In this document: positions 1-64,000 of the stretch, piece after piece
How the letters are laid out: each line of letters opens with the position of its first letter
Position numbering within the stretch: the first letter of the stretch is position 1
Notes under the pieces: model-generated
What the model was told of the DNA's origin: nothing
What the model saw: the letters and a program-made list of their open reading frames with translations, nothing else
Database searches by the model: none
NCBI GenBank assembly: GCA_938048455.1
Contig: CALIUY010000003.1
Span: 91,206 to 155,205 of the forward strand
Direction: 5' to 3'
Source of the DNA: an uncultured Desulfobacterales bacterium
GTDB taxonomy: Bacteria > Desulfobacterota > Desulfobacteria > Desulfobacterales > SpSt-501
DNA: 64,000 nucleotides
Position numbers and translations under genes: made by a program

Positions 1-349
1 CGGTCCCGAGAAAGAGATCCACCTCGGGGAGCTCGGGGACGATCTTTTCGCGGTAACGCTCGGGAAGGCAGCCGGTGACGACGAGCCGACGGCAGGAGCC
101 GCTCTTCTTGAATCGGGCGAGCTCCAGAATGGTCTCGATCGACTCCTGCGCCGCATCCTCGATGAAGCTGCAGGTGTTGACGACGATCACCTGGGCCTCT
201 TCGGGACGATCGGTCAGCCTCCAGCCCGCCTGCCGCAGCTTCCCCAGCATGAGCTCGCTGTCCACCTGGTTCTTGGCGCACCCCAGGCTGACCAGGCAAA
301 GGGTGCCCGGCAGGTCGCCACGGCGCGGCTGAGGAGCGGGGGGGGACAT
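1..349 (-). CDS. rimO: Ribosomal protein S12 methylthiotransferase RimO, N-terminal part
   Basis: Radical-SAM enzyme that methylthiolates an aspartate of ribosomal protein S12. Only the N-terminal UPF0004 domain is in the window; the gene runs off the left edge. Diagnostic motifs are [22 protein letters not shown] and TGCLPERY, whose three cysteines should bind the auxiliary [4Fe-4S] cluster. The wording of these motifs fits RimO rather than MiaB or MtaB. The start is uncertain: ATG at 349 gives the usual short lead-in, but in-frame ATGs at 382 and 406 are possible, and 406 lies only 11 nt behind the apbE stop. None has a strong ribosome binding site. It appears to be the last gene of the hydrogenase-hyp-apbE transcript seen here. 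Confidence 0.9.
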
Positions 350-417
350 GAGCGCGAGCGGCTCCGGAATCCGGTGCGGCATCCGCAAGGCGCTGCACCG
401 ATTCATCAAGATTGAGG

Positions 418-1488
418 TTAAGGAGGAGGCCGTTTGCTGTCAATGAGCGGGACGCCTTCCGCCTGGGGAAAGCCGGAGGTCGGCCGGTCCAGGAAGCCCC
501 CCGTGTCGGTCTCCACCACAAGGAGACCCTCGATCCGTTCCAGCCTCTCGAGCAGGGCCAGTCCCTCCTCCGCGCCCAGGACCATGACGGCCGTCGCCAG
601 AGCGTCGGCCGTCGTGCAGTCGGGAGCCAGAACGGTGGCGCTGACGACGCCGTTGGCGACCGGCCGGCCGGTCGTGGGATCGATGATGTGGGAATGGCGC
701 CGGCCTTCGAAGAGAAAAAACTGGCGGTAATCCCCGCTCGTGGCGAGCGCCGCATCGCGCAACGCCACCACCCGGTGCACCTCTTCGGGCCGGGCGCGGC
801 TCTCGGGACGAGCGATTCCGATCCGCCAGAGGGAGCCGTCCGCACGGCGACCGGAGGCGTAGACCTCGCCGCCGATCTCGACCAGAAAATCGCGCCAGCC
901 GGCCTCCCGGAGCAGACGGGCCACCTCGTCGACGCCGTAGCCCTTGGCGATGGCCGAGAAATCGAGCGTCACACCGGGGTCCTCTTTCATCAGCCCCTGT
1001 TCGCCGCGAAGCGCAATCCGCGACAGGCCGATCGCGGCGCGCGCCGCGGCGATCTCTTCCTCCGCAGGCGGGGCCCGCCGCGCCGGCCCCCGGCCGAAGC
1101 CCCACAGATCGACCAGCGGCCCCACGGTGGGATCGAAGGCGCCCCGGGACCAGCCGTAGACCTGCAGGGAGACTTCGAAGACGCGCCGGAAGTCCGCGGA
1201 GACGGAAAAGGCCTCCCCGGCGACGGCGAAACGGTTGAAGCGGGAAATCTCGCTGTCGGCCCGGTAAGGGGAAAAGATGCGGTTCAGCTCCTCGAGCCGA
1301 CGATCGATCTTTTTCTTCAGGCTCTCCGTTGCGCTCCAGGGCCGGCCGACCAGCTTGACGGTGTAGGTGGTCCCCATGGTGCGGCCGGCAAGGACATGCT
1401 CGGTGCGGGAATCGCAGCCGGAGGTCGCCGCGGCACCCAGCAACAGGACGAGGAACATCAGGGATCCGGGGCGAAAACGTCGAGGCAT
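418..1488 (-). CDS. apbE: FAD:protein FMN transferase ApbE, lipoprotein
   Basis: Transfers FMN from FAD to threonine residues of flavoproteins such as Rnf/Nqr subunits, usually on the outer face of the membrane. The predicted protein is 356 aa. Its N-terminus has a basic start, a hydrophobic stretch and a lipobox ending in ATSGC (Cys about 24), so it should be a lipoprotein. Family motifs seen include [31 protein letters not shown] and [14 protein letters not shown] much longer open frame continues upstream to about 2265, but it overlaps hypE and lacks family similarity, so the ATG at 1488 before the signal peptide is chosen. It lies 11 nt after hypE and is probably co-transcribed with it. 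Its flavinylation target is not in the window. Confidence 0.93.
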
Positions 1489-1499
1489 GGAAGCGGGCT

Positions 1500-2516
<1,017 letters not shown>

Positions 2517-2520
2517 GCGT

Positions 2521-3624
2521 TCATCCTCCGGCGGAGGCGTCGTGATAGCGGAAGTAGGCGGCACAGGTCCCCTCGCTCGAGACCATGCAGGGGCCGACCG
2601 GATCCCCCGGCGTGCAGCGGCTCCCGTAGAGCGGGCATTCGGGAGGGGTCTTGCGTGCGGTGAGGATTTCCCCGCAGGAGCAGCCCCGCGGCTCGGGCAC
2701 CGGCGTTGCGGTCAGGGAAAAACGCCGCGCCGCATCGAAAGCCGCCCAAGCCGCCCGGACGGCCAGGCCGCTGGCGGGGATGACCCCCAAGCCGCGCCAG
2801 CGCGCATCGGCGGGCGCGAAGACCTGCGCCAGCACCCGCTGCGCGGCCGGGTTCCCCTCCTCGGCGACCGCCCGGCGGTAGGCGTTCTCCAAAGCCGGCT
2901 TTCCGTTTTCGGCCTGGCCGACGATCGCGGCCACGGCCTGCAGGATGTCGACCGGCTCGAAGCCGGCGATGGCGCAGGGAAGCCGCGTGCGCTCGAAAAA
3001 GGGGAGATAGGCCCGGCGGCCGATGACGACGGAGACATGTCCCGGCAGAAGAAAAGCGTCGATCCGCAGGTCGCCGAGCGCGGTGAGCGCTTCGAGCGCC
3101 GGGGGCACGGTCTTGTGCAGACAGAGCACGCTGAAGTTTTCGATCCCCGAGCGGTGCGCGGCGAGCACGGCCGCGGCCACGGTGGGTGCGGTCGTCTCGA
3201 AGCCGATCCCGAGAAAGACGACCTCGCGGCCGGGGTGACGCCGGGCGAGCTCGACGGCATCCAGCGCGGAATAGACGACGCGCACGTCGGCCCCGCTCGC
3301 CCGCTCGCGCTCGAGCGAGGAGCGGCTGCCGGGCACGCGCAGGAGATCGCCGAAGGTGGCGACGAGGATCTCGGGCCGGCGGGCGAGCGCGATGCAGGCG
3401 TCGATCTCCGCGGTGTCGGTCACGCAGACCGGGCATCCGGGCCCGGAGAGCAGCGTGATCGTCTCCGGCAAGAGACTGCGGATGCCGTGGCGGAAGATCG
3501 AAACGGTATGCGTGCCGCAGACCTCCATGATGCGCAACGGCCGTCGGCTGAGACGCCGGATGCGCGCGGCGAGTTCGCCGACGAGCGTGGCGTCGCGGTA
3601 TTCGTCGTTGCGGCGGGTGACCAT
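2521..3624 (-). CDS. hypD: Hydrogenase maturation factor HypD
   Basis: HypD forms a complex with HypC and assembles the Fe(CN)2CO moiety of [NiFe] hydrogenase. The 367-aa product has the conserved CGTHT and SGPGCPVC motifs in the first 80 residues. Its C-terminal cysteine-rich segment (CSCGEI, then ECPLYGSRC and GPCMVSSEGTC) binds a [4Fe-4S] cluster. The length is typical. It is 47 nt downstream of hypF and 4 nt upstream of hypE on the minus strand, which supports co-translation in one maturation operon. Confidence 0.96.
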   Translation of the reverse strand: MVTRRNDEYRDATLVGELAARIRRLSRRPLRIMEVCGTHTVSIFRHGIRSLLPETITLLSGPGCPVCVTDTAEIDACIALARRPEILVATFGDLLRVPGSRSSLERERASGADVRVVYSALDAVELARRHPGREVVFLGIGFETTAPTVAAAVLAAHRSGIENFSVLCLHKTVPPALEALTALGDLRIDAFLLPGHVSVVIGRRAYLPFFERTRLPCAIAGFEPVDILQAVAAIVGQAENGKPALENAYRRAVAEEGNPAAQRVLAQVFAPADARWRGLGVIPASGLAVRAAWAAFDAARRFSLTATPVPEPRGCSCGEILTARKTPPECPLYGSRCTPGDPVGPCMVSSEGTCAAYFRYHDASAGG

Positions 3625-3671
3625 GGACGCGGTGTCCCCTCGAAAGTGAAAGAAGCGGCGCCTCTCCGGCC

Positions 3672-5945
3672 TCAGGCGGCGGAAGCCGCGACCAGCGCCT
3701 GGCCGAGGGCGATGCCGCCGTCGTTCGTCGGAACCTGCGCGTGGCTGTACACCGCAAAGCCCGCCGCGGCAAGCCCTCGGCTCAAGTCCTCGAGCAGGCG
3801 GGCATTCTGAAACACCCCCCCGCTCAGCACCACGCGGGAAAGGCCGCGTTCCTCACGGAGGCGTCGGCAAAGGCGTACGAAGACCCGGACGAGGCCGTTG
3901 TGGAAACGGGCGCTGATCTCGCAGACGGGACGGCCGCGGATCACGTCCGCCACCACCCCGCGCAGGATCGGGCCCGGAAGGATCCGCCGCGGGGATCCCT
4001 CCTCCCATTCGGTCTCGTAGGCTTCCGCGACGCCCTCGGCCGCCTCCATCTCCAGCTCCATCGCCGCCTGGCCTTCGAAGGCCACCCGGCGGCGCAGCCC
4101 CACGATCGCGGCGACGGCGTCGAAGAGCCGCCCGAGGCTGGAGGTCAGCGGGGCGTTGATCCCGGAGGCCGCCAACGCCGCAACCGTGCGGAGCTTTTCC
4201 TCGCCGGTCTCCCGCAGGAAGGCGAGCTCCAGGCGGGACCACTCGGCGCCGAAGGCGGCCTGCAGGTGGCTGACGGCCATGCGCCAGGGCTCGCGGATCG
4301 CGGCCGCCCCGCCCGGCATGGGAACGCAGGCGAGATGCGCCAGGCGCTCGAAGCCCGCGGCGTCGGCGGCGAGGACCTCCCCGCCCCAGACCGTCCCGTC
4401 GGGGCCGTAGCCCGTGCCGTCGCAGGCGATCCCGATCACCGGACCCTCGAGGCGGTGCTCGGCCATGCAGGCGGCGACGTGGGCGTGGTGGTGCTGCACG
4501 CGCCGCAGAACCCCCTCCGGCTGCTCTTCGGCCCAGCGGGTGCTCAGGTAATCGGGGTGGAGGTCGCAGGCGAGGATCTCGGGACGGATGTCGAGGACGC
4601 GCTCGAGATGCGCGATCGTCTCGCAGAACACCTCGTAGGTCGCGAGGTTTTCGAGATCGCCGATGTGCGGGCTGAGAAAAGCGCGGTCGCCTTTCACGAG
4701 GCAGACCGTGTTTTTGAGTTCCGCGCCCACGGCGAGAAGCGCCGGGAGCCTGCGGGAAAGAAAGACCGGCTGCGGCACATAGCCCCGCGCCCGGCGCAGC
4801 AAGCGCGTTTTCCCGGCGACCCGCTGCACGACCGAATCGTCGCAGCGCCGGAGGATTTCGCGGTCGTGGAGCAGGAAGACGTCGGCGATCCCGGAGAGCC
4901 GCGCCAGCGCCTCTTCGTTTCCCGCGGCGATCGGCTCCTCGCTCCGGTTGCCGCTGGTCATGACGAGCGCGGGGAACCCCTCGGCCAAAAGCAGGTGATG
5001 AAGCGGCGTGTAGGGCAAAAACGCCCCCACGCGGCGGTTGCGCGGAGAGATCCCCGGCGCAAGGGGGCTTTCGGGTCGCTTGCGCAAGAGGACGATCGGC
5101 CGCTCGGGGCGGGAGAGCAACCGGGCTTCTGCCTCGTCGACGAAGGCGTAGGTGCCCACGGCGGCCAGATCGGGCGACATGACGGCCAGCGGCTTTTCCT
5201 CGCGGTGCTTGCGCTCGCGCAGCCGCGCGACCGCCCGGGCGTTCCGGGCGTCGACCGCGAGATGAAAGCCCCCCAGGCCCTTCACGGCGACAATCGCGCC
5301 CTGCCGCAGCCGGGCGGCCGCGGCGGCGATCGGATCGGAGGCCTCGAGCCGTTCGCCCGCGGCGTCTCGCAGCTCGAGCCGCGGCCCGCAGACCGGGCAG
5401 GCGTTCGGCTGGGCGTGGAAGCGGCGGTCGGCGGGATTTTCGTACTCGGCGCGACAGGCCGCGCACATCGCGAAGTCGCGCATCGAGGTCTTCGGGCGGT
5501 CGTAGGGGATATCCGCGATGATCGTGTAGCGCGGTCCGCAATGGGTGCAGTTGATGAACGGGTAGCGGAAGCGGCGGTCGGCGGGGTCGAAGAGTTCGGC
5601 CAGACAGTCCCCGCAGACGGCGACGTCGGGCGGGATCAAGGTCTGCATGGAGGCGCCGTGCCGGCTCTCCACGATCCGGAAGGTTTGCAGCCCGCGCGGT
5701 TCCCGGTCGCTCGCCCGGAGCTCGGTGATGCGGGCGAGCGGGGGGGTGTGGGCGACGAGCTCGGCTTCGAAGGCCTCCAGCTGTTCGGGGTCGCCCTCGA
5801 TGTCGATCAGCACGCCTTCGGAGGTGTTTCCGACCTCGCCTTTCAGGCCGTGGCGCAACGCCAGCTGATAGACGAAGGGGCGGAAGCCCACGCCCTGGAC
5901 GATGCCGTTCACCCGCAGCCGGCGCGCCGCGATCCGCGCGTCCAT
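3672..5945 (-). CDS. hypF: Carbamoyltransferase HypF
   Basis: HypF makes carbamoyl-AMP from carbamoyl phosphate and ATP and transfers the carbamoyl group to HypE. Domains of the 757-aa protein in order: acylphosphatase (VNGIVQGVGFRPF near the N-terminus), two zinc fingers of pattern CX2CX18CX2C at about residues 108-185, a YrdC-like nucleotide-binding domain, and a C-terminal Kae1-like carbamoyltransferase domain with QHHHAHVAA. ATG at 5945 gives MDARIAARRLRVNG, the usual start directly before the acylphosphatase domain. The open frame extends about 50 codons further upstream, but that part overlaps hypC and is not conserved. It lies 4 nt behind hypC. Confidence 0.96.
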   Translation of the reverse strand: MDARIAARRLRVNGIVQGVGFRPFVYQLALRHGLKGEVGNTSEGVLIDIEGDPEQLEAFEAELVAHTPPLARITELRASDREPRGLQTFRIVESRHGASMQTLIPPDVAVCGDCLAELFDPADRRFRYPFINCTHCGPRYTIIADIPYDRPKTSMRDFAMCAACRAEYENPADRRFHAQPNACPVCGPRLELRDAAGERLEASDPIAAAAARLRQGAIVAVKGLGGFHLAVDARNARAVARLRERKHREEKPLAVMSPDLAAVGTYAFVDEAEARLLSRPERPIVLLRKRPESPLAPGISPRNRRVGAFLPYTPLHHLLLAEGFPALVMTSGNRSEEPIAAGNEEALARLSGIADVFLLHDREILRRCDDSVVQRVAGKTRLLRRARGYVPQPVFLSRRLPALLAVGAELKNTVCLVKGDRAFLSPHIGDLENLATYEVFCETIAHLERVLDIRPEILACDLHPDYLSTRWAEEQPEGVLRRVQHHHAHVAACMAEHRLEGPVIGIACDGTGYGPDGTVWGGEVLAADAAGFERLAHLACVPMPGGAAAIREPWRMAVSHLQAAFGAEWSRLELAFLRETGEEKLRTVAALAASGINAPLTSSLGRLFDAVAAIVGLRRRVAFEGQAAMELEMEAAEGVAEAYETEWEEGSPRRILPGPILRGVVADVIRGRPVCEISARFHNGLVRVFVRLCRRLREERGLSRVVLSGGVFQNARLLEDLSRGLAAAGFAVYSHAQVPTNDGGIALGQALVAASAA

Positions 5946-5949
5946 GGCC

Positions 5950-6207
5950 TCACTCCCCGGGGGGCGTTTCCCCGCCGGAGCGGCGGCCCTCGAGGCGGGC
6001 GGCGGCCTCGCGCAGCAGGGCGAGCGTCTCGCGCGCCGCCTCCTCGTCGAGGCGCGAGATCGCGAATCCGGCGTGCACGATGACCCAGTCACCGACGGCG
6101 GCGTCTTCGAGGAGAAGCAGGCTGCACTCGCGGCGCACGCCGTCCACGTCGATCACGGCCTTGCCGTCCCGGAGGTCAACGATGCGTGAAGGGATCGCCA
6201 GACACAT
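5950..6207 (-). CDS. hypC: Hydrogenase maturation chaperone HypC
   Basis: Small chaperone (85 aa) that carries the Fe(CN)2CO unit with HypD and delivers it to the hydrogenase large-subunit precursor. The N-terminus MCLAIPSRIV contains the essential Cys2, and AVGDWVIVHAGFAIS is the OB-fold core motif of the family. The gene overlaps the 3' end of the upstream maturation protease gene by 32 nt and sits 4 nt before hypF, so translation is probably coupled. Because it lies next to one hydrogenase, it is likely dedicated to that enzyme, but this is inference. Confidence 0.96.
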   Translation of the reverse strand: MCLAIPSRIVDLRDGKAVIDVDGVRRECSLLLLEDAAVGDWVIVHAGFAISRLDEEAARETLALLREAAARLEGRRSGGETPPGE

Positions 6208-6736
6208 CGGTCACCGCATCTTTCCGGCTCCAAGAGACCCCGAGCCGCTCGAGCTCGGCCAGGACGAGCCGGATCATGGGTTCGATCTGCGCGGCCACCG
6301 GGGCCGAGAGCTCCAGCCCGAGGGTTTCGACATCGAGCGGCTCGACGCCCAGAATCACCGTCCGCGGCACGTGGTCGAGGGCCTGGCAAAGGGTCAAGGC
6401 CTCGAGGAAATCGACCTGGTGAAGCGAATTCTTGGCGCGGATGCGCGCCGGGATCTCCTCGGGGTCGATGCGGTGCAGATCGCCGGGTTTTCCCCGATTG
6501 CGCACCGCGTCGACCACGATCAGGTGCCGCGGTTTGGAGATCACCCCCAGAAGGTTGACGCCGAGCACTCCGCCGTCGACCACGTGCACGCGCTCGGGGA
6601 AGGCGTACTCCGCCTCGAGTCTCCGCACCACGTGGATCCCGAAGCCGTCGTCGGAGAACAACAGCGAGCCGATCCCCAGGACGAGAATCTCGGGGGCGTT
6701 TTCGGCGTCGAAGGGGTTTTCGGACAAACCGGCCAT
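6176..6736 (-). CDS. [NiFe] hydrogenase maturation protease (HyaD/HybD/HycI family)
   Basis: Endopeptidase that removes the C-terminal peptide of the hydrogenase large subunit after nickel insertion. In this 186-aa protein the N-terminal motif LVLGIGSLLFSDDGFG contains the conserved acidic nickel-binding residue region, and HVVDGGVLG and LIVVDAVRN match the family core. The likely substrate is the adjacent large subunit, which ends 15 residues after its DPCIACAVH motif. ATG at 6736 is only 8 nt after the T-tract of a strong terminator at 6745-6787. The nearest GGAGG is in the terminator stem, 16 nt from the ATG, so its expression may depend on terminator read-through. It overlaps hypC by 32 nt. 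Confidence 0.94.
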   Translation of the reverse strand: MAGLSENPFDAENAPEILVLGIGSLLFSDDGFGIHVVRRLEAEYAFPERVHVVDGGVLGVNLLGVISKPRHLIVVDAVRNRGKPGDLHRIDPEEIPARIRAKNSLHQVDFLEALTLCQALDHVPRTVILGVEPLDVETLGLELSAPVAAQIEPMIRLVLAELERLGVSWSRKDAVTDVSGDPFTHR

Positions 6737-6744
6737 CGTCGATG

Positions 6745-6787
6745 AAAAAAAGCCTCCGGCCGCCCGGAAAGCGGGCGGCGCGGAGGC
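6745..6787 (-). terminator. Rho-independent terminator inside the hydrogenase operon
   Basis: On the minus strand a GC-rich stem is formed by 6781-6787 with 6752-6758 and by 72-79 with 59-66 (of 67xx), with one bulged base at 6780 and a 5-nt loop, followed at once by seven T residues (6751-6745). It lies between the large-subunit stop at 6803 and the maturation-protease start at 6736. It should end most structural-gene transcripts and leave the maturation genes to read-through. Seen directly; the effect on expression is inferred. Confidence 0.85.
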
Positions 6788-6802
6788 CGGTCGCGGTCCG
6801 GC

Positions 6803-8458
6803 TCAGGCGGCGCGGACCTTGTAGACTTCGTTCGAGTCCGGATCGATCACGTGCACGGCGCAGGCGATGCAGGGATCGTAGGAATGGACCGTGCGCAGGA
6901 TCTCGAGCGGCCGCTTGGGATCGGCGATCGGAGTGCCGATCAGGGCCTCCTCCACGGGGCTGAGCTTGCCGGCGGCGCACCGCGGCGCCAGGTTCCAGGT
7001 GGAGGGGACGACATACTGGTAATTTTTGATCTTCTTGTTTTCGATCACGATCCAGTGGCCGAGCGCGCCGCGGGGCACGTCGTTCAGCCCCACGCCCTGG
7101 GCCTTGTCGGGCATCTCGAAGGGTTCGTAGGTTTGGGTGTCCCCTTTCTTGATGTTCTCGACGAGCTCCATCACCCAGCCCTGCATCGCCTCGCCGATGA
7201 CCAGCGTTTCGATGCCCCGGGCCGCGGTGCGGCCGAGCGTCGAGAAGAGCGCCTCGGCGGGGATGTTCAGGGTCTTGAGAACATGATCGACGGGCTGCTT
7301 CCACTCCTTCTGGCCGTAGGCATAGCCCACGAGCACGTGGGCGAGCGGGCCGACCTCGCAGGGCTCGCCCTCGTAGCGCGGGGCCTTGAGCCAGGAGTAG
7401 CGACCGTCTTTCGCGTCCGTGTCGTATTTGGGATCGCCCGCGAACGGCTTGGTCTCGCCCTGGTAGGGATGGCGGGCCTGGGTGCCCTCGTACCAGGAAC
7501 GGGCGACGTGCTCGGTGACTTTTCCGGGATCGGCCATGATCGGCTTCTCCAGGTTGCGCTTGAAGATCACCCCGCGCGGCATGAAGAGGCTCTCCGGCTC
7601 CTTCTCGGTCAGCGGGAAATCGCCCCAGGCGAGGAAGTTCGTCGTGCGTCCGATTCCGCCCCAGTCCTTGTAGAACGAGGCCACGGCCAGCAGGTCGGGA
7701 ATGTAGACGTTCTTCACGAACTCATGGGTTTCCTTGGTGATATAAAGGAATTCGGCGATGCGCTCGGCGGTGAGATCCGCCGCACAGGTGACGCCGCCGG
7801 CGACCAGCGACTGCGGATGCGGGTTCTTGCCGCCGAAGATGGCGTGCATGCGGGCGGCCTTGGCCTGCAGACGCAGGGCTTCGATGTAATGCGCGGCGGC
7901 CAGAAGATTCGCTTCCGGCGGCAGTTTGTAGGCCGGATGGCCCCAGTAGGCGTTCGCGAAGGGCCCGAGCTGTCCGCTTTCCACGAAGGTCTTCAGCCGC
8001 TGCTGGACGTTCTTGAAGTAATTCGTTCCGCCCCAGGGCGCGTTGCTCACGTTGTCGGACAGGGCGGCCGTTTTGGCCGGATCGGCCTTGAGCGCGCTCA
8101 CCACGTCCACCCAATCGAGCGCGTGGAGATGGTAGAAATGGACGATGTGGTCGTGCTGGAACTGCGCGCCGAGAAGCAGGTTGCGGATGAGGCGCGCGTT
8201 CTTGGGAATCTTCACCTTCACGGCGTCGTCCACCGCCCGCACGGAGGCGATGGAGTGCACGTAGGTGCAAACCCCGCAGGAGCGCTGGACGAAGTGGTGG
8301 GCGTCCCGGGGATCCCGGCCCTGCAGGATGACCTCGATCCCGCGGAACATCTGCCCGGAGCTCCAGGCGTTCACGACCTTGCCGCCGGACACTTCGACCT
8401 CGATGCGCAGGTGCCCCTCGATACGGGTGATCGGATCGACGATGATACGCTCTGCCAT
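6803..8458 (-). CDS. hynA: Group 1 [NiFe] hydrogenase, large subunit precursor
   Basis: Carries the Ni-Fe active site that splits H2. The precursor is 551 aa. Proximal ligands are in RSCGVC (Cys61, Cys64) and C-terminal ligands in DPCIACAVH (Cys530, Cys533), so all four nickel-binding cysteines are present. The maturation protease should cut after His536, removing 15 residues. There is no signal peptide: export should occur as a complex with the Tat-signal small subunit encoded 42 nt upstream. The start ATG at 8458 has GGAGGA just upstream. The group 1 assignment rests on motifs and the paired Tat-type small subunit. No cytochrome b or cytochrome c partner gene follows; a terminator and maturation genes come next. 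The hynAB names are by analogy with Desulfovibrio. Confidence 0.95.
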   Translation of the reverse strand: MAERIIVDPITRIEGHLRIEVEVSGGKVVNAWSSGQMFRGIEVILQGRDPRDAHHFVQRSCGVCTYVHSIASVRAVDDAVKVKIPKNARLIRNLLLGAQFQHDHIVHFYHLHALDWVDVVSALKADPAKTAALSDNVSNAPWGGTNYFKNVQQRLKTFVESGQLGPFANAYWGHPAYKLPPEANLLAAAHYIEALRLQAKAARMHAIFGGKNPHPQSLVAGGVTCAADLTAERIAEFLYITKETHEFVKNVYIPDLLAVASFYKDWGGIGRTTNFLAWGDFPLTEKEPESLFMPRGVIFKRNLEKPIMADPGKVTEHVARSWYEGTQARHPYQGETKPFAGDPKYDTDAKDGRYSWLKAPRYEGEPCEVGPLAHVLVGYAYGQKEWKQPVDHVLKTLNIPAEALFSTLGRTAARGIETLVIGEAMQGWVMELVENIKKGDTQTYEPFEMPDKAQGVGLNDVPRGALGHWIVIENKKIKNYQYVVPSTWNLAPRCAAGKLSPVEEALIGTPIADPKRPLEILRTVHSYDPCIACAVHVIDPDSNEVYKVRAA

Positions 8459-8500
8459 ACGATCTCCTCCTTGAAGATGTTCGGATCGCCGTCCGGCGGA

Positions 8501-9445
8501 TTAGAGTTCCTGGTAAAAAGGCGTGAACTTGTCCCAGAATTCCGGCTGGCTGCAACCGATGCAGGGGGCTCCGGCCTGAACCGGCCAGCTGCAGCCGCTG
8601 TTGAATTTCACGATGCCGCAGTTGTTGTAGGTCTCGGGGCCGCGGCAGCCGACCTTGTAGAGGCAGTAGCCGAGGGCGGCCTCCTTGGAGCCGAATTCCT
8701 CGACGAACTCTCCGTTCTCGAAGTGTCCCCGCCGCGCGCAGTTGTCGTGGATCGTCTGACCGTAAGCGAACAGCGGCCGGCCCAGGTCATCCACCGCGGG
8801 CAGCTTGCCCAACAGGAGGTAGTTCACGACCGTGCCCACGAAATTGATCGGGTTGGGCGGACAGCCGGCGATGTTCACGGTCTTGATGCCGAGCGCCTCG
8901 CCGACCCCCTTGTAGCCGCCGGGGTTGGGCTTCGCCGCCGGGATGTTGCCGAAGGCCGAGCAGCTGCCGATGCAGATCACGCCGGCCGCCTGGGGGCAGA
9001 TTTCCTTGGCGATCTGCAGAAAGCTCTTGCCGCCCACCTTGCCGTAGCCGCCGTTGTATTTGGTCGCCACCGCCCCTTCGACCACGCAGATGAACTTGCC
9101 CTTGTTCTTCTGGACCGCCTCGTGCAAGACCTCTTCCGCCTGATGGCCGGCCGCGGCCATGATCGTCTCGTGATAGGCGACGTCCAGGACTTCGAGGACC
9201 AGCTCGTCGATCCAAGGGTACATGCTGCGCAGCAGAGCCTCGGAGCATCCCGTGCATTCCCCCAAGTGCAGCCAGACCACCGTCGGCCGCTTCGCCGGGG
9301 CGGCGAAAACTTCGGCGACCTTGGGGATGAACGAGGAGGAAAGGCCCATCGTCGCCGTGAGAAAGGTGCAAAACTTCATGAAGTCCCGCCGGGTGACGCC
9401 CTTCTGTGCCAGCCTGTCGTAGAACGCTTTCTCCTGGTTGACCAT
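8501..9445 (-). CDS. hynB: Group 1 [NiFe] hydrogenase, small subunit with Tat signal
   Basis: Electron-transfer subunit with three Fe-S clusters, exported to the periplasm with the large subunit. The 314-aa protein begins with a Tat signal, TRRDFMKFC at residues 18-26, then a hydrophobic segment and a probable cleavage site near AEVFAA (about 49). Proximal-cluster ligands start with GECTGC (Cys64, Cys67), the pattern of standard oxygen-sensitive enzymes rather than the CTCC of tolerant ones. The distal region has the His/Cys ligands TIHDNC and YCLYKVGC. The medial-cluster region holds Cys276, Cys295 and Cys298 plus an extra Cys285. No C-terminal membrane anchor is seen. ATG at 9445 has a strong AAGGAGG 6-7 nt upstream; the longer open frame to 9892 overlaps another gene and is rejected. 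Confidence 0.95.
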   Translation of the reverse strand: MVNQEKAFYDRLAQKGVTRRDFMKFCTFLTATMGLSSSFIPKVAEVFAAPAKRPTVVWLHLGECTGCSEALLRSMYPWIDELVLEVLDVAYHETIMAAAGHQAEEVLHEAVQKNKGKFICVVEGAVATKYNGGYGKVGGKSFLQIAKEICPQAAGVICIGSCSAFGNIPAAKPNPGGYKGVGEALGIKTVNIAGCPPNPINFVGTVVNYLLLGKLPAVDDLGRPLFAYGQTIHDNCARRGHFENGEFVEEFGSKEAALGYCLYKVGCRGPETYNNCGIVKFNSGCSWPVQAGAPCIGCSQPEFWDKFTPFYQEL

Positions 9446-9594
9446 TTGCACCTCCTTGATGCGCTTGTGGATCGTACCCCGGTCCCGGCTGCGGCCGGAT
9501 CGTTTCGGCCTTCCGGACGATGGTGGATCCGAAGAGGCCCGCATGTTCGCTGGGGAGGAACCCGGCGCCTGCCGCACCCCGGCGAGGCGCCGAA

Positions 9595-9624
9595 CGAAAC
9601 GCCCGGCCGGAGCCGGGCGTTTCG
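9595..9624 (-). terminator. Hairpin terminator after the 158-aa acidic protein gene
   Basis: A perfect 13-bp inverted repeat (9595-9607 with 9612-9624) with a 4-nt loop starts 5 nt beyond the stop of the gene at 9630-10106. On the minus strand it is followed only by a modest T-rich run, so it is a good hairpin with a weak U-tract. It separates that gene from the hydrogenase operon, which then needs its own promoter within 9446-9594; I could not identify a convincing one there. Confidence 0.65.
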
Positions 9625-9629
9625 CCGTT

Positions 9630-10106
9630 TCAGCTCTCGTCGTCGATGTCGACGAACTCGTCGTCCTCGATCTTGAGCGAAGAGTCGATCTTTTGCACCT
9701 CTTCGCCCTCCTCGAACTTCTCCTCCTCGAGGCCGGCATCCAGAAGCTCGTCGATCTCGGGCGCCTCGGTCTCGTAAACGACGGCCGCCTCGAGGGTGTC
9801 GGGCGCGCGGGAGAGGAACTCGAGATCGTCGAAGACGAGCTCGGCGTTGGCCGGCCCGCGGGCGCCGAGCATTTCCGCCACCTGGTCCGCAATCCGGGAG
9901 GCGTAAAGAAACGGCGGGAAGAGGTTTTTCGTGCGCAGGGCGCGGATCAGGGCATCGCGACCGGCCGCCTGGGCCGCCTTGAGGGTTTTGCGGTCGTAGG
10001 TTTCCTCGCAAAGGAGCGACATCACGTCCTTGTCGAGCTCGGCGAACTCGCGGATGATGAAACGGCGGGAGTCGTCGTCCTTCAAAATCTCGTACTTCTG
10101 CTTCAT
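9630..10106 (-). CDS. Uncharacterised acidic protein, 158 aa
   Basis: I do not recognise this protein. It starts MKQKYEILKDDDSRRF, has no signal peptide or membrane segment, and becomes strongly acidic toward the C-terminus (EEEKFEEGEEV, then EDDEFVDIDDES). The middle contains a possible helical region with few cysteines (one, near residue 33). It is a real gene by codon use, a plausible TTGACA-type promoter upstream (10165-10191) and a terminator-like hairpin directly downstream, which together mark it as a single-gene unit between the tRNA-Ser pair and the hydrogenase operon. The acidic tail suggests a binding or chaperone-like role, but that is a guess. Confidence 0.75.
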   Translation of the reverse strand: MKQKYEILKDDDSRRFIIREFAELDKDVMSLLCEETYDRKTLKAAQAAGRDALIRALRTKNLFPPFLYASRIADQVAEMLGARGPANAELVFDDLEFLSRAPDTLEAAVVYETEAPEIDELLDAGLEEEKFEEGEEVQKIDSSLKIEDDEFVDIDDES

Positions 10107-10164
10107 GCGCGCGGTTTCCTTCTGGCTGCCTGTATGTCGGGAATGCGGAGGAATGCAAGCGTCT

Positions 10165-10191
10165 TCTATACCCTTCCCCTCGGGCTGTCAA
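10165..10191 (-). promoter_or_regulatory. Candidate sigma-70 promoter for the 158-aa protein gene
   Basis: On the minus strand, a consensus TTGACA (10191-10186) is followed after 15 nt by TATAGA (10170-10165). The spacer is short for sigma-70, so the exact -10 is uncertain; a TSS near 10158 would leave about a 50-nt leader before the ATG at 10106. Confidence 0.5.
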
Positions 10192-10308
10192 CAAGGAACC
10201 CGGCGGGCGCTTCGCGGAGGAGGCCGCGATCCGGGAAGCGGACGCCGAAAGCGGCGAGGAGCTCCTTGACCGGACGGAGAGGAGGATGGTAGAAGAGAAA
10301 ATTCCACC

Positions 10309-10396
10309 GGAGGGATGGCTGAGCGGTCGAAAGCGGCGGTCTTGAAAACCGCTTCCCGGAAACGGGACGTAGGTTCGAATCCTACTCCCTCCGCCA
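10309..10396 (+). tRNA. tRNA-Ser (anticodon UGA)
   Basis: An 88-nt class II tRNA. The acceptor stem GGAGGGA (10309-10315) pairs with TCCCTCC (10386-10392), followed by discriminator G and an encoded CCA. The anticodon loop contains TTGAAAA, giving anticodon UGA. A long variable arm (CCCGG/CGGGA type) identifies serine, and the T arm carries GTTCGAATC. A weak TTGACC/TAGAAG pair lies at 10266-10295 upstream. Confidence 0.97.
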
Positions 10397-10411
10397 GCAA
10401 GGGATCCGCAC

Positions 10412-10504
10412 GGAGAGATGGCCGAGTAGGTCGAAGGCGCTCGCCTGCTAAGCGAGTATACTCCGAAAGGGGTATCCCGGGTTCGAATCCCGGTCTCTCC
10501 GCCA
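10412..10504 (+). tRNA. tRNA-Ser (anticodon GCU)
   Basis: A 93-nt class II tRNA 15 nt behind the first serine tRNA. The acceptor stem GGAGAGA (10412-10418) pairs with TCTCTCC (10494-10500), with discriminator G and encoded CCA. The anticodon loop contains CTGCTAA, giving GCU. The long variable arm (ATACTCC...GGGGTAT) is typical of serine. The two tRNAs are probably transcribed together and between them read UCN (in part) and AGC/AGU codons. Confidence 0.97.
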
Positions 10505-10536
10505 CCCCTCCTCTGCTCTCCGTTCGCCCCCGGGCC

Positions 10537-11274
10537 TCAGAGCTTCATCCGCAGCGCGTGCACGCGGCCGGTGTCCGTCTCGCGGAGCTGCAGCCGCAGG
10601 GTGTCCGCCGAGGCCGCCTCGCCGGGAAAGAACAGGAACCCGAAGGAAAGGCCCTGGGGCTCGACGGCGCGCGTTTCGAGCGATTTGCGGTTGAGATCCT
10701 GGATGATCTTGCGGCGGGCCTCATCCGAGGTGTAACCCTTGGCGCCCCCCAGCGTCGCCCCGGCGGCGCCGCCCACCGCCGCGCCCTTGCCGGTGGCGAC
10801 GGCCACGTTTTCGCCCGTGACGATGCCCACGGCCGCCCCGATGATCGCTCCGGCCGCCGCCCCCAAGACGGCATGGTAGGCGCCTTCCTTCGCGATTTCC
10901 TGGGTCTGCGCGTAGCGCGTGGCCCGCTCGTAGGCCGTGTCGCGGTCGAGCAGCGGCCAGATGTTGCCCTGCCCGTCCTCGAGGAAGGTCTGCGCGGAGA
11001 CGATCTCGATCGGGCTCAAGCCGCGGTGGTCGAAGACGACCTGCACCGGGAGCATCCCGGCCTCGCGGATGTCGAAGCCGAAGGCCTCCCGCGCCTGGGC
11101 GGGGTCGGCGTAGGACTCCGCGGCCACGGCCGCGCCGGCGACCTCGACGGCGTTCGGGTACGCGGAGGGTGCCCGGAAGGGCATCGGCTTGGCGACGTAG
11201 GCGGTCGAACAGCCCAAGACCGCTCCGGCAAAAATCCAGACGACGATCGCAGCGTTTCGATAACCGGATCTCAT
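10537..11274 (-). CDS. Glycine-zipper lipoprotein
   Basis: A 245-aa envelope protein. The N-terminus MRSGYRNAAIVVWIF...VLGC is a lipoprotein signal with Cys about 21. Residues roughly 140-185 are a glycine-zipper segment (repeated GAAxGAxxG pattern, e.g. AAAGAIIGAAVG and GAAVGGAAGATLGG), which usually inserts in membranes. The C-terminal part is a soluble beta-rich region of unknown function. ATG at 11274 has AAGGAG 8 nt upstream and starts directly before the signal peptide; the open frame reaching 11334 adds an unlikely N-terminus. It is convergent with the tRNA-Ser genes and follows the sat unit. Related glycine-zipper proteins occur in outer-membrane stress functions, but no role is claimed here. 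Confidence 0.85.
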   Translation of the reverse strand: MRSGYRNAAIVVWIFAGAVLGCSTAYVAKPMPFRAPSAYPNAVEVAGAAVAAESYADPAQAREAFGFDIREAGMLPVQVVFDHRGLSPIEIVSAQTFLEDGQGNIWPLLDRDTAYERATRYAQTQEIAKEGAYHAVLGAAAGAIIGAAVGIVTGENVAVATGKGAAVGGAAGATLGGAKGYTSDEARRKIIQDLNRKSLETRAVEPQGLSFGFLFFPGEAASADTLRLQLRETDTGRVHALRMKL

Positions 11275-11401
11275 GGCGATCTCCTTGGATCGGGATGAGG
11301 ACTTCAACCCGCAATGTCCTTCCATGGCAAACATTTCCCACCCGCGGCGTCGTTGTCAACGGCCCCGCGGGGAAACGTCAGCCCCCGAATTTGCGCCGCC
11401 C

Positions 11402-11437
11402 GAAAAGGCCAGGGCCGCCCCGCGGGGCGGCCCTGGC
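11402..11437 (-). terminator. Rho-independent terminator of the sat unit
   Basis: A perfect 14-bp GC-rich inverted repeat (11408-11421 with 11424-11437) is followed on the minus strand by CTTTTC. It lies 30 nt beyond the stop of the 98-aa gene at 11467 and should end the sat transcript. Confidence 0.85.
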
Positions 11438-11466
11438 GTGGAAAAACCGGAGAGGGCTTTCGCGGT

Positions 11467-11763
11467 TCAACAGCTTTTGAGGAACTCGTCCATGATGTCG
11501 ATCGACTGCTTCTGAACGACGAGGTCGAAGATCTTGTCCTTGACCTGGCGCGGCAAGAGCTCGATGCTCTTGGTCGTCGCGCTGTCGAACTTGGCGGTCG
11601 GGAAGACCTTGAGGATCTTGTCCTTCTGGGCTTCGTTGCAATAGACCTGGATGCACTTGAGGCCGGCCAGCATCTCCTGGCACATCGCGGCCAGGCCCGC
11701 CTTCTGCAGTTTCTCGTAACGCTCTTCGTTCACCCACAGATTGATCGGATATTTCTCGGACAT
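11467..11763 (-). CDS. Small uncharacterised protein encoded behind sat
   Basis: A 98-aa protein that I cannot assign to a family. It starts MSEKYPINLWVNEERYEKLQ, has four cysteines including the C-terminal residue (ends FLKSC), no signal peptide and no membrane segment; it looks like a compact mixed alpha/beta cytoplasmic protein. ATG at 11763 is chosen because GGGGAGG lies 8 nt upstream; a GTG three codons earlier (11772) is possible. It starts 14 nt behind sat and is followed by a terminator, so it is in a two-gene operon with ATP sulfurylase. The context suggests a role linked to sulfate activation, for example regulation of or interaction with Sat, which is inference only. Confidence 0.8.
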   Translation of the reverse strand: MSEKYPINLWVNEERYEKLQKAGLAAMCQEMLAGLKCIQVYCNEAQKDKILKVFPTAKFDSATTKSIELLPRQVKDKIFDLVVQKQSIDIMDEFLKSC

Positions 11764-11777
11764 ATCGGTCACCTCCC

Positions 11778-13037
11778 CTAGGCCAGCGGCGGCATGACGA
11801 ACACCGGCGTGCGTTTCTTCAGGTACTCCTCATCGACGAAGGGCGAGCCGAAACCGTACTTCTCCGCGCATTCCAGCACCAGGTCGAAGACCTCGGGCCG
11901 GAAGATCAGCCGCGGCGGCTTAACCCCGTCCTGCACGATGCTGCGGATCAGCGTGCCCGAGAATTTCTGCCATTCTTTCTTGTGGTTGCAAAGGCTCTCG
12001 GAGGTGATCTCGCCGCAGTGCGGGCAATAGAGCCAGTTTTCGGAATAGACGGGGACGATGTTGATCTCGCCCTGCAGGCTCTCGAGCAGGCGATGGGCGT
12101 CATAGGGGCCGTAGTAGGTGCCGACCCCGGCGTGATCCCGGCCGAACATGTGGTGGGTAAGGCCGAGGTTGGTGCGCAACGCCGCGTGGAAAACGGCCTC
12201 GCGCGGTCCGGCATAGCGCATGTCCCAGAAGGTGAGGGAGGTCAAATGGTTGTGGTCGCCGAAGTAGCCCGACTTGCGCAGCTCGTCCTGGGTGAGGATG
12301 ATCGCCTCGTCGATGTAGTCGCCCTTGCGCTTTTCGCCGATGATCGCGTTGACGAGCACTCCGACATAGGGCTTGTCCATCGGCAGCTCGCCGTAAGTCT
12401 GGAACCAGGCGCCCTTCATCAGCCACTCGTGGCCGGTGTGCGGGACGTTGCGCGTCTGGTGGGCGACGATGCGCTTCCAACCCTTCTCCTTGAAGATCTT
12501 GCGCAGCTGCAAGGGGGGAAGGAAGTAGGGGGTGAAGGGCTCGTTGATCTTGGGCCGGTTGACGAGCGTGATCTTGCCGCCGACGAACTTGTCCTTGTAG
12601 GCGTAAGTGCGCGCGCAGCCGGGGTGCTTCGCCTCGTCGGTCCCGTAGACGTCCTTGGCGAGGGATTTCTTGTCGTACTCGTAGACCTCCTCGATCTCGA
12701 ACAGCGCCATGGGGTTGCCGGTGTAGGTGAGCACGATCGAGGCCCCGGGCTTCACCCCGTACTGGGCGATTTCCTCGTTCGACATGTCGAAGACGATGGG
12801 AATGCTCCAGACGGTTTTGCCGTCCTTCAAGCGCATCTTCTTGCACACCGCCTCGACGTCCGCCTTGCCCATGAAGCCCTCGAGGGGGCTGAAAAAGCCG
12901 TAAGCGATGCCGATGACCTCGTTGGCGAGCTGGCTGCGGATCGGGTACTGCTTCAGGCCCTGAATGCGCTTCTTGGCCTCCGCCGGTTCGAGGATCCTCT
13001 CCTTGATCTCCTTGCCGCCATGTCCGATTTCGGCCAT
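11778..13037 (-). CDS. sat: Sulfate adenylyltransferase (ATP sulfurylase)
   Basis: Activates sulfate with ATP to APS and pyrophosphate, the first step of dissimilatory sulfate reduction. The 419-aa monomer-type enzyme has the nucleotide-binding signature QTRNVPHTGHE (the HxGH motif) and the downstream GRDHAGVG motif. There is also a CPHCGE...C zinc-like segment near the C-terminal third. ATG at 13037 has AAAGGAGGA upstream. It is separated from qmoC by a terminator (13186-13226) and has a good promoter at 13123-13151, so it is transcribed apart from aprBA-qmoABC, with the 98-aa protein behind it. The cooperating enzymes AprBA and QmoABC lie immediately upstream. Confidence 0.98.
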   Translation of the reverse strand: MAEIGHGGKEIKERILEPAEAKKRIQGLKQYPIRSQLANEVIGIAYGFFSPLEGFMGKADVEAVCKKMRLKDGKTVWSIPIVFDMSNEEIAQYGVKPGASIVLTYTGNPMALFEIEEVYEYDKKSLAKDVYGTDEAKHPGCARTYAYKDKFVGGKITLVNRPKINEPFTPYFLPPLQLRKIFKEKGWKRIVAHQTRNVPHTGHEWLMKGAWFQTYGELPMDKPYVGVLVNAIIGEKRKGDYIDEAIILTQDELRKSGYFGDHNHLTSLTFWDMRYAGPREAVFHAALRTNLGLTHHMFGRDHAGVGTYYGPYDAHRLLESLQGEINIVPVYSENWLYCPHCGEITSESLCNHKKEWQKFSGTLIRSIVQDGVKPPRLIFRPEVFDLVLECAEKYGFGSPFVDEEYLKKRTPVFVMPPLA

Positions 13038-13122
13038 ACCGTGCGTTCCTCCTTTCTCGGGGTTTCGTTTTCCGAATCGCGTGCCGCGGGGCACGGGGCT
13101 GCTCGTTCGGGGGGGAAGGGGC

Positions 13123-13151
13123 TATCTACCCCGCCCGCCGGAAAAAGGCAA
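13123..13151 (-). promoter_or_regulatory. Candidate sigma-70 promoter of sat
   Basis: On the minus strand TTGCCT (13151-13146), a 17-nt spacer and TAGATA (13128-13123) give a plausible promoter about 86 nt upstream of the sat ATG. It lies between the qmoC terminator and sat, where an independent promoter is needed. Confidence 0.6.
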
Positions 13152-13185
13152 GCTTTTCCGGCCGCTCGAGGGTCCGCGCGAGGCC

Positions 13186-13226
13186 GCAAAAACCGGCATG
13201 CCGCCCTTGAGCCGGCATGCCGGTTT
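13186..13226 (-). terminator. Rho-independent terminator after qmoC
   Basis: A perfect 13-bp inverted repeat (13190-13202 with 13214-13226), loop of 11 nt, with a run of five T on the minus strand at 13192-13188. It begins 23 nt behind the qmoC stop and closes the aprBA-qmoABC unit before sat. Confidence 0.85.
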
Positions 13227-13248
13227 CGTCTTGCGGCGACGCCGCGGG

Positions 13249-14397
13249 TCATCGCCTTTCCGCGTACTCCGCATAGGCCATGGCGACCGTGCGGTAGACG
13301 AGGTGGGCGAGTTTGGAAAAGGGAAGATAGGCGAACGTGAACCACACGAGCATCAGGTGGATGAAATAGACGGTGTAGGAAACCCCCGCCCAGCCGGCAA
13401 GCCGCGAAAGCTGCGCCCCCATGCCGGTCACCCCCAGACCGAGGACGAGGCCGAGCAGCAACCAGTCTTTGTAGACCGATTTTTGGTCGGGCTTGGCGCG
13501 TCGCTGGCGGATGAGGAGGAGGCTGCCGATGATCAGGGCGACCCCGCTCACGTTGGCGAGCCACTTGACCGGGTTGAGCTGCGAGTACGGGCCGTGCTGC
13601 TGGAAGACGTAGATGGCCACGAAGAAGATCGAGGTCACGATGAAGAGCCCGATGAAGGAAAGCAGGACCAGCAGGTGCGAGATCGCCCGCTCGCGGTTCT
13701 CGGTGCACTCGTTGAATTTGGCGTGCCGGAGGATCACCGGGATCGTGCGCAGGAGCGCCTGGAAGAACCCCGCGGCGTCGATCGTCTCCTTCGCCGTCTT
13801 CCCCTCGGCGAGGGCGTTGCGGTGGATGTCGGCGAGGAAGCGCTTCACGCCCTGCGCAAAGACGGCGACGGCGAAAGCCGCGGCCGAAAGCATCACCACG
13901 TCGACGAGCCAGGTGGAAACCATCTTCGCGTGCACGATCGCCCCCTCGGGGCTGAAGTTGAGAAACGTCGTCCCGAAGATCTTTTCCATCAGATAGCCCA
14001 TGACGACGAGATAGACCGCCGGCACGAGGAGCAGCACGGGGAGCATCGCCGGGGTGTTCATCGCCCGAGCGAGGACCCGGGGTGCGGCGTACTCCTCCAC
14101 CGTCCGCGCGCGGATCGCGGCCAGGACGTCGGCCGGCTTGGCCTTCCGCGGGCAGCGGGTCGAGCAGTCGCCGCAGTTGTGGCACAGCCAGGGGTCGGCG
14201 CTCTTCACCAACTTGTCCTTCAACCCCCAGGAGGCGGCGATCATCTCCTTGCGCGGGAAGGGCCGGTTCTGGGGCGAAATCGGGCACACCACCGAACAGG
14301 TGGCGCACTGGTAACATTTCTTGAGATCCTCGCCGCCGAGGATCCCCACCTCCCGGATGAACTCCAGGTCCGGTTCCACCACGAGTCTTGCGGTCAT
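13249..14397 (-). CDS. qmoC: Quinone-interacting oxidoreductase subunit QmoC
   Basis: Membrane subunit of Qmo, which oxidises menaquinol and passes electrons toward APS reductase. The 382-aa protein is a fusion of two modules. The N-terminal HdrC-like ferredoxin part has two cysteine motifs, CYQCATCSVVCP (about 28-39) and CHNCGDCSTRCP (about 72-83). The C-terminal part is a cytochrome-b-like domain with about five or six hydrophobic helices. ATG at 14397 has GAGGAGG-type spacing upstream. It follows qmoB by 33 nt and is followed by a terminator. Assignment is supported by the neighbours qmoA and qmoB in the standard order. Confidence 0.96.
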   Translation of the reverse strand: MTARLVVEPDLEFIREVGILGGEDLKKCYQCATCSVVCPISPQNRPFPRKEMIAASWGLKDKLVKSADPWLCHNCGDCSTRCPRKAKPADVLAAIRARTVEEYAAPRVLARAMNTPAMLPVLLLVPAVYLVVMGYLMEKIFGTTFLNFSPEGAIVHAKMVSTWLVDVVMLSAAAFAVAVFAQGVKRFLADIHRNALAEGKTAKETIDAAGFFQALLRTIPVILRHAKFNECTENRERAISHLLVLLSFIGLFIVTSIFFVAIYVFQQHGPYSQLNPVKWLANVSGVALIIGSLLLIRQRRAKPDQKSVYKDWLLLGLVLGLGVTGMGAQLSRLAGWAGVSYTVYFIHLMLVWFTFAYLPFSKLAHLVYRTVAMAYAEYAERR

Positions 14398-14430
14398 TTC
14401 CTGAACCTCCTCTGTCGCTTCGGCCCGTCT

Positions 14431-16764
14431 TCAGAATCCCTTGAAGGGGTTCGGCCCCAGGCCCTCGATCGTGCCGACGAACTCCTGGATCATCTGCGGG
14501 ATCTTGTCATACTCGTCGATCGCCACCTGGAACTGGGCGACGCGCTCGACCTCGAGGGCGAGGCTCGCCAGGGCCTCTCCGATTTTCTTGACCCGGATCT
14601 CGGCGAGTTCGCTGCCCTTGACGAAATGGCACTGGTAGTCGTCCCCGTGCTTGCAGCCCAGCAGGAAGACCCCGTCCATGCCCTGGGAGAGCGCATCCTT
14701 GATCCAGATCACATTCACCGAGCCCAGGCAGCGCACCGGAATGAAGCGCACGTCGGCGCTCCAGGAAAGCCGGTTCAGCGCCGCGATGTCGAGGGCGGGA
14801 TAGGCGTCGTTTTCGCAGACCAGCCCCAGGATGCGCAGCGGCGGCTCGTCGAAGTCGTCGGTCGAGGGCACCTTGATCGCCTTGACCATCGAGCTCACCG
14901 AGTCGATGCTGTAGTTGGCGAAGTTGATGATCCGCTCCGGGCAGGCCCCCATGCAGGTGCCGCAGCGGCGGCAGCGGGTGGGATTGGGCTTGGGGGTACC
15001 CCGCTCGTCGTCGTCGAGCGCGCCGAAGGGACATTCCTGGGTGCAGCGCTTGCACTGGGTGCAGCGCTGAAAGAAGAAGTCGGGGTAGCTCATGTCCCCG
15101 GAGCGCGGGTGGACCGAGACTCCGCGGTGGACCGACTCCAGGCACTGGATGGCCTTGAGCGCCGCCCCCGTGGCATCTTCCATCGCCTCCTCCACGGTCA
15201 TGCTGCGCCGCACCCCGCCCGCGGCGTAAATGCCCGTCCGCTGGGTCTCGTAGGGGAAGCAGATGTAGTTCGAGTCGGCGTAGTCGTCGAAGATCGCGTT
15301 GTCCCGGAAGCCCGGCCCCTGCCGGTAGGCGAGGTTGATCACCGGGTCGTCCTTGGTCGCCGGGACCATGCCGGTCGCCAGCACGACGAGATCCGCCGGG
15401 ATCTGGATCGGCTGTCCCAGAAGCGTGTCCTCGGCCTCGACCACGAGGCCCTTGCCGTTTCCGGCCACGCGGGTGACGTTCGCCTTGGTGAGGAAGACGC
15501 CGGGATCCTGCTGCACCGCCTTGTAAAAATTCTCGGTCAGCCCGGGCGTGCGCATGTGCTGGTAGAGGATGTAGGCCTTGCCGTCGGCGTAGTCCTCGCG
15601 CACGTAGGTCGCCTGCTTCAGGGCGACGAGGCTGGTGACCGAGGCGGCGTAAGGGAAATCCCGGTCCCCGCCCGCCCCCGGGCTCTGGATGAAGACCACG
15701 GATTTCGCCTCCCGGCCGTCGCTCGGGCGTTTGATCTTCCCCTGGGCGGCGAGCTCCTCGAACCGCTCGTTGGTGACGACGTCGGCAAGCGTCCCGAAAC
15801 CGAGATGGGCGAACTCCCCTTCGGCCGGCCGGTAGGGGCGCCAGCCGGCCGCGAGCACCACCGCCCCGAATTTCTCGCCGTTCGGGTCGAAGGTGAGGAT
15901 GTCGACCTTGCCCTGGTTGTATTCCTTGTAGCGCTCGAGGAGCTGGTCGGCCTCGAGCTCCTTGCCGTTCTCGTCGACGCGCATCTCGGGGGGCAGGGGA
16001 TAGGGCACGTCGAACTCGATCTGCTCGCCGGGTTTCTTGAAGGTCACGGTGAAATCCCCGGGCTGGCCCGCGATGCGCGCGACCACCGTGCTCGTGCGCA
16101 CCGTGATCCGCGGTTCGGCCTCGAGCTCGCGGAGCTTGGCCTGCAGCACCGGGGCGATCGGCTTCTCGTAGGGGTATTCGAGGGGAAGCTGCTTGCGCCA
16201 GCGGCGCGCATGCCCGCCGAGGGCGTCCTCCTTTTCGACCACGACCACCTCGTAGCCGGCGCGCGCCGCCTCCAGCGCGGCCGTGATGCCGGTCAGGCCG
16301 CCGCCGATCACGAGGATCCGCCGGTTCAGGGTCTCCAGCTTGTAGGGCTCGGGGGGCTGGATCTTCTCGACCTTGGCGAGCGCCATCTTGAGATAGTCGG
16401 CGGCCATCATCTGGACGTGGTCGATGAAGCTCTCGTCGTCCTTCTGCTCCGGCGTCGGCGCCGGCCACACCGTGCGCGGGTGGGACCAGACCACGTGCTC
16501 GCGCAGGTTCACCCGCTCGACGATGCAGCCCTCGAAGCGGAAGGTGTCGTGGAGCACGCGCGGCGAGCAGGCCGCGATCACGAGCGTGTTCACCCCCGAG
16601 GCGACCTCCGCCCGGAGCATGTCGATCCCCTCGCGGCCGCAGAGAACGGGCGAGGTCTTGACGGCATAGCCTTCCTCGGAGGCGACCGCGCTCAGCTTCT
16701 CGATGTCGAGGGCCTCGGCGATGCCGCAGCCCTGGCAGATGTACACACCGTATTTTTTGTTCAT
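14431..16764 (-). CDS. qmoB: Quinone-interacting oxidoreductase subunit QmoB
   Basis: Soluble flavin/Fe-S subunit of Qmo. In the 777-aa protein, an HdrA-like region starts with MNKKYGVYICQGCG and contains the FAD-binding VIGGGLTG motif near residue 150. Two [4Fe-4S] motifs follow at about residues 575-620 (CTQCKRCTQECP and CRRCGTCMGACP). The last ~130 residues are an MvhD-like domain (GLVCENDAYP, VRCLGSVN, GCKHGDDYQC). ATG at 16764 has AGGAGG 7 nt upstream; the open frame upstream of it overlaps qmoA and is rejected. Qmo transfers electrons to AprBA, possibly with a second partner by electron confurcation as proposed in the literature. It lies 10 nt behind qmoA. Confidence 0.97.
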   Translation of the reverse strand: MNKKYGVYICQGCGIAEALDIEKLSAVASEEGYAVKTSPVLCGREGIDMLRAEVASGVNTLVIAACSPRVLHDTFRFEGCIVERVNLREHVVWSHPRTVWPAPTPEQKDDESFIDHVQMMAADYLKMALAKVEKIQPPEPYKLETLNRRILVIGGGLTGITAALEAARAGYEVVVVEKEDALGGHARRWRKQLPLEYPYEKPIAPVLQAKLRELEAEPRITVRTSTVVARIAGQPGDFTVTFKKPGEQIEFDVPYPLPPEMRVDENGKELEADQLLERYKEYNQGKVDILTFDPNGEKFGAVVLAAGWRPYRPAEGEFAHLGFGTLADVVTNERFEELAAQGKIKRPSDGREAKSVVFIQSPGAGGDRDFPYAASVTSLVALKQATYVREDYADGKAYILYQHMRTPGLTENFYKAVQQDPGVFLTKANVTRVAGNGKGLVVEAEDTLLGQPIQIPADLVVLATGMVPATKDDPVINLAYRQGPGFRDNAIFDDYADSNYICFPYETQRTGIYAAGGVRRSMTVEEAMEDATGAALKAIQCLESVHRGVSVHPRSGDMSYPDFFFQRCTQCKRCTQECPFGALDDDERGTPKPNPTRCRRCGTCMGACPERIINFANYSIDSVSSMVKAIKVPSTDDFDEPPLRILGLVCENDAYPALDIAALNRLSWSADVRFIPVRCLGSVNVIWIKDALSQGMDGVFLLGCKHGDDYQCHFVKGSELAEIRVKKIGEALASLALEVERVAQFQVAIDEYDKIPQMIQEFVGTIEGLGPNPFKGF

Positions 16765-16774
16765 GATCGACCTC

Positions 16775-18049
16775 CTACCGTCGCACCACGGTCTGGATCG
16801 CTTTGAGCGCCATCCCGGTCGCATTCTGGTTCGAGGAGACGACGTCGGCCGGTTTCGCGGCGCAGCCCGCCGCGAAGAAACCGGCCTCGGGCGCATGGCG
16901 GATGAAGCCCTCGGGGGTCGTCTGGACCGCGGCCGGCGGCCGGTGCACGGAGGCGGTCGGCTGCATGCCGGTCGCCAGCACGACGAGCCCGACCTTCTGT
17001 TCGATCTTTTCGCCGGTCACGGCGTTCTCCGCGACCACGGTCAGATCGCCCGTTTGCGGGTCTTCGGAGAGCTGGGCCACCTTGCCTTTGATGAAGTGGA
17101 CCCGCGGATCCTGCTTGATCCGGTCGTAGAAGCGCTCGTAGCGGTAACCCGGGGCGCGCAGGTCGATGTAGAAGACGTAGATCTCGGCCGCGGGGCATTT
17201 TTCGCGCACATAGGTCGCCTGCTTCAGGCTCGCCATGCAGCAGATGTAGGAACAGTAGGCGAGGTGGTTCTCGTCGCGCGAGCCGGCGCATTGGACGAAG
17301 GCGACGCTCGCCGGCGGCTTGCCGTCCGAGGGGCGAACGATCGCCCCCGCGGTCGGGCCGTTCAGCGAGGCCATGCGCTCCAGCATCATGTTCGTCACCA
17401 CGTTCTTGTGTCGGCCGAAGCCCAGGTTGTCGATCTTCTTGGCGTCGTAGGGCAGCCAGCCCGTGGCCCAGACCACGGCCCCCACGTTCAACTGCAGGCT
17501 CTTCGGCTTCATCTCGAGGTCGACGGCGTCGTAGCGGCAGGCCGCCTTCACCCGCTCGGCGTCCTCGGTGCCGAGAATCCGCGGGTCGATCACGTAGCGC
17601 GCGGGAAAGGCCATGGCGAAGGGGAGATGGGCCGCCTTCACCGTCTTCATCCCGAAGTCGAATTCGCTCGGGATCTCCGTCCGGCAGACCTCGGCGCACG
17701 CCCCGCAGCAGGTGCACTTCTCGTTCACGTAGCGGGGGTTCACCCGGACCGCGACGGTGTAATCGCCGGCTTTTCCCTCGATCCGCTCCACCTCGGCCAT
17801 CGTCAGCACGTGGATCTTCGGGTTGTCCTTGATGCGCCGGAAGTTGATCTCCAGCCCGCAGGTCGGCGGGCAGAGTTTGGGGAAATACTGGTTCAACTGG
17901 GCGACCCGGCCTCCCAAGTAGGGGTTCTTCTCGACCAGGAAGACCTCGTAGCCGACCTCGGCGGCCTCGAGCGCGGTGGTGAGCCCGCTGATGCCGCCGC
18001 CGACGACCAGAATGCTGCCGCTTGCCGGGGCTGGTTTTTCCTCACTCAT
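16775..18049 (-). CDS. qmoA: Quinone-interacting oxidoreductase subunit QmoA
   Basis: HdrA-like flavoprotein of the Qmo complex, 424 aa. The dinucleotide fold ILVVGGGISGLTTALEA is at the N-terminus, followed by NPYLGGRVAQLNQYFPKLCPP and a cysteine cluster CTCCGACAEVCRTE around residues 117-130 for an Fe-S centre. ATG at 18049 has GGAGGAACGGC upstream; the open frame to 18172 runs through a perfect hairpin and is rejected. It is the first gene after a strong terminator behind aprA, with three inverted repeats in the 230-nt gap, so control of qmo relative to apr probably acts here. qmoB follows after 10 nt. Confidence 0.97.
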   Translation of the reverse strand: MSEEKPAPASGSILVVGGGISGLTTALEAAEVGYEVFLVEKNPYLGGRVAQLNQYFPKLCPPTCGLEINFRRIKDNPKIHVLTMAEVERIEGKAGDYTVAVRVNPRYVNEKCTCCGACAEVCRTEIPSEFDFGMKTVKAAHLPFAMAFPARYVIDPRILGTEDAERVKAACRYDAVDLEMKPKSLQLNVGAVVWATGWLPYDAKKIDNLGFGRHKNVVTNMMLERMASLNGPTAGAIVRPSDGKPPASVAFVQCAGSRDENHLAYCSYICCMASLKQATYVREKCPAAEIYVFYIDLRAPGYRYERFYDRIKQDPRVHFIKGKVAQLSEDPQTGDLTVVAENAVTGEKIEQKVGLVVLATGMQPTASVHRPPAAVQTTPEGFIRHAPEAGFFAAGCAAKPADVVSSNQNATGMALKAIQTVVRR

Positions 18050-18068
18050 GCCGTTCCTCCGTCCAGGG

Positions 18069-18086
18069 CCCGGGAATGTTCCCGGG
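18069..18086. promoter_or_regulatory. 18-bp palindrome just upstream of qmoA
   Basis: CCCGGGAA and its inverse TTCCCGGG are separated by 2 nt, forming a perfect 8-2-8 palindrome about 20 nt upstream of the qmoA start codon. It could be a repressor operator or an RNA hairpin next to the ribosome binding site. No binding protein can be named. Confidence 0.5.
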
Positions 18087-18125
18087 AATGGGGTTCGACC
18101 GGGCGCCGGCCGCCCGGGGTTCGTC

Positions 18126-18177
18126 CGGATGCGCAAGCCTACCTCAAGACCAAGGGCGGTAGGCTTGCGCATCCGGG
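18126..18177. repeat. Perfect 19-bp inverted repeat in the aprA-qmoA gap
   Basis: 18126-18144 is the exact inverse complement of 18159-18177, with a 14-nt loop. It is not followed by a T-tract on either strand, so it is not a standard terminator. On the minus strand it would form a stable hairpin in the qmoA leader, 23 nt beyond the terminator behind aprA. It may stabilise the processed qmo mRNA 5' end or act as an attenuator. Confidence 0.8.
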
Positions 18178-18200
18178 GGAACCTCGCCGCAGGGGCGGCG

Positions 18201-18238
18201 AAAAAAACCTCCAGGTGCCCTCGGGCACCTGGAGGTTT
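18201..18238 (-). terminator. Strong rho-independent terminator behind aprA
   Basis: A perfect 16-bp inverted repeat (18205-18220 with 18223-18238) with a 2-nt loop ends, on the minus strand, in seven T residues (18207-18201). It lies 45 nt beyond the aprA stop. No clear promoter is visible between it and qmoA, so qmoABC probably depends on read-through. Confidence 0.9.
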
Positions 18239-18283
18239 GGGCTGAGGTTCAACTTCCGCGGATCGGGCTCACCGGCGGGATCC

Positions 18284-20260
18284 TTACGGGATGAGCTTGA
18301 TGTAGTCCTTCTTGAAAATGTCCCACTTGCCCGCCTTCGGATCGTACTTCGAGTTCACGAAGCAGAACCAGTTCGCGTCGTCCTGGCCCGGATAATCCAT
18401 CTGATAGTAGAAGCCCGGGTAGCGGGTCTCCTTGCGGAATTGGATGTGGCGCAGGTGCGACTCGACGGTCCAGATGCGGTGGATGATCTCCCAGGCGCGC
18501 ATCAGTTCGTGGAGGTCGCCGGCGGCGAGCTTCTCGCAGTCCTCGCGCATCATCTGGAGCATCTCCATGACGATCTCGAGGTTCTTGTTGTTGGTGGTGT
18601 AGAAGGTGGCCGTCCCGGCGCCGTACTCGTGGGTCGCCTTCATCATGCGGTACATCATGCCGTTCGGCTTGATGTAGTTGGGGTTGATGTCGTCGGCCGT
18701 GGTGTAACCGGCGAACTGCAGGTAGGTGCGGACCGGCTTGTAGACCATGTCCACGATCTGCTCTTTGCTCAGGGGCAGTTCGGGCTTGAAGTCCGCGTGG
18801 TCTTTCGCGTAGCGCACGAGCTGCTTGGCCGCGATCCGCCCCTCGGCGTGGGAGCCGGAGGAGAACTTGTGGCCGGAGCAGCCGACCCCGTCGCCCGCCG
18901 TGAAGAGGCCGAAGACGGTCGTCATGCGGTTGTAGACCTTGCCGTTGTCGGCCTTGATCTTGTAAGCGTCGGGCACCCAGTCGAAGTCCGGACCCGAGAC
19001 CCAGAAGCCGCAGCAGCCGGAGTGCGAGCCGAGCAGATAAGGCTCGGTGGGCATGATCTCGGAGTTCTTCTTCTCGGGCTCGGTGTTGGTGGCGCACCAG
19101 AGGTTCGCCTGGCCGCAGGTCATGTCGAGGAAGTCCTCCCAGGCCTCGGACTCGAGGTGCTTGAGGTCCTTCTTGTCCATGGTCTTGGCCAGCTCGGCGA
19201 GCGCGGTCACGGTGTCCATAATGATCGGCCCGCGGCCTTCCTTCATCTCGAAGAGCATGAGGTGGTTGCGCAGGCAGGTCGGGGTGATGGCCGCCGTGCC
19301 GTAGGGGGCGTACTTCTGGAGCTCCTTCTTCGCCGCCTCGGAAGCCGCGTAGTTCTCGCCCAGACCGTTCAGGGATTTCGCCTTGAAGAGCAGATACCAG
19401 GCGCCGACCGGGCCGTAGCCGTCCTTGAACCGCGCCGGCGTGAAGCGGTTTTCCATCATGGAAAGCTCGGCGCCGACCTTCATGCCGAGGTAGTAGGTGG
19501 AGCCCGAGTTCCACACCGGGTACCACGCGCGGCCCTTGCCCTCACCGACCGACCGCGGCTGGTAGATGTTGACCGCACCGCCGCAGGCGATCAGGCAGCT
19601 CTTGCACTTGAAGATGTAGACCTTGTTTTCGCGCACCGAGAACCCGGCCGCGCCGGCGATCTGATTGGGCTTGTTCTTGTCCAGGAAGAGCTCGACCACG
19701 AAGACGCGCTCGAGGATGTTCGTGTCCCCGATCGCCTTCTTGGCGGCTTCGGCGACGATCCGCTTGTAGGACTCGCCGTTGATCATGATCTGCCACTTGC
19801 CGGTGCGCACCGGTTTGGCCCCCTGCTTCAGGGTGCCCATCTTGAGCCCCTTCTTGCCGTCGAGGGTCTTGCCCGCCTCGTCCTTCTTCCAGATGGGCAG
19901 GCCCCACTCCTCGAAAAGCCACACGGAGTCGTCGACGTGGCAGCCCAGGTCGAAGATGAGGTCCTCGCGCACGATGCCCATGAGGTCGTTGCGGACCATG
20001 CGCACGTAGTCGTCGGGGGTGTTCTCGCCGATGTAGGTGTTGATCGCCGAGAGACCCTGCGCCACCGCGCCGGAGCGCTCCAGGGCGGCCTTGTCCACCA
20101 GGAGCACCGTCTGGTTCGGCTCCATCCACTTGCGCACCTCGAAGGCCGCGCCGCAAGCGGCCATGCCGCCGCCGATGATGAGGATGTCGACTTCCTTTTC
20201 GACCACGTCGGGGTCCTTGACGGCCTTCAGCTCGCCCTTCGGTTTGTTCGGCAATGCCAT
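18284..20260 (-). CDS. aprA: Adenylylsulfate (APS) reductase subunit alpha
   Basis: FAD-containing catalytic subunit that reduces APS to sulfite and AMP in the cytoplasm. The 658-aa length is normal for bacterial AprA. The FAD fold DILIIGGGMAACGAA lies near residue 30, and conserved family segments such as LIACGGAVNIYQPRS, TFGLFTAGDG-type and SSGSHAEGR (FGLFTAGDGVGCSGH, then KFSSGSHAEG) are present. It follows aprB by 79 nt with AAGGAGG before its ATG at 20260. The partner AprB is encoded directly upstream, and the electron donor complex QmoABC downstream behind a terminator. The direction of the pathway (reduction versus oxidation) cannot be proven by sequence, but Qmo and the other genes here fit sulfate reduction. 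Confidence 0.98.
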   Translation of the reverse strand: MALPNKPKGELKAVKDPDVVEKEVDILIIGGGMAACGAAFEVRKWMEPNQTVLLVDKAALERSGAVAQGLSAINTYIGENTPDDYVRMVRNDLMGIVREDLIFDLGCHVDDSVWLFEEWGLPIWKKDEAGKTLDGKKGLKMGTLKQGAKPVRTGKWQIMINGESYKRIVAEAAKKAIGDTNILERVFVVELFLDKNKPNQIAGAAGFSVRENKVYIFKCKSCLIACGGAVNIYQPRSVGEGKGRAWYPVWNSGSTYYLGMKVGAELSMMENRFTPARFKDGYGPVGAWYLLFKAKSLNGLGENYAASEAAKKELQKYAPYGTAAITPTCLRNHLMLFEMKEGRGPIIMDTVTALAELAKTMDKKDLKHLESEAWEDFLDMTCGQANLWCATNTEPEKKNSEIMPTEPYLLGSHSGCCGFWVSGPDFDWVPDAYKIKADNGKVYNRMTTVFGLFTAGDGVGCSGHKFSSGSHAEGRIAAKQLVRYAKDHADFKPELPLSKEQIVDMVYKPVRTYLQFAGYTTADDINPNYIKPNGMMYRMMKATHEYGAGTATFYTTNNKNLEIVMEMLQMMREDCEKLAAGDLHELMRAWEIIHRIWTVESHLRHIQFRKETRYPGFYYQMDYPGQDDANWFCFVNSKYDPKAGKWDIFKKDYIKLIP

Positions 20261-20339
20261 ATGATCTCCTCCTTCGGAATTTCGGATGGGGTTGGCTGCG
20301 TTTGGCTTCGCGGCACGCCGCGGCGCGCCGGCTCCCGTC

Positions 20340-20780
20340 TTACTTCACGAGCTCTTTGGGCCTCGGGATGACGCGGTTTTCGGCTTCTTCGGTCGCCAGC
20401 ATCGGGCTTTCGAGGTCCTTGCCCTTCAGCGAATCGTAGGCGTTGGCCGCGCCCTCGGGGGTGGTCCGGATGGGGAACTTGAAGCGCTTGATCAGCCCGT
20501 TGCGGAACTTGCAGGTCCACATGATGTCCTCGGTGCCGAGCATCGGCATGATGCTGCTTCCGAGGGGCACGAAGTCGGCGTACCCGCGGACCTCGATCGC
20601 CTGGGTGGGGCAGATCTTCACGCAGGAAAAGCACTCCCAGCACTGATCGGGTTCCTGGTTGTAGGCCTTCATCGCCACGGGGTCGAGGACCATCAGGTCG
20701 TTCGGGCAGATGTACATGCAGGCGGTCTTCTCGCCGCCCTTGCAGCCATCACATTTTTCCTGAATGACGAAACTCGGCAT
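20340..20780 (-). CDS. aprB: Adenylylsulfate (APS) reductase subunit beta
   Basis: Electron-transfer subunit with two [4Fe-4S] clusters that delivers electrons to the FAD of AprA. The 146-aa protein starts MPSFVIQEKCDGCKGG, has the first cluster region through CMYICPNDLM and the second in CWECFSCVKICP, followed by a C-terminal tail that wraps around AprA in known structures. ATG at 20780 is chosen because AAGGAGG lies 7-8 nt upstream; 14 additional upstream codons are open but not family-like. It is the first gene of the apr-qmo unit, with a leader of roughly 240 nt from a candidate promoter at 21028-21057. Confidence 0.98.
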   Translation of the reverse strand: MPSFVIQEKCDGCKGGEKTACMYICPNDLMVLDPVAMKAYNQEPDQCWECFSCVKICPTQAIEVRGYADFVPLGSSIMPMLGTEDIMWTCKFRNGLIKRFKFPIRTTPEGAANAYDSLKGKDLESPMLATEEAENRVIPRPKELVK

Positions 20781-21186
20781 GTGGATACCTCCTTGGGAGA
20801 ATGGGGAAATCGGATGCCTCAACGAAATCTGGATTCATTGCCGGTCGCTATCGACGCATGCACCTCCCTTCGTGGGGAATCTGAAATCACGCCGCAGCGG
20901 GACGTCCACAAACGAGACCTCGTGCCCCTCAGGCACCTGCGGGGCGGGGCGCAACCCGCCCCGGGAAAGACCATCCTGACACGCGACACGAGAAATCAAG
21001 AGAGGATCCAAACGTTGAGGAAGTTTCCCTCTATCAAAGCGGCTCCGGGCTTGTCAATAATTTTAGCGGCCCTGCGGCGCAAGCGCGAGGCGTCGTTGAC
21101 AGCGGCGGGAAAATCGCCCACTTTGAAAAGGAGATCGGCCCCGGGGCCCCCCAAACCCGGAAGGCCTGCTCCCCGGAAAGAGACCC
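20781..21186. other. Intergenic region with the aprB leader, 406 nt
   Basis: Divergent gap between aprB (minus) and a YkgJ-type gene (plus). It holds a minus-strand promoter candidate (21028-21057) and a long aprB leader containing a 9-bp stem (20940-20948 with 20955-20963) and a smaller stem at 20922-20936. Apart from these I see no convincing coding region; open frames here lack codon bias and homology. No clear promoter for the plus-strand gene was found. Confidence 0.7.
21028..21057 (-). promoter_or_regulatory. Candidate sigma-70 promoter of aprBA
   Basis: On the minus strand a perfect TTGACA (21057-21052) is followed after 16 nt by GATAGA or after 18 nt by TAGAGG (-10 candidates within 21035-21028). 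Transcription would begin about 240 nt upstream of aprB. Confidence 0.6.
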
Positions 21187-21909
21187 ATGGAAGCCGAAAT
21201 CACCCCGCTCGGGGAAGACGAAGGTTTCTGCTTCGCCTGTTCGCCCGAGACCCCCTGCTTCAACCGCTGCTGCCGCGACCTCGTGCAGGCCGTGACCCCT
21301 TACGACGCCCTGCGCCTGGCGCAAGGCTTGGGTCTTTCGGTCGAGCGCTTCCGGGAGCGCTACACCCGGCTTCACCCCGGCCCGGCCACGGGGCTGCCCG
21401 TGCTCACGCTCGCCGCGCGGGACGGACGCTGCCCCTTCGTCACGGAGGCGGGCTGCCGAGTCTACGCCGACCGCCCCTCCTCCTGCCGCGCCTATCCCCT
21501 CCTGCGCGCGGCCGGCCTCCCGGAGGAGGGCGGTCCGGTGCGCGAAGCCTGGTTTCTCCTGCGCGAACCCCACTGCCGGGGCTTTTCGTCCCCTCGGCGC
21601 TGGACCCCGGCGTCCTGGGCCGAAGCCCAGGGGTTGAACGAGTACAACCGCGAAAACGACCGCCTGCTCCCGCTGCTGGGGATGAAACGGCGCCTTCACC
21701 CCGGCCCCCTGCCGCGCGGGCTTGCAGCCCGGATCGCCGGGGCGCTCTACGAGCCGGGCACCCTGCGCCGGGAGCTGGAAGCCGGACGCATCCCCGGTGC
21801 GGCGGAGATTCTCGATCGCAATCCCGGGGCGCGGGCCGGCGAGGGGCTCCCCCTGCTTCGGGCCGGAATCGCGGCCGCCGCAGCGCTCTTGCAGGAGGGC
21901 CCGCCGTGA
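21187..21909 (+). CDS. YkgJ-family cysteine-cluster protein (1 of 3)
   Basis: A 240-aa protein of the YkgJ/UPF0153 family (PF03692), thought to bind zinc or iron through a cysteine cluster; biochemical function is unknown. Seen in the sequence: FCFACSPETPCFNRCCRDL near residues 14-32, CPFVTEAGCRVYADRPSSCRAYPL near 80-103, and a further HCRGF. This is the standard family cysteine spacing. The gene starts a two-gene plus-strand unit, its TGA overlapping the GTG start of the SDR gene by 3 nt, so the two are translationally coupled. Two more YkgJ-type genes lie on the opposite strand within 2 kb. Confidence 0.85.
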   Translation: MEAEITPLGEDEGFCFACSPETPCFNRCCRDLVQAVTPYDALRLAQGLGLSVERFRERYTRLHPGPATGLPVLTLAARDGRCPFVTEAGCRVYADRPSSCRAYPLLRAAGLPEEGGPVREAWFLLREPHCRGFSSPRRWTPASWAEAQGLNEYNRENDRLLPLLGMKRRLHPGPLPRGLAARIAGALYEPGTLRRELEAGRIPGAAEILDRNPGARAGEGLPLLRAGIAAAAALLQEGPP

Positions 21910-22736
21910 AGCTGGAAGGCAAAGCGGCGCTCGTCGTCGGGGCCAGCCGCGGAATCGGCAGGGCGATCGCCCTCCGCCTCCGCCGGGAGGGGGTCGCGGT
22001 CGCGGCCGGCGTGTTCGACGGCGACGAAGGGGAGTTCTCTCGGCTGGAAGCCGATCTTCGCCGGCAGGATCGTCCCGCTCTCCTGCTCCGCGCAGACCTG
22101 CGGCAGGTGGAGGCGGCGCCGCGGCTCGTCGCCGCGGCGGTCGAAGCCTTCGGCCGCCTCGACATCCTCGTCAACAACATCGAGCGCGGCGGGTGGCCCG
22201 CGGTTCACGGTCCTTACATCGCCAGCCAGTGGGATCTGGAGCTGGAAACCACGCTTCGCGCCAAGCGCTGGCTCTTCGCCGCCGCCCTGCCCCACCTCAA
22301 GGCGACGGGCGACGGCGCGGTGATCAACCTCTCCTCGATCGCCGGGCTCATCGGCCGCGCGGGGCCGGCCGCGGCGGTCTTCAACGACGGCTACGCCGCG
22401 GCCAACCGCGCCGTCTCGCTGCTCACCGAGACCTGGGCGCGCGAGGCGGCCCCCGAGGTGCGGGTGAACGAGATCATGGTCGGCTTCATCGACACGCGCC
22501 ACGGCCCGGGCACCCGGGGCTGGGGGGTGCTCTCCGCGCAGCAGCAACGCGCCATTGTCGATCACACCCTTCTCGGCCGCACGGGGACGCCCGAGGAGGT
22601 CGCGGCGGCGGCGGTCTTTCTGCTGCGGGATGCGCCTTTCATGACCGGGGCCTTGCTGCGCCTGGACGGCGGCTACGTGCTGGGCGGCGAGAGGGTCCCG
22701 CCGATGCCGAAAGGGGTGCTCGACGCCGCCTCCTGA
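21906..22736 (+). CDS. SDR-family protein lacking the catalytic lysine
   Basis: A short-chain dehydrogenase/reductase fold protein of 276 aa. The cofactor motif VVGASRGIGRA is at the N-terminus, LVNNI replaces the usual NNAG, and NLSSIAG holds the catalytic serine. The active-site YxxxK reads YAAAN (Tyr163, Asn167), so the proton-relay lysine is absent. The C-terminus has the common GRxGTPEEVA and FMTGALLRLDGG segments. GTG at 21906 overlaps the stop of the YkgJ gene (GTGA), which sets the start. Because the lysine is missing it may be a non-catalytic or altered SDR; the substrate is unknown. Confidence 0.88.
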   Translation: MKLEGKAALVVGASRGIGRAIALRLRREGVAVAAGVFDGDEGEFSRLEADLRRQDRPALLLRADLRQVEAAPRLVAAAVEAFGRLDILVNNIERGGWPAVHGPYIASQWDLELETTLRAKRWLFAAALPHLKATGDGAVINLSSIAGLIGRAGPAAAVFNDGYAAANRAVSLLTETWAREAAPEVRVNEIMVGFIDTRHGPGTRGWGVLSAQQQRAIVDHTLLGRTGTPEEVAAAAVFLLRDAPFMTGALLRLDGGYVLGGERVPPMPKGVLDAAS

Positions 22737-22742
22737 ACCCCT

Positions 22743-23537
22743 TCAGGCACGGGGTCCGGCGGCGCGGAAGGGTCCGTTTTTCTCCCCCCAGAGAAAAAAT
22801 TCGATCCACGCGAGGCCGAAGGAAAGCAAAGCCTCGTCGTCTTCGCCGATCGCCTCGCGCACGGAGGGCGGCAGTCGGAAGCGTTCGAGAAAACTGCTCT
22901 CGAAGACGAACTCGCGGAAGCGGTCCAGGTTGTAGGCGGCCATGAAGGCCATGCGCCCGCGGCGGCCCTCGGGTCCCTCCCGTCCCCAGGGGTTTTCCTG
23001 GAAGCGGCGCCACAGCCGCGCCCAGCGCACCGTCATGCGGTGGTAGACCTCGGCCTGCTGGTCGGCCCGCCAGGTTTCGATCGTCCACTCGGCCGGCTCG
23101 CGCGGCCCCCGGCAGAACGGGGGGGGGCGGAAGAAGAAAACCGGCTCGTCGCGTCCCGTCGCCGCCTCGTAAAGCAGTCCCTGCTCCAGGGGAAAGCTGC
23201 GGCAGGTGTCCGGCCGGTCGGGGTAGACCCGACAGCCCGCCTCGCCGAGGAAGGGGCAGCTTCGCTCCTCGTTTTCCGCCATCCGCAGCCGCACCTCGGG
23301 AAAGAGCCCTCCGGGGGCAAGCTCGATCTCCGCATGGCGGTCGAGAAACTCCTCCGAGGAGATCGCCAGGGCGCCTTTCAGGCGCAGGACGTCGTAGGGA
23401 TAGAGAAGCAGCCGGAGATTTCGGCAGCAACGGTTGAAGCAGTCGATCTGCGGGTGACAGCGGAAACGGAAACGTTCGCCAAACCTCAGGCGCCTTCCCG
23501 GCACACGGCGGGCCTCTTCGGGATCGCAGAGTTTCAT
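22743..23537 (-). CDS. YkgJ-family cysteine-cluster protein (2 of 3)
   Basis: A 264-aa protein of the YkgJ family. The cysteine cluster runs CHPQIDCFNRCCRNL (about residues 27-41), then CPFLGEAGCRVYPDRPDTCRSFPL, and later FCRGP. It closely resembles the plus-strand protein at 21187 in the layout of these motifs, so the two may be diverged duplicates. ATG at 23537 starts 1 nt after the stop of the third YkgJ gene; a longer open frame is an artefact of high GC. It is last in the minus-strand run dGTPase-YkgJ-YkgJ and converges with the SDR gene, leaving only 6 nt between stops. Confidence 0.85.
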   Translation of the reverse strand: MKLCDPEEARRVPGRRLRFGERFRFRCHPQIDCFNRCCRNLRLLLYPYDVLRLKGALAISSEEFLDRHAEIELAPGGLFPEVRLRMAENEERSCPFLGEAGCRVYPDRPDTCRSFPLEQGLLYEAATGRDEPVFFFRPPPFCRGPREPAEWTIETWRADQQAEVYHRMTVRWARLWRRFQENPWGREGPEGRRGRMAFMAAYNLDRFREFVFESSFLERFRLPPSVREAIGEDDEALLSFGLAWIEFFLWGEKNGPFRAAGPRA

Positions 23538-23538
23538 C

Positions 23539-24114
23539 TCAGGTCCCCTCCTCCGGCCCGGCGACGAGCATGGCGGCGATCGTCCGCCGCAGGCCGCCGC
23601 GGAGGCCGAGCGCCCGGCGGCATGCTTCCTCGAGACGGGCGAGCCGGGCGTAATGCGGGGTGCGGTCGAGCGGCGCGCCGCCGGGGGCGGGATGCCGGCG
23701 GTCGAACACGGCGCAGCCCGGACCCTCCCGCCAGGTCCCGTCCGGCAGCCGAAAGCGGTGGGGGACGCCGTGCAGCCGGCAGAGCATGGGGCGGGCGGCA
23801 TAGAGGAGGCAGCGGTCCTCTTCCAGCAGCGGACAGGCCGGGGCGGGATCCGGGGCGCCTCGGCGGTCGTCGAGCACGGATCGGGCCCGCCGCCGGAGCG
23901 CGGCGGTCCGCTCCGCGGGCAGCTTTTCGAAGGCCTGACGCAGGTAGAGAAACTCGATCCAGGTGCGGTGCTCGAAGCGCGAGCGGCAGCAGGTGTCGTC
24001 GCATCCCCGGCAGACGAAGCCCGCGGCGGCGGCGGCCGCGGCGTAGTCCGCATCCATGGCGGCATAGAGCTTCTCCAGGGCGGCGGCAAGCGCGGGCGGC
24101 AGCCGGTCGGGCAT
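23539..24114 (-). CDS. YkgJ-family cysteine-cluster protein (3 of 3)
   Basis: A 191-aa more diverged member of the same cysteine-cluster family: FVCRGCDDTCCRSRF near residues 34-48, CPLLEEDRCLLYAARPMLCRLHGVPH, then GCAVF. ATG at 24114 shares its A with the last base of the dGTPase stop (TGATG), so translation is coupled to the dGTPase gene. An upstream ATG at 24207 would place 31 codons inside the dGTPase gene and is rejected. Function unknown; metal binding is inferred from the family. Confidence 0.8.
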   Translation of the reverse strand: MPDRLPPALAAALEKLYAAMDADYAAAAAAAGFVCRGCDDTCCRSRFEHRTWIEFLYLRQAFEKLPAERTAALRRRARSVLDDRRGAPDPAPACPLLEEDRCLLYAARPMLCRLHGVPHRFRLPDGTWREGPGCAVFDRRHPAPGGAPLDRTPHYARLARLEEACRRALGLRGGLRRTIAAMLVAGPEEGT

Positions 24115-25181
24115 CAGGCGAGTTTCCGGGCGAAAGGGGAAGGAAAGAACAGCGTCGCATACAGGTCGAGGGCGTAGCGGTCGGTCATGCTGGCGATGAA
24201 ATCGCAAACCTGCCGCTCCCGGGACTCGCCGTCGCGGGACGCCTCGGCCATCTGGAGATCGGCCAGGCCGCGCTCGAGAAGGAAAGGGTCCTCCAGGAGA
24301 TGGCGGTAGAGCTCGGAGAGGATCTTCTTCGACTTCTCGAAATCGCGCTCGAGCCGGGGCGAGCGGTAGACCCGCTCGAAGAGAAAGCGGCGGAGATCCG
24401 CCATGGCCTCCCGGACTTCGGGGCTGGGCGAGAGCGAGAGCTTGCCGTCCTCGACCCGGCTCGAGGAGATGAGATCGCGGATCATCGTCGTGGCGCGCTC
24501 GGAATGGGTCTCGCCCAGCACCCGCAGGCAGCCGCGCGGCACCTCGGAGGCGCGGACGATCCCGCTGCGGATCGCGTCCTCGAGATCGTGGTTCAGATAA
24601 GCCATGAAATCCGCGATGCGCACGACGCGCCCCTCGTAGGTCGAGGCGAGCTCCGCGGGGTCGTCGGGCAGCACCCGGCCGTAGCCCTTCGAATGCTTGA
24701 GGATCCCGTCCAGCACCTCCTGCGTCAGATTCAAGCCCCGGCCCCGGTTTTCGAGCCGGGTCACCACCCGCAGGCTTTGCTCGCTGTGGGTGAAATCGGC
24801 GGAGTAGATCTCCTTGAGCACGGCCTCGCCGCTGTGCCCGAACGGGGTATGGCCCAGGTCGTGCCCCAGAGCGATCGCCTCGGTCAAATCCTCGTTCAGT
24901 CGCAGGGCCCGCGCGATGGCCCGCGCCATCTGGGACACCTCCAGGGTGTGCGTGAGCCGGGTGCGGGTCTCGTCGATCAGGGGCGAGAGAAAGACCTGGG
25001 TCTTGTGCTTGAGACGGCGGAAGGCGTTGCTGTAGACGATGCGGTCGCGATCGACCTGGAACACCGTGCGCACGGGGCAGAGGTTTTCGGCCCGGCTCCT
25101 TCCCCGCGAGCGCGAACTCGGGCAGGCAAACGGGGAAAGAAAGGAGAGCTCGCGCTGTTCGAACTCTTCGCGGATGGACAA
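24114..25181 (-). CDS. dGTPase-like HD-domain triphosphohydrolase
   Basis: Member of the deoxyguanosinetriphosphate triphosphohydrolase family, which converts dNTPs to deoxynucleosides and triphosphate. The 355-aa protein has RRLKHKTQVF, a metal histidine in THTLEVSQMARAIARAL, and the HD motif in ALGHDLGHTPFGHSGE; the later ADFMAYLNHDLEDA supplies the last ligand. A TTG at 25181 is taken as the start: it gives the family-typical LSIREEFEQRELSFLSPFA and has GAGGAGG upstream. No ATG is available without a long non-conserved extension. The next two genes encode YkgJ-type proteins and are translationally coupled. Confidence 0.9.
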   Translation of the reverse strand: MSIREEFEQRELSFLSPFACPSSRSRGRSRAENLCPVRTVFQVDRDRIVYSNAFRRLKHKTQVFLSPLIDETRTRLTHTLEVSQMARAIARALRLNEDLTEAIALGHDLGHTPFGHSGEAVLKEIYSADFTHSEQSLRVVTRLENRGRGLNLTQEVLDGILKHSKGYGRVLPDDPAELASTYEGRVVRIADFMAYLNHDLEDAIRSGIVRASEVPRGCLRVLGETHSERATTMIRDLISSSRVEDGKLSLSPSPEVREAMADLRRFLFERVYRSPRLERDFEKSKKILSELYRHLLEDPFLLERGLADLQMAEASRDGESRERQVCDFIASMTDRYALDLYATLFFPSPFARKLA

Positions 25182-25301
25182 GGCGATCCTTGCCTCCTCG
25201 CCGCTCCCGGAAGCGTTACCGGCCGATCGAGGCCGAGCGGGCGTTTTCCGCCATCTTAGCGGCTGCGGCCGACTTTTGTAAAGCGCTCCGCCGCGTCGCG
25301 C

Positions 25302-25331
25302 TTGCCGAACACGCTCTTGCTGGGATAGGAT
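25302..25331 (+). promoter_or_regulatory. Candidate promoter of the HsdR-N gene
   Basis: TTGCCG (25302-25307), an 18-nt spacer and TAGGAT (25326-25331) end only 6 nt before the ATG at 25338. If used, transcription would begin at or next to the start codon, giving a nearly leaderless mRNA; AGGA in the -10 could alternatively be a ribosome binding site of a longer transcript. Confidence 0.4.
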
Positions 25332-25337
25332 GCTTTC

Positions 25338-25931
25338 ATGGCCGGCCACCACCTGGTCTTGGGGACCCTCACCGACCGCATCACCGGCGAGACGCTCGAA
25401 GACACCCTCGACGAGCGCTACCGCCAGCGTCTCGCCGATCTTCTGATCGACCCTCTGGGGTTCCGCTTGGAGGAGATCCGCCCCCGCGTGGAGGTGCTGT
25501 TGCGCGCCGGCGACCGCCGCGCGCTCGTGCGCCTCGATTTCTTGATCGTGCTGGCGGACCGGCCCGCCATGGTGATCCGCTTCGGTCCGGGCTCCATCGT
25601 CTCCCGCGAGCGGCCGGCGCTTTCTTTCTCCCGGCTCGTCGCCCCCGTCCAGACGCCGGTGGCGGTCGCCACCAACGGCGAAGACGCCGCGATCCTGGAC
25701 GGCGCGACGGGACGACTTCTCGGCCGCGGGCTGGCGGCCATCCCTTCGCGCGCGGAGCTCGCCCGCATCCTCGAGGCCACCCCCCCCGTGCCGATCCCCC
25801 CCGAGCGGGCCGAGCGCGAAGCGCGGATCGCCTATTGTTATGAGGTCGACGGGGCTTGCCCTTGCGACGACACGATCTGCCGCCTCGATCCCGCACCGGG
25901 GGCGAAGGGCCCTCCAGGAGATCCGCCGTGA
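25338..25931 (+). CDS. Orphan HsdR-N-type nuclease-fold protein
   Basis: A 197-aa protein resembling the N-terminal domain of type I restriction R subunits (PF13588), but with no HsdM, HsdS or helicase nearby. Family-like features are the N-terminal YRQRLADLLIDPLGF, the RVEVLLRAGDRRALVRLDFLIVL strand region and VQTPVAVATNGEDAAILD. The PD-(D/E)XK core appears changed: after the conserved Asp in RLDFLIV the expected E-x-K reads VIRFG, so it may be inactive. The C-terminal CYEVDGACPCDDTICRL adds four cysteines. Its stop overlaps the GTG of the next deaminase gene. The real function is unknown; a role in restriction is unlikely. Confidence 0.8.
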   Translation: MAGHHLVLGTLTDRITGETLEDTLDERYRQRLADLLIDPLGFRLEEIRPRVEVLLRAGDRRALVRLDFLIVLADRPAMVIRFGPGSIVSRERPALSFSRLVAPVQTPVAVATNGEDAAILDGATGRLLGRGLAAIPSRAELARILEATPPVPIPPERAEREARIAYCYEVDGACPCDDTICRLDPAPGAKGPPGDPP

Positions 25932-26431
25932 CGGCCGAGGAGCGGTTCATGGACGAGGCCTTGCGGCACGCCGCAGCGGCGCTCGCCGGGGGCGAATTCC
26001 CCGTGGGCTGCGTTCTGGTCCGCGGCGAGCGCATCGTCGCTGCGGGCGCCCGGAGGGGAAGCCGCGCGGCGGGTGGAGGCGAGCTCGGGCACGCGGAGCT
26101 CCTCGCCCTGCAGGGGCTCCCCGGGGGGGAGGAGACCTCGGCGCCGCTGCGGGCCTTCGTCACCCTGGAACCCTGTCTGATGTGCTTCGCGGCCCTGCTC
26201 CTTCACGGCACAAGCGAGATCGTCTTCGCTTTCGAAGACGTGATGGGGGGAGCGGCGCGGATCGACCGCTCGCGCCTTGCCCCGCTCTACCGCGAACGGC
26301 CGCTGCGGGTGCAGGGGGGGCTGAGGCGGACCGAGAGCCTGCGGCTGCTGCAGGCGTTTTACCGCGATCCGGCCCATGCCTATTGGCGGGGAAGCCTGCT
26401 TGCGGCGCACATTCTGTCCCAACCCGGATAA
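25928..26431 (+). CDS. TadA-like nucleoside/tRNA deaminase
   Basis: A 167-aa zinc-dependent deaminase of the CDA/TadA superfamily. Zinc ligands and catalytic acid are in GHAELLAL (His55, Glu57) and TLEPCLMCFAAL (Cys83, Cys86), typical of tRNA adenosine-34 deaminase and related nucleoside deaminases. GTG at 25928 overlaps the previous TGA (GTGA), which sets the start; an ATG at 25856 lies within the upstream gene. The C-terminal part (RVQGGLRRTESLRLLQAFY) is compatible with TadA, but the motif CFAAL instead of the usual CAGAL and the gene context leave open whether it is the housekeeping TadA. Confidence 0.82.
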   Translation: MTAEERFMDEALRHAAAALAGGEFPVGCVLVRGERIVAAGARRGSRAAGGGELGHAELLALQGLPGGEETSAPLRAFVTLEPCLMCFAALLLHGTSEIVFAFEDVMGGAARIDRSRLAPLYRERPLRVQGGLRRTESLRLLQAFYRDPAHAYWRGSLLAAHILSQPG

Positions 26432-26460
26432 CCGCCGCCCGCCCGCCCCGCATTTTCGAC

Positions 26461-26489
26461 TTGCATTTCCTTGCGTTGTCGGATAGAAG
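26461..26489 (+). promoter_or_regulatory. Candidate sigma-70 promoter of the infC operon
   Basis: TTGCAT (26461-26466), a 17-nt spacer and TAGAAG (26484-26489). It lies 114 nt upstream of the infC start and 30 nt after the deaminase stop, as expected for the infC-rpmI-rplT-pheST unit. Confidence 0.6.
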
Positions 26490-26602
26490 GCGCTCGTTGA
26501 ACGGGTGTGACCGGCGGGCGACCCCTCGCGGATCTCCAAGACGGAGGGGGACGGATATCCGGCGGTCCCGGGCGAAAAACGAATCCACGAGGAGGTGCCG
26601 GC

Positions 26603-27145
26603 ATAGCACTCATCCATCGACCCATGCGTCCGACCCGAACGGGGGATCGCACCCACATCAACCAGGAGATCCGGGCGCGGCAGGTGCGGACCATCGATCC
26701 GGAAGGTCGCCAGCTCGGCATTCTGCCGATCGAACAGGCGCTCGCGGCGGCGGCCGAATTCGGCCTGGACCTGGTGGAGGTTTCCCCCAACGCGGACCCG
26801 CCGGTCTGCAAAATCATGGACTACGGCCGGTACCGCTACGAGCAGACCAAGAAGAAACAGGAAGCCAAAAAGAAACAATCGTCCTTCAAGCTCAAGGAAA
26901 TCAAGGTGCGGCCCAAGACCGGCCCGCACGACCTCGAGGTCAAGACGGGGCGCATCCGGGAATTCCTGGCGAAGAAGGACAAGGTGAAGGTTACGGTGAT
27001 GTTCCGCGGCCGGGAGATCTCCCTCACGCAGATGGGGATGGACCTCCTGCAGAAGATCGCCGCCTCTCTCGAAGACGTGGCCGCGGTCGAGCAGACGCCG
27101 AAGTTCGACAACCGCACGCTTTTCATGGTGCTCGCCCCGAAATGA
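26603..27145 (+). CDS. infC: Translation initiation factor IF-3, probable AUA start
   Basis: IF-3 binds the 30S subunit and checks start-codon and initiator-tRNA pairing. The coding frame is clear from THINQEIRARQVR through VSPNADPPVCKIMDYG, KEIKVRPKTGPHD and the C-terminal MVLAPK. No ATG, GTG or TTG has a ribosome binding site. AGGAGG at 26590-26595 sits exactly 7 nt before ATA at 26603, which gives a 180-aa protein, the usual IF-3 length. The first in-frame ATG (26624) has no such site and would shorten the N-terminus. Non-canonical infC starts (AUU and relatives) are a known autoregulatory device, so AUA fits the biology. It heads the rpmI-rplT-pheST operon. Confidence 0.93.
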   Translation: MALIHRPMRPTRTGDRTHINQEIRARQVRTIDPEGRQLGILPIEQALAAAAEFGLDLVEVSPNADPPVCKIMDYGRYRYEQTKKKQEAKKKQSSFKLKEIKVRPKTGPHDLEVKTGRIREFLAKKDKVKVTVMFRGREISLTQMGMDLLQKIAASLEDVAAVEQTPKFDNRTLFMVLAPK

Positions 27146-27312
27146 GGGCCGGCGGCCTCCCGATGCGGCAAGGACCGCAGGGCAGGTAGAGGCCGAACCC
27201 GACACCCGATTCCAGGGAGAAGCCCGGATGGCGTGGGCCGCTTGCCGTGCCCGCGCCATCTGTTTTGACATCACCGGACCGACCTTCACCCTTTCCGAGG
27301 GGAGAACGAGCG

Positions 27313-27516
27313 ATGCCCAAGTTGAAGATCAAGACCAACCGCTCCGCGGCCAAACGCTTCAAGCGCACGGGAACGGGCCAGTACCGCTACCACAAGTCGT
27401 TCGGCAGTCACATCCTGAGCACGAAGAGCCGCAAGCGCAAACGCGCTCTGCGCAAGAACCCCGTGGTGCACCGCAGCAACCTGCGCACGCTGCGGCTGCT
27501 GCTTCCGAACGGATGA
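27313..27516 (+). CDS. rpmI: 50S ribosomal protein L35
   Basis: A 67-aa very basic protein ([17 protein letters not shown], ending TLRLLLPNG) of the large ribosomal subunit. ATG at 27313 follows GAGGGGAG by 8 nt. The 167-nt gap after infC has no clear terminator or promoter and may hold the L20-dependent control structure known upstream of rpmI in some bacteria; I could not identify one with confidence. Followed by rplT after 52 nt. Confidence 0.97.
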
Positions 27517-27568
27517 AGCGCCGGCCCCTTCACGGACGGAGCGGCGATTTCGGGAAAGGAAACGGATC

Positions 27569-27919
27569 ATGCGAGTCAAACGCGGGTTCAAGGCCAGACA
27601 CCGGCGCCAGAAGGTTCTCAAGCTCGCCAAGGGGTACCGCGGCGCCCGCAGCAAGCTGTTCCGCACGGCGGCGGGAACCGTCGATCGCGCCCTGCGCTAC
27701 GCCTACCGGGACCGCAAAGTGCGCAAGCGCGACCTGCGGTCGTTGTGGATCATCCGTCTCAACGCGGCCGTGCGGATGCACGACCTCTCTTACAGCCGCT
27801 TCATCCACGGCTTGAAGCAGGCCGGCGTCGCCCTCGACCGCAAGGTTCTGGCCGATCTGGCGGTCTCCGACCCCGCCGGGTTCGCCCAGTTGGTCCGGAT
27901 CGCGGCGCCGCAGGTCTGA
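27569..27919 (+). CDS. rplT: 50S ribosomal protein L20
   Basis: A 116-aa basic protein needed early in large-subunit assembly and, in several bacteria, a translational repressor of its own operon. The sequence [20 protein letters not shown] and [18 protein letters not shown] are diagnostic, and the length is typical. GGAAAGGAAA lies before the ATG. It follows rpmI in the conserved infC-rpmI-rplT order and precedes pheS by 61 nt. Confidence 0.98.
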
Positions 27920-27980
27920 TTCTCTCCCCCTCCGCGTGCGGAATCGGGAGCCGGAAAGGACTCGGAGAGGAGAAGAGCGG

Positions 27981-28988
<1,008 letters not shown>

Positions 28989-29007
28989 GGGCGCAGGCGA
29001 ACGCGAC

Positions 29008-31428
29008 ATGAAAATCAGCCTGAGCTGGCTTTCGCAATACACCGCGATCCGCAAGTCGCCGCCGGAGATCGCCGAGGGGCTGACCCGGGCGGGGATCGCC
29101 GTGGATGCGGTCGTCGACCGTTTCGGCTATCTGGACAGCGTGCGCGTCGGCCGGATCGTGGAACTTTCCCCGCACCCGAGCGCCCCGCGGCTCACCGTCT
29201 GCCGGGTCGAAACCGGCGAAGACCGGCCGCGCACGATCGTCTGCGGCGCCCCCCGCCTCCGCATCGGTCTGCTCGCCCCCGCGGCCCTGCCGGGCACCGT
29301 TCTCCCCGACGGCACGCCGATCGCGGAGACCTCCGTGCGCGGGGTGCCCTCCGAGGGCATGCTCTGCAGCGCGGGCGAACTCGGCCTCGGCGCCGACCGC
29401 GACGGCCTGCTCGAGTTGCCCGCCGGCCTGCCCGTGGGAGAGGCGCTCCACCGGGCGCTGGGACTTTCGGACCCCGTTTTCGAACTCGACCTCACCCCGA
29501 ACCGGGGGGACTGCTTGAGCCTGATCGGAGTCGCGCGCGAAGTGGCGGCCCTCCAGGGGACCCGCCTGCGCCTCCCTCGGGTGCGCCTCACCGAAACCGG
29601 CCCTCCGGTCACGGAATGCGCCGCGGTCGCCATCGAGGCCCCGCTAGCCTGTCCGCGCTACGTCGCCCGCGTGGTCGAGGGGGTGACGGTGGGCCCCTCG
29701 CCGTTCTGGCTGCAGGAACGGCTGCTCTCGGTCGGCATGCGGCCGATCAACAACATCGTCGACGTCACCAACTTCGTGATGCTCGAATGCGGGCAGCCGC
29801 TGCACGCGTTCGATCTCGACCGGCTCGCCGCAAGCCGCATCGTCGTGCGTACGGCGCGGGCCGGCGAGCGCTTCGTCACCCTTGACGGCAAGGAACGCAC
29901 GCTCGAAGAGGGCATGTTGCTCATCTGCGACGGACGGGCGCCGGTGGCCGTAGCCGGCGTCATGGGCGGTCTCGACTCCGAGATCCGGGGCGAGACGACC
30001 CGCGTGCTGATCGAGAGCGCCTGCTTCGAGGCGGGAAGCGTGCGCCGCACCTCCAAGCGACTCGGCCTTCCGACCGAAGCCTCCCGGCGCTTCGAAAAGG
30101 GGGTCGACCCCACGGAAACGGTGCGCGCCGCCGACCGGGCCGCCCAGCTGATGGCCGAGATCGCCGGCGGCCGGATCGCCCGGGGGGTGATCGACGTCCA
30201 TCCCCGCCCCTGGAGGCCGCAGCCGATCCGGCTCGATCTCGAACGCACGGCGCGCTTTCTCGGCGTCGCCTTCCCCAAATCGCGCATCCGCGGTCTGCTG
30301 CGGGCCATCGGCTTCGAGGTCGCCCCCGGGGCCTCGCGCCGGGAGCTGCAGGTGACCCCGCCGCCTTTCCGGCCCGATATCGCCCGCCCCGAGGATCTGG
30401 CCGAGGAAATCGCCCGTTTGGCCGGTTTCGACGAGATCCCGGTCACCTTGCCGGTTCTTCCCGCCGCCGGGGTTCGTCCCTTCGCGCGCGAGGAGCTGCG
30501 CCGACGGCTGCGCGAGATCCTGAACGGGCTGGGCTTCTCCGAGGTGATCACCTACAGCTTCATCGACGCCCGCGACGGCGAGCGCCTGGGGCTGCCCGCG
30601 CAGGACCCGCGCCGCCACCCCGTCGCGCTGCTCAACCCGATCGCCGAAGACCAGTCGGTCTTGCGGACGAGCCTGCTGCCGGGTCTGCTCCACACGCTGC
30701 GTTTCAACCTCGACCAGCAGAACCGGCGGGTCAAGATCTTCGAAGTGGGCAAGGTCTTCCTGCCCCGGCAGGGGGCCGAGCTTCCCGCGGAGCCCGAACG
30801 TCTGGCCGGCCTCTGGAGCGGGCCGCGTGCGATCCTCTCCTGGCACGAGCGGGAAACCCCCTGCGATTTCTTCGACCTCAAGGGGACGCTCGAGGCCCTG
30901 CTGGATGCGCTCCACATTCCGGAGGTCCGCTTCGCCGCCCTCGCCGACGCCGCCTGCGACGTCACGCGGCCGGGCCGCTCGGCCGCGATTGTCGCCGCCG
31001 GCGAGCCGCTCGGCATCGTGGGGGAAATCCACCCCCGGGTCCGTTCGGCCTTCGACCTGAAGCCGGAGGCTTTCGTCTTCGAGATCGATCTCGAGATTCT
31101 CGAAGGGCACCTCGGCGGACTCCGGCACCGCCAGCGGGTGCCGCGCTTCCCGGCCGCGGTGCGCGACCTGACGGTGATCCTGGATGCGGGCATCGAGGCG
31201 CAGGCGGTCCGCGAAACCCTCCTTCAGGAAGGCCCCTCCTGGATGGAACGGGCGGTGCTGATCGATGTCTTCAGCGGCCCCCCGATCCCGCCGGGGCAGC
31301 GCAGCCTCACCTTCCGCATCACCTACCGTTCCGAGGAACGCACCCTGGAGGATGCCGCCGTCAACGCGGCCCACGCGGAGATGACCGCCCGCGTGCTCGC
31401 GCGCTTCGGAGGCCGGTTGCCGGGCTGA
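29008..31428 (+). CDS. pheT: Phenylalanyl-tRNA synthetase beta subunit
   Basis: Beta subunit carrying tRNA-binding and editing domains. The 806-aa protein has in order: the N-terminal MKISLSWLSQY segment, an EMAP/tRNA-binding domain (about 40-150), the B3/B4 editing region (ELDLTPNRGDCLSL, RPINNIVDVTNFVMLE), a B5 domain, a catalytic-like core, and the C-terminal anticodon-binding FDX-ACB domain beginning near PRFPAAVRDLTV. ATG at 29008 lies 19 nt behind pheS. The following gene is a MerR-type regulator; the ihfA gene commonly found here in related genomes is absent. Confidence 0.97.
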   Translation: MKISLSWLSQYTAIRKSPPEIAEGLTRAGIAVDAVVDRFGYLDSVRVGRIVELSPHPSAPRLTVCRVETGEDRPRTIVCGAPRLRIGLLAPAALPGTVLPDGTPIAETSVRGVPSEGMLCSAGELGLGADRDGLLELPAGLPVGEALHRALGLSDPVFELDLTPNRGDCLSLIGVAREVAALQGTRLRLPRVRLTETGPPVTECAAVAIEAPLACPRYVARVVEGVTVGPSPFWLQERLLSVGMRPINNIVDVTNFVMLECGQPLHAFDLDRLAASRIVVRTARAGERFVTLDGKERTLEEGMLLICDGRAPVAVAGVMGGLDSEIRGETTRVLIESACFEAGSVRRTSKRLGLPTEASRRFEKGVDPTETVRAADRAAQLMAEIAGGRIARGVIDVHPRPWRPQPIRLDLERTARFLGVAFPKSRIRGLLRAIGFEVAPGASRRELQVTPPPFRPDIARPEDLAEEIARLAGFDEIPVTLPVLPAAGVRPFAREELRRRLREILNGLGFSEVITYSFIDARDGERLGLPAQDPRRHPVALLNPIAEDQSVLRTSLLPGLLHTLRFNLDQQNRRVKIFEVGKVFLPRQGAELPAEPERLAGLWSGPRAILSWHERETPCDFFDLKGTLEALLDALHIPEVRFAALADAACDVTRPGRSAAIVAAGEPLGIVGEIHPRVRSAFDLKPEAFVFEIDLEILEGHLGGLRHRQRVPRFPAAVRDLTVILDAGIEAQAVRETLLQEGPSWMERAVLIDVFSGPPIPPGQRSLTFRITYRSEERTLEDAAVNAAHAEMTARVLARFGGRLPG

Positions 31429-31463
31429 GCGCCGCGCGGCGCCGGCCGCGGGGGAAGGGGCGC

Positions 31464-31874
31464 ATGAAGCCAGGGTCGCCCGTATCGGGCGTGGAGATCC
31501 CCGACAAGCTCTACTTCGGCATCGGCGAAGCAAGCCGCATCGCCCGGGTGCCGCCCCATGTGCTGCGTTTCTGGGAAACCGCGATCCCCCAAATCGCCCC
31601 CCGACGCACCCCCTCCGGCCGGCGGCGCTACAGCCGCCGCGACCTGGAGCGGATCCTCGAGCTCAAGGACCTGCTCTACCGCCGGCGCTACACGCTCGAG
31701 GGCGCGCGGCGCGCGCTTCGCGGGCGGTGGGCGGAGGAAGACTTCGAATCCGCCGAAGATCCCCGCCCGCTGCTCGAAGAAATCCGCGCCGAGCTCCTCG
31801 GCCTGCGTCGTCTGCTCGAGGATCCCCCCCCGTCGGATCCGGGAAAAGGGACGTTTCCTGCAAAATCCTGTTGA
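31464..31874 (+). CDS. MerR-like DNA-binding protein
   Basis: A 136-aa protein with an N-terminal MerR-type winged helix: YFGIGEASRIARVPPHVLRFWE matches the recognition-helix region, followed by RRTPSGRRRYSRRDLERILELKDLLY. The C-terminal half is short and acidic (EEIRAELLGLRRLLED), with no cysteines for metal sensing. Similar small MerR-like genes often sit behind pheT in deltaproteobacteria; its targets are unknown. ATG at 31464 is preceded by GGGGAAGGGG. Its stop codon overlaps the TTGACA box of the following tRNA promoter. Confidence 0.87.
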   Translation: MKPGSPVSGVEIPDKLYFGIGEASRIARVPPHVLRFWETAIPQIAPRRTPSGRRRYSRRDLERILELKDLLYRRRYTLEGARRALRGRWAEEDFESAEDPRPLLEEIRAELLGLRRLLEDPPPSDPGKGTFPAKSC

Positions 31875-31899
31875 CAAGGCGCGGCGCTTGACGTAAGAA
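31871..31899 (+). promoter_or_regulatory. Promoter of tRNA-Gly
   Basis: TTGACA (31871-31876), a 17-nt spacer and TAAGAA (31894-31899), giving a start about 8 nt before the mature tRNA. The -35 overlaps the stop codon of the MerR-like gene. Confidence 0.65.
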
Positions 31900-31913
31900 A
31901 CCACCCCGGATGA

Positions 31914-31989
31914 GCGGGCATAGCTCAGCTGGTAGAGTACAAGCTTCCCAAGCTTGGTGTCGCGAGTTCGAATCTCGTTGCCCGCTCCA
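31914..31989 (+). tRNA. tRNA-Gly (anticodon CCC)
   Basis: A 76-nt cloverleaf: the acceptor stem GCGGGCA (31914-31920) pairs with TGCCCGC (31979-31985), discriminator T and encoded CCA at the end. The anticodon stem-loop CAAGCTTCCCAAGCTTG gives anticodon CCC, reading GGG, and the T arm has GTTCGAATC. It stands alone behind its own promoter. Confidence 0.97.
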
Positions 31990-32116
31990 TCCTTTTCGCC
32001 GTTTGCTCGAGCGGTTTGGGTAGGGGCGTGGTGCGACGCGGATGCCAGGGAACCCCAATGACTCCATGACCGGATAACTTTTCCGATCCAGCGCAGGCGT
32101 TCCACCCAGACGGGAG

Positions 32117-32145
32117 AAAACGGGCATCGTGCCCGTTTTTTATTT
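32117..32145 (+). terminator. Rho-independent terminator before rimP
   Basis: A perfect 10-bp stem (32117-32126 with 32130-32139), 3-nt loop, then a run of T with one A (TTATTT). It should end transcripts from the tRNA-Gly and MerR-like genes. It finishes only a few nucleotides before the rimP ATG at 32148, which leaves no room for a downstream promoter; it may act as an attenuator for the nusA-infB operon. Confidence 0.85.
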
Positions 32146-32147
32146 CC

Positions 32148-32759
32148 ATGAAGGATACAAAACGCAACGCCGTGAACCGGAAACCTTCCGCCAACGGGGC
32201 CGCCCGCTTCTCCGCAGAAGCGGGCGGGACGAAGCCTTTTGCCTGGGGGGAGCCCCTCGCCGGTCGGGTGTGGGCCGTCGCCGAGCCGCTCTGCGAAGCC
32301 CAGGGCGTCGAGCTCGTTCATGTCGAATGCCTGCGTGCTCCCGGAGGCCGCCTGCTGCGCATCATCCTCGACAAGCCGGGCGGGATCAGCCTCGAAGACT
32401 GCGCCGCCGTAAGCCGTGAGCTGGGCGACCTGCTCGACGCCTCGCTCCCCGAGCTGCCCGCCTACCGCCTGGAAGTCTCTTCTCCCGGACCGCAGCGCCG
32501 TCTGAGCCGAGCCGGGGATTTTGAACGCTTCCGGGGCCGGCGGATCCGCATCCAGCTGCGCCGGGCTCTCGAGGGCCGGCGCACGTTCAGCGGCGTCCTC
32601 GCCGGACTCTCCCCCGAGGGGACCGTCCGTCTGGAGGCCGAAGGCGGGAGCCGGGGATTTCCGCTCGAGGCCATCGCCAAAGCCCATCTCGTCGATTCGG
32701 AGCCCTCCGCCCCCGCCGGCGGCGCACTCCGCACTCACCGAGGAGACGCTCCATGCTGA
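32148..32759 (+). CDS. rimP: Ribosome maturation factor RimP
   Basis: Assembly factor for the 30S subunit. Conserved parts are VAEPLCEAQGVELVHVEC, ISLEDCAAVSRELGDLLD and YRLEVSSPGPQRRLSRAGDFERF, followed by the C-terminal SH3-like domain. The start is uncertain. ATG at 32148 gives 203 aa with about 40 extra residues, no ribosome binding site, and a perfect 11-bp hairpin (32201-32211 with 32216-32226) inside the extension. GTG at 32268 gives 163 aa, closer to the family length. It overlaps nusA by 7 nt. Confidence 0.88.
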   Translation: MKDTKRNAVNRKPSANGAARFSAEAGGTKPFAWGEPLAGRVWAVAEPLCEAQGVELVHVECLRAPGGRLLRIILDKPGGISLEDCAAVSRELGDLLDASLPELPAYRLEVSSPGPQRRLSRAGDFERFRGRRIRIQLRRALEGRRTFSGVLAGLSPEGTVRLEAEGGSRGFPLEAIAKAHLVDSEPSAPAGGALRTHRGDAPC

Positions 32760-34183
32760 TGACGGAAATCAAACGAGTCATCGACCAGGTCAGCCGCGAC
32801 AAAGGCATCGACCGCAAGGTGCTGATCGAGGCGCTCGAAGAAGCCCTCAAGTCCGCCGCGCGCAAGAAATACGGGCCGCAGATCGACATCGAGGTCCGCT
32901 ACAACGAGGAGAGCGGCGAACTGGAGGTTTTTCAGTTCAAAGAGGTCACCGAAACCGTCGAAAACCCCATGCTGCAGATCAGCCTCGAGGAAGGGCGCCT
33001 GCTCGACGAGGAGTGCGAAATCGGCGACAGCCTGGGCACGAAGATGGACACGGCGACCTTCGGCCGCATCGCCGCCCAGTCCGCCAAACAGGTGATCATC
33101 CAGAAGCTCAAGGACGCGGAGAAAGAGGCGGTCTACCGCAACTTCATCGACCGCAAGGGCGAAATCATCAACGGCATCGTCCAGCGGATCGACCGGGGGG
33201 ACATCATCGTCAACCTCGGGCAAACCGAGGGGGTGCTGCCGGTGCGCGAACAGGCGCCGCGGGAAACCTACCGGCGCGGCGACCGCATCCGCGCGTTGAT
33301 CCTCGATGTGCTCCCCGACGCGCGCGGGCCCCAGGTGGTGCTTTCACGGACCCATCCCCAGTTTCTCACCGTGCTGTTCCGCACCGAGGTCCCCGAGATC
33401 AGCGAGGGGATCGTCTCCATCATGGGCGCCGCCCGGGAGCCGGGGGTGCGCTCCAAGATCGCCGTCGCCTCGAACAATTCCGACATCGACCCCGTCGGGG
33501 CCTGTGTCGGCATGAAGGGCAGCCGCGTCCAGAACGTGGTCCAGGAGCTGCGCGGGGAAAAGATCGACATCATCCCCTGGCACCTCGACCCCGCCAAGTT
33601 CGTCTGCAACGCTCTCTCGCCGGCGGAAATCTCGCGGGTGATCATCGACGAGGAAAACAAATCGATGGAAGTCATCGTCCCCGACGAGTACCTCTCGATC
33701 GCCATCGGCAAGAAGGGGCAGAACGTGCGGCTCGCCTCCAAGCTGACCGGCTGGCATCTCGATGTGAAGAGCGAAAGCGCTTACAACCAGGCCATGCAAT
33801 CCGGCTACAACTCGCTCATGGCCCTTCCCGGCATGACGATCAGCCTGGCCGACGCGCTCTACGAAAAGGGCTTCTACTCCGCCGGCGAGATCGCCAAAGC
33901 CGCCGTGGAGGACCTCTTGCAGATCCGGGGTATGGAAGAGGAAACGGCCCGCGGCTTGATCGAAGCCGCCCGGAAGCAGCAGGAGGAAGCCGAGCAGGCG
34001 AGCGCCGAAACGGAGGAGGCCCAGGGGGCGGCGGAAGAAAGCGCGGAGGCGGAAACGTCCTCGGAACCCGCCGCGTCCGCCGCGGCGGAGCCGGAAGCCG
34101 GCCCGACGGCGGAGCCGTCTGCCGAACCGGTTGCGCCGCCTGCGACCGAGGGCTCGGAAAAGGCTTCGCCGGCCGAGGCCTGA
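32753..34183 (+). CDS. nusA: Transcription termination/antitermination factor NusA
   Basis: RNA-polymerase-binding factor for pausing, termination and antitermination. The 476-aa protein has the N-terminal polymerase-binding domain, an S1 domain (GIVQRIDRGDIIVNLG, about 135-200), KH1 and KH2 domains (IDPVGACVGMKGSRVQ and YLSIAIGKKGQNVRLA), one helix-hairpin-helix type C-terminal repeat (about 355-405) and a low-complexity Glu/Ala tail of about 65 residues. ATG at 32753 has GAGGAG 7 nt upstream; another ATG two codons later shares bases with the rimP stop. ylxR, often found between nusA and infB, is absent. Confidence 0.98.
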   Translation: MLMTEIKRVIDQVSRDKGIDRKVLIEALEEALKSAARKKYGPQIDIEVRYNEESGELEVFQFKEVTETVENPMLQISLEEGRLLDEECEIGDSLGTKMDTATFGRIAAQSAKQVIIQKLKDAEKEAVYRNFIDRKGEIINGIVQRIDRGDIIVNLGQTEGVLPVREQAPRETYRRGDRIRALILDVLPDARGPQVVLSRTHPQFLTVLFRTEVPEISEGIVSIMGAAREPGVRSKIAVASNNSDIDPVGACVGMKGSRVQNVVQELRGEKIDIIPWHLDPAKFVCNALSPAEISRVIIDEENKSMEVIVPDEYLSIAIGKKGQNVRLASKLTGWHLDVKSESAYNQAMQSGYNSLMALPGMTISLADALYEKGFYSAGEIAKAAVEDLLQIRGMEEETARGLIEAARKQQEEAEQASAETEEAQGAAEESAEAETSSEPAASAAAEPEAGPTAEPSAEPVAPPATEGSEKASPAEA

Positions 34184-34227
34184 AATGGGCGGGGGAAATC
34201 GGCGGCCGGGACGAATGAGGGGGGGAC

Positions 34228-36876
34228 ATGGCGAAAATCCGGGTCTACGAGCTGGCGCGAGAACTCAGCCTGACCAACAAATCGCTGATGGACAAACTGG
34301 AACACTTGGGCATCCGCGTCGGCAGCCACATGAGCTCGCTCGACGATGAAGCCGTCGCCCGGGTGAAAGCGGCGATTTTCGGCAAAAAAGGCGCCGCGGT
34401 GCAGGACACCCGCGTGAAGCCGACGGTCATCCGCCGACGCCGCCGCCCGGAGGCCCCGCCGGAAGCCGCAGCGCCGGCCGAAACCGGAGCACCCCCGGTG
34501 ACCGCGGCCCCAGCGGAGCCCGTGGAAGCTCCGGCCGAACCCGCAGCGCCCGTCGAAGCCGCCGGCCCCGCGCCGTCCCCCGAAGCCGCGCCGAGCCCCC
34601 CGGGACCGAGCCCGGTTCCCCCGGCGGCTCCGACGCCGGAGCCCGCCCCGGAGCCGGCCCCCGCAACCGCGGCGGAACCCCAGGCCCCCGCCGGAGCCGA
34701 GCCCGCCGTGCCGGCGCCGGCCCCCCCGCCGGCGGCCGAACCGAAGACGGTGCGCAAAATGCGCCGGGAAGAACCCGCGCGGATCATCAAGTTGCCGACC
34801 GCTCCGACGGCCGAGGTCCTGCGGCGGCGGGCCGAGCCCGCCGCGACCGCGATCGTGCGGCCGGCCGAGAAGCCCGCCCCGGCGCCCATGACCGCCGAGG
34901 AGATCGAGCGCGAGGCCAAGCGCAAGAAGAAGAAAACGAAGGCCGAAGAAGCCGAGGCCGAAAAGAAATTCATCAAGAAAAAGATCACCTTCCGCAAAAA
35001 GTCGGTGATCGAAGCCGAAGAGCTCTACGACGATCTGCGCGCCCGCAAAGCCCGCAAGGGCGCCCGGGGGAAACGCGACGCGGCGCTCGCCCCGACCACG
35101 GCCGCCCCCGCCAAAGCCATCAAGCGACGCATCAAAATGGACGAAACGATTCCGCTCTCCGATCTCGCCAAGCGCATGGGGGTCAAGGCCGGTGAACTGA
35201 TCAAGGTCCTCATGGGCATGGGCGTCATGGCGACCGTGAACCAGTCGCTGGACTTCGAAACCGCCTCCCTGCTCGCCCAGGAGTTCAACTACGAGGTGGA
35301 ACGGGCCGCCTTCGAGGAGGAAACCTACCTCAAGGCCGCCGCCGCGGACGATCCCGACGCCCTCGCGCCCCGCCCCCCCGTCGTCACGATCATGGGCCAC
35401 GTGGATCACGGGAAGACCTCGCTTCTCGACAGCATCCGCAACAGCCGGATCGCCGACTCCGAGGCGGGGGGCATCACGCAGCACATCGGAGCCTATCACG
35501 TGCGCACGCCCCGGGGGGCGGTCGCCTTCCTCGACACCCCCGGCCACGAGGCTTTCACGGCCATGCGCGCCCGCGGCGCGAAGGTCACCGACATCGTGAT
35601 TCTCGTGGTCGCGGCCGACGACGGCGTCATGCCGCAGACGGTGGAGGCCATCCGCCACGCGCGCGCGGCCAACGTTCCGATCCTCGTCGCCGTGAACAAG
35701 ATCGACAAGCCCGGGGCCGACCCGGACCGCGTGCGGCGCGCGCTCGTCGAACACGGCCTTACCCCCGAGGAGTGGGGCGGGGATACGATCTTCGTGAACG
35801 TCTCGGCCAAGCAGAACATCGGCATCGACCAGTTGCTCGAGATGATCCTGCTCCAGGCGGAGCTGATGGAGTTGCGGGCCAACCCGAACAAGCCGGCCCG
35901 CGGCCACGTGGTCGAGGCGAAGATCGACTCCGGGCGCGGCCCGGTGGCGACGGTGCTCGTGAGCGAGGGAACCCTCCGCGTGGGCGATCCCGTGGTTTGC
36001 GGCGTCCACTTCGGCAAGGTCCGGGCGATGCTCGACGACCGCGGTCAGCCCGTGGAAGAGGCCGGCCCCTCGATCCCGGTGGAAATCCTCGGCCTTTCCG
36101 GCGTTCCCGAGGCGGGCGACGAACTGGCGGTCGTGGCCGACGAGAAGGCCGCCAAGCAGATCAGCCTGCACCGCATGCAGAAGCAGCGCACGCGGGATCT
36201 GCAGCAGGCCGCGCGGCCCAGCCTGGAGAGCCTCTTCGAGCGGATGAAAGCGGGCGAGGCGAAGGAGCTGAACCTGATTCTCAAGGCCGACGTCCAGGGG
36301 TCGATCGAGGCCCTCTCCGAATCGCTCACCCGGCTCTCCAACGACGAGGTGCGGGTGAACATCGTCCACGCCGCCCCGGGAACGATCAGCGAATCCGACA
36401 TTTCGCTCGCCGCCGTCTCGCAGGCGATCGTCATCGGCTTCAACGTCCGGCCGACGCCGAAAGTGCAGGCGCTCGCCGCCGAGGAACGGATCGATCTGCG
36501 CTATTACAACGTGATCTACGACGTGATCCACGACGTCAAGGCCGCCTTGACGGGGCTGATGGCCTCGCGCTTCGAGGAGCGCATCCTCGGCTCGGCGGAG
36601 GTGCGCGAGGTGTTCATGATCCCCAAGGTGGGGGCGGTGGCGGGCTGCTACGTCACCGACGGCCGCGTGGAGCGCGGCCGCAACGTGCGGCTGATCCGTG
36701 ACGGGGTGGTGGTCTTCGAAGGCCGCAACGCCTCCCTGCGCCGCTTCAAGGACGACGTCAAGGAGGTCGCCAGCGGCTACGAGTGCGGCATCGGCATCGA
36801 GAATTTCAACGACATCAAGGTGGGCGACCGGATCGAGTTCTACACCGTCGAGGAGATCAAGCCCGAAATCGCCTGA
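34228..36876 (+). CDS. infB: Translation initiation factor IF-2
   Basis: GTPase that places initiator fMet-tRNA on the ribosome. The 882-aa protein starts with an IF2-N module ([20 protein letters not shown]), followed by a Pro/Ala/Glu-rich linker (about 60-180), a second IF2-N module and the G domain. GTP-binding motifs are GHVDHGKTS (about 389), DTPGHEAF and NKIDKPG. Domains II-IV follow, including the C2 fMet-tRNA-binding region. The low-complexity linker is long and extremely GC-rich. GGGGGG before ATG 34228 is the likely ribosome binding site. It lies 44 nt behind nusA. Confidence 0.98.
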
Positions 36877-36898
36877 GCGCCTCGGGAGGCCGGATTCC

Positions 36899-37186
36899 AT
36901 GGTCGTCGGCATCGGCCGGATCACCCTTCGGCTGCACGCGTGCCACTCGCTCAAGGAGAAACGGCGCGTGGTGAAGTCCGTGATCGCGCGGATGCGCAAC
37001 CATTTCAACGCTTCCGTGGCCGAGGTCGCCGACAACGACCTCCTCCAGCGCGCGGCGCTGGGCTTTTCGCTGGTGGGCAACGACCGCGGCCTGATCAATT
37101 CGAAGCTCGACATGATGTTCAACTTCGTCGACGAGTTGGGGCTGGCCGAGGTGATCGATTCGGAGATGGAGATCATCACGCTGTGA
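36899..37186 (+). CDS. ylxP: YlxP/DUF503 family protein
   Basis: A 95-aa protein of the DUF503 family that is regularly encoded between infB and rbfA; function not firmly known. Features are the N-terminal VGIGRITLRLHACHSLKEKRRVVKSVI and the later VAEVADNDLLQRAALGFSLVGND, matching the family. ATG at 36899 has GGGAGG 9 nt upstream. The stop overlaps the GTG of rbfA. The conserved position suggests a role in ribosome assembly or translation. Confidence 0.93.
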   Translation: MVVGIGRITLRLHACHSLKEKRRVVKSVIARMRNHFNASVAEVADNDLLQRAALGFSLVGNDRGLINSKLDMMFNFVDELGLAEVIDSEMEIITL

Positions 37187-37560
37187 AGCGCCCCTCGCGC
37201 GCCGACCGGGTCGGGGTCCTCATCCAGGAGACGCTGGCGGAACTGCTGCTGCGGGAGATCCACGATCCGCGCCTCAGGCGGGCGACGGTGACGCGGGTGC
37301 GGATGACGCGCGATCTGCGTCTGGCCCGGGTCTATTTCACCGGCGCCGCCGGCGGAAGCGAAGCCGCGGCGGAGGCGGTCCGGGGATTCCAGAGCGCGGC
37401 CGGGTTCATCAAACGGCGCCTCGGCCCCGTGCTCGGATTGCGCTACATGCCCGATCTCGAATTCCGGATCGACGAGACCTACGATGCGGAGGCGCGGATC
37501 GACCGGCTGCTTCGCGCCCGGGATCCGATGGGCCATGAAGAAGATCCTCGAAAAGATTGA
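37183..37560 (+). CDS. rbfA: Ribosome-binding factor A
   Basis: A 125-aa KH-like factor needed for late 16S rRNA processing and cold adaptation. Recognisable segments are RADRVGVLIQETLAELLLREIHDPRL near the N-terminus and LGPVLGLRYMPDLEFRIDETYD. GTG at 37183 overlaps the ylxP stop (GTGA), which sets the start. The end overlaps the nrnA start by 26 nt. Confidence 0.95.
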   Translation: MKRPSRADRVGVLIQETLAELLLREIHDPRLRRATVTRVRMTRDLRLARVYFTGAAGGSEAAAEAVRGFQSAAGFIKRRLGPVLGLRYMPDLEFRIDETYDAEARIDRLLRARDPMGHEEDPRKD

Positions 37561-38506
37561 ATCCGCCCGGCGATTGCTGGTGACCGCGCATGCCGAACCC
37601 GACGGCGACGCCGTGGGCTCGATGCTCGGCTTGGGGCTTGCGCTCGAGCGGACCGGCCGGGAGATCGTCTACTACAACGAAAGCCCGATCCCGGCGGTCT
37701 ACCGGTTTCTTCCCGGCGTGGAGCGGATCCGCGGCGAGCTCGGGGACGCCGCGGCGCCGGAGGCGACGATCCTGCTCGACTGCGCGGGTCTGGACCGCGT
37801 GGGAAGCGCCGCGGAGAAAATCGCCCGGATGCCCTGCGTGATCAACATCGACCACCATGCCTCGAACACGGGTTTCGGCACCGTCTGCCTGATCGACGAG
37901 ACCGCCTGTGCGACGGCGGAGATCGTCTTCCGCCTGATCGGCGCGCTGGGGATCGAGCCGGACCGGCGGATCGCGACCTGCCTCTACACGGGCATTCTCA
38001 CGGACACGGGCTCGTTTCGTTTTTCGAACACCAACGAGGCCGCTTTCGCCATCAGCCTGGATCTCCTCCGGCGCGGGGTCAATCCCTACGAGGTCGCCCA
38101 GCACGTCTACGGCTCCTATTCGCTCGGCCGGATCAAATTGCTCAATCTCGCGCTCGACTCGATCGAAATCTCCCCCAACGGGAAGCTCTCGATGATGACC
38201 GTGACCCGCGCCATGCTTGCCGAGACCCGCACGCAGCCGGAGGACGCCGACGGGCTGATCAACTACGCGCGGCGGATCAAGGATGTCCGGGTTGCGGCGC
38301 TGATCCAGGAGCAGCCGCCGAACGGCGCCGGCGGCGACCGGCCGCGGCTTCACGTGAGCCTGCGCTCCGACGGCAGCGTGGATGTCGCCGAGTACGCGGC
38401 GGCCTTCGGCGGGGGAGGCCACCGCCGCGCGGCCGGCTTCTACGCCGAGGAGGGCCTCGCGGAAATCAAGGCCCGCCTGCTCGTGTGGGCGGAGCGGCTG
38501 GGATGA
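37535..38506 (+). CDS. nrnA: Bifunctional oligoribonuclease/PAP phosphatase NrnA
   Basis: DHH/DHHA1 phosphoesterase that degrades very short RNAs (nanoRNA) and can hydrolyse pAp. The 323-aa protein has the metal-binding motifs AEPDGDAVGS, LLDCAG, the DHH motif NIDHHASN, and the C-terminal DHHA1 motif GGGGHRRAAG. ATG at 37535 is the family-like start (MKKILEKIESARRLLVTAH) and overlaps rbfA by 26 nt; its own stop overlaps truB. In a sulfate reducer, pAp hydrolase activity could be less needed than RNA turnover, but both are possible. Confidence 0.93.
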   Translation: MKKILEKIESARRLLVTAHAEPDGDAVGSMLGLGLALERTGREIVYYNESPIPAVYRFLPGVERIRGELGDAAAPEATILLDCAGLDRVGSAAEKIARMPCVINIDHHASNTGFGTVCLIDETACATAEIVFRLIGALGIEPDRRIATCLYTGILTDTGSFRFSNTNEAAFAISLDLLRRGVNPYEVAQHVYGSYSLGRIKLLNLALDSIEISPNGKLSMMTVTRAMLAETRTQPEDADGLINYARRIKDVRVAALIQEQPPNGAGGDRPRLHVSLRSDGSVDVAEYAAAFGGGGHRRAAGFYAEEGLAEIKARLLVWAERLG

Positions 38507-39456
38507 CCCGGCCGCCGGTTCCCCGGCCCGCCCCCCCGCCGGAGGGGCTCCTCGTGCTGGACAAGCCCGAAGGCTTCTCCTCGGCACAGGCGACGGCCCG
38601 GGTCCGCGCCTGCCTGGGGGCCCGCAAAGCCGGCCACTCCGGAACGCTCGATCCGCAGGCCCGCGGGGTGTTGGTCTGCTGCCTGGGACGGGCCACGCGC
38701 CTGGCGTCGGTGCTGCTTACGCGACCGAAGACTTACGAAGCCGTGCTCACGCTCGGCGTTGCGACCGACACCCAGGACGCCTCCGGACGCCCCGTCGCCG
38801 AGCGGCCGGTCCCGGAGCTCAGCCCGCGGGCCGTCGAGGAGGTCTTCGCGCGCTTCACCGGGGAAATTCTCCAGACGCCTCCGGCCTACTCGGCGCTGAA
38901 GCACGAGGGGCTGCCGCTTTACGCCCACGCGCGGCGCGGGCGGATCATCCGCAAGCCGCCCCGCCCGATCACGGTGTACTCCCTGCGGCTGCTTTCGCTC
39001 GAGCCGCGAGGGGTGCATTTCGAGGTGCGCTGTTCGGCCGGGACCTACGTCCGCACCCTGGCCGCCGACATCGGCGATGCGCTGGGCTGCGGCGGTCACC
39101 TGAGCGCGCTGACGCGCACGGAGTGCGCCGGATTTCGTCTGGAAGAGGCCTGCCGGCTGAAAGATCTCGAAGATCGCGCCCGGCGGGGGGAAGATTTGCG
39201 GCCGCTGATCGTCCCCATGGCCCATGCCCTGAGGGGAATCCCCGCGGTCACGGTCGAGGAGGATCTCGCCCTGCGCATCCTTCGCGGCGGGGCGATCCGG
39301 CGGCAGGATCTCGCGCCGGGTCGGGCGCCGGAGGCCGGTTTGCTGCAGGTCTTCGACCGGCAAGGCGAACTGATCGCCCTGCTCGAGGCCGCCGCGATGT
39401 CGCCGCGGCTCGCCTATCGCGGGGTGTTCGTCGCGGCGGCGGGCCGTGCGCGCTGA
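38503..39456 (+). CDS. truB: tRNA pseudouridine-55 synthase TruB
   Basis: Makes pseudouridine 55 in the T loop of tRNAs. The 317-aa protein has LLVLDKPEGFSSAQA, the catalytic aspartate in AGHSGTLDPQARGVL, and RCSAGTYVRTLAADIG. A C-terminal extension of about 60 residues resembles a PUA-like region. ATG at 38503 overlaps the nrnA stop (ATGA). It is the last gene before the rpsO promoter. Confidence 0.96.
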   Translation: MTRPPVPRPAPPPEGLLVLDKPEGFSSAQATARVRACLGARKAGHSGTLDPQARGVLVCCLGRATRLASVLLTRPKTYEAVLTLGVATDTQDASGRPVAERPVPELSPRAVEEVFARFTGEILQTPPAYSALKHEGLPLYAHARRGRIIRKPPRPITVYSLRLLSLEPRGVHFEVRCSAGTYVRTLAADIGDALGCGGHLSALTRTECAGFRLEEACRLKDLEDRARRGEDLRPLIVPMAHALRGIPAVTVEEDLALRILRGGAIRRQDLAPGRAPEAGLLQVFDRQGELIALLEAAAMSPRLAYRGVFVAAAGRAR

Positions 39457-39462
39457 TTTTTA

Positions 39463-39491
39463 TTGCACTCTACGGCGGGTTGCTCTAATTT
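39463..39491 (+). promoter_or_regulatory. Candidate promoter of rpsO-pnp
   Basis: TTGCAC (39463-39468), a 17-nt spacer and TAATTT (39486-39491), in a locally AT-rich stretch between truB and rpsO. A start near 39498 would leave a 55-nt leader. Confidence 0.65.
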
Positions 39492-39552
39492 GCATGATTA
39501 CGGTTTTGTTCAAGAACGGCCGTCATGACCGAGGCAAGGAGGATCAGGCAAG

Positions 39553-39822
39553 GTGACGCTCTCTGCGCAGGAAAAGAAACAGGTGATCGAACAGCACAAA
39601 CTTCACGATACCGACACCGGTTCTCCGGAAGTCCAGATCAGCCTGCTCACACGCCGCATCGACTCGTTGACCGAACACCTGAAAATCCATAAAAAGGACC
39701 ACCATTCCCGCCGCGGTTTGCTGATGCTCGTCGGACGCCGCCGAAGGCTCCTCAACTACATGAAATACAAGGATATCGCCCGCTACCGGGCCATCCTCGA
39801 TTCTTTGGGACTGAAAAAATAA
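39553..39822 (+). CDS. rpsO: 30S ribosomal protein S15
   Basis: An 89-aa primary 16S rRNA-binding protein. Conserved core: [40 protein letters not shown] and YLKYK-type ending ([11 protein letters not shown]). GTG at 39553 with AGGAGG 10 nt upstream is the start. It is followed by the pnp leader hairpin, as in the classic rpsO-pnp operon. Confidence 0.97.
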
Positions 39823-39824
39823 GG

Positions 39825-39869
39825 CTTGCGGGAGGGTTGGGGGCGTCTTTCGCCGGAGCCTTCCGCAAG
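39825..39869 (+). promoter_or_regulatory. Long hairpin in the rpsO-pnp gap (possible RNase III site)
   Basis: An 11-bp outer stem (39825-39835 with 39859-39869, one G-U pair) and a 4-bp inner stem (39842-39845 with 39851-39854) form a long hairpin 73 nt upstream of pnp. In E. coli an RNase III-cleaved hairpin at the same place drives PNPase autoregulation. Position and shape match; cleavage is inferred. There is no T-tract, so it is not a terminator. Confidence 0.65.
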
Positions 39870-39941
39870 GGCGGCAGCCGCCGAGGGCCGGAACGGAGAT
39901 CCGTTCGGGCCGCTCCTGCCACGCATGCCGGGGAGAAACCG

Positions 39942-42041
39942 ATGGAAATCCTGTTGAAAGAAGATATTGGAGGCAAGACCTGGAGCATCCAGACGGGAAA
40001 GGTCGCCAAGCAGGCCTCCGGCGCCGCGGTCGTGCGCTACGGGGACACGATGGTGTTGGTGACGGTCGTCTCCGCCCGCGAAGAGCGGGCGGCGGACTTC
40101 GTGCCGCTGCAGGTCGAATACCAGGAAAAGATCTATGCGGCGGGCCGCATCCCGGGCAACTATTTCCGGCGCGAAATCGGCCGTCCCAGCGAAAAGGAAA
40201 CCCTGACCTCGCGCCTGATCGACCGGCCGCTGCGGCCGCTCTTTCCCAAGGATTACCGCTGCGAGACCCAGGTGATCGCCACCGTGCTCTCGATGGACCA
40301 GGAAAACGATCCCGACGTGCTCGCCATGGTCGGGGCCTCCGCCGCGCTGCACCTTTCCGATGTGCCCTTCGCCGGCCCCATCGCCGCCGTACGCGTCGGC
40401 CGGCTGAACGGCCAGTTCAAGGTCAACCCCCCCATCCAGGACTGGGAGCGCTGCGACATCAACATCATCGTCGCCGGATCCAAAACAGGGGTCGTCATGG
40501 TGGAGGGGGGGGGCGCCATCGTACCCGAGCGGGACATGCTCGAGGCGATCTTTTTCGGCCACCGCGCCATGCAGCCGCTGATCGACATGCAGATCAAGCT
40601 GCGGGAGATGGTGGGCGTACCCAAACGGTCCCTCCGGCCCCGCGAAAAGGACGCCGCGCTCGCCTCCCGGGTCGCGGCCGCGGCCGAAGACCGGCTGCGC
40701 CAGGCGCTGCTCACCCCCCAGAAGACGCAACGCCAGCAGGCCCTGCGGGCGCTGCGCGAGGAGGTGTTCTCCGGCCTCGGCCCCGAGGCGGAGGGCCGAC
40801 GCGAGGAGGTCTTCGAGATTTTCGACGACTTGAAACGCCGCGAACTGCGGCGGCTCGTTCTGGAAGAGGGCCGCCGGGTCGACGGCCGCGGGCCCGAGGA
40901 GATCCGGCCGATCAGCTGCGAAGTGGCCGTTCTGCCCCGCACGCACGGCAGCGCGCTCTTCACCCGCGGGGAAACCCAGGTGCTGGGCGTGCTCACCCTG
41001 GGCTCCTCCCAAGACGAACAGCGGGTCGAGACCCTCTACGGCGAGGAGATGCGGCCCTTCATGCTGCATTACAACTTCCCGCCTTTCTCGGTCGGCGAGG
41101 TCAAGCGCATCGCGGGCCCTTCGCGGCGCGACATCGGTCACGGGGGGCTGTCGACCCGGGCGCTCGAAAAAATCCTGCCGCCCAAGGAAACCTTCGACTA
41201 CACGATCCGCCTCGTCTCCGAGGTGCTCGAATCGAACGGCTCCTCCTCCATGGGAACGGTCTGCTCCTGCTGCCTGGCCCTGATGGACGGGGGGGTGCCG
41301 ATCCGGGCGCCCGTGGCGGGCATCGCCATGGGGCTGATCACCGAAGGCGAGCGCACGGTCGTCCTCTCCGACATCCTGGGCGATGAAGACCACTGCGGCG
41401 ACATGGATTTCAAGGTGGCGGGAACCCGCGACGGCGTCACCGCGCTGCAGATGGACATCAAGATCCACGAGCTCTCGCGCGAGGTCCTGGAGCGCGCCCT
41501 GGAACAGGCCCGCCGCGGCCGGCTCTTCATCCTGGAAAAGATGCTGGAGGCGCTCCCCGCCCCGCGCAAGGAGATCTCCCCCTTCGCGCCCACGATCACC
41601 ACGATCACCATCGCCCCCGAGAAGATCCGCGAGGTGATCGGCCCGGGCGGCAAGGTCATCCGCGCCATCCAAAGCGAGACGAACACGACGATCGAAATCG
41701 AGGACTCGGGGGCCGTCAAGATCGCCGCCTTTTCCAAACAGGATGCCGACAAAGCGGTTTCCCTCATTCAGCAGATCACCTCGGACCCCGAGGTCGGAGC
41801 GGTGTACGAGGGGACCGTGGTCAAAATCACCGACTTCGGCGCCTTCGTGAACATCCTGCCCGGAACCGACGGTTTGGTGCACATCTCGCAGCTCGCCAAC
41901 CGCCGCGTCACCAAGGTCTCCGACATCGTCAAGGAAGGCGACCGCATCAAGGTGAAGGTCCTCGAAGTCGGCCGTGACGGCAAGATCCGCTTGAGCCACA
42001 AGGCCGCCCTCGAGGAAGAGCATGGACGGCCCGGTCGTTAA
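39942..42041 (+). CDS. pnp: Polyribonucleotide nucleotidyltransferase (PNPase)
   Basis: Phosphorolytic 3'-5' exoribonuclease of the degradosome. The 699-aa protein holds two RNase PH domains separated by a helical linker, then KH ([16 protein letters not shown], about 563-578) and S1 ([18 protein letters not shown], about 622-640) RNA-binding domains. The catalytic second PH domain has [23 protein letters not shown] at 39942 follows GGGGAG by 7-8 nt; 35 upstream in-frame codons run through the leader hairpin and are rejected. It overlaps the next gene by 20 nt. Confidence 0.98.
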
Positions 42042-43299
42042 AACCGTGCTCGACAACGGCGTGCGCCTGCTCGCCCGACCGATGCCCCACGCCCGCTCGG
42101 TTTCCCTGGGAGTCTGGGTGGATGTCGGGGCGCGCGACGAGTCCGACGCCGAAAGCGGCATCTCCCATTTCATCGAACACATGATCTTCAAAGGGACGGC
42201 GCGTCGCAGCGCCTACCAGATCGCACGCGAATTCGATGCGATCGGGGGACAGACGAACGCCTTCACCTCCCCGGAGCACACCTGCTACCACGCGCGCGTC
42301 CTCGACCGCCAGCTCGAGCGGATGGTCGATATCCTGAGCGACATTTTCCTGCATTCCGTGTTCGACCCCGGGGAAGTGGAGCGCGAGAGGCCCGTGATCC
42401 TCCAGGAAATCGGCATGATGGAGGACATCCCGGAGGAGCTGATCCATGTTCTCGCCGGAAGCCGCTTCTGGGACGGCCATCCCTTGGGCCGCTCGATTCT
42501 GGGAACGCGGGAGACCGTTTCCGCGGTGGACTCGGCCGCGATCCGCCGTTTTTTTGAGCGGCGTTACCGACCCGAGCGTATCGTGGTCGCCGCGGCCGGG
42601 CGCCTGGAACCGGATCGGCTCCTCGACCTCGTGGGGCCGCCCTTCGCCTCGATCGACCGCGGGGAGGCCTTCCCCGCACGCATCCCGCCGGTGCCCCGCG
42701 CGCAGCTCACCGTGCAGCCCCGCGACCTGGAGCAGGTCCACCTCGTGCTCGCCGCCGCGGGACTCCCGGTCCGCGATCCCCGCCGCTACGCGCTGGCCCT
42801 GCTGAACACGATTCTCGGCGGCAACATGAGCTCGCGGCTCTTCCAGGAGATCCGGGAAAAACGAGGCCTCGCCTATTCGGTCTACTCCTTCGTCCATGCC
42901 CATGCGGACGCGGGGATGTTCGGCGTCTATCTCGCCGTCGCTCCGGAAAACGTCGCCGAAGCGCTGGCCTGCGTCGTCGCCGCGCTGGAGCGCCTGCGCG
43001 GCGAGCCGGTCGAGGAGGCGGAACGCTCGGCCGCAATCGAGTATCTTCGGGGCAGCCTGCTCCTTGCCGCCGAAAGCACCGACGCCCAGATGATGCGCAT
43101 CGCCCAAAACGAGCTGCACTTCGGCGAAGAACTCCCCCTCGAGCGGGTGCTCGAGGAGATCGCCGCCGTCTCCGCCCGGCAGCTGCAGGAGCTCGCCTGC
43201 AGCCTGTTCCGCCGAGAGAAAACCGCGCTCACCGTCCTCGGTCCGGTCGCGGAGCCGCCCGCGCGCCTCGAGGCGCTGTTGGCACCGCTCGGCAATTGA
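42022..43299 (+). CDS. M16-family zinc peptidase
   Basis: A 425-aa insulinase-type peptidase, often encoded next to pnp. The inverted zinc motif HFIEH (His49, Glu52, His53) and the downstream glutamate region ([16 protein letters not shown]) indicate an active enzyme. A second M16 domain with GLAYSVYSF-type motif ([17 protein letters not shown]) follows, so the gene encodes a full two-domain unit like YmxG/processing-peptidase homologues. ATG at 42022 lies within the last 20 nt of pnp. No signal peptide is seen. Substrate unknown. Confidence 0.92.
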
Positions 43300-43754
43300 T
43301 GATGGAAGTTCCCGTCCGCATCCAGCGCCTCAGGCCCCGGGAAGACGCCGACCTGCCGCTTCCCCGCTATCTCACCCCCGCCGCCGCCGGGATGGACCTC
43401 TGCGCCGCACTCGATGAGGATCTGCCGATCGAACCCGGGGCGATCGCGATCGTCCCGACCGGTTTCGCCATCGAACTGCCCGTCGGCTACGAGGCGCAGA
43501 TCCGGCCCCGAAGCGGACTGGCCGCGCGGCACGGGATCGGCCTGATCAACTCCCCCGGAACGATCGACGCCGATTACCGCGGCGAGATCCGGATCGCCCT
43601 GATCAACCTGGGCGGGCGGCCTTACGTGGTGCGGCGCGGCGACCGCATCGCCCAGATGGTCGTTCAGCCGGTCTGCCGCGTGCGTCTCGAAGAGGTGCCG
43701 GCCCTCCGCCCCACCGAGCGGCAGGACGGCGGCTTCGGCCACACGGGCCGCTGA
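43299..43754 (+). CDS. dut: dUTP pyrophosphatase
   Basis: Hydrolyses dUTP to dUMP and keeps uracil out of DNA. The 151-aa homotrimer-type protein has all five motifs in order: [40 protein letters not shown] and GGFGHTG (the last with His in place of the usual Ser). ATG at 43299 shares one base with the M16 gene stop (TGATG); a second ATG follows directly. It lies 17 nt before the MBL-fold gene. Confidence 0.96.
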
Positions 43755-43771
43755 AAGGAGAAATCCGGCCG

Positions 43772-44587
43772 ATGGAGGCAGGTCGGAAAGCGGAGGCGGC
43801 CGACAACGAAGGGGAGACTTTTTCGGTCTGCGTCCTCGGCAGCGGCAGCCGCGGCAACGCCCTCTTCGTCTCCGACGGCCGCACCTCGCTGCTGATCGAC
43901 GCCGGGCTGAGCGCCCGGGAGACGATCCGCCGCCTGGAAACACGGGGACTGGATTTCGCGGGGGTCGACGCGCTGCTGATCACCCACGAGCATCGCGATC
44001 ATCTCCAGGGGGCGGAGCGGCTCGTGCGCCGCCGTCGCATGCCCGTTTACCTGACCGCGGGGACCTGGAAAGCCGCTCCCGGCCTGCACGATTTGCCGGA
44101 GGTGATGCTTGTCGCCTGCGGCGTCCCCCTGCGCATCGGCACCCTCACGGTGGAGGCCTTTTCCGTCTCCCACGACGCCTGCGAGCCGGTGGGCTTCACG
44201 ATCACCGCCGCCGCCGGGCGGATCGGCATCGCCACCGATCTGGGTTCTGTGACCGACTCCGTCCGCGAGCACCTGCGCGGCTGCCGCCTGCTCGTCCTGG
44301 AAGCGAACCACGATCCCGGGATGCTGCAGGAGGGCCCCTATCCGGCTTTTCTCAAACAGCGCATCGCCGGCGCCCGCGGCCATCTCGCCAACGGCGAGAC
44401 CGGTCGGCTGCTCGCAGCACTGCTCCATCCCGGCCTCGAACAGGTGATCCTCGCCCACCTGAGCGAGACGAACAACACCCCCGAGCGGGCTCTCGCCGGC
44501 GTCGCCCCTTTTTTGGAGGGGCTGCCCGTCGGCCTCGCCGCCGCGCGCCAGGAGAAGCCCTCGCCGGTCTTTCGGCTTTCGGCTTGA
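43772..44587 (+). CDS. MBL-fold metallo-hydrolase (YycJ/WalJ-like)
   Basis: A 271-aa metallo-beta-lactamase-fold protein with the metal motif THEHRDH (His72, His74, Asp76, His77), an upstream CVLGSGSRGNA strand, and later histidines in SVSHDA and LAHLSETNN. This is the pattern of the YycJ/WalJ exonuclease-like group. No signal peptide. It closes the plus-strand run from rpsO; the A-run at its stop belongs to a minus-strand terminator. Confidence 0.88.
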   Translation: MEAGRKAEAADNEGETFSVCVLGSGSRGNALFVSDGRTSLLIDAGLSARETIRRLETRGLDFAGVDALLITHEHRDHLQGAERLVRRRRMPVYLTAGTWKAAPGLHDLPEVMLVACGVPLRIGTLTVEAFSVSHDACEPVGFTITAAAGRIGIATDLGSVTDSVREHLRGCRLLVLEANHDPGMLQEGPYPAFLKQRIAGARGHLANGETGRLLAALLHPGLEQVILAHLSETNNTPERALAGVAPFLEGLPVGLAAARQEKPSPVFRLSA

Positions 44588-44620
44588 AAAAAAACGCCGG
44601 CTCGGGGAAGCGAGCCGGCG
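44587..44620 (-). terminator. Rho-independent terminator of the 176-aa lipoprotein gene
   Basis: A perfect 10-bp stem (44595-44604 with 44611-44620), 6-nt loop, followed on the minus strand by eight T residues (44594-44587). It starts 26 nt beyond the lipoprotein stop. On the plus strand it lacks a T-tract, so it serves mainly the minus strand. Confidence 0.85.
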
Positions 44621-44645
44621 ATCGTGACTTTCCCGCCGCGGAGGC

Positions 44646-45176
44646 TCAGCGGTCGGTGCAGACATCGTCGATCCAGAATTCCTGGCCGCCGACGCTGAAT
44701 CCCTGGATCGGTCCCTCCAGCACCATCTCGCCGCGGATGCTGCTCACGTCCTGCACGGCCGTGACCTTGACCTGGACCCCGCCGACGGTGGTGTTGTGCA
44801 GTCCGAGAAAATTGCCCACGTTGCGGAAGTCGTTGTTGATCTTGAGGTTCTCGTTTCCGCCGAAATCGGCGAAGCGGAAGGAGAGCCGGTTCAAGGGATA
44901 GTTCAGCCGAAAGTTGAGGTTGGCGTTGTTCGTGCGCACTTCGGGAACGTCTCCGCCGGCAAACCGCGAGGCGTCGACCCGGGCGTAACCGTTTTGCGTC
45001 CAGGTGCCGTTCGCCCATTGGAAGGGCTCGACCTGAACCGTCTTGCCGCCGGTCGTGAACCCGGCCCCCACCGGGTACTGGGTGCCGGCCGAAAGGTCGT
45101 TGAATTTGAGGCAGCAGCCGCTGAGCACGACCGCCGCGGCGGCGAGCGCCGCAACGCGAAATCGAGAGCCTGTCAT
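44646..45176 (-). CDS. Putative lipoprotein, 176 aa, unknown function
   Basis: I do not recognise a family. The N-terminus MTGSRFRVAALAAAAVVLSGCC is a clear lipoprotein signal with lipobox LSGC (Cys21), so the protein is probably anchored in the envelope. The rest is beta-rich and Asn/Phe-rich (NLNFRLNYPLNRLSFRFADFGG, split by regular spacing), resembling extracellular jelly-roll-like folds, and contains one more cysteine near the C-terminus (DVCTDR) that could pair with Cys22. AGGAGG precedes the ATG. It is a single-gene unit closed by a strong terminator and separated from the HD gene upstream by 150 nt. Confidence 0.8.
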   Translation of the reverse strand: MTGSRFRVAALAAAAVVLSGCCLKFNDLSAGTQYPVGAGFTTGGKTVQVEPFQWANGTWTQNGYARVDASRFAGGDVPEVRTNNANLNFRLNYPLNRLSFRFADFGGNENLKINNDFRNVGNFLGLHNTTVGGVQVKVTAVQDVSSIRGEMVLEGPIQGFSVGGQEFWIDDVCTDR

Positions 45177-45326
45177 GGGAGCCTCCTCTTCGCCGGGGGT
45201 GCGGAACGGAACCCGTCGCTTCCGGCGCGGCGAAGACCCGCGATCCCGTCTCCACGGTGCCGGAAGCGGTGCTGAACGAGGAGGCTAAGACCGGGCGGAG
45301 CGAAAAGCAAGCGAGGGAAACGGGCT

Positions 45327-46490
45327 TCAAGCCGCTTCGATGCCTGCGGCCCGGATGCCGCGCACGTAATAGCCCGGATCGTGGAGAAAGCTCAGGAAGA
45401 TGACCAGGAAGGCGATGCACCCCTGGATCATGAGGGGCTTGTTCGCGTAAAGCAGCTCGAGCTGCTGCCGGAGCCGGGCTCCGTCGGCGGGGGCGAAGTA
45501 GATCGTGAAGAGTCCGTCCAGCATGCACCGGCCATCAGGCCGGGTCACGAAATCGCTGCGGCCGCTGTGGCAGTATTCCATCGCTTCCAGAACCAGCGCC
45601 CGTTGCCGGCCCAGATCCTTCAGATGGTAGCCGAGCAGGTGCATGAGGGAGCGCTGGGCCTCGCGCAGGCTCGCCTGGGCGAGGGCGTCGAAGAGCACGC
45701 TGCGCCCTGCGCTTTCCGGAAGTGCCCCCGCCTGACGGATCAGGGAGAGCAGGACCGCGTTCTTGAAGAGCTGGTGGAGCCGGCGGGCGCCGTTCATCAC
45801 CGTCGCCGGGGTGTGCTCCGCCTGCGGCCGGTAGCCGGGATAGTGGGGGACGAAGAGCAGCTCGAAGAGATGCTGGAAGCAGTCGATGCCGGCGAGCGGA
45901 TCCTCGAGGTCGATGCGCATGTCGAGGGTGTTGTCCAGACGGTCGGCCAGCTTCACCTCGACCAGATCGGGGCACCCCGCGGAGGCGCTCTCGAGCAGCC
46001 GGCCGATGTAGGCCGTATAGGGCTCCTCGGCGATCCGTGTCAGCCCCTGCAGGCGGCGGACGAGCCCCGCCTCCTCGCCGGGGGGCAGCCGGTCGAGCAT
46101 CTCGTAGAGCATCTCCTCGAGCGCCCGCCATTCGCGGGGCTCGAAATCGACCGGCTTCACGTCCTCCTGGATGTCGTGGAAGAGCACGCCGAGCAGGCTT
46201 TCGAGGCGGGGGGGTTCCTGTGCGCGGGCCAGCAGGGCGCAGGCCCGCAGGGGGTGCAGGACGGCCAGAGGCCCGAGCCGTCGGCGCTTGTGGCTGTAAG
46301 CCCGGTAAAGATATTCGAGCGCCTCCAGGAGCAGCGCTCGTCCGGCGCGATCGACCTCCCTCGAAGCATCGAGCCGTTTGCCCGCAAGGATGTAGGCGAC
46401 GACATTGACCCGGTTGAGCGAGGCGGCGCTCAGGTTGTAATGGAGCACCGCGGAGAGCTGGAAGAACTCGTTCAGGTCGAAGAGCGCCAT
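45327..46490 (-). CDS. HD-domain protein related to the RelA/SpoT hydrolase domain
   Basis: A 387-aa protein whose N-terminal 210 residues resemble the ppGpp hydrolase domain: LHPLRACALLARAQE (first His), LGVLFHDIQEDV (HD pair) and VEVKLADRLDNT, equivalent to the KLADRLHN motif. The synthetase, TGS and ACT domains of SpoT are absent. The C-terminal half ends in a hydrophobic segment (GCIAFLVIFLSFL) that could be a membrane anchor. This could be a membrane-bound small alarmone hydrolase-like protein or a diverged HD hydrolase; activity is not shown. ATG at 46490 has GAGGGGG upstream. It stands alone on the minus strand. Confidence 0.75.
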   Translation of the reverse strand: MALFDLNEFFQLSAVLHYNLSAASLNRVNVVAYILAGKRLDASREVDRAGRALLLEALEYLYRAYSHKRRRLGPLAVLHPLRACALLARAQEPPRLESLLGVLFHDIQEDVKPVDFEPREWRALEEMLYEMLDRLPPGEEAGLVRRLQGLTRIAEEPYTAYIGRLLESASAGCPDLVEVKLADRLDNTLDMRIDLEDPLAGIDCFQHLFELLFVPHYPGYRPQAEHTPATVMNGARRLHQLFKNAVLLSLIRQAGALPESAGRSVLFDALAQASLREAQRSLMHLLGYHLKDLGRQRALVLEAMEYCHSGRSDFVTRPDGRCMLDGLFTIYFAPADGARLRQQLELLYANKPLMIQGCIAFLVIFLSFLHDPGYYVRGIRAAGIEAA

Positions 46491-46813
46491 CCGACACCCC
46501 CTCTACGAACCGGCCGCGTCGCGATCGGCCCTCTTCCGCGAAAGCGCGCCGACGAAGAACGGCCGCCCCGGAGGCCGAGCCGAAAGATGCGGGGGATTCC
46601 GATTTCCACGAGGCTCTCCCCCCGGCGAGAGTGCCGCCGCGGGGAAGCGTGTACCCCATCACCGGCGGGAGCGTGCGCGAAGGCGGACGGCATGAGGCTT
46701 GGGCCCGTGCCGGATCTCCCCCTTCGGTTCCCCGGCGGGGCGGTTCGCCCCTTGCTCTTCCCGACCTGCGGTTGGCGACAGGGATGCGGCGGCTGATCGC
46801 TCCCCGGGGTTTC

Positions 46814-46843
46814 GCAATAGGCCAAAGGCCGGGAGGAAGTCAA
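46814..46843 (-). promoter_or_regulatory. Candidate promoter of the HD-protein gene
   Basis: Minus-strand TTGACT (46843-46838), 18-nt spacer, TATTGC (46819-46814). Moderate match; long leader. Confidence 0.4.
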
Positions 46844-46863
46844 CGCCGCACGCGCTGCGGCCC

Positions 46864-46892
46864 TTGACGGCCGGCGCGGGCCGTCGCATCAT
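46864..46892 (+). promoter_or_regulatory. Candidate promoter of pepD
   Basis: TTGACG (46864-46869), 17-nt spacer, CATCAT (46887-46892). It places the start about 37 nt upstream of the pepD ATG, with AGGAGG-like GAGGAGG between. Confidence 0.55.
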
Positions 46893-46936
46893 GCCGCGGT
46901 TGCGCCGGCACGGCGGCGCACGCGAGGAGGCCCTGC

Positions 46937-48385
46937 ATGATCGAACCCCGGAACACCCTGCGGATCTTCGCGGAAATCAGCCGCATTCCCCGTTGCTCGG
47001 GAAACGAGGAGGAGGCGGCGCGCTGGTTCGAGCGCTGGGCCGCGGCGCACGGCTTTCCCTGCCGCCGGGACGCCGCGGGGAACCGCCTGATCCGCGTTCC
47101 CCCGTCGGCCGGCTGTGAGGGTGCGCCGGCGGTCATCCTCCAGGCGCACCTCGACATGGTGTGCGAAAAAACCCCGGAATCGCCTCACGACTTCCGCCGC
47201 GACCCGCTCTGTCTCGTACGCGAGGGCGACTGGCTTCGCGCCGAGGGCACGACCCTCGGCGCCGACAACGGTGCGGGTCTGGCGCTCGCCGCCGCCCTCG
47301 TCGAGCGCACGGATGTCCCTCGACCGCCGCTCGAGCTGCTTCTGACGGTAGACGAGGAGACCGGCTTGACCGGAGCCAAGCGCCTGGAGCCCGGCTTCGT
47401 CGCCGGCCGGGTCCTGATCAACCTCGACTCCGAGACCGAGGGCGTCTTCACCATCGGCTGCGCGGGGGGCGTCGAGAGCCGGATCGAACTCGCGCTCGAG
47501 CGCGGGAAACCGCCGACGGGCCTCGTTCCGCGGCGGCTCGTCGTCGGGGGGCTTCACGGGGGGCACTCCGGAATCGACATCCACCGCCCTCGGGCGAACG
47601 CGATCCGCATCCTCGCCCGGCTGCTCGGCGAGATCGGCGATTTCCCGGACACGGCGGTTTTCGCCGTTTCCGGCGGAAGCCGCCGCAACGCCATCGCGCG
47701 GGACGCCTGGGCCGACATCGCCTGCCGCCCCGAGCGGGAAGGGGAGACCGCGGAGCGCATCGCACAGGCGGCCGAACGGCTGCGCGCCCTCTATCCCGGG
47801 GAAGCGGGCCTGTTCTGCGAGCTGCGCGAAAGCCCCCCTCCGGCGGCAGCCGGCGGAGCTTTTTCCCCCCGCTGTCTGCGACGGGTGCTCGATCTGCTGC
47901 TCGCCCTGCCCCACGGGCCGCTTCTGCCGGATGAGCGCTTCGAGGGTCTCGTCCACAGCTCGGCGAACCTGGCCGTCGTGGAGACCGGCGCGGAATCGCT
48001 CACGGTCGTCACCAGCGAGCGCAGCCTCTCGCGCGAGGGGCTCGAGGAGACCGTGGCGTGCATCCGCGCCGTCGCCGAGCTCGCCCAGGCCCGGGTGCGT
48101 CTCGAATCCGAGTACCCGCCTTGGACGCCCGATCCCGACTCTCCGCTGCTCGCCCTGTGCCGACGCGTCTATCGCCGCCGTTTCGGCGCCGAGCCGCAGG
48201 TGCGCGCGATCCACGCCGGCCTCGAGTGCGCCCTGATCGGCGCCCTTTATCCGGGGATGGACATGATCTCCGTCGGGCCGACCACGGAAAACGCGCACTC
48301 GCCGCACGAGCGGCTCCATGTCCCGTCGCTCGCCCGGCTGGAGGAATTTCTCGCCGCGCTCCTCGCGGAGCTCGCCCGGGAGTAG
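46937..48385 (+). CDS. pepD: Aminoacyl-histidine dipeptidase (peptidase M20C)
   Basis: Zinc dipeptidase that cleaves Xaa-His and other dipeptides. The 482-aa protein has ISRIPRCSGNEEEAA, the metal motif AHLDMVCEK, GTTLGADNGAG, the catalytic glutamates in VDEETGLTGAK, the lid-domain GLHGGHSG and the C-terminal IHAGLECA. All motifs of the PepD/carnosinase-like group are present. GAGGAGG lies before ATG 46937. It converges tail-to-tail with the LonB-type protease gene with no intervening base. Confidence 0.95.
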   Translation: MIEPRNTLRIFAEISRIPRCSGNEEEAARWFERWAAAHGFPCRRDAAGNRLIRVPPSAGCEGAPAVILQAHLDMVCEKTPESPHDFRRDPLCLVREGDWLRAEGTTLGADNGAGLALAAALVERTDVPRPPLELLLTVDEETGLTGAKRLEPGFVAGRVLINLDSETEGVFTIGCAGGVESRIELALERGKPPTGLVPRRLVVGGLHGGHSGIDIHRPRANAIRILARLLGEIGDFPDTAVFAVSGGSRRNAIARDAWADIACRPEREGETAERIAQAAERLRALYPGEAGLFCELRESPPPAAAGGAFSPRCLRRVLDLLLALPHGPLLPDERFEGLVHSSANLAVVETGAESLTVVTSERSLSREGLEETVACIRAVAELAQARVRLESEYPPWTPDPDSPLLALCRRVYRRRFGAEPQVRAIHAGLECALIGALYPGMDMISVGPTTENAHSPHERLHVPSLARLEEFLAALLAELARE

Positions 48386-50644
48386 TCAGCCGGCGGCGGG
48401 CCGGCGCGCAAGCGAGGCGAGATCCCGTCGGATGCGCTCGGCCATGCGCGCCTCGAGCGCCTCACGGTCGATCCCCATGAGGATTTCGTAAGCGTTGTAC
48501 TTCGTCTTGCAGAAGAAGATGTCGAAGGGCAGGCCGCGCTCCGCCCCGCGATAGATGCGGATGCCCGGCACATCGCCCCGGCGGATGAACTCGGCTTCGG
48601 CGTTCACGAGCAGCGGCTCGATGTCGTGCTTGTTCAACCAGGGGACACAGGCCCCCTCCATGCCGAGGTCGGGGTCGAGGATCGAGCGGATCTTTTCGGC
48701 CACCCCGCCGACCGCCAGGATGATGTCGCCGGTGAGCGATCCCGTCACCCCGTAGCGCGGATTGACGGGCTGGCGAATGAAGTCCGAGACGAGCGCGATG
48801 TCCATCGCCACCGAGGCGGAATCCCCTTCCACGCCGTCGTGGGCCTGGATGTACTCGACGTGCATCTCGTAGCCGACCCCGGCGGCCCCCAAGGCGTCGA
48901 GCACCCGCTTGATCGAGGCGCGCACGTTCTGGGCGGCCGCCTTGGCGATCTCCCCCATGCGGCCCGGCGCGGTCATCTTGTCGGCCCCGCCGGCGGTCAC
49001 CTGGCCGTGGATCGGAAGGGGCTGTCCGAACATCTGCCCGCTCGCCGCGCTGTGGATGACCGCCAGCCCCACGACATAGCCGATCGAGTCGCTGAGGGCG
49101 GCGATGTATTTCTTCAGGTACTTGCGGTGCTCGAGCAGCTCGCGGGCGAGACCCACCTCCAGGCTCAAATGCTCCTCCAGCGCCCGCCGGACGTGCGGCG
49201 GCTCGACGCGGGGGGCGTTTTCGAAGAGGGCGGCGAACTCCGCGGCGAGGACAATGCCGTTGATCGGCCGCAGGATCGCGCTGAGTTTGCCGTCGGAGGC
49301 GCGGCAACGCAGCTCGCGGACGATCTCCATCACCGCGGCGCGGGAGAGCGGCCGGGCCTCAAGGCGGAATTCCTCCGGAAGCCGGCGGCCGAAAATGTGC
49401 TCGGAGCGCCGCCGCACCCCGGCGGGCCCCTCGGCGGCGAGCACCTCTCCCCAGCAGCGCCGGAACTCCTCGCCCAGCCGCCGGACCTCCTGGGCCACGT
49501 ACTGGGCGACCGCCCGGATCGTCTGTGGGGTTTCGGGGACGGCGCTTTCCATGTGGACGATTTCGCCCTTGTCCTCGATGCGCGACAGAAACGCTCCGTC
49601 CCCTTCCTGCTGCAGGGCGGCCAGCGTGTCGTAGTTGCAGCAGGCGATCAGGATGTTCTCGGCCCGCAGCGGATTCTCCGAACGGTCGGCGGCGCCGCTG
49701 CCCGACTGGCGGCCGCCTTCGAGGATGTACTTGCGGTTCTGCATCACCTCGAGCAGCTCGGCCATGTAGCCCGTGCGCACGAGGGTCTTCAGCTCATCGA
49801 TGTAGAGGATGGGGGAAGTCGCGTGCGCGCCGAGAAAGGCCCGCTTGTGGCAGGGGGTCTGCAGGTTCCCGGACTGGTAGGGGTCGTGGCGAAAGCCGCC
49901 CTTCATGTTGCGCGCGCTCGGCTCGGCGACCCGCGCCATCAGCGCGCGTTCCTGGCGCGGGTCGTAGAGGACCTCGGGAATCTGGTCGGCCAGCTGCTTG
50001 AGATCGACGCGCCCCGCCCCGCCGTTGTCGCGCTGGATCCGCTCCTGGACCCGGATCTGGACCTCCTGCAGGTAGAGAAAGACCGCGCCGATGCCGGCCA
50101 GGCCGGCCGCGATCCAGGCCGCGGGGAAGAAAAACCCCAGCCCCGCGGCCGCAAGCCCTCCGACCAGCATCCCGCGGCGCACGCGGCGCACCGCCCGGCC
50201 CGTGTCCTCGAGGCTGAACTCCTCCACGCTCCCCTGAGCGGTCTCGACCGCACGGCGGATTTCGGCGAGCGCGCGGTCGAGGGTCTCGGGGGTTTCGTAA
50301 GCGATCCGGACGTGGTTGCGGTCTTTGCCGGGGAAGGCGACGATCGACTCCCGCGGCCGGAGATAATCGCCGAGCGACCGGTCGAGCACCTCCTCGAACA
50401 TCTCCGCCAAAAGCGACTTTCCCGTGCCGGGACGGCCGACCAGGAGCAAGTGGCCGCGGTTCTGGGCTACCTTACGGATGGCGGCCTTCGCCCGCTCCTG
50501 GAAGATCACGCGCTCGATCGGGTCCGCGGGGATCGGCACCTCCGAGGTGTCCTCGAAGAAACCGAGACGCCCCTCAAGGGCCCGCGGGTAATCGAGCAAC
50601 TCGCGGATCCAGGCGTAGTCGCTGGGGCGGTAGTCAGTCGACAT
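48386..50644 (-). CDS. Membrane-anchored LonB-type ATP-dependent protease
   Basis: A 752-aa Lon-family protease of the archaeal LonB arrangement: an AAA+ module with Walker A GRPGTGKS (about 69-76), two hydrophobic helices inserted at about 160-190 (GMLVGGLAAAGLGFFFP and the next), Walker B ILYIDELK, and a C-terminal Ser-Lys protease domain. The catalytic residues are Ser609 in GDSASVAM and Lys651 in GGVAEKI, 42 residues apart as in Lon. The N-terminal substrate-binding domain of LonA is missing. The start overlaps the upstream gene by 11 nt. Likely role: quality control of membrane or nearby proteins. Confidence 0.92.
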   Translation of the reverse strand: MSTDYRPSDYAWIRELLDYPRALEGRLGFFEDTSEVPIPADPIERVIFQERAKAAIRKVAQNRGHLLLVGRPGTGKSLLAEMFEEVLDRSLGDYLRPRESIVAFPGKDRNHVRIAYETPETLDRALAEIRRAVETAQGSVEEFSLEDTGRAVRRVRRGMLVGGLAAAGLGFFFPAAWIAAGLAGIGAVFLYLQEVQIRVQERIQRDNGGAGRVDLKQLADQIPEVLYDPRQERALMARVAEPSARNMKGGFRHDPYQSGNLQTPCHKRAFLGAHATSPILYIDELKTLVRTGYMAELLEVMQNRKYILEGGRQSGSGAADRSENPLRAENILIACCNYDTLAALQQEGDGAFLSRIEDKGEIVHMESAVPETPQTIRAVAQYVAQEVRRLGEEFRRCWGEVLAAEGPAGVRRRSEHIFGRRLPEEFRLEARPLSRAAVMEIVRELRCRASDGKLSAILRPINGIVLAAEFAALFENAPRVEPPHVRRALEEHLSLEVGLARELLEHRKYLKKYIAALSDSIGYVVGLAVIHSAASGQMFGQPLPIHGQVTAGGADKMTAPGRMGEIAKAAAQNVRASIKRVLDALGAAGVGYEMHVEYIQAHDGVEGDSASVAMDIALVSDFIRQPVNPRYGVTGSLTGDIILAVGGVAEKIRSILDPDLGMEGACVPWLNKHDIEPLLVNAEAEFIRRGDVPGIRIYRGAERGLPFDIFFCKTKYNAYEILMGIDREALEARMAERIRRDLASLARRPAAG

Positions 50645-51794
50645 GGCCGGTCCCCGTCGTCTCTTCCAGCACGTAGAAGCGTCCCGCGTCGGTCGGGACC
50701 GCCCGGCGGCGGATCTCGGCGTACACGGCAGGAAGCGTCTTGCGCAGCGGCTCGAGCGCCCGCAGATCGTGCAGCACGCAGCGGATGAACAGGAGCTCCT
50801 CCCCGCCGTTTTCGGAGGGTCGAAGCCCGCTCAGGGTCACCGTCGTGCGCATCGTCCGAAGCGCCGGGCGGATCAGGCTGCCGAAACGGGAGCCCCCCGC
50901 CTCGGGAGGGAGAAGCTCGCGGAAAATCGGCGGGATCCCGCCTTCGGCCTCCCCCGCATCGCCGGCCGGCTCGAAGGTGAGCCGGAGCGGCCGCAGCGCG
51001 CCCTGACGGAAGGAAAGAAGGGCGCGCTGCATTTCGCGGCACTGCCGCAGGCTCGTCTCGAAGAGCATGAGGTAGCGCAGCTCCTCGGGCGCCACGAGGC
51101 GGAACTCCAACCTTCCCGCGGCCGTGAGCACACAGGCCGACGGCCGTCCCGCGCGGCTGTAAGTGAGCAACGGAACCCACCCCTCCGGCCCGAAGGCTTC
51201 GGGCGGGCAGGCCCGCAGATCGAAGGTGTCCGGCACGCTGTGGGCGCGGTGGACGGTGACGCGGACCTCGCGGCCGACGTTCGCGGCAAGGTAGCGGAGC
51301 CTTTCCTCGGTCGTCCCCAAAAGCTTCAGGTAGGTGTAGCCGTGCCCGGGGTCTTCGCAGACGCCGACGACATGGGCGATGCGCCGCGGGTCGAGCCGCG
51401 CGAGCCGGCGCTGGAAGGGATCGTAATGCCGCAGCGCGTCGGCAAGTCGATCGAAATGGGCCCCGAGGGCGGGATCGCGAAACCTCGGAAGCCGCAGGCG
51501 CAGGCCGGAAAGGAGAAGCTCTCCGGCGTTGGGCCGCCGCCCGAGCCGCCGGAAGACCCGCAGGCCCCGGCGGGAGGGGGAGGTCGCGTGGATTTCCGCA
51601 CCGATCAGGCGTTTTCGAATCTCGATCGGTCCGGGGTGCAACAGGTAGCGGCCGAGGGCGGAGACGCGATAGGCCTTGCCCGGGACCGGGTCGGCCTCGG
51701 GGTCGAAGGCTTGCACGTCGAACTCGATCCGGCGCGGTTCGGTGATGACCCACGGCCCGGCGGCCGGAGCGGCTGGATCCCGGAGCTCTTCCAT
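50634..51794 (-). CDS. Uncharacterised protein in the GspE-HDOD-LonB operon
   Basis: A 386-aa protein that I cannot place. It has no signal peptide, no membrane helix, few cysteines and many arginines. Segments such as RRLGRRPNAGELLLSGLRLRLP and the central HVVGVCEDPGHGYTYLKLL suggest a folded cytoplasmic protein. ATG at 51794 shares a base with the HDOD stop (TGATG) and its end overlaps the LonB start by 11 nt, so it is translated as part of this operon. The upstream extension to 51950 lies inside the HDOD gene and is rejected. It may be a signalling or protease-adaptor protein, which is a guess from context. Confidence 0.75.
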   Translation of the reverse strand: MEELRDPAAPAAGPWVITEPRRIEFDVQAFDPEADPVPGKAYRVSALGRYLLHPGPIEIRKRLIGAEIHATSPSRRGLRVFRRLGRRPNAGELLLSGLRLRLPRFRDPALGAHFDRLADALRHYDPFQRRLARLDPRRIAHVVGVCEDPGHGYTYLKLLGTTEERLRYLAANVGREVRVTVHRAHSVPDTFDLRACPPEAFGPEGWVPLLTYSRAGRPSACVLTAAGRLEFRLVAPEELRYLMLFETSLRQCREMQRALLSFRQGALRPLRLTFEPAGDAGEAEGGIPPIFRELLPPEAGGSRFGSLIRPALRTMRTTVTLSGLRPSENGGEELLFIRCVLHDLRALEPLRKTLPAVYAEIRRRAVPTDAGRFYVLEETTGTGHVD

Positions 51795-52648
51795 CACTTC
51801 TTGGATCCCGATCCCAGAAGGGGCGAGTCTTCGAGTTCGATCTCCAGACGGGCGAGATCGACCTCCCCGATGCGCAGCGCCCGCGCCTCGGGACTCGCCG
51901 CGACGGACTCCGGCGGTGGGGCGGAAAGGCCGAATCCCGCCTTGTTGCACACCCGGTCGGCGAGTCGCACGATCCGCAACAGCGCCGGATCGCCCTCCCC
52001 CGCAGGCCGGTGGTGATCCCGGACGATCTCCGCGTAGGTTTCGGGCAGCTCCCAGTGCTTCATCAAACGATACCCCTCCGCGGCGTGCAGCCGGTCCATG
52101 GCCTCCTCCAGAATCGCCGTGGAAACGACGGCCGCCTGAGGGACCCGGCGGGGCAGATCCTCGATCACCGTCACCACGAACAGTTTGCCCACATCGTGCA
52201 GCAGGCCGGCGAAAAACGCCTCATGCACCAGAGCCGGCATTCCGCCGTTCCGCGCCAGCCAGTGCGCGGCGACGGCCGTCGCCAGCGCATGCCGCCAGAG
52301 TCGGCGCAAAACCCCGTGCAGCACGGGATCCCGGGAGCGGAACTGGCTCTCGTGGGTGACGGTCATCACGATGTTGGCCACCTCGTTCACGCCGAGGCGC
52401 ACGATCGCGTTGCGCACCGTCGTCACCTGGTTCAGGCCCTTGTAAAAAGCCGAATTCGATAAGCGCAGCACCTCCGCCGTGAGGGCTTGGTCGCTGCCGA
52501 CGAGCTGCTCGATGCGCCGCGGATCGGGCTCTTCCCGGGAAATCTCCTGTTGGACACGGGCCGCGACGGCGTGGAAGACCGGCAGGCGGGCTTCCCCCGA
52601 GACGATGCACTGGGAGATCCGTTCGACGAGGGAGGGGGGTTGAGGCAT
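51794..52648 (-). CDS. HDOD-domain signalling protein
   Basis: A 284-aa HDOD protein, a class often found in c-di-GMP, motility and stress pathways with loss of HD hydrolase activity. Family features: LPVFHAVAARVQQEI, the IRRIEQLVGSDQALTAEVLRLSNSAFY region (split here in the conserved order), NAIVRLGVNEVANIVM and an intact-looking LLHDVGKLF. ATG at 52648 starts 2 nt after the GspE-type gene stop. No output domain is attached. It is probably a partner of the ATPase encoded upstream. Confidence 0.9.
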   Translation of the reverse strand: MPQPPSLVERISQCIVSGEARLPVFHAVAARVQQEISREEPDPRRIEQLVGSDQALTAEVLRLSNSAFYKGLNQVTTVRNAIVRLGVNEVANIVMTVTHESQFRSRDPVLHGVLRRLWRHALATAVAAHWLARNGGMPALVHEAFFAGLLHDVGKLFVVTVIEDLPRRVPQAAVVSTAILEEAMDRLHAAEGYRLMKHWELPETYAEIVRDHHRPAGEGDPALLRIVRLADRVCNKAGFGLSAPPPESVAASPEARALRIGEVDLARLEIELEDSPLLGSGSKK

Positions 52649-52650
52649 GC

Positions 52651-54564
52651 TCAGACCTCCAGCAGGCGGCTCAGTTCCGACAGCGGCCGCGGCCGGCACA
52701 GCCGCGGCAGGCAGCGCAGGACTTCCTCGAGCGTCGTGATGCCGCGGGCCGCTTTGAGCAGGCCGTCCTCGAAAAGGGTGACCAGACCGGCGGTTTCGAG
52801 CGCCCTCCGACGCAGCTCCGGCGCTCCGCGGCGCTCGATCACCGCGCCGCGGATCTCTTCGTTCAGGACCAACAGTTCAAACACGCCCACCCGCCCCTGA
52901 TAGCCGCTGTAGCGGCAACGGGGGCAGCCGCGTCCGCGCCGGAAGGCGGCTCCGGCGAGCGCCTCGGGGCCGAGCCCCAGCCGGCGCAGCTCGACGGCCG
53001 CGGGACGCTCGGAGACCGCGCACTCCGGGCAGACCCGCCGCAGCAGCCGCTGGGCGAGAAGGGCGCTCACCGTCGAGGCGACGAGATAGGCTTCGAGGTT
53101 CAGGTGCAGCAGCCGGATCAGACCCCCGATCGTGTCCTCGGCATGGAAGGTGGTGAGCACCTGGTGCCCGGTGAGGGCGGCCTGCACCGCGGTTTCGGCG
53201 GAAAAGGCATCGCGCACTTCGCCGAGGAAGAGGACGTCGGGGTCCTGGCGCACGATATGGCGCAGGGTTTCCTCGTAGGTGAGCTGGATGCGCGGGTTGA
53301 TCGAGCACTGGCAGATCCCGTCGATCAGCGCCTCGACGGGCTCCTCGGCCGTGAGGATGCTGACCTGGGGATCGTTCAGGTGCCGGATGCAGCTGTAGAC
53401 CGTCGTCGTCTTGCCGGAGCCGGTCGGCCCGGTCACCAGAATCACTCCGCTCGGCAGGTGGAGGGCCTCCTCGCGGAAGCGCTCGAGCTGCCGCGGGGCG
53501 AGCCCGAGATCCTCGAGCGGAATCAGGGTTCCGCGGCGGTTGAGCAGGCGCAGGACGATCTTTTCCCCGTGGACCGTCACGTAGAACGAGGCCCGCAGAT
53601 CGAGGGCCCTGCCGCGGTGTTCGAAGGTGAACCTCCCCCCCTGATGGCGGCGCTTCTCCGTGATGTCGACCTCGCACATCACCTTGAGCCGGTTGGTGAC
53701 CGCCCCCATCAGCGAGGCGGGGAAATCCTCGACGGGCACGAGCACCCCGTCCTCGCGAAAGCGCACGCGCACGTGTTCGGCGAAGGGTTCGATGTGCACG
53801 TCGCTTGCCCCGCGGTCGACGGCGGAGCCGAGGATCCGGTTCACGAGCGCGACGATCCCCTGCTCGTCGGAGGCCGAGACCCTCTCGCGTTGGCGGGACG
53901 AGCGCGCCCGTCGGACGGCGCGCTCCACGGCCCCGCGCCGGGCGACGGCCACGCTCAGCTGCGGGCCGAAGAGTTCGCGGGCGTTGGCGAGATCGCCCGC
54001 ATCCAGGGGATCCACAAAAGCGACCCGCGGGATCCCGTTCTCCAGCCGCAAGGGGACGAAACCCGGAGCGGCGGCCAGGTCCGCAGGCATCCGCTGGAAG
54101 AGCCGGGAATCGATCTCGGCGAAATCGGGTTCGACGAAAGGGTAGCCCAACCGCCGGGAGAGGACCTCGATCAAGGTGCGTTCCTCGATCAGGCGACGCT
54201 CGACCAGGATGTCCGCCAGCCGGCGCTTCGGACGCGACTCGCGTTGGACGGCTCGGGCGGTCTCGAGGTCTTCCCGCGGCAGGAGCCCCAGCTCGACGAG
54301 CAGCTCCCCCACATCGGGGGCCGCGCCCGGGGTGCGGATCAGCTCCCGGATCTCCTGCTCGTCGACGAAGCGCAGCTCCTGGAGAATTTCCATCAGCGCC
54401 CGCGGGGTCTCGAGTTTGGCCTGCACGCGACGGGCGTAGGAGACCTGCTCGCGGGACACCCGCCCGCTTTCGATCAGCCGCTCCACGATGTCGAAGGGCG
54501 CCGGGTCGCCGGAGGCCGGCGGTTCTTCCTCCCGCCGGCTCCGCCGGGCCGTGGTTTCGTTCAC
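52651..54564 (-). CDS. GspE/PilB-type secretion or pilus ATPase
   Basis: A 637-aa hexameric ATPase of the type II secretion/type IV pilus family. In order: two N-terminal MshEN-like helical modules (about 25-160), the N2 domain, Walker A GPTGSGKTTT (Lys385), the Asp box and Walker B (DPDVLFLGEVRD), the His box, and a zinc knuckle CPEC...CPRC. GTG at 54564 has AGGGGGG upstream. No pilin, secretin or inner-membrane partner is encoded nearby; instead HDOD, an unknown protein and LonB follow. It may serve a machine encoded elsewhere. Confidence 0.92.
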   Translation of the reverse strand: MNETTARRSRREEEPPASGDPAPFDIVERLIESGRVSREQVSYARRVQAKLETPRALMEILQELRFVDEQEIRELIRTPGAAPDVGELLVELGLLPREDLETARAVQRESRPKRRLADILVERRLIEERTLIEVLSRRLGYPFVEPDFAEIDSRLFQRMPADLAAAPGFVPLRLENGIPRVAFVDPLDAGDLANARELFGPQLSVAVARRGAVERAVRRARSSRQRERVSASDEQGIVALVNRILGSAVDRGASDVHIEPFAEHVRVRFREDGVLVPVEDFPASLMGAVTNRLKVMCEVDITEKRRHQGGRFTFEHRGRALDLRASFYVTVHGEKIVLRLLNRRGTLIPLEDLGLAPRQLERFREEALHLPSGVILVTGPTGSGKTTTVYSCIRHLNDPQVSILTAEEPVEALIDGICQCSINPRIQLTYEETLRHIVRQDPDVLFLGEVRDAFSAETAVQAALTGHQVLTTFHAEDTIGGLIRLLHLNLEAYLVASTVSALLAQRLLRRVCPECAVSERPAAVELRRLGLGPEALAGAAFRRGRGCPRCRYSGYQGRVGVFELLVLNEEIRGAVIERRGAPELRRRALETAGLVTLFEDGLLKAARGITTLEEVLRCLPRLCRPRPLSELSRLLEV

Positions 54565-54675
54565 GCGTCCCCCCTGGGTCGAAGCGGAGCCTCGAGGAAG
54601 GGCGGCAAACCGGATTCCGGCTCCGGCCTTCCTCTTCGGGGCTATCGGCCGGCGGCGATGAAGTCTTTAGGCGGC

Positions 54676-54705
54676 TTGCCAGTCGGGAGGCATGCGGCCT
54701 ATAAT
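54676..54705 (+). promoter_or_regulatory. Promoter of the aminotransferase-trxB unit
   Basis: TTGCCA (54676-54681), 18-nt spacer and a perfect TATAAT (54700-54705). A 7-bp hairpin (54722-54728 with 54734-54740) lies in the short leader before the AGGAGG and ATG 54759. Confidence 0.75.
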
Positions 54706-54758
54706 GACAAGTTACGTATTTCCGCGCCGCGCCGGCGCGGAACGGGAGGAGGCGATCG

Positions 54759-55607
54759 ATGGCCAACGTCTACTGGATCGACGGCGCCTTTGTTTCCGAA
54801 GCCGAGGCCCGGCTTCCGGTGAACGATCTTGCCCTGTTGCGGGGCTATGGGTGCTTCGATTTCATGCGCACCTACGGGGGCAAGGTCATTTTCCTGCACG
54901 ACCATATCCGCCGGCTGAAACGCTCCGCCGGTCGGCTCGGCATCGAGCTCCCTTACAGCGACGAGGACCTCGCCGCGTTGGTCGAGGAAACCTTGCGGCG
55001 CAACCCGCCGGGGGAGGCGAGCGTGCGCCTGCTCGTCACCGGGGGCCCGAGCCCCGACTTCATCACCCCCCAGGGAAAGCCCCGGCTGATCATCCTGGTC
55101 CAGCCTCTCGCCTCCTACCCGGCTTCCTGGTACGAAGAGGGGGCGGGGGTCATCACCGTCGACTACGAGCGCGCGATCCCGGAGGCCAAGACCCTCGACT
55201 ACGTGCGGGCCATCCTCGCCCTCGCCGAAGCGCGGCGCAAGGGGGCGATCGAGGCCGTGTACGTGGACTCCCGTCGGCGCGTGCGCGAAGGGACGACGAG
55301 CAACCTGTTCTGCTTTCTCGGCGACCGTCTCGTCACGCCGGGGGAGGGCATTCTCCAGGGGATCACCCGCAGCAAGGTCCTCGAGCTCGCCCGGGATCGC
55401 CACCGGCTCGAAATCCGGGACCTCTTCCGCGAGGAGCTCGCCCGGGCCGAGGAGGTCTTCATCACCTCCTCGAACCGCCTCCTCGTCCCCATCGTCCGCG
55501 TGGACGACGACCGCATCGGCTCCGGCAAGCCGGGTCCGCGCACGCGGGCCCTGATGGAGGCCTTCGCCGCCTTCACCCGCGCGCTCGCCGGCGGAGGAAC
55601 CCCATGA
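54759..55607 (+). CDS. PLP-dependent class IV aminotransferase
   Basis: A 282-aa fold-type IV aminotransferase or lyase, related to branched-chain and D-amino-acid aminotransferases and ADC lyase. The cofactor lysine is Lys144 in EAKTLDY; other conserved parts are GYGCFDFMRTY, REGTTSNLFCF and TPGEGILQGITRSKVLE. Substrate cannot be told from motifs alone. GGAGGAGG precedes the ATG and a good promoter lies upstream. Its stop overlaps trxB (ATGA). Confidence 0.9.
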   Translation: MANVYWIDGAFVSEAEARLPVNDLALLRGYGCFDFMRTYGGKVIFLHDHIRRLKRSAGRLGIELPYSDEDLAALVEETLRRNPPGEASVRLLVTGGPSPDFITPQGKPRLIILVQPLASYPASWYEEGAGVITVDYERAIPEAKTLDYVRAILALAEARRKGAIEAVYVDSRRRVREGTTSNLFCFLGDRLVTPGEGILQGITRSKVLELARDRHRLEIRDLFREELARAEEVFITSSNRLLVPIVRVDDDRIGSGKPGPRTRALMEAFAAFTRALAGGGTP

Positions 55608-56578
55608 GCAGCGAAGATCGGATCGATCTGGTCATCGTCGGCGGCGGACCCGCGGGACTGACGGCGGGGATCTACGCCATGCGGGCGGCGATGCACACCC
55701 TTCTTGTCGAGCGGGCCGTGCCCGGCGGGCAGGTGAACCTCTCCGAGGCGGTCGAGAACTGGCCGGGCGAACCCCACATCGGGGGAGGAGAGCTCGCGCT
55801 GAAGATGCTGGAGCACGCCCGCCAATACGGCCTGGAAATCCGCGATGCGGAGGTCGTCGCCGTGGAGCCGGGCCTGGAATGTCACACCGTTCGGCTGGCC
55901 GGCGGAGAGGAAATCCGCACCCACGCGGTTATTCTCGCCACCGGGGGCAGCCCGCGCAAGCTCGGCGTGCCCGGCGAACTCGAATATTACGGCAAGGGGG
56001 TGTCCTACTGCGCCGTCTGCGACGGCTTCTTCTTCCGCGGGAAAAGCGTCGCCGTCGTGGGCGGAGGCGATTCGGCGGTCGAGGAGGCGCTCTACCTCGC
56101 CAAGCTTGCGCGGCACGTTTATCTCGTTCACCGGCGGGACCAGCTGCGCGCCAGCATGATCCTGCAGCAACGCGCACGGGCCGAGTGCAAGATCGAGTTC
56201 GTCTGGAACTCGCAGGTGACCGCGATCCGCGCCGACGCCTCCGGGGTACGCGCCGTGGAAGTCGAAAACCGGCAGAGTGGGGCGCGACGGGACCTCGCCG
56301 TGGACGGGCTCTTCGTCTTCATCGGCTTCGAGCCCAACAACGCCCTCGTCCCCGCCGGCGCCCGCATGAGCGCCGAGGGCTACGTGATCACCGATGAAGC
56401 CTGTGCGACGAACATCCCGGGGATTTACGCCGTGGGGGACCTGCGCCACAAGTACGCCCGTCAGATCGTGATCGCCGCGGCCGACGGCTGCACCGCGGCG
56501 CTCGCGGCCGCGCACTACGTGGAAGCCCGCAAGGCCTCCGGCGTCTGCGCCGTACCCGAAGAAGCCGGCCGCCGCTGA
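55604..56578 (+). CDS. trxB: Thioredoxin reductase
   Basis: FAD-dependent enzyme that reduces thioredoxin. The 324-aa protein has the FAD motif VIVGGGPAGLTAGIYA, the redox-active CAVC (Cys136, Cys139), the NADPH-binding VVGGGDSAVEEA and the C-terminal GIYAVGDLR. HRRDQLRA carries the arginine/histidine pair usual for NADPH. ATG at 55604 overlaps the aminotransferase stop. No thioredoxin gene is adjacent. Confidence 0.94.
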   Translation: MSSEDRIDLVIVGGGPAGLTAGIYAMRAAMHTLLVERAVPGGQVNLSEAVENWPGEPHIGGGELALKMLEHARQYGLEIRDAEVVAVEPGLECHTVRLAGGEEIRTHAVILATGGSPRKLGVPGELEYYGKGVSYCAVCDGFFFRGKSVAVVGGGDSAVEEALYLAKLARHVYLVHRRDQLRASMILQQRARAECKIEFVWNSQVTAIRADASGVRAVEVENRQSGARRDLAVDGLFVFIGFEPNNALVPAGARMSAEGYVITDEACATNIPGIYAVGDLRHKYARQIVIAAADGCTAALAAAHYVEARKASGVCAVPEEAGRR

Positions 56579-56632
56579 GCGGCCGCCCGTCGGAGGCTGC
56601 CGATCCCCGGATCCGCCGACGACCGTTTTCGG

Positions 56633-57781
56633 ATGCCCATGGTGAGCGCACGACAGCCGCTCCGCGAGCTTCTTGCGGTTTTGGGACCATGGGCCGGGCT
56701 CCTTTTCGCCGTCCCGCCTCTCGGAGCCCTGGCCGCCGGCAGGTGGCACGACGGCTTGCTCGCCTTTCCCCCCCGCCCGCCGGAGCAGACGGCGGAAGCC
56801 TCCTTCTCCTGGGGGGCCTTTCTCTTCCTCGGGGCCCTTGGCGCCGTGAGCCTCTTCCCTTTCCTCCGGGGCGTCGCCCGATCCTGCCGCGCCAGCCCCG
56901 GGCGCGCCGCCCCCCCCGGCAGGGCGTGGGCTTTCCCGCCCTGGGGCGGGGGAGCGATCGTTCTGGGAGCACTCTTTTGGGCCGTCGCCTGGGGCGAACT
57001 GCCGGCCTTGAATCCGCTTCGGGCCTACAGTTTCACGCCCCTGTGGATCGCCTACATTCTGGTCGTGAACGCCTTGTGTGTCCGGCGCACGGGAAGCTCG
57101 CTGCTCACGCGGGAGCCCGCTTTTTTCCTCTTCCTCTTTCCCGCGAGCTCCCTTTTCTGGTGGACCTTCGAGTACCTGAACCGGTTTGTCGGCAACTGGA
57201 GCTACCGGGGGGAATTCTTCACTCCCTGGGGCTATGCGGGACTCGCCTCGCTGTGTTTCTCGACCGTTCTCCCCGCGGTCTTGAGCACCCGCGAGTTGCT
57301 GCTCTCCCTCCGGGGCGTCCGTCGCTCCTTCGGCAACCTCCCTGCCCTCTCCCCGCGATTCGCCCGCCTGCCGCCCGGGGCGGCATTGCTGCTCGGCGCG
57401 CTGATGCTGGCTGCGACCGCCGCTTGGCCGTCCTGGGGCTATCCGCTGCTCTGGCTTGCCCCCCTGATCCTCCTCTGTGCCCTGCGCGCCCGCCGCGGCC
57501 GACCCCAGATCCTCGCCGCCTTTCTCGGAAGCGACTGGACCGCACCGGCATCCGCCGCGCTGGCCGGGCTCGTCTGCGGATTTTTCTGGGAAATGTGGAA
57601 TGCTTACAGTCTGCTGCGCTGGGTCTACCACATCCCCGGCGTCGATCGCTTCCGCATCTTCGAAATGCCGCTTCTCGGCTATCTGGGCTACCTCCCCTTC
57701 GGTCTGCTGTGCGCCGCCTTCGGAGATCTGCTGCGGGAGCCGTTTGCGGCCCGGAAAGGAAAGGCGCTGCATGGCCTTTGA
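56633..57781 (+). CDS. Polytopic membrane protein, unknown function
   Basis: A 382-aa protein with about eight or nine hydrophobic segments and short loops. I cannot name a family. Conserved-looking segments are the central WWTFEYLNRFVGNWSYRG and the C-terminal FFWEMWNAYSLLRWVYHIPG followed by FEMPLLGYLGYLPFG; both contain Trp/Tyr/Glu patterns (FEYLNRFVGNW and EMWNAYS), as if the protein were an internal duplication. ATG at 56633 has no obvious ribosome binding site. It overlaps a tiny cysteine-rich gene by 11 nt, so the two are linked. Confidence 0.8.
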   Translation: MPMVSARQPLRELLAVLGPWAGLLFAVPPLGALAAGRWHDGLLAFPPRPPEQTAEASFSWGAFLFLGALGAVSLFPFLRGVARSCRASPGRAAPPGRAWAFPPWGGGAIVLGALFWAVAWGELPALNPLRAYSFTPLWIAYILVVNALCVRRTGSSLLTREPAFFLFLFPASSLFWWTFEYLNRFVGNWSYRGEFFTPWGYAGLASLCFSTVLPAVLSTRELLLSLRGVRRSFGNLPALSPRFARLPPGAALLLGALMLAATAAWPSWGYPLLWLAPLILLCALRARRGRPQILAAFLGSDWTAPASAALAGLVCGFFWEMWNAYSLLRWVYHIPGVDRFRIFEMPLLGYLGYLPFGLLCAAFGDLLREPFAARKGKALHGL

Positions 57782-58001
57782 GAAGATCCCCGGCGTTCCG
57801 GGTCGATGCTACCGCCCCGAGGGCTGCGGCCGTCGCAAGCACCCCTGCCGCGACTGTTTTTCCTGCGGATTCTGCAGCCCTGACCGCTGCGCGCTTTGCT
57901 TGCGGCAATCCCGCCGCAGGGTGCCGGACGAGGGCGACGCGGAGCGGGCGGCCGGGAAGAGAGACCGCCCGCAGGGTCCGCAGGGGGTTGAGGGGGGATG
58001 A
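57771..58001 (+). CDS. Small eight-cysteine protein
   Basis: A 76-aa product beginning MAFEKIPGVPGRCYRPEGC. All eight cysteines lie in residues 13-43 (Cys13, 19, 26, 29, 32, 35, 40, 43), with repeated CX2C spacings that suggest binding of zinc or an Fe-S cluster; the C-terminal 30 residues are charged and probably disordered. AAAGGAAAGG lies before ATG 57771, which is inside the end of the membrane-protein gene. It is too short and biased to assign by family, but the spacing, ribosome binding site and overlap support a real gene. It might act with the membrane protein. Confidence 0.6.
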   Translation: MAFEKIPGVPGRCYRPEGCGRRKHPCRDCFSCGFCSPDRCALCLRQSRRRVPDEGDAERAAGKRDRPQGPQGVEGG

Positions 58002-58008
58002 GGGGGAA

Positions 58009-58947
58009 TTAACGCTTTCCGCTGAGCCGCTCCCAGAGATCGCGGGCCGCGGCCTGGGGATCCCCGGTCGCGGGGAAACCTCCACCGCCGGGCGGCGACA
58101 GGCTCTGCAGGCCGCGGAGTCGCGCGATCCGGTCTTCGAGCGGGGGATGGGTGGAAAACAGACTCATCAGGCTGCGGCCCGAGAGCGGGTTGACGATGAA
58201 CATGTGAGCCGTCGCCGGCTCGGCGTTCATGGGGATTCGCTGCGCAAAGGCCCCGAGCTTCTCGAGCGCCCGCGCGAGCCCCTCGGGCGACCCGGCAAAG
58301 GCGGCGCCGGTGGCGTCGGCCAAATACTCGCGCGAGCGCGAGATGGCCATCTGGATAAGCACCGCACCGATCGGGGCGAGCAGCGCCGTCAGGATGAGCC
58401 CCAAGCCGCCCCCGCCGCCGCCCTCCTCATCGCGGCGGCCGCCGCCGAAGAGGGCGCTCCAGCGCGCCAGATGGGCGAGCATGAGGATCGCCCCCGCCAG
58501 CGTGGCCGCGATGCTGCCGATCAGGATGTCGCGGTTGCGGACGTGCGCCAGCTCGTGGGCGAGTACGCCGGCCAGCTCCTCGCGGTTCATCACGCGCAGC
58601 AACCCCTCGGTGACGGCGACGGCCGCGTGTTCGGGGTTTCTGCCGGTGGCGAAGGCGTTCGGCGCCTCGGAGGGGATCAGATAGACCCGGGGCATGGGGA
58701 GTCCGGCCCGACGAGAGAGCTCCTGAACCATGCGATAGAGCTCCGGCGCCTCCGCGGGGCCGACCTCGCGGGCCCCATACATCCGCAGGACGATGCGGTC
58801 GGAGAACCAATAGCTGAAAAAGTTCATCCCGGCGGCGGCCACGAGCGCCACCATCATTCCCTCCCGGCCGCCGAGCATCTGGCCGATCACCAGGATCAGG
58901 CCGGTGAGCAGTCCGAGAAGCAGTGTCGTGCGCATCCGGTTGTCCAT
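58009..58947 (-). CDS. htpX: Membrane zinc metalloprotease HtpX
   Basis: Inner-membrane protease that degrades misfolded membrane proteins. The 312-aa protein has two N-terminal transmembrane helices, the zinc motif HELAH (His131, Glu132, His135), two further membrane helices and the third ligand in [12 protein letters not shown] glycine/acid-rich loop lies near residue 175. ATG at 58947 is chosen; Met5 is a possible alternative. A candidate minus-strand TTGACA lies at 59028-59023. Confidence 0.94.
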
Positions 58948-59290
58948 TCAATCCACCCCCTGGATATCGAACCGCTGAAATTGACATGGATTACCCGAAA
59001 CCATCATGCCGGAAAAGCCTGCTGTCAACCCGCCTCTTGTCGCCCGCGGCCGGAGCGCAATCCCTCATCCCCCCTTTCCGCTCCACGCCGAGGGGATAAT
59101 TGTTAGAACTTTCTTTTTACAGAGATTTCGCTTGCCTGGAGTCAAGGGGCCTGATAGGAATACCACTTCATAAAATAAAAACATTTTTTCCAGGTTCAAG
59201 CGAAGAAACCTGGGGTGGGCGACGGTCGTTTCACCTGCGGCCTTGAAGAAACCGGCACACGCTTTGGGCTTCCCGGGGGGTGAAGATCGT
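58948..59290. other. AT-rich intergenic region between htpX and the PilZ gene
   Basis: 343 nt without a supportable gene. Candidate elements: a minus-strand TTGACA (59028-59023) with a weak -10 for htpX; a plus-strand TTGCCT-17-TAGGAA (59132-59160) for the PilZ gene; and a 7-bp stem (59190-59196 with 59207-59213) preceded by a T-run. The stretch 59084-59210 is clearly richer in A and T than the rest of the window. Confidence 0.6.
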
Positions 59291-61414
59291 ATGACGCGGG
59301 GCGGTTTCGGTTTCGAGGAAGACCAAGAGAAGGATCCCGCACCCCGGTCCCTTGATCTTGAGGTCACGCCGGAGGAGAAGCAACTGCTGCTCATGCCGCC
59401 CCGGCCCGCGGCCGAAACGGAGCCGGGCGGGACGCGCTCGCGGATCGGTCGGGAACTGCTCGTCAATCGCATCCACCTGGTCCACTTCCGGGATCAGCTC
59501 CTGGAGATCGAACTCACCCACCGGCGCTTCGGAAGCACCGAGCGCCTCGCGGCCCGTCCCCGGCCCGTGGACGGCCGGATCCTCGAGTGCCTGTGGTCGG
59601 AACCCGAGCAAGCGGCCGCCCTGCTTTCTTCCCACGAACCTACGGCACTGCTCGTCCCCCGCGGTCAGCGCCGCATCCGCGCCGAAGCCCGCGTGCTCGC
59701 CGTCGACGCCGGGAAAATCCGTTTCGAGCTCCCCGAGACGGCCGTCGAAGTCAACGAGCGCCGCATCGACCGCTTTCCCGGCCGGGAGGTCGCGGTCCGG
59801 CTCCTCCAGAATTCCGGCTCTTTCCCCGGGCGGCTGCTCGATTTCAACGCCTTCTCCTTCCGCGTGGAGCTCGCGGCGGACGGGCCGCAGAGTTTCGCCT
59901 GGATCGACCCGGAGCAGCCCGTTCACGCGCTCCTCTTCCGGGAGGCGCAGACCTTTTTCGCCGGCGAATGCCGTATCACCCGCACCGAGCAAGGAGCCTC
60001 CTGCCGCAGCTATGTCCTCGAGCCCGTTCACCGCGAAAGCCGGCGCTTTCGGCGCGATGAGGTCCGCAGTCAGCGGCTGATGCTCGTCCCTTCCCCGAAC
60101 CTCGTCTTTTCCCATCCCCTCACCGAGCAGCGCGTCGAGCTCAAGGTCACCGATCTTTCGGGGTCGGGATTCGCCGTGGAGGAAGAAATCGCCCGCGCCG
60201 TCCTGCTCCCCGGCCTGATTCTGCCCGAGGCGAAACTCGATTTTGCGGGCAGCTTCGAGATCCGTCTGAGCGCCCAGGTCGTCTTTCAGCGCGTCCTTGG
60301 CCAGGACGAGGCCCAGGGCTCCGTGCGCTGCGGCCTGGCGCTGATCGACATGCCGCCCGGCGATCACGTGAAATTGATCGCGCTGCTCAACCAGAGCCGG
60401 GACCGCAACGCCTACCTCTGCAAGGAACTCGACCCCGAGGCCCTCTGGGATTTCTTCTTCGAGACGGGCTTCATCTACCCCAAAAAGTACGCCTTGATCG
60501 AGAAGCGCAAGCGGGAGATCCGGGAAACCTGCGTCAAGCTTTACACCCGCAGCCCGGAGATCGCCCGGACCTTCCTCTACCAGAAAGGCGGTGTGATCCT
60601 CGGGCACCTGGCGATGATCCGCTTCTGGCCTTCCACCTGGCTGATCCACCACCACGCCGCACGCAAGTCGGCTCTCTACCGCGCGGGGCTGAACGTGCTC
60701 GACCAGCTCTGCCGTTTCATCCACGACGGGTTGCGCCTGCGCAGCCTGCAAATGGATCATCTCGCCTGCTACTACCGGCCCCAGAACCGCTTCCCGCGGC
60801 GCGTCTTCGGCGGCTTCGCCGAGGAAACGGCCGATCGCCGGGTCTGCTCCGTCGACCCCCTCGCCTACCTCACGCTCGGGGAGACCCCTGCGGAAGAGGA
60901 GCCCCTGCCCGCGGGCTGGGAACTCCTCGAGGCCGGGGAGGCCGATCTGCTCGAAAGTCGCCGCTTCTACGATCACGCCTCCGGGGGCCTGATGGCCGAG
61001 GCGTTCGATCTGGGGACAGAGCGGCGGCAGGACGAGGAACTCTCCGCGCTCTTCGGCCGCCTGGGTCTGCGTCGCCGCCGTCTGCTTTTCGCCCTGCGCC
61101 GTGGGAGCCGGCTGAAAGCGCTGATCGCGGCCCACGTCTCCGACATCGGTCTCAATTTCTCCGAGCTGACCCATTGCCTGACGGTTGTCGTGGTCGATGC
61201 CGAAGGACTCGGGGAGAAAACGTTGAACACGGCGCTTCGGGCCGCGGCAAAACGCGCCGGTCTCGAGGAGATCGTGGCCCTCGTTTTTCCGGAGACGTTC
61301 GCGGCGGCGGCGGGACTGGCCGCCGAAAAGCAATACCATCTCTGGATCGTGCGGACCTTCGACGCCGAGCAGCCCTTCCAGAAATTCCTCAAGCGCTTGA
61401 CGCGCATGCCCTGA
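59291..61414 (+). CDS. Large PilZ-domain protein with C-terminal acyltransferase-like region
   Basis: A 707-aa cytoplasmic protein with no membrane segments. Around residues 248-300 it has the c-di-GMP-binding PilZ signature: an arginine cluster RRFRRDE followed by VTDLSGSGFAV (D-x-S-x-x-G). The N-terminal 240 residues could be a YcgR-like flanking domain. The region from about 400 to the end (for example GFIYPKKYALIEKRKREI, LGHLAMIRFWPSTWLIHHHAA and ending RLTRMP) resembles a tandem GNAT-like acyltransferase, though this is a weak call. ATG at 59291 is preferred over a TTG at 59243. It stands alone with its own promoter region. Likely role: c-di-GMP-responsive effector. Confidence 0.8.
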   Translation: MTRGGFGFEEDQEKDPAPRSLDLEVTPEEKQLLLMPPRPAAETEPGGTRSRIGRELLVNRIHLVHFRDQLLEIELTHRRFGSTERLAARPRPVDGRILECLWSEPEQAAALLSSHEPTALLVPRGQRRIRAEARVLAVDAGKIRFELPETAVEVNERRIDRFPGREVAVRLLQNSGSFPGRLLDFNAFSFRVELAADGPQSFAWIDPEQPVHALLFREAQTFFAGECRITRTEQGASCRSYVLEPVHRESRRFRRDEVRSQRLMLVPSPNLVFSHPLTEQRVELKVTDLSGSGFAVEEEIARAVLLPGLILPEAKLDFAGSFEIRLSAQVVFQRVLGQDEAQGSVRCGLALIDMPPGDHVKLIALLNQSRDRNAYLCKELDPEALWDFFFETGFIYPKKYALIEKRKREIRETCVKLYTRSPEIARTFLYQKGGVILGHLAMIRFWPSTWLIHHHAARKSALYRAGLNVLDQLCRFIHDGLRLRSLQMDHLACYYRPQNRFPRRVFGGFAEETADRRVCSVDPLAYLTLGETPAEEEPLPAGWELLEAGEADLLESRRFYDHASGGLMAEAFDLGTERRQDEELSALFGRLGLRRRRLLFALRRGSRLKALIAAHVSDIGLNFSELTHCLTVVVVDAEGLGEKTLNTALRAAAKRAGLEEIVALVFPETFAAAAGLAAEKQYHLWIVRTFDAEQPFQKFLKRLTRMP

Positions 61415-61461
61415 GGGTCTTCGGGTGCGCAAGCCCGGCGATGCCGGGCGGCGCCGTCCGC

Positions 61462-61490
61462 TTGTTCCCCCGGTCGGATTCTGCTATAGG
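61462..61490 (+). promoter_or_regulatory. Candidate promoter of the S1-domain gene
   Basis: TTGTTC (61462-61467), 17-nt spacer, TATAGG (61485-61490). A start near 61497 leaves a 36-nt leader with AAGGAG before ATG 61533. Confidence 0.6.
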
Positions 61491-61532
61491 ATTTCTTTAT
61501 CCCCCAAATCCCCCGCAAGGAGCTCAACCCCT

Positions 61533-62996
61533 ATGACCGATGCCCCCGCTTCTCCCCCGGCGGGCGAGGAGAACTTCGCCGCCATGTTGGACAACTTTTT
61601 CCCCGCCGACCGGCGCGAAATTCGTCCCGGCGAGCGCGTCCGCGGCAAGGTCCTCGCCGTCGGCAAGGAACTCGTCTTCATCGACGCCGGCATGAAAATC
61701 GACGCCGTGGTCGAACGCGCCGAGCTCACCGACGAGCAAGGCAACCTCACCTGCGCCGAGGGGGACGAACTGGAGCTCTACGTGACCCGGGTGGGCGAGC
61801 AGGAAATCCGGCTCTCGCGTGCGATCGCCGGCGCGGGCGGGGCGCAGATGCTGCGGGAGGCCTTTCGCCAAGGCGCTCCCGTGGAGGGCCGCGTTCGCGA
61901 GCTGTGCAAGGGCGGCTTCCAAGTCGAAATCCTCCACCGCCGCGCCTTCTGCCCCTTGAGCCAGATCGACCTCAGCCCGGGCACCGACCCCGTGGCGCAT
62001 CTCGGCGCGACCTACCACTTCCTGATCACGCGCCTCGAGGATCGGGGACGCAACATCGTCGTCTCCCGGCGCGAGCTGCTCGCCCGCGAACGCGAAGCCC
62101 AGCAGCGGGAATTTCTCCAAGGTCTCCAGCCGGAGGATGTCCTCGAAGGGACGGTGACACGTCTGGCCCCCTTCGGGGCTTTCGTCGAGATCGCCCCCGG
62201 CATCGAGGGCATGGTGCACGTCTCGGAAATCGGCTGGTCACGCGTGAACCATCCCGAGGAGGCGATCCGGCCCGGTCAGCGCGTGCGGGTCAAGGTCCTG
62301 CAGGTCGAGCCTTCCGGGAAAAAAGGCCAGCCGCGGATCGCCCTTTCGATCCGCCGGCTCGAAGAAGACCCCTGGCTCCGGGTCGGAGAACGCTTCCGCC
62401 CCGGGGATCTCATTCCCGGCCGGGTCACGCGCTGCGCCCCCTTCGGGGCTTTCGTCGAGATCGCCCCCGGCATCGAGGGCATGGTGCACGTGAGCGAAAT
62501 GAGTTACACCCGCCGCGTCGTGAACAGCACGGACGTCGTTTCTCCGGGGGATACGGTCGCGGTGGTGGTCAAGAGCCTCGAACCGGAAAAAAGGCGCATC
62601 GCCCTCAGCCTGCGGGAAGCCGAAGGCGACCCTTGGGCCGAGGTACCCGCACGCTTCGCCGTGGGACGACGCGTCGAGGGCGTGCTCGAGAAGAAGGAGT
62701 CCTTCGGTTGGTTCGTCCGGCTGGCGCCGGGGGTCACGGGACTCCTGCCGATCGGGGTGCTGCGGCGCCATTCCCGGGCGCCCGAGTTGGAACCCCTGCG
62801 CGAAGGCTCTCCCTTGCGGGTCGAGATCGCGGAAGTGCAGGTCGAAAAGCGCCGCATTTCGCTTGCTCCGGCCTTCGAAGACGAGGAGACCGAATGGCGT
62901 TCTTTCGGCGAGTCCCCGGCCGCGGCGGAACGGCTTGGGGCTCTGGGCGAAAAATTGAAGCAGGCCCTCGCGGGAAGAAATCCGGCCGCCTCCTGA
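61533..62996 (+). CDS. Multi-S1-domain RNA-binding protein (RpsA-like)
   Basis: A 487-aa protein built from about five S1 repeats, resembling a shortened ribosomal protein S1. Repeats start at RPGERVRGKVLAVGKELVF (about 32), PVEGRVRELCKGGFQVEI (about 118), EDVLEGTVTRLAPFGAFVEI (about 204), GDLIPGRVTRCAPFGAFVEI (about 294) and GRRVEGVLEKKESFGWFVRL (about 375). The third and fourth repeats carry an identical 56-bp DNA segment. E. coli S1 has six repeats and 557 aa, so this is smaller. ATG at 61533 has AAGGAG 10 nt upstream. Whether it is the ribosomal S1 of this organism or a paralogue cannot be decided here. Confidence 0.88.
   Translation: MTDAPASPPAGEENFAAMLDNFFPADRREIRPGERVRGKVLAVGKELVFIDAGMKIDAVVERAELTDEQGNLTCAEGDELELYVTRVGEQEIRLSRAIAGAGGAQMLREAFRQGAPVEGRVRELCKGGFQVEILHRRAFCPLSQIDLSPGTDPVAHLGATYHFLITRLEDRGRNIVVSRRELLAREREAQQREFLQGLQPEDVLEGTVTRLAPFGAFVEIAPGIEGMVHVSEIGWSRVNHPEEAIRPGQRVRVKVLQVEPSGKKGQPRIALSIRRLEEDPWLRVGERFRPGDLIPGRVTRCAPFGAFVEIAPGIEGMVHVSEMSYTRRVVNSTDVVSPGDTVAVVVKSLEPEKRRIALSLREAEGDPWAEVPARFAVGRRVEGVLEKKESFGWFVRLAPGVTGLLPIGVLRRHSRAPELEPLREGSPLRVEIAEVQVEKRRISLAPAFEDEETEWRSFGESPAAAERLGALGEKLKQALAGRNPAAS
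62166..62221 (+). repeat. 56-bp direct repeat, copy 1, within the S1-domain gene
   Basis: Identical to 62436-62491, offset exactly 270 bp (90 codons) and in the same reading frame. It encodes APFGAFVEIAPGIEGMVHV in S1 repeat 3. Even synonymous positions are identical, pointing to recent duplication or gene conversion. Confidence 0.95.
62436..62491 (+). repeat. 56-bp direct repeat, copy 2, within the S1-domain gene
   Basis: Second identical copy, in S1 repeat 4. The flanking sequence differs from copy 1 on both sides. Confidence 0.95.
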
Positions 62997-63010
62997 CGCT
63001 CTTTTCCTCC

Positions 63011-63032
63011 GCCCCGGCCCGCCGGCCGGGGC
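63011..63032 (+). terminator. Possible terminator after the S1-domain gene
   Basis: A 9-bp GC stem (63011-63019 with 63024-63032) with a 4-nt loop, 15 nt behind the stop. The T-run (63051-63056) is 18 nt further on, so function as an intrinsic terminator is doubtful. Confidence 0.35.
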
Positions 63033-63138
63033 GGGCTTCCTCCGGCCATCCTTTTTTCCCGTTCGCCCCGCCGCCTGCCTGCCCGGCGCGCAGGCGGCGC
63101 AGCCGACCCCCCCACCCCGGAAAGGAAAGGAACGGCCC

Positions 63139-64000
63139 ATGAAACGGGTTCTGCTCTGGACGCTCGTCGCCGCCGCGGCGGTGGTGCTCCTCTTGTCGGC
63201 TGCCGTGTTGATCGCCTCGCGGGTGATCGATCCGAACGACTACAAGCCCCAACTCGAGAAGCTTGTCGCGGAGAAAACCGGCCGCACTCTGCGGGTGGGC
63301 GGTGAGGTCCGCTTGAGCCTGTTCCCCTGGATCGGGGTGTCGTTCTCCGATCTCGCGCTCGGAAATCCCGCCGGGTTTCCGGATCCCGGATTTCTTCAGG
63401 TGAAGGCCTTCGAGGTGCGTCTGAAACTGTGGCCGCTTCTTTTCCGCGAGGTGCAGGTCGGACGTCTCGTGATCGAGGAGCCTCAGCTGGCCCTGGTCAC
63501 CCTCGCCGACAGCCGCGTGAACTGGGAGTTCCGGCGACCAGGGGCTGCTCCCGCCCCTCCTGCGAAGGAGACGGCCTCCGATGCGGCTTTTCCCCTGCGT
63601 TCGCTCACCGCCGAAGAAATCCGCATCCGCAACGGCACGATCCGCCTGGTCGATCAGCGCGCCAAAACCGAACGGACGATCCGGCGGCTCGATCTTTCGA
63701 TCCTCGATGTCGCGGCGGAAAAGCCGCTGCGCCTCTCCCTCTCCGCCGACTGGGAAGGAAAACCGCTCGCGCTGGAAGGGAGACTGGGACCGCTGGGGGA
63801 TCTTTCCCGCCCGGGCGCGCTGCCGCTCGAGTTGCGACTCTCGGCTCTCGGCCGGCTGAACGCCTCCGTGCGGGGCCGGATCGAAGAGCCGCTCCAAGCC
63901 CCCCGGGCCGCCCTCTCCCTCGAGATTGCGGAGTTCTCCGCCCGGGGGTTGCTCTCCGAGCTGAAGCTTGCGGCTCCGGCGACCCGGGACCCGCGGGTCC
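63139..64000 (+). CDS. AsmA-family envelope protein, N-terminal part
   Basis: Partial gene running off the right edge; 287 codons are visible. The product starts MKRVLLWTLVAAAAVVLL with one N-terminal membrane helix, then DPNDYKPQLEKLVAEKTGRTL, GEVRLSLFPWIGVSFSDLALGNP and a repeating beta-strand pattern typical of AsmA/YhdP-like bridge proteins, which move lipids between inner and outer membranes. AAAGGAAAGG lies before ATG 63139. Its C-terminal half and neighbours are unseen. Confidence 0.88.
   Translation, partial: MKRVLLWTLVAAAAVVLLLSAAVLIASRVIDPNDYKPQLEKLVAEKTGRTLRVGGEVRLSLFPWIGVSFSDLALGNPAGFPDPGFLQVKAFEVRLKLWPLLFREVQVGRLVIEEPQLALVTLADSRVNWEFRRPGAAPAPPAKETASDAAFPLRSLTAEEIRIRNGTIRLVDQRAKTERTIRRLDLSILDVAAEKPLRLSLSADWEGKPLALEGRLGPLGDLSRPGALPLELRLSALGRLNASVRGRIEEPLQAPRAALSLEIAEFSARGLLSELKLAAPATRDPRV

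Follow-up and report, generated by a model that had tools for sequence, protein, structure and literature searches.

Gene content of the locus

The window analyzed here, a stretch of 64,000 nucleotides of DNA from an uncultured Desulfobacterales bacterium, carries four tightly packed genes on its minus strand, encoding a GspE/PilB-type ATPase (GspE*), an HDOD protein, a protein referred to as X and a LonB-like membrane protease (Table 1). GspE* is separated from the HDOD gene by a gap of 2 nt, the stop codon of the HDOD gene and the start codon of X share the sequence TGATG, and the first 11 nt of LonB overlap the 3' end of X. An in-frame upstream GTG is an alternative start for the HDOD gene and would yield a protein of 301 residues. 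Pfam profiles matched T2SSE and MshEN in GspE*, HDOD in the HDOD protein, and Lon_C and AAA in the protease; with the coordinates and overlaps, these matches bear out the packing and the identities assigned to the four genes in the original prediction. A convergent M20-type peptidase gene ends at 48385, abutting the end of the protease gene.

The original prediction had also treated the four genes as a single signaling-controlled assembly or turnover system, to be checked by recurrence of the gene order. No such system recurs. The grouping is beyond chance, as two obligate pairs (X with LonB and GspE* with the HDOD gene) that each recur and mostly lie apart, and not as a four-gene unit, which is contiguous only in the genus of the window (L017-L020).

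Table 1. Features of the locus and of related loci. Plain coordinates refer to the window; the others carry the locus handle.
Feature	Location	Strand	Description
GspE*	52651..54564	minus	GTG start, 637 aa; GspE/PilB-type ATPase, degenerate MshEN-like N-terminal region
HDOD protein	51794..52648	minus	ATG start at 52648, 284 aa; obligate partner gene of GspE*
X	50634..51794	minus	ATG start at 51794, 386 aa; no known family; obligate partner gene of LonB
X/LonB overlap	50634..50644	minus	11 nt; typical of the family
LonB-like membrane protease	48386..50644	minus	ATG start at 50644, 752 aa
HD-like protein	45327-46490		387 aa; no Pfam match
Protein with sub-threshold PilZ match	59243-61414		723 aa
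C-terminal third of X (G059)	L173:1925-2341		upstream of LonB
Zinc-ribbon HDOD near X-LonB	L040:13525-14592, L049:7662-8720, L058:7546-8640, L161:12442-13521		directly adjacent in L040/L157
Other GspE	L049:5419-7662, L059:3580-5829, L063:10983-13229		apparent C-terminal cyclic-nucleotide-binding-like region; right after X-LonB
MotA/ExbB-like and MotB/OmpA-like genes	L058:427-2006 (also L062, L147)		directly upstream of X-LonB

X and LonB form an obligate gene pair

In order to follow the pair across genomes, profiles of X and LonB were used to search 146 genomes of the order, and a further 297 genomes represented the phylum; both samples are drawn, incomplete sets. Full-strength LonB was found in 34 of the 146 order genomes, and the profile search with the 386-residue protein, a check proposed in the original prediction, placed X beside it in all 34. 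In the phylum sample the same 8 genomes carry X and LonB, side by side in each. X without LonB was seen among the order genomes only in G129, where X is cut by the contig end. Across 50 non-redundant loci, X is invariably the gene just upstream of LonB, in the same orientation, and the two overlap in 45, mostly by 8 or 11 nt. The neighborhood of these loci is otherwise unconserved beyond close relatives. Pairwise distances of X and LonB are correlated (r=0.87, a value that co-inheritance alone could produce), with X diverging about twice as much as LonB. What is left of X upstream of LonB in G059 is its C-terminal third, residues 250-386, which may mark the LonB-binding part of the protein or an assembly error. 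No X was found on plasmids. Named relatives belong to the Desulfobacterales and other Deltaproteobacteria, according to a scan of named genomes that used one peptide pattern and so does not prove confinement of X to Desulfobacterota.

Overlapping genes indicate co-expression and not contact, and X and LonB could therefore act in one pathway without touching, the overlap reflecting co-regulation only. We regard this as rather unlikely, as neighborhood conservation is almost nil, so that no pathway is visible, and a two-gene pair in fixed order would be more typical of a complex.

A LonB-like membrane protease

The protease of the window has a Walker A motif at residues 70-77, a hydrophobic insert at about 157-192, Walker B at D283-E284 and a Ser609-Lys651 dyad. 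The Walker and active-site residues and the hydrophobic insert are kept across a 46-sequence LonB alignment; in 44 sequences about 200 residues separate Walker A from Walker B, and this interval contains a hydrophobic stretch (about 160-192) whose Kyte-Doolittle value reaches up to 1.9 in the window protein. The protein therefore has one of the features expected of archaeal-type LonB (S16), a membrane-anchoring insert of more than 100 residues inside the AAA+ region between Walker A and Walker B. In LonA, the catalytic Ser is immediately preceded by Pro, not Asp. Here all 45 sequences measured have Asp at that position; this Asp and the membrane insert are both hallmarks of LonB (PMC9569914). 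The Ser and Lys are separated by 41 residues, again in 45 of 45 sequences measured, whereas LonB proper has exactly 42 residues between them (PMC9569914), and the score against NCBIfam TIGR00764 (LonB) was 244 bits, below the cut-off of 516.6. On the basis of this separation and score we name the protein LonB-like and not LonB proper; it belongs to a divergent subfamily and probably works like LonB.

The best PDB match of the LonB-like protease was a Lon protease, 3k1j, which is TonLonB (PMC9569914). With archaeal LonB (MEROPS S16; Haloferax volcanii, Thermococcus; PMC9263693, PMC9569914, PMC4864567) it shares the hydrophobic insert between Walker A and Walker B, the Asp before Ser and the Ser-Lys dyad, and it differs, apart from the shorter Ser-Lys spacing and the sub-cut-off score, in being bacterial and in having the obligate partner gene X. 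The window genome also has four strong LonA-type Lon_C matches, which makes the LonB-like protease an additional one and suggests a specialized role for it.

Protein X matches no known family

Relatives of X in Pfam, NCBIfam, PHROGs, PADLOC and PDB were sought with the single sequence and with 15- and 47-member alignments, and only scattered weak single-member matches were obtained. The protein had been called novel in the original prediction, and it indeed has no family in these libraries. PDB profile matches to Csy4, at E=0.26, were judged to be chance. The structure of X, modeled from one strain, that of the window, was predicted with confidence (pLDDT 87.7, pTM 0.85). Two PDB searches and one viral-structure search with this model returned nothing at E <= 0.001, the best matches having E values of 0.1-0.3 and low TM scores. 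A new fold is therefore a possibility for the modeled protein, the comparison covering PDB and viral structures. The idea that X is a displaced LonA N-domain found no support: the 50 fold matches listed include no Lon chain. Profile comparison gave no internal repeat, and X has no TM-like or hydrophobic segment and no match to the SPFH domain. Mean column identity is 49% over 47 sequences. The invariant residues (Gly, Pro, Tyr, Leu, Ser and one Cys) appear unlike those of an enzyme, and no recognizable effector domain or enzyme signature was found in X.

These properties bear on whether X could be the main substrate or regulated target of LonB, with the protease setting the level of its co-translated neighbor. 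Obligate 1:1 pairing equally fits a protease and its target, and the roughly twofold faster evolution of X also agrees with this reading. However, X lacks a recognizable effector or enzyme domain, its column identity and confident globular model are unlike a disposable substrate, and the near-universal gene overlap would favor matched production of both proteins. A substrate role is therefore considered unlikely.

Known Lon adaptors need not be encoded beside Lon, so adjacency alone does not identify X as an adaptor. The role proposed for X, that of a dedicated protein altering Lon activity or substrate choice, resembles that of the Lon adaptors and regulators SmiA (PMC9204741), LarA (PMC10665427) and HspQ. 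These act on soluble LonA, whereas X is co-translated with a membrane-type Lon, and no sequence relation of X to library entries was found. The logic of the proposed pair is also that of the FtsH-HflK/C complexes (PMC12048511), in which a membrane AAA+ protease has partners dedicated to it, although the protease family differs and X has neither an SPFH match nor a hydrophobic segment.

GspE* and its HDOD partner

GspE* matched PF00437 (T2SSE) with 359.6 bits (cut-off 24.9) and MshEN with 51 bits, and the HDOD protein matched PF08668 with 163 bits (cut-off 22.9). The ATPase scored below the equivalog cut-offs for both PilB (TIGR02538, 452 vs 675.65) and GspE (TIGR02533, 441 vs 630.25), and the subfamily alignment shows apparently intact Walker A and catalytic motifs. 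The c-di-GMP–binding motif of MshEN consists of two copies of RLGxx(LVI)(LVI)xxG(LVI)(LVI)xxxxLxxxLxxQ (PMC5013675). In GspE*, motif I begins with DVG and motif II has RLA...R...R in place of RLG...G...Q, with parts kept in relatives; alongside this degenerate motif, NCBIfam NF053729 scored 47.8 against a cut-off of 38. GspE* is a distinct subfamily, with members in 18 of the 146 genomes of the order and in 11 of the 297 of the phylum sample. Outside the genus, 26 loci were checked (L126-L141, L162-L171), and each has an HDOD gene of the window type as the next gene downstream; no other broadly recurring neighbors were found.

The original prediction had noted that pilus and secretion genes are missing nearby. 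This holds for contig C3, where no T2SSF/PilC platform gene was matched, but the genome has three elsewhere, on C5, C17 and C63. The genome also encodes several other assembly ATPases away from this locus. GspE* may therefore work with one of these other machines, with the HDOD protein as a possible regulator. GspE* is similar to the PilB/MshE/GspE assembly ATPases (MshEN: PMC5013675) in its T2SSE domain, intact Walker A and MshEN-like N-terminus, and it departs from them in the lack of a platform gene on its contig, the coupling to an HDOD gene, the degenerate c-di-GMP motif and the sub-equivalog scores. Two more GspE-type ATPases with long repeat-like N-terminal regions were seen at L073 and L074 (contigs C2 and C36 of G000), with no T2SSF match on their contigs.

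Linkage between the two pairs

Outside the genus, the two pairs lie a few kb apart in the sister family f8 and at L037, with two opposite-strand genes between them, and are unlinked elsewhere. Two of the seven genus members show no GspE-HDOD genes upstream of X: in G005 an aminotransferase gene is directly upstream, and the G002 contig extends only about 0.6 kb upstream of X. Of the 18 order genomes that have GspE*, 12 also carry X, more than expected at random (p=4e-5; leaving out families f1 and f8 gives 0.016; both values ignore shared ancestry). In the phylum sample the window's genome alone carries both pairs.

One four-gene system, for example one in which signaling governs the turnover of pilus or secretion components by LonB, would agree with the contiguous operon and its coupled ends in the genus, the proximity of the pairs in f8 and L037, and the co-occurrence in the order. 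Nevertheless, we consider such a system quite improbable, given that GspE* is missing from most X-LonB loci, that the two genus members above show none upstream of X, that only the window's genome in the phylum sample combines the pairs, and that the GspE-HDOD genes following X-LonB in L049/L059/L063 are of a different subfamily. A functional link between the two pairs is therefore possible.

HDOD genes and other neighbors of X-LonB

Of the 50 loci, 18 have HDOD genes no more than 8 kb from X-LonB, with 23 genes observed against 1.5-2.3 expected from genome densities; since the loci are related, these amount to roughly seven independent arrangements by our count. Most belong to a zinc-ribbon subfamily and lie downstream on the same strand (L040/L157, L049/L059/L063, L058/L062/L147, L161). 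The ranking of the zinc-ribbon HDODs was not counted as evidence, since its profile had been made from these same neighbors. A weaker form of the predicted signaling link thus stays alive, since several lineages have an HDOD protein encoded near X-LonB, but it would usually run through this other HDOD and not the GspE-coupled HDOD of the window.

In L049/L059/L063, another GspE is followed by a zinc-ribbon HDOD, making a second GspE-HDOD pairing; that these are the window's genes was ruled out by their different subfamilies. The L058, L062 and L147 loci have MotA/ExbB-like and MotB/OmpA-like genes upstream of X-LonB and a histidine kinase and zinc-ribbon HDOD downstream. The HD-like protein of the window is a conserved LonB neighbor in the genus and in L040/L157, and the protein with the PilZ match is a conserved neighbor in the genus and in L026.

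Discussion

We favor, as the probable explanation of the gene patterns, that X and the LonB-like protein make up a dedicated two-part, membrane-anchored, ATP-dependent proteolytic machine, with GspE*-HDOD as a separate entity. The adjacency of X and LonB in every LonB-carrying genome of both samples, their fixed order, frequent overlap and variable other neighbors point to such a machine, as do the conserved Walker and active-site residues and insert, the correlated distances and the extra LonA copies. The pairing in 26 of 26 GspE*-HDOD loci, mostly in genomes or places without X-LonB, argues for a separate module. In the proposed machine, the insert would tether LonB to the inner membrane so that the proteolytic chamber lies in the cytosol; X, a cytosolic protein, would bind to LonB and select substrates, acting as its adaptor or as a gating subunit. 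GspE*-HDOD would be an auxiliary motor of the pilus type, regulated by its own HDOD protein, adjoining X-LonB in the window's genus through local synteny. The link between X and LonB rests on genomic association, and X could instead be a substrate or a pathway neighbor.

More tentatively, X might found a new-fold protein family and be the first case of an obligate, co-translated subunit in a membrane Lon of archaeal type, which would give Desulfobacterota a two-component holoenzyme with a logic like that of FtsH-HflK/C. A dedicated protease-partner pair of this kind seems to be undescribed.

Membrane-anchored B-type Lon has been studied mainly in archaea, and little is known about how it selects its substrates there. 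A partner whose gene is obligately present and overlaps that of the protease would offer a direct handle on this question, in bacteria that have several LonA copies besides. X also adds an uncharacterized protein family with no detectable fold relative among PDB and viral structures, and GspE*-HDOD is a second obligate pair that ties an orphan pilus-type motor to an HDOD signaling protein.
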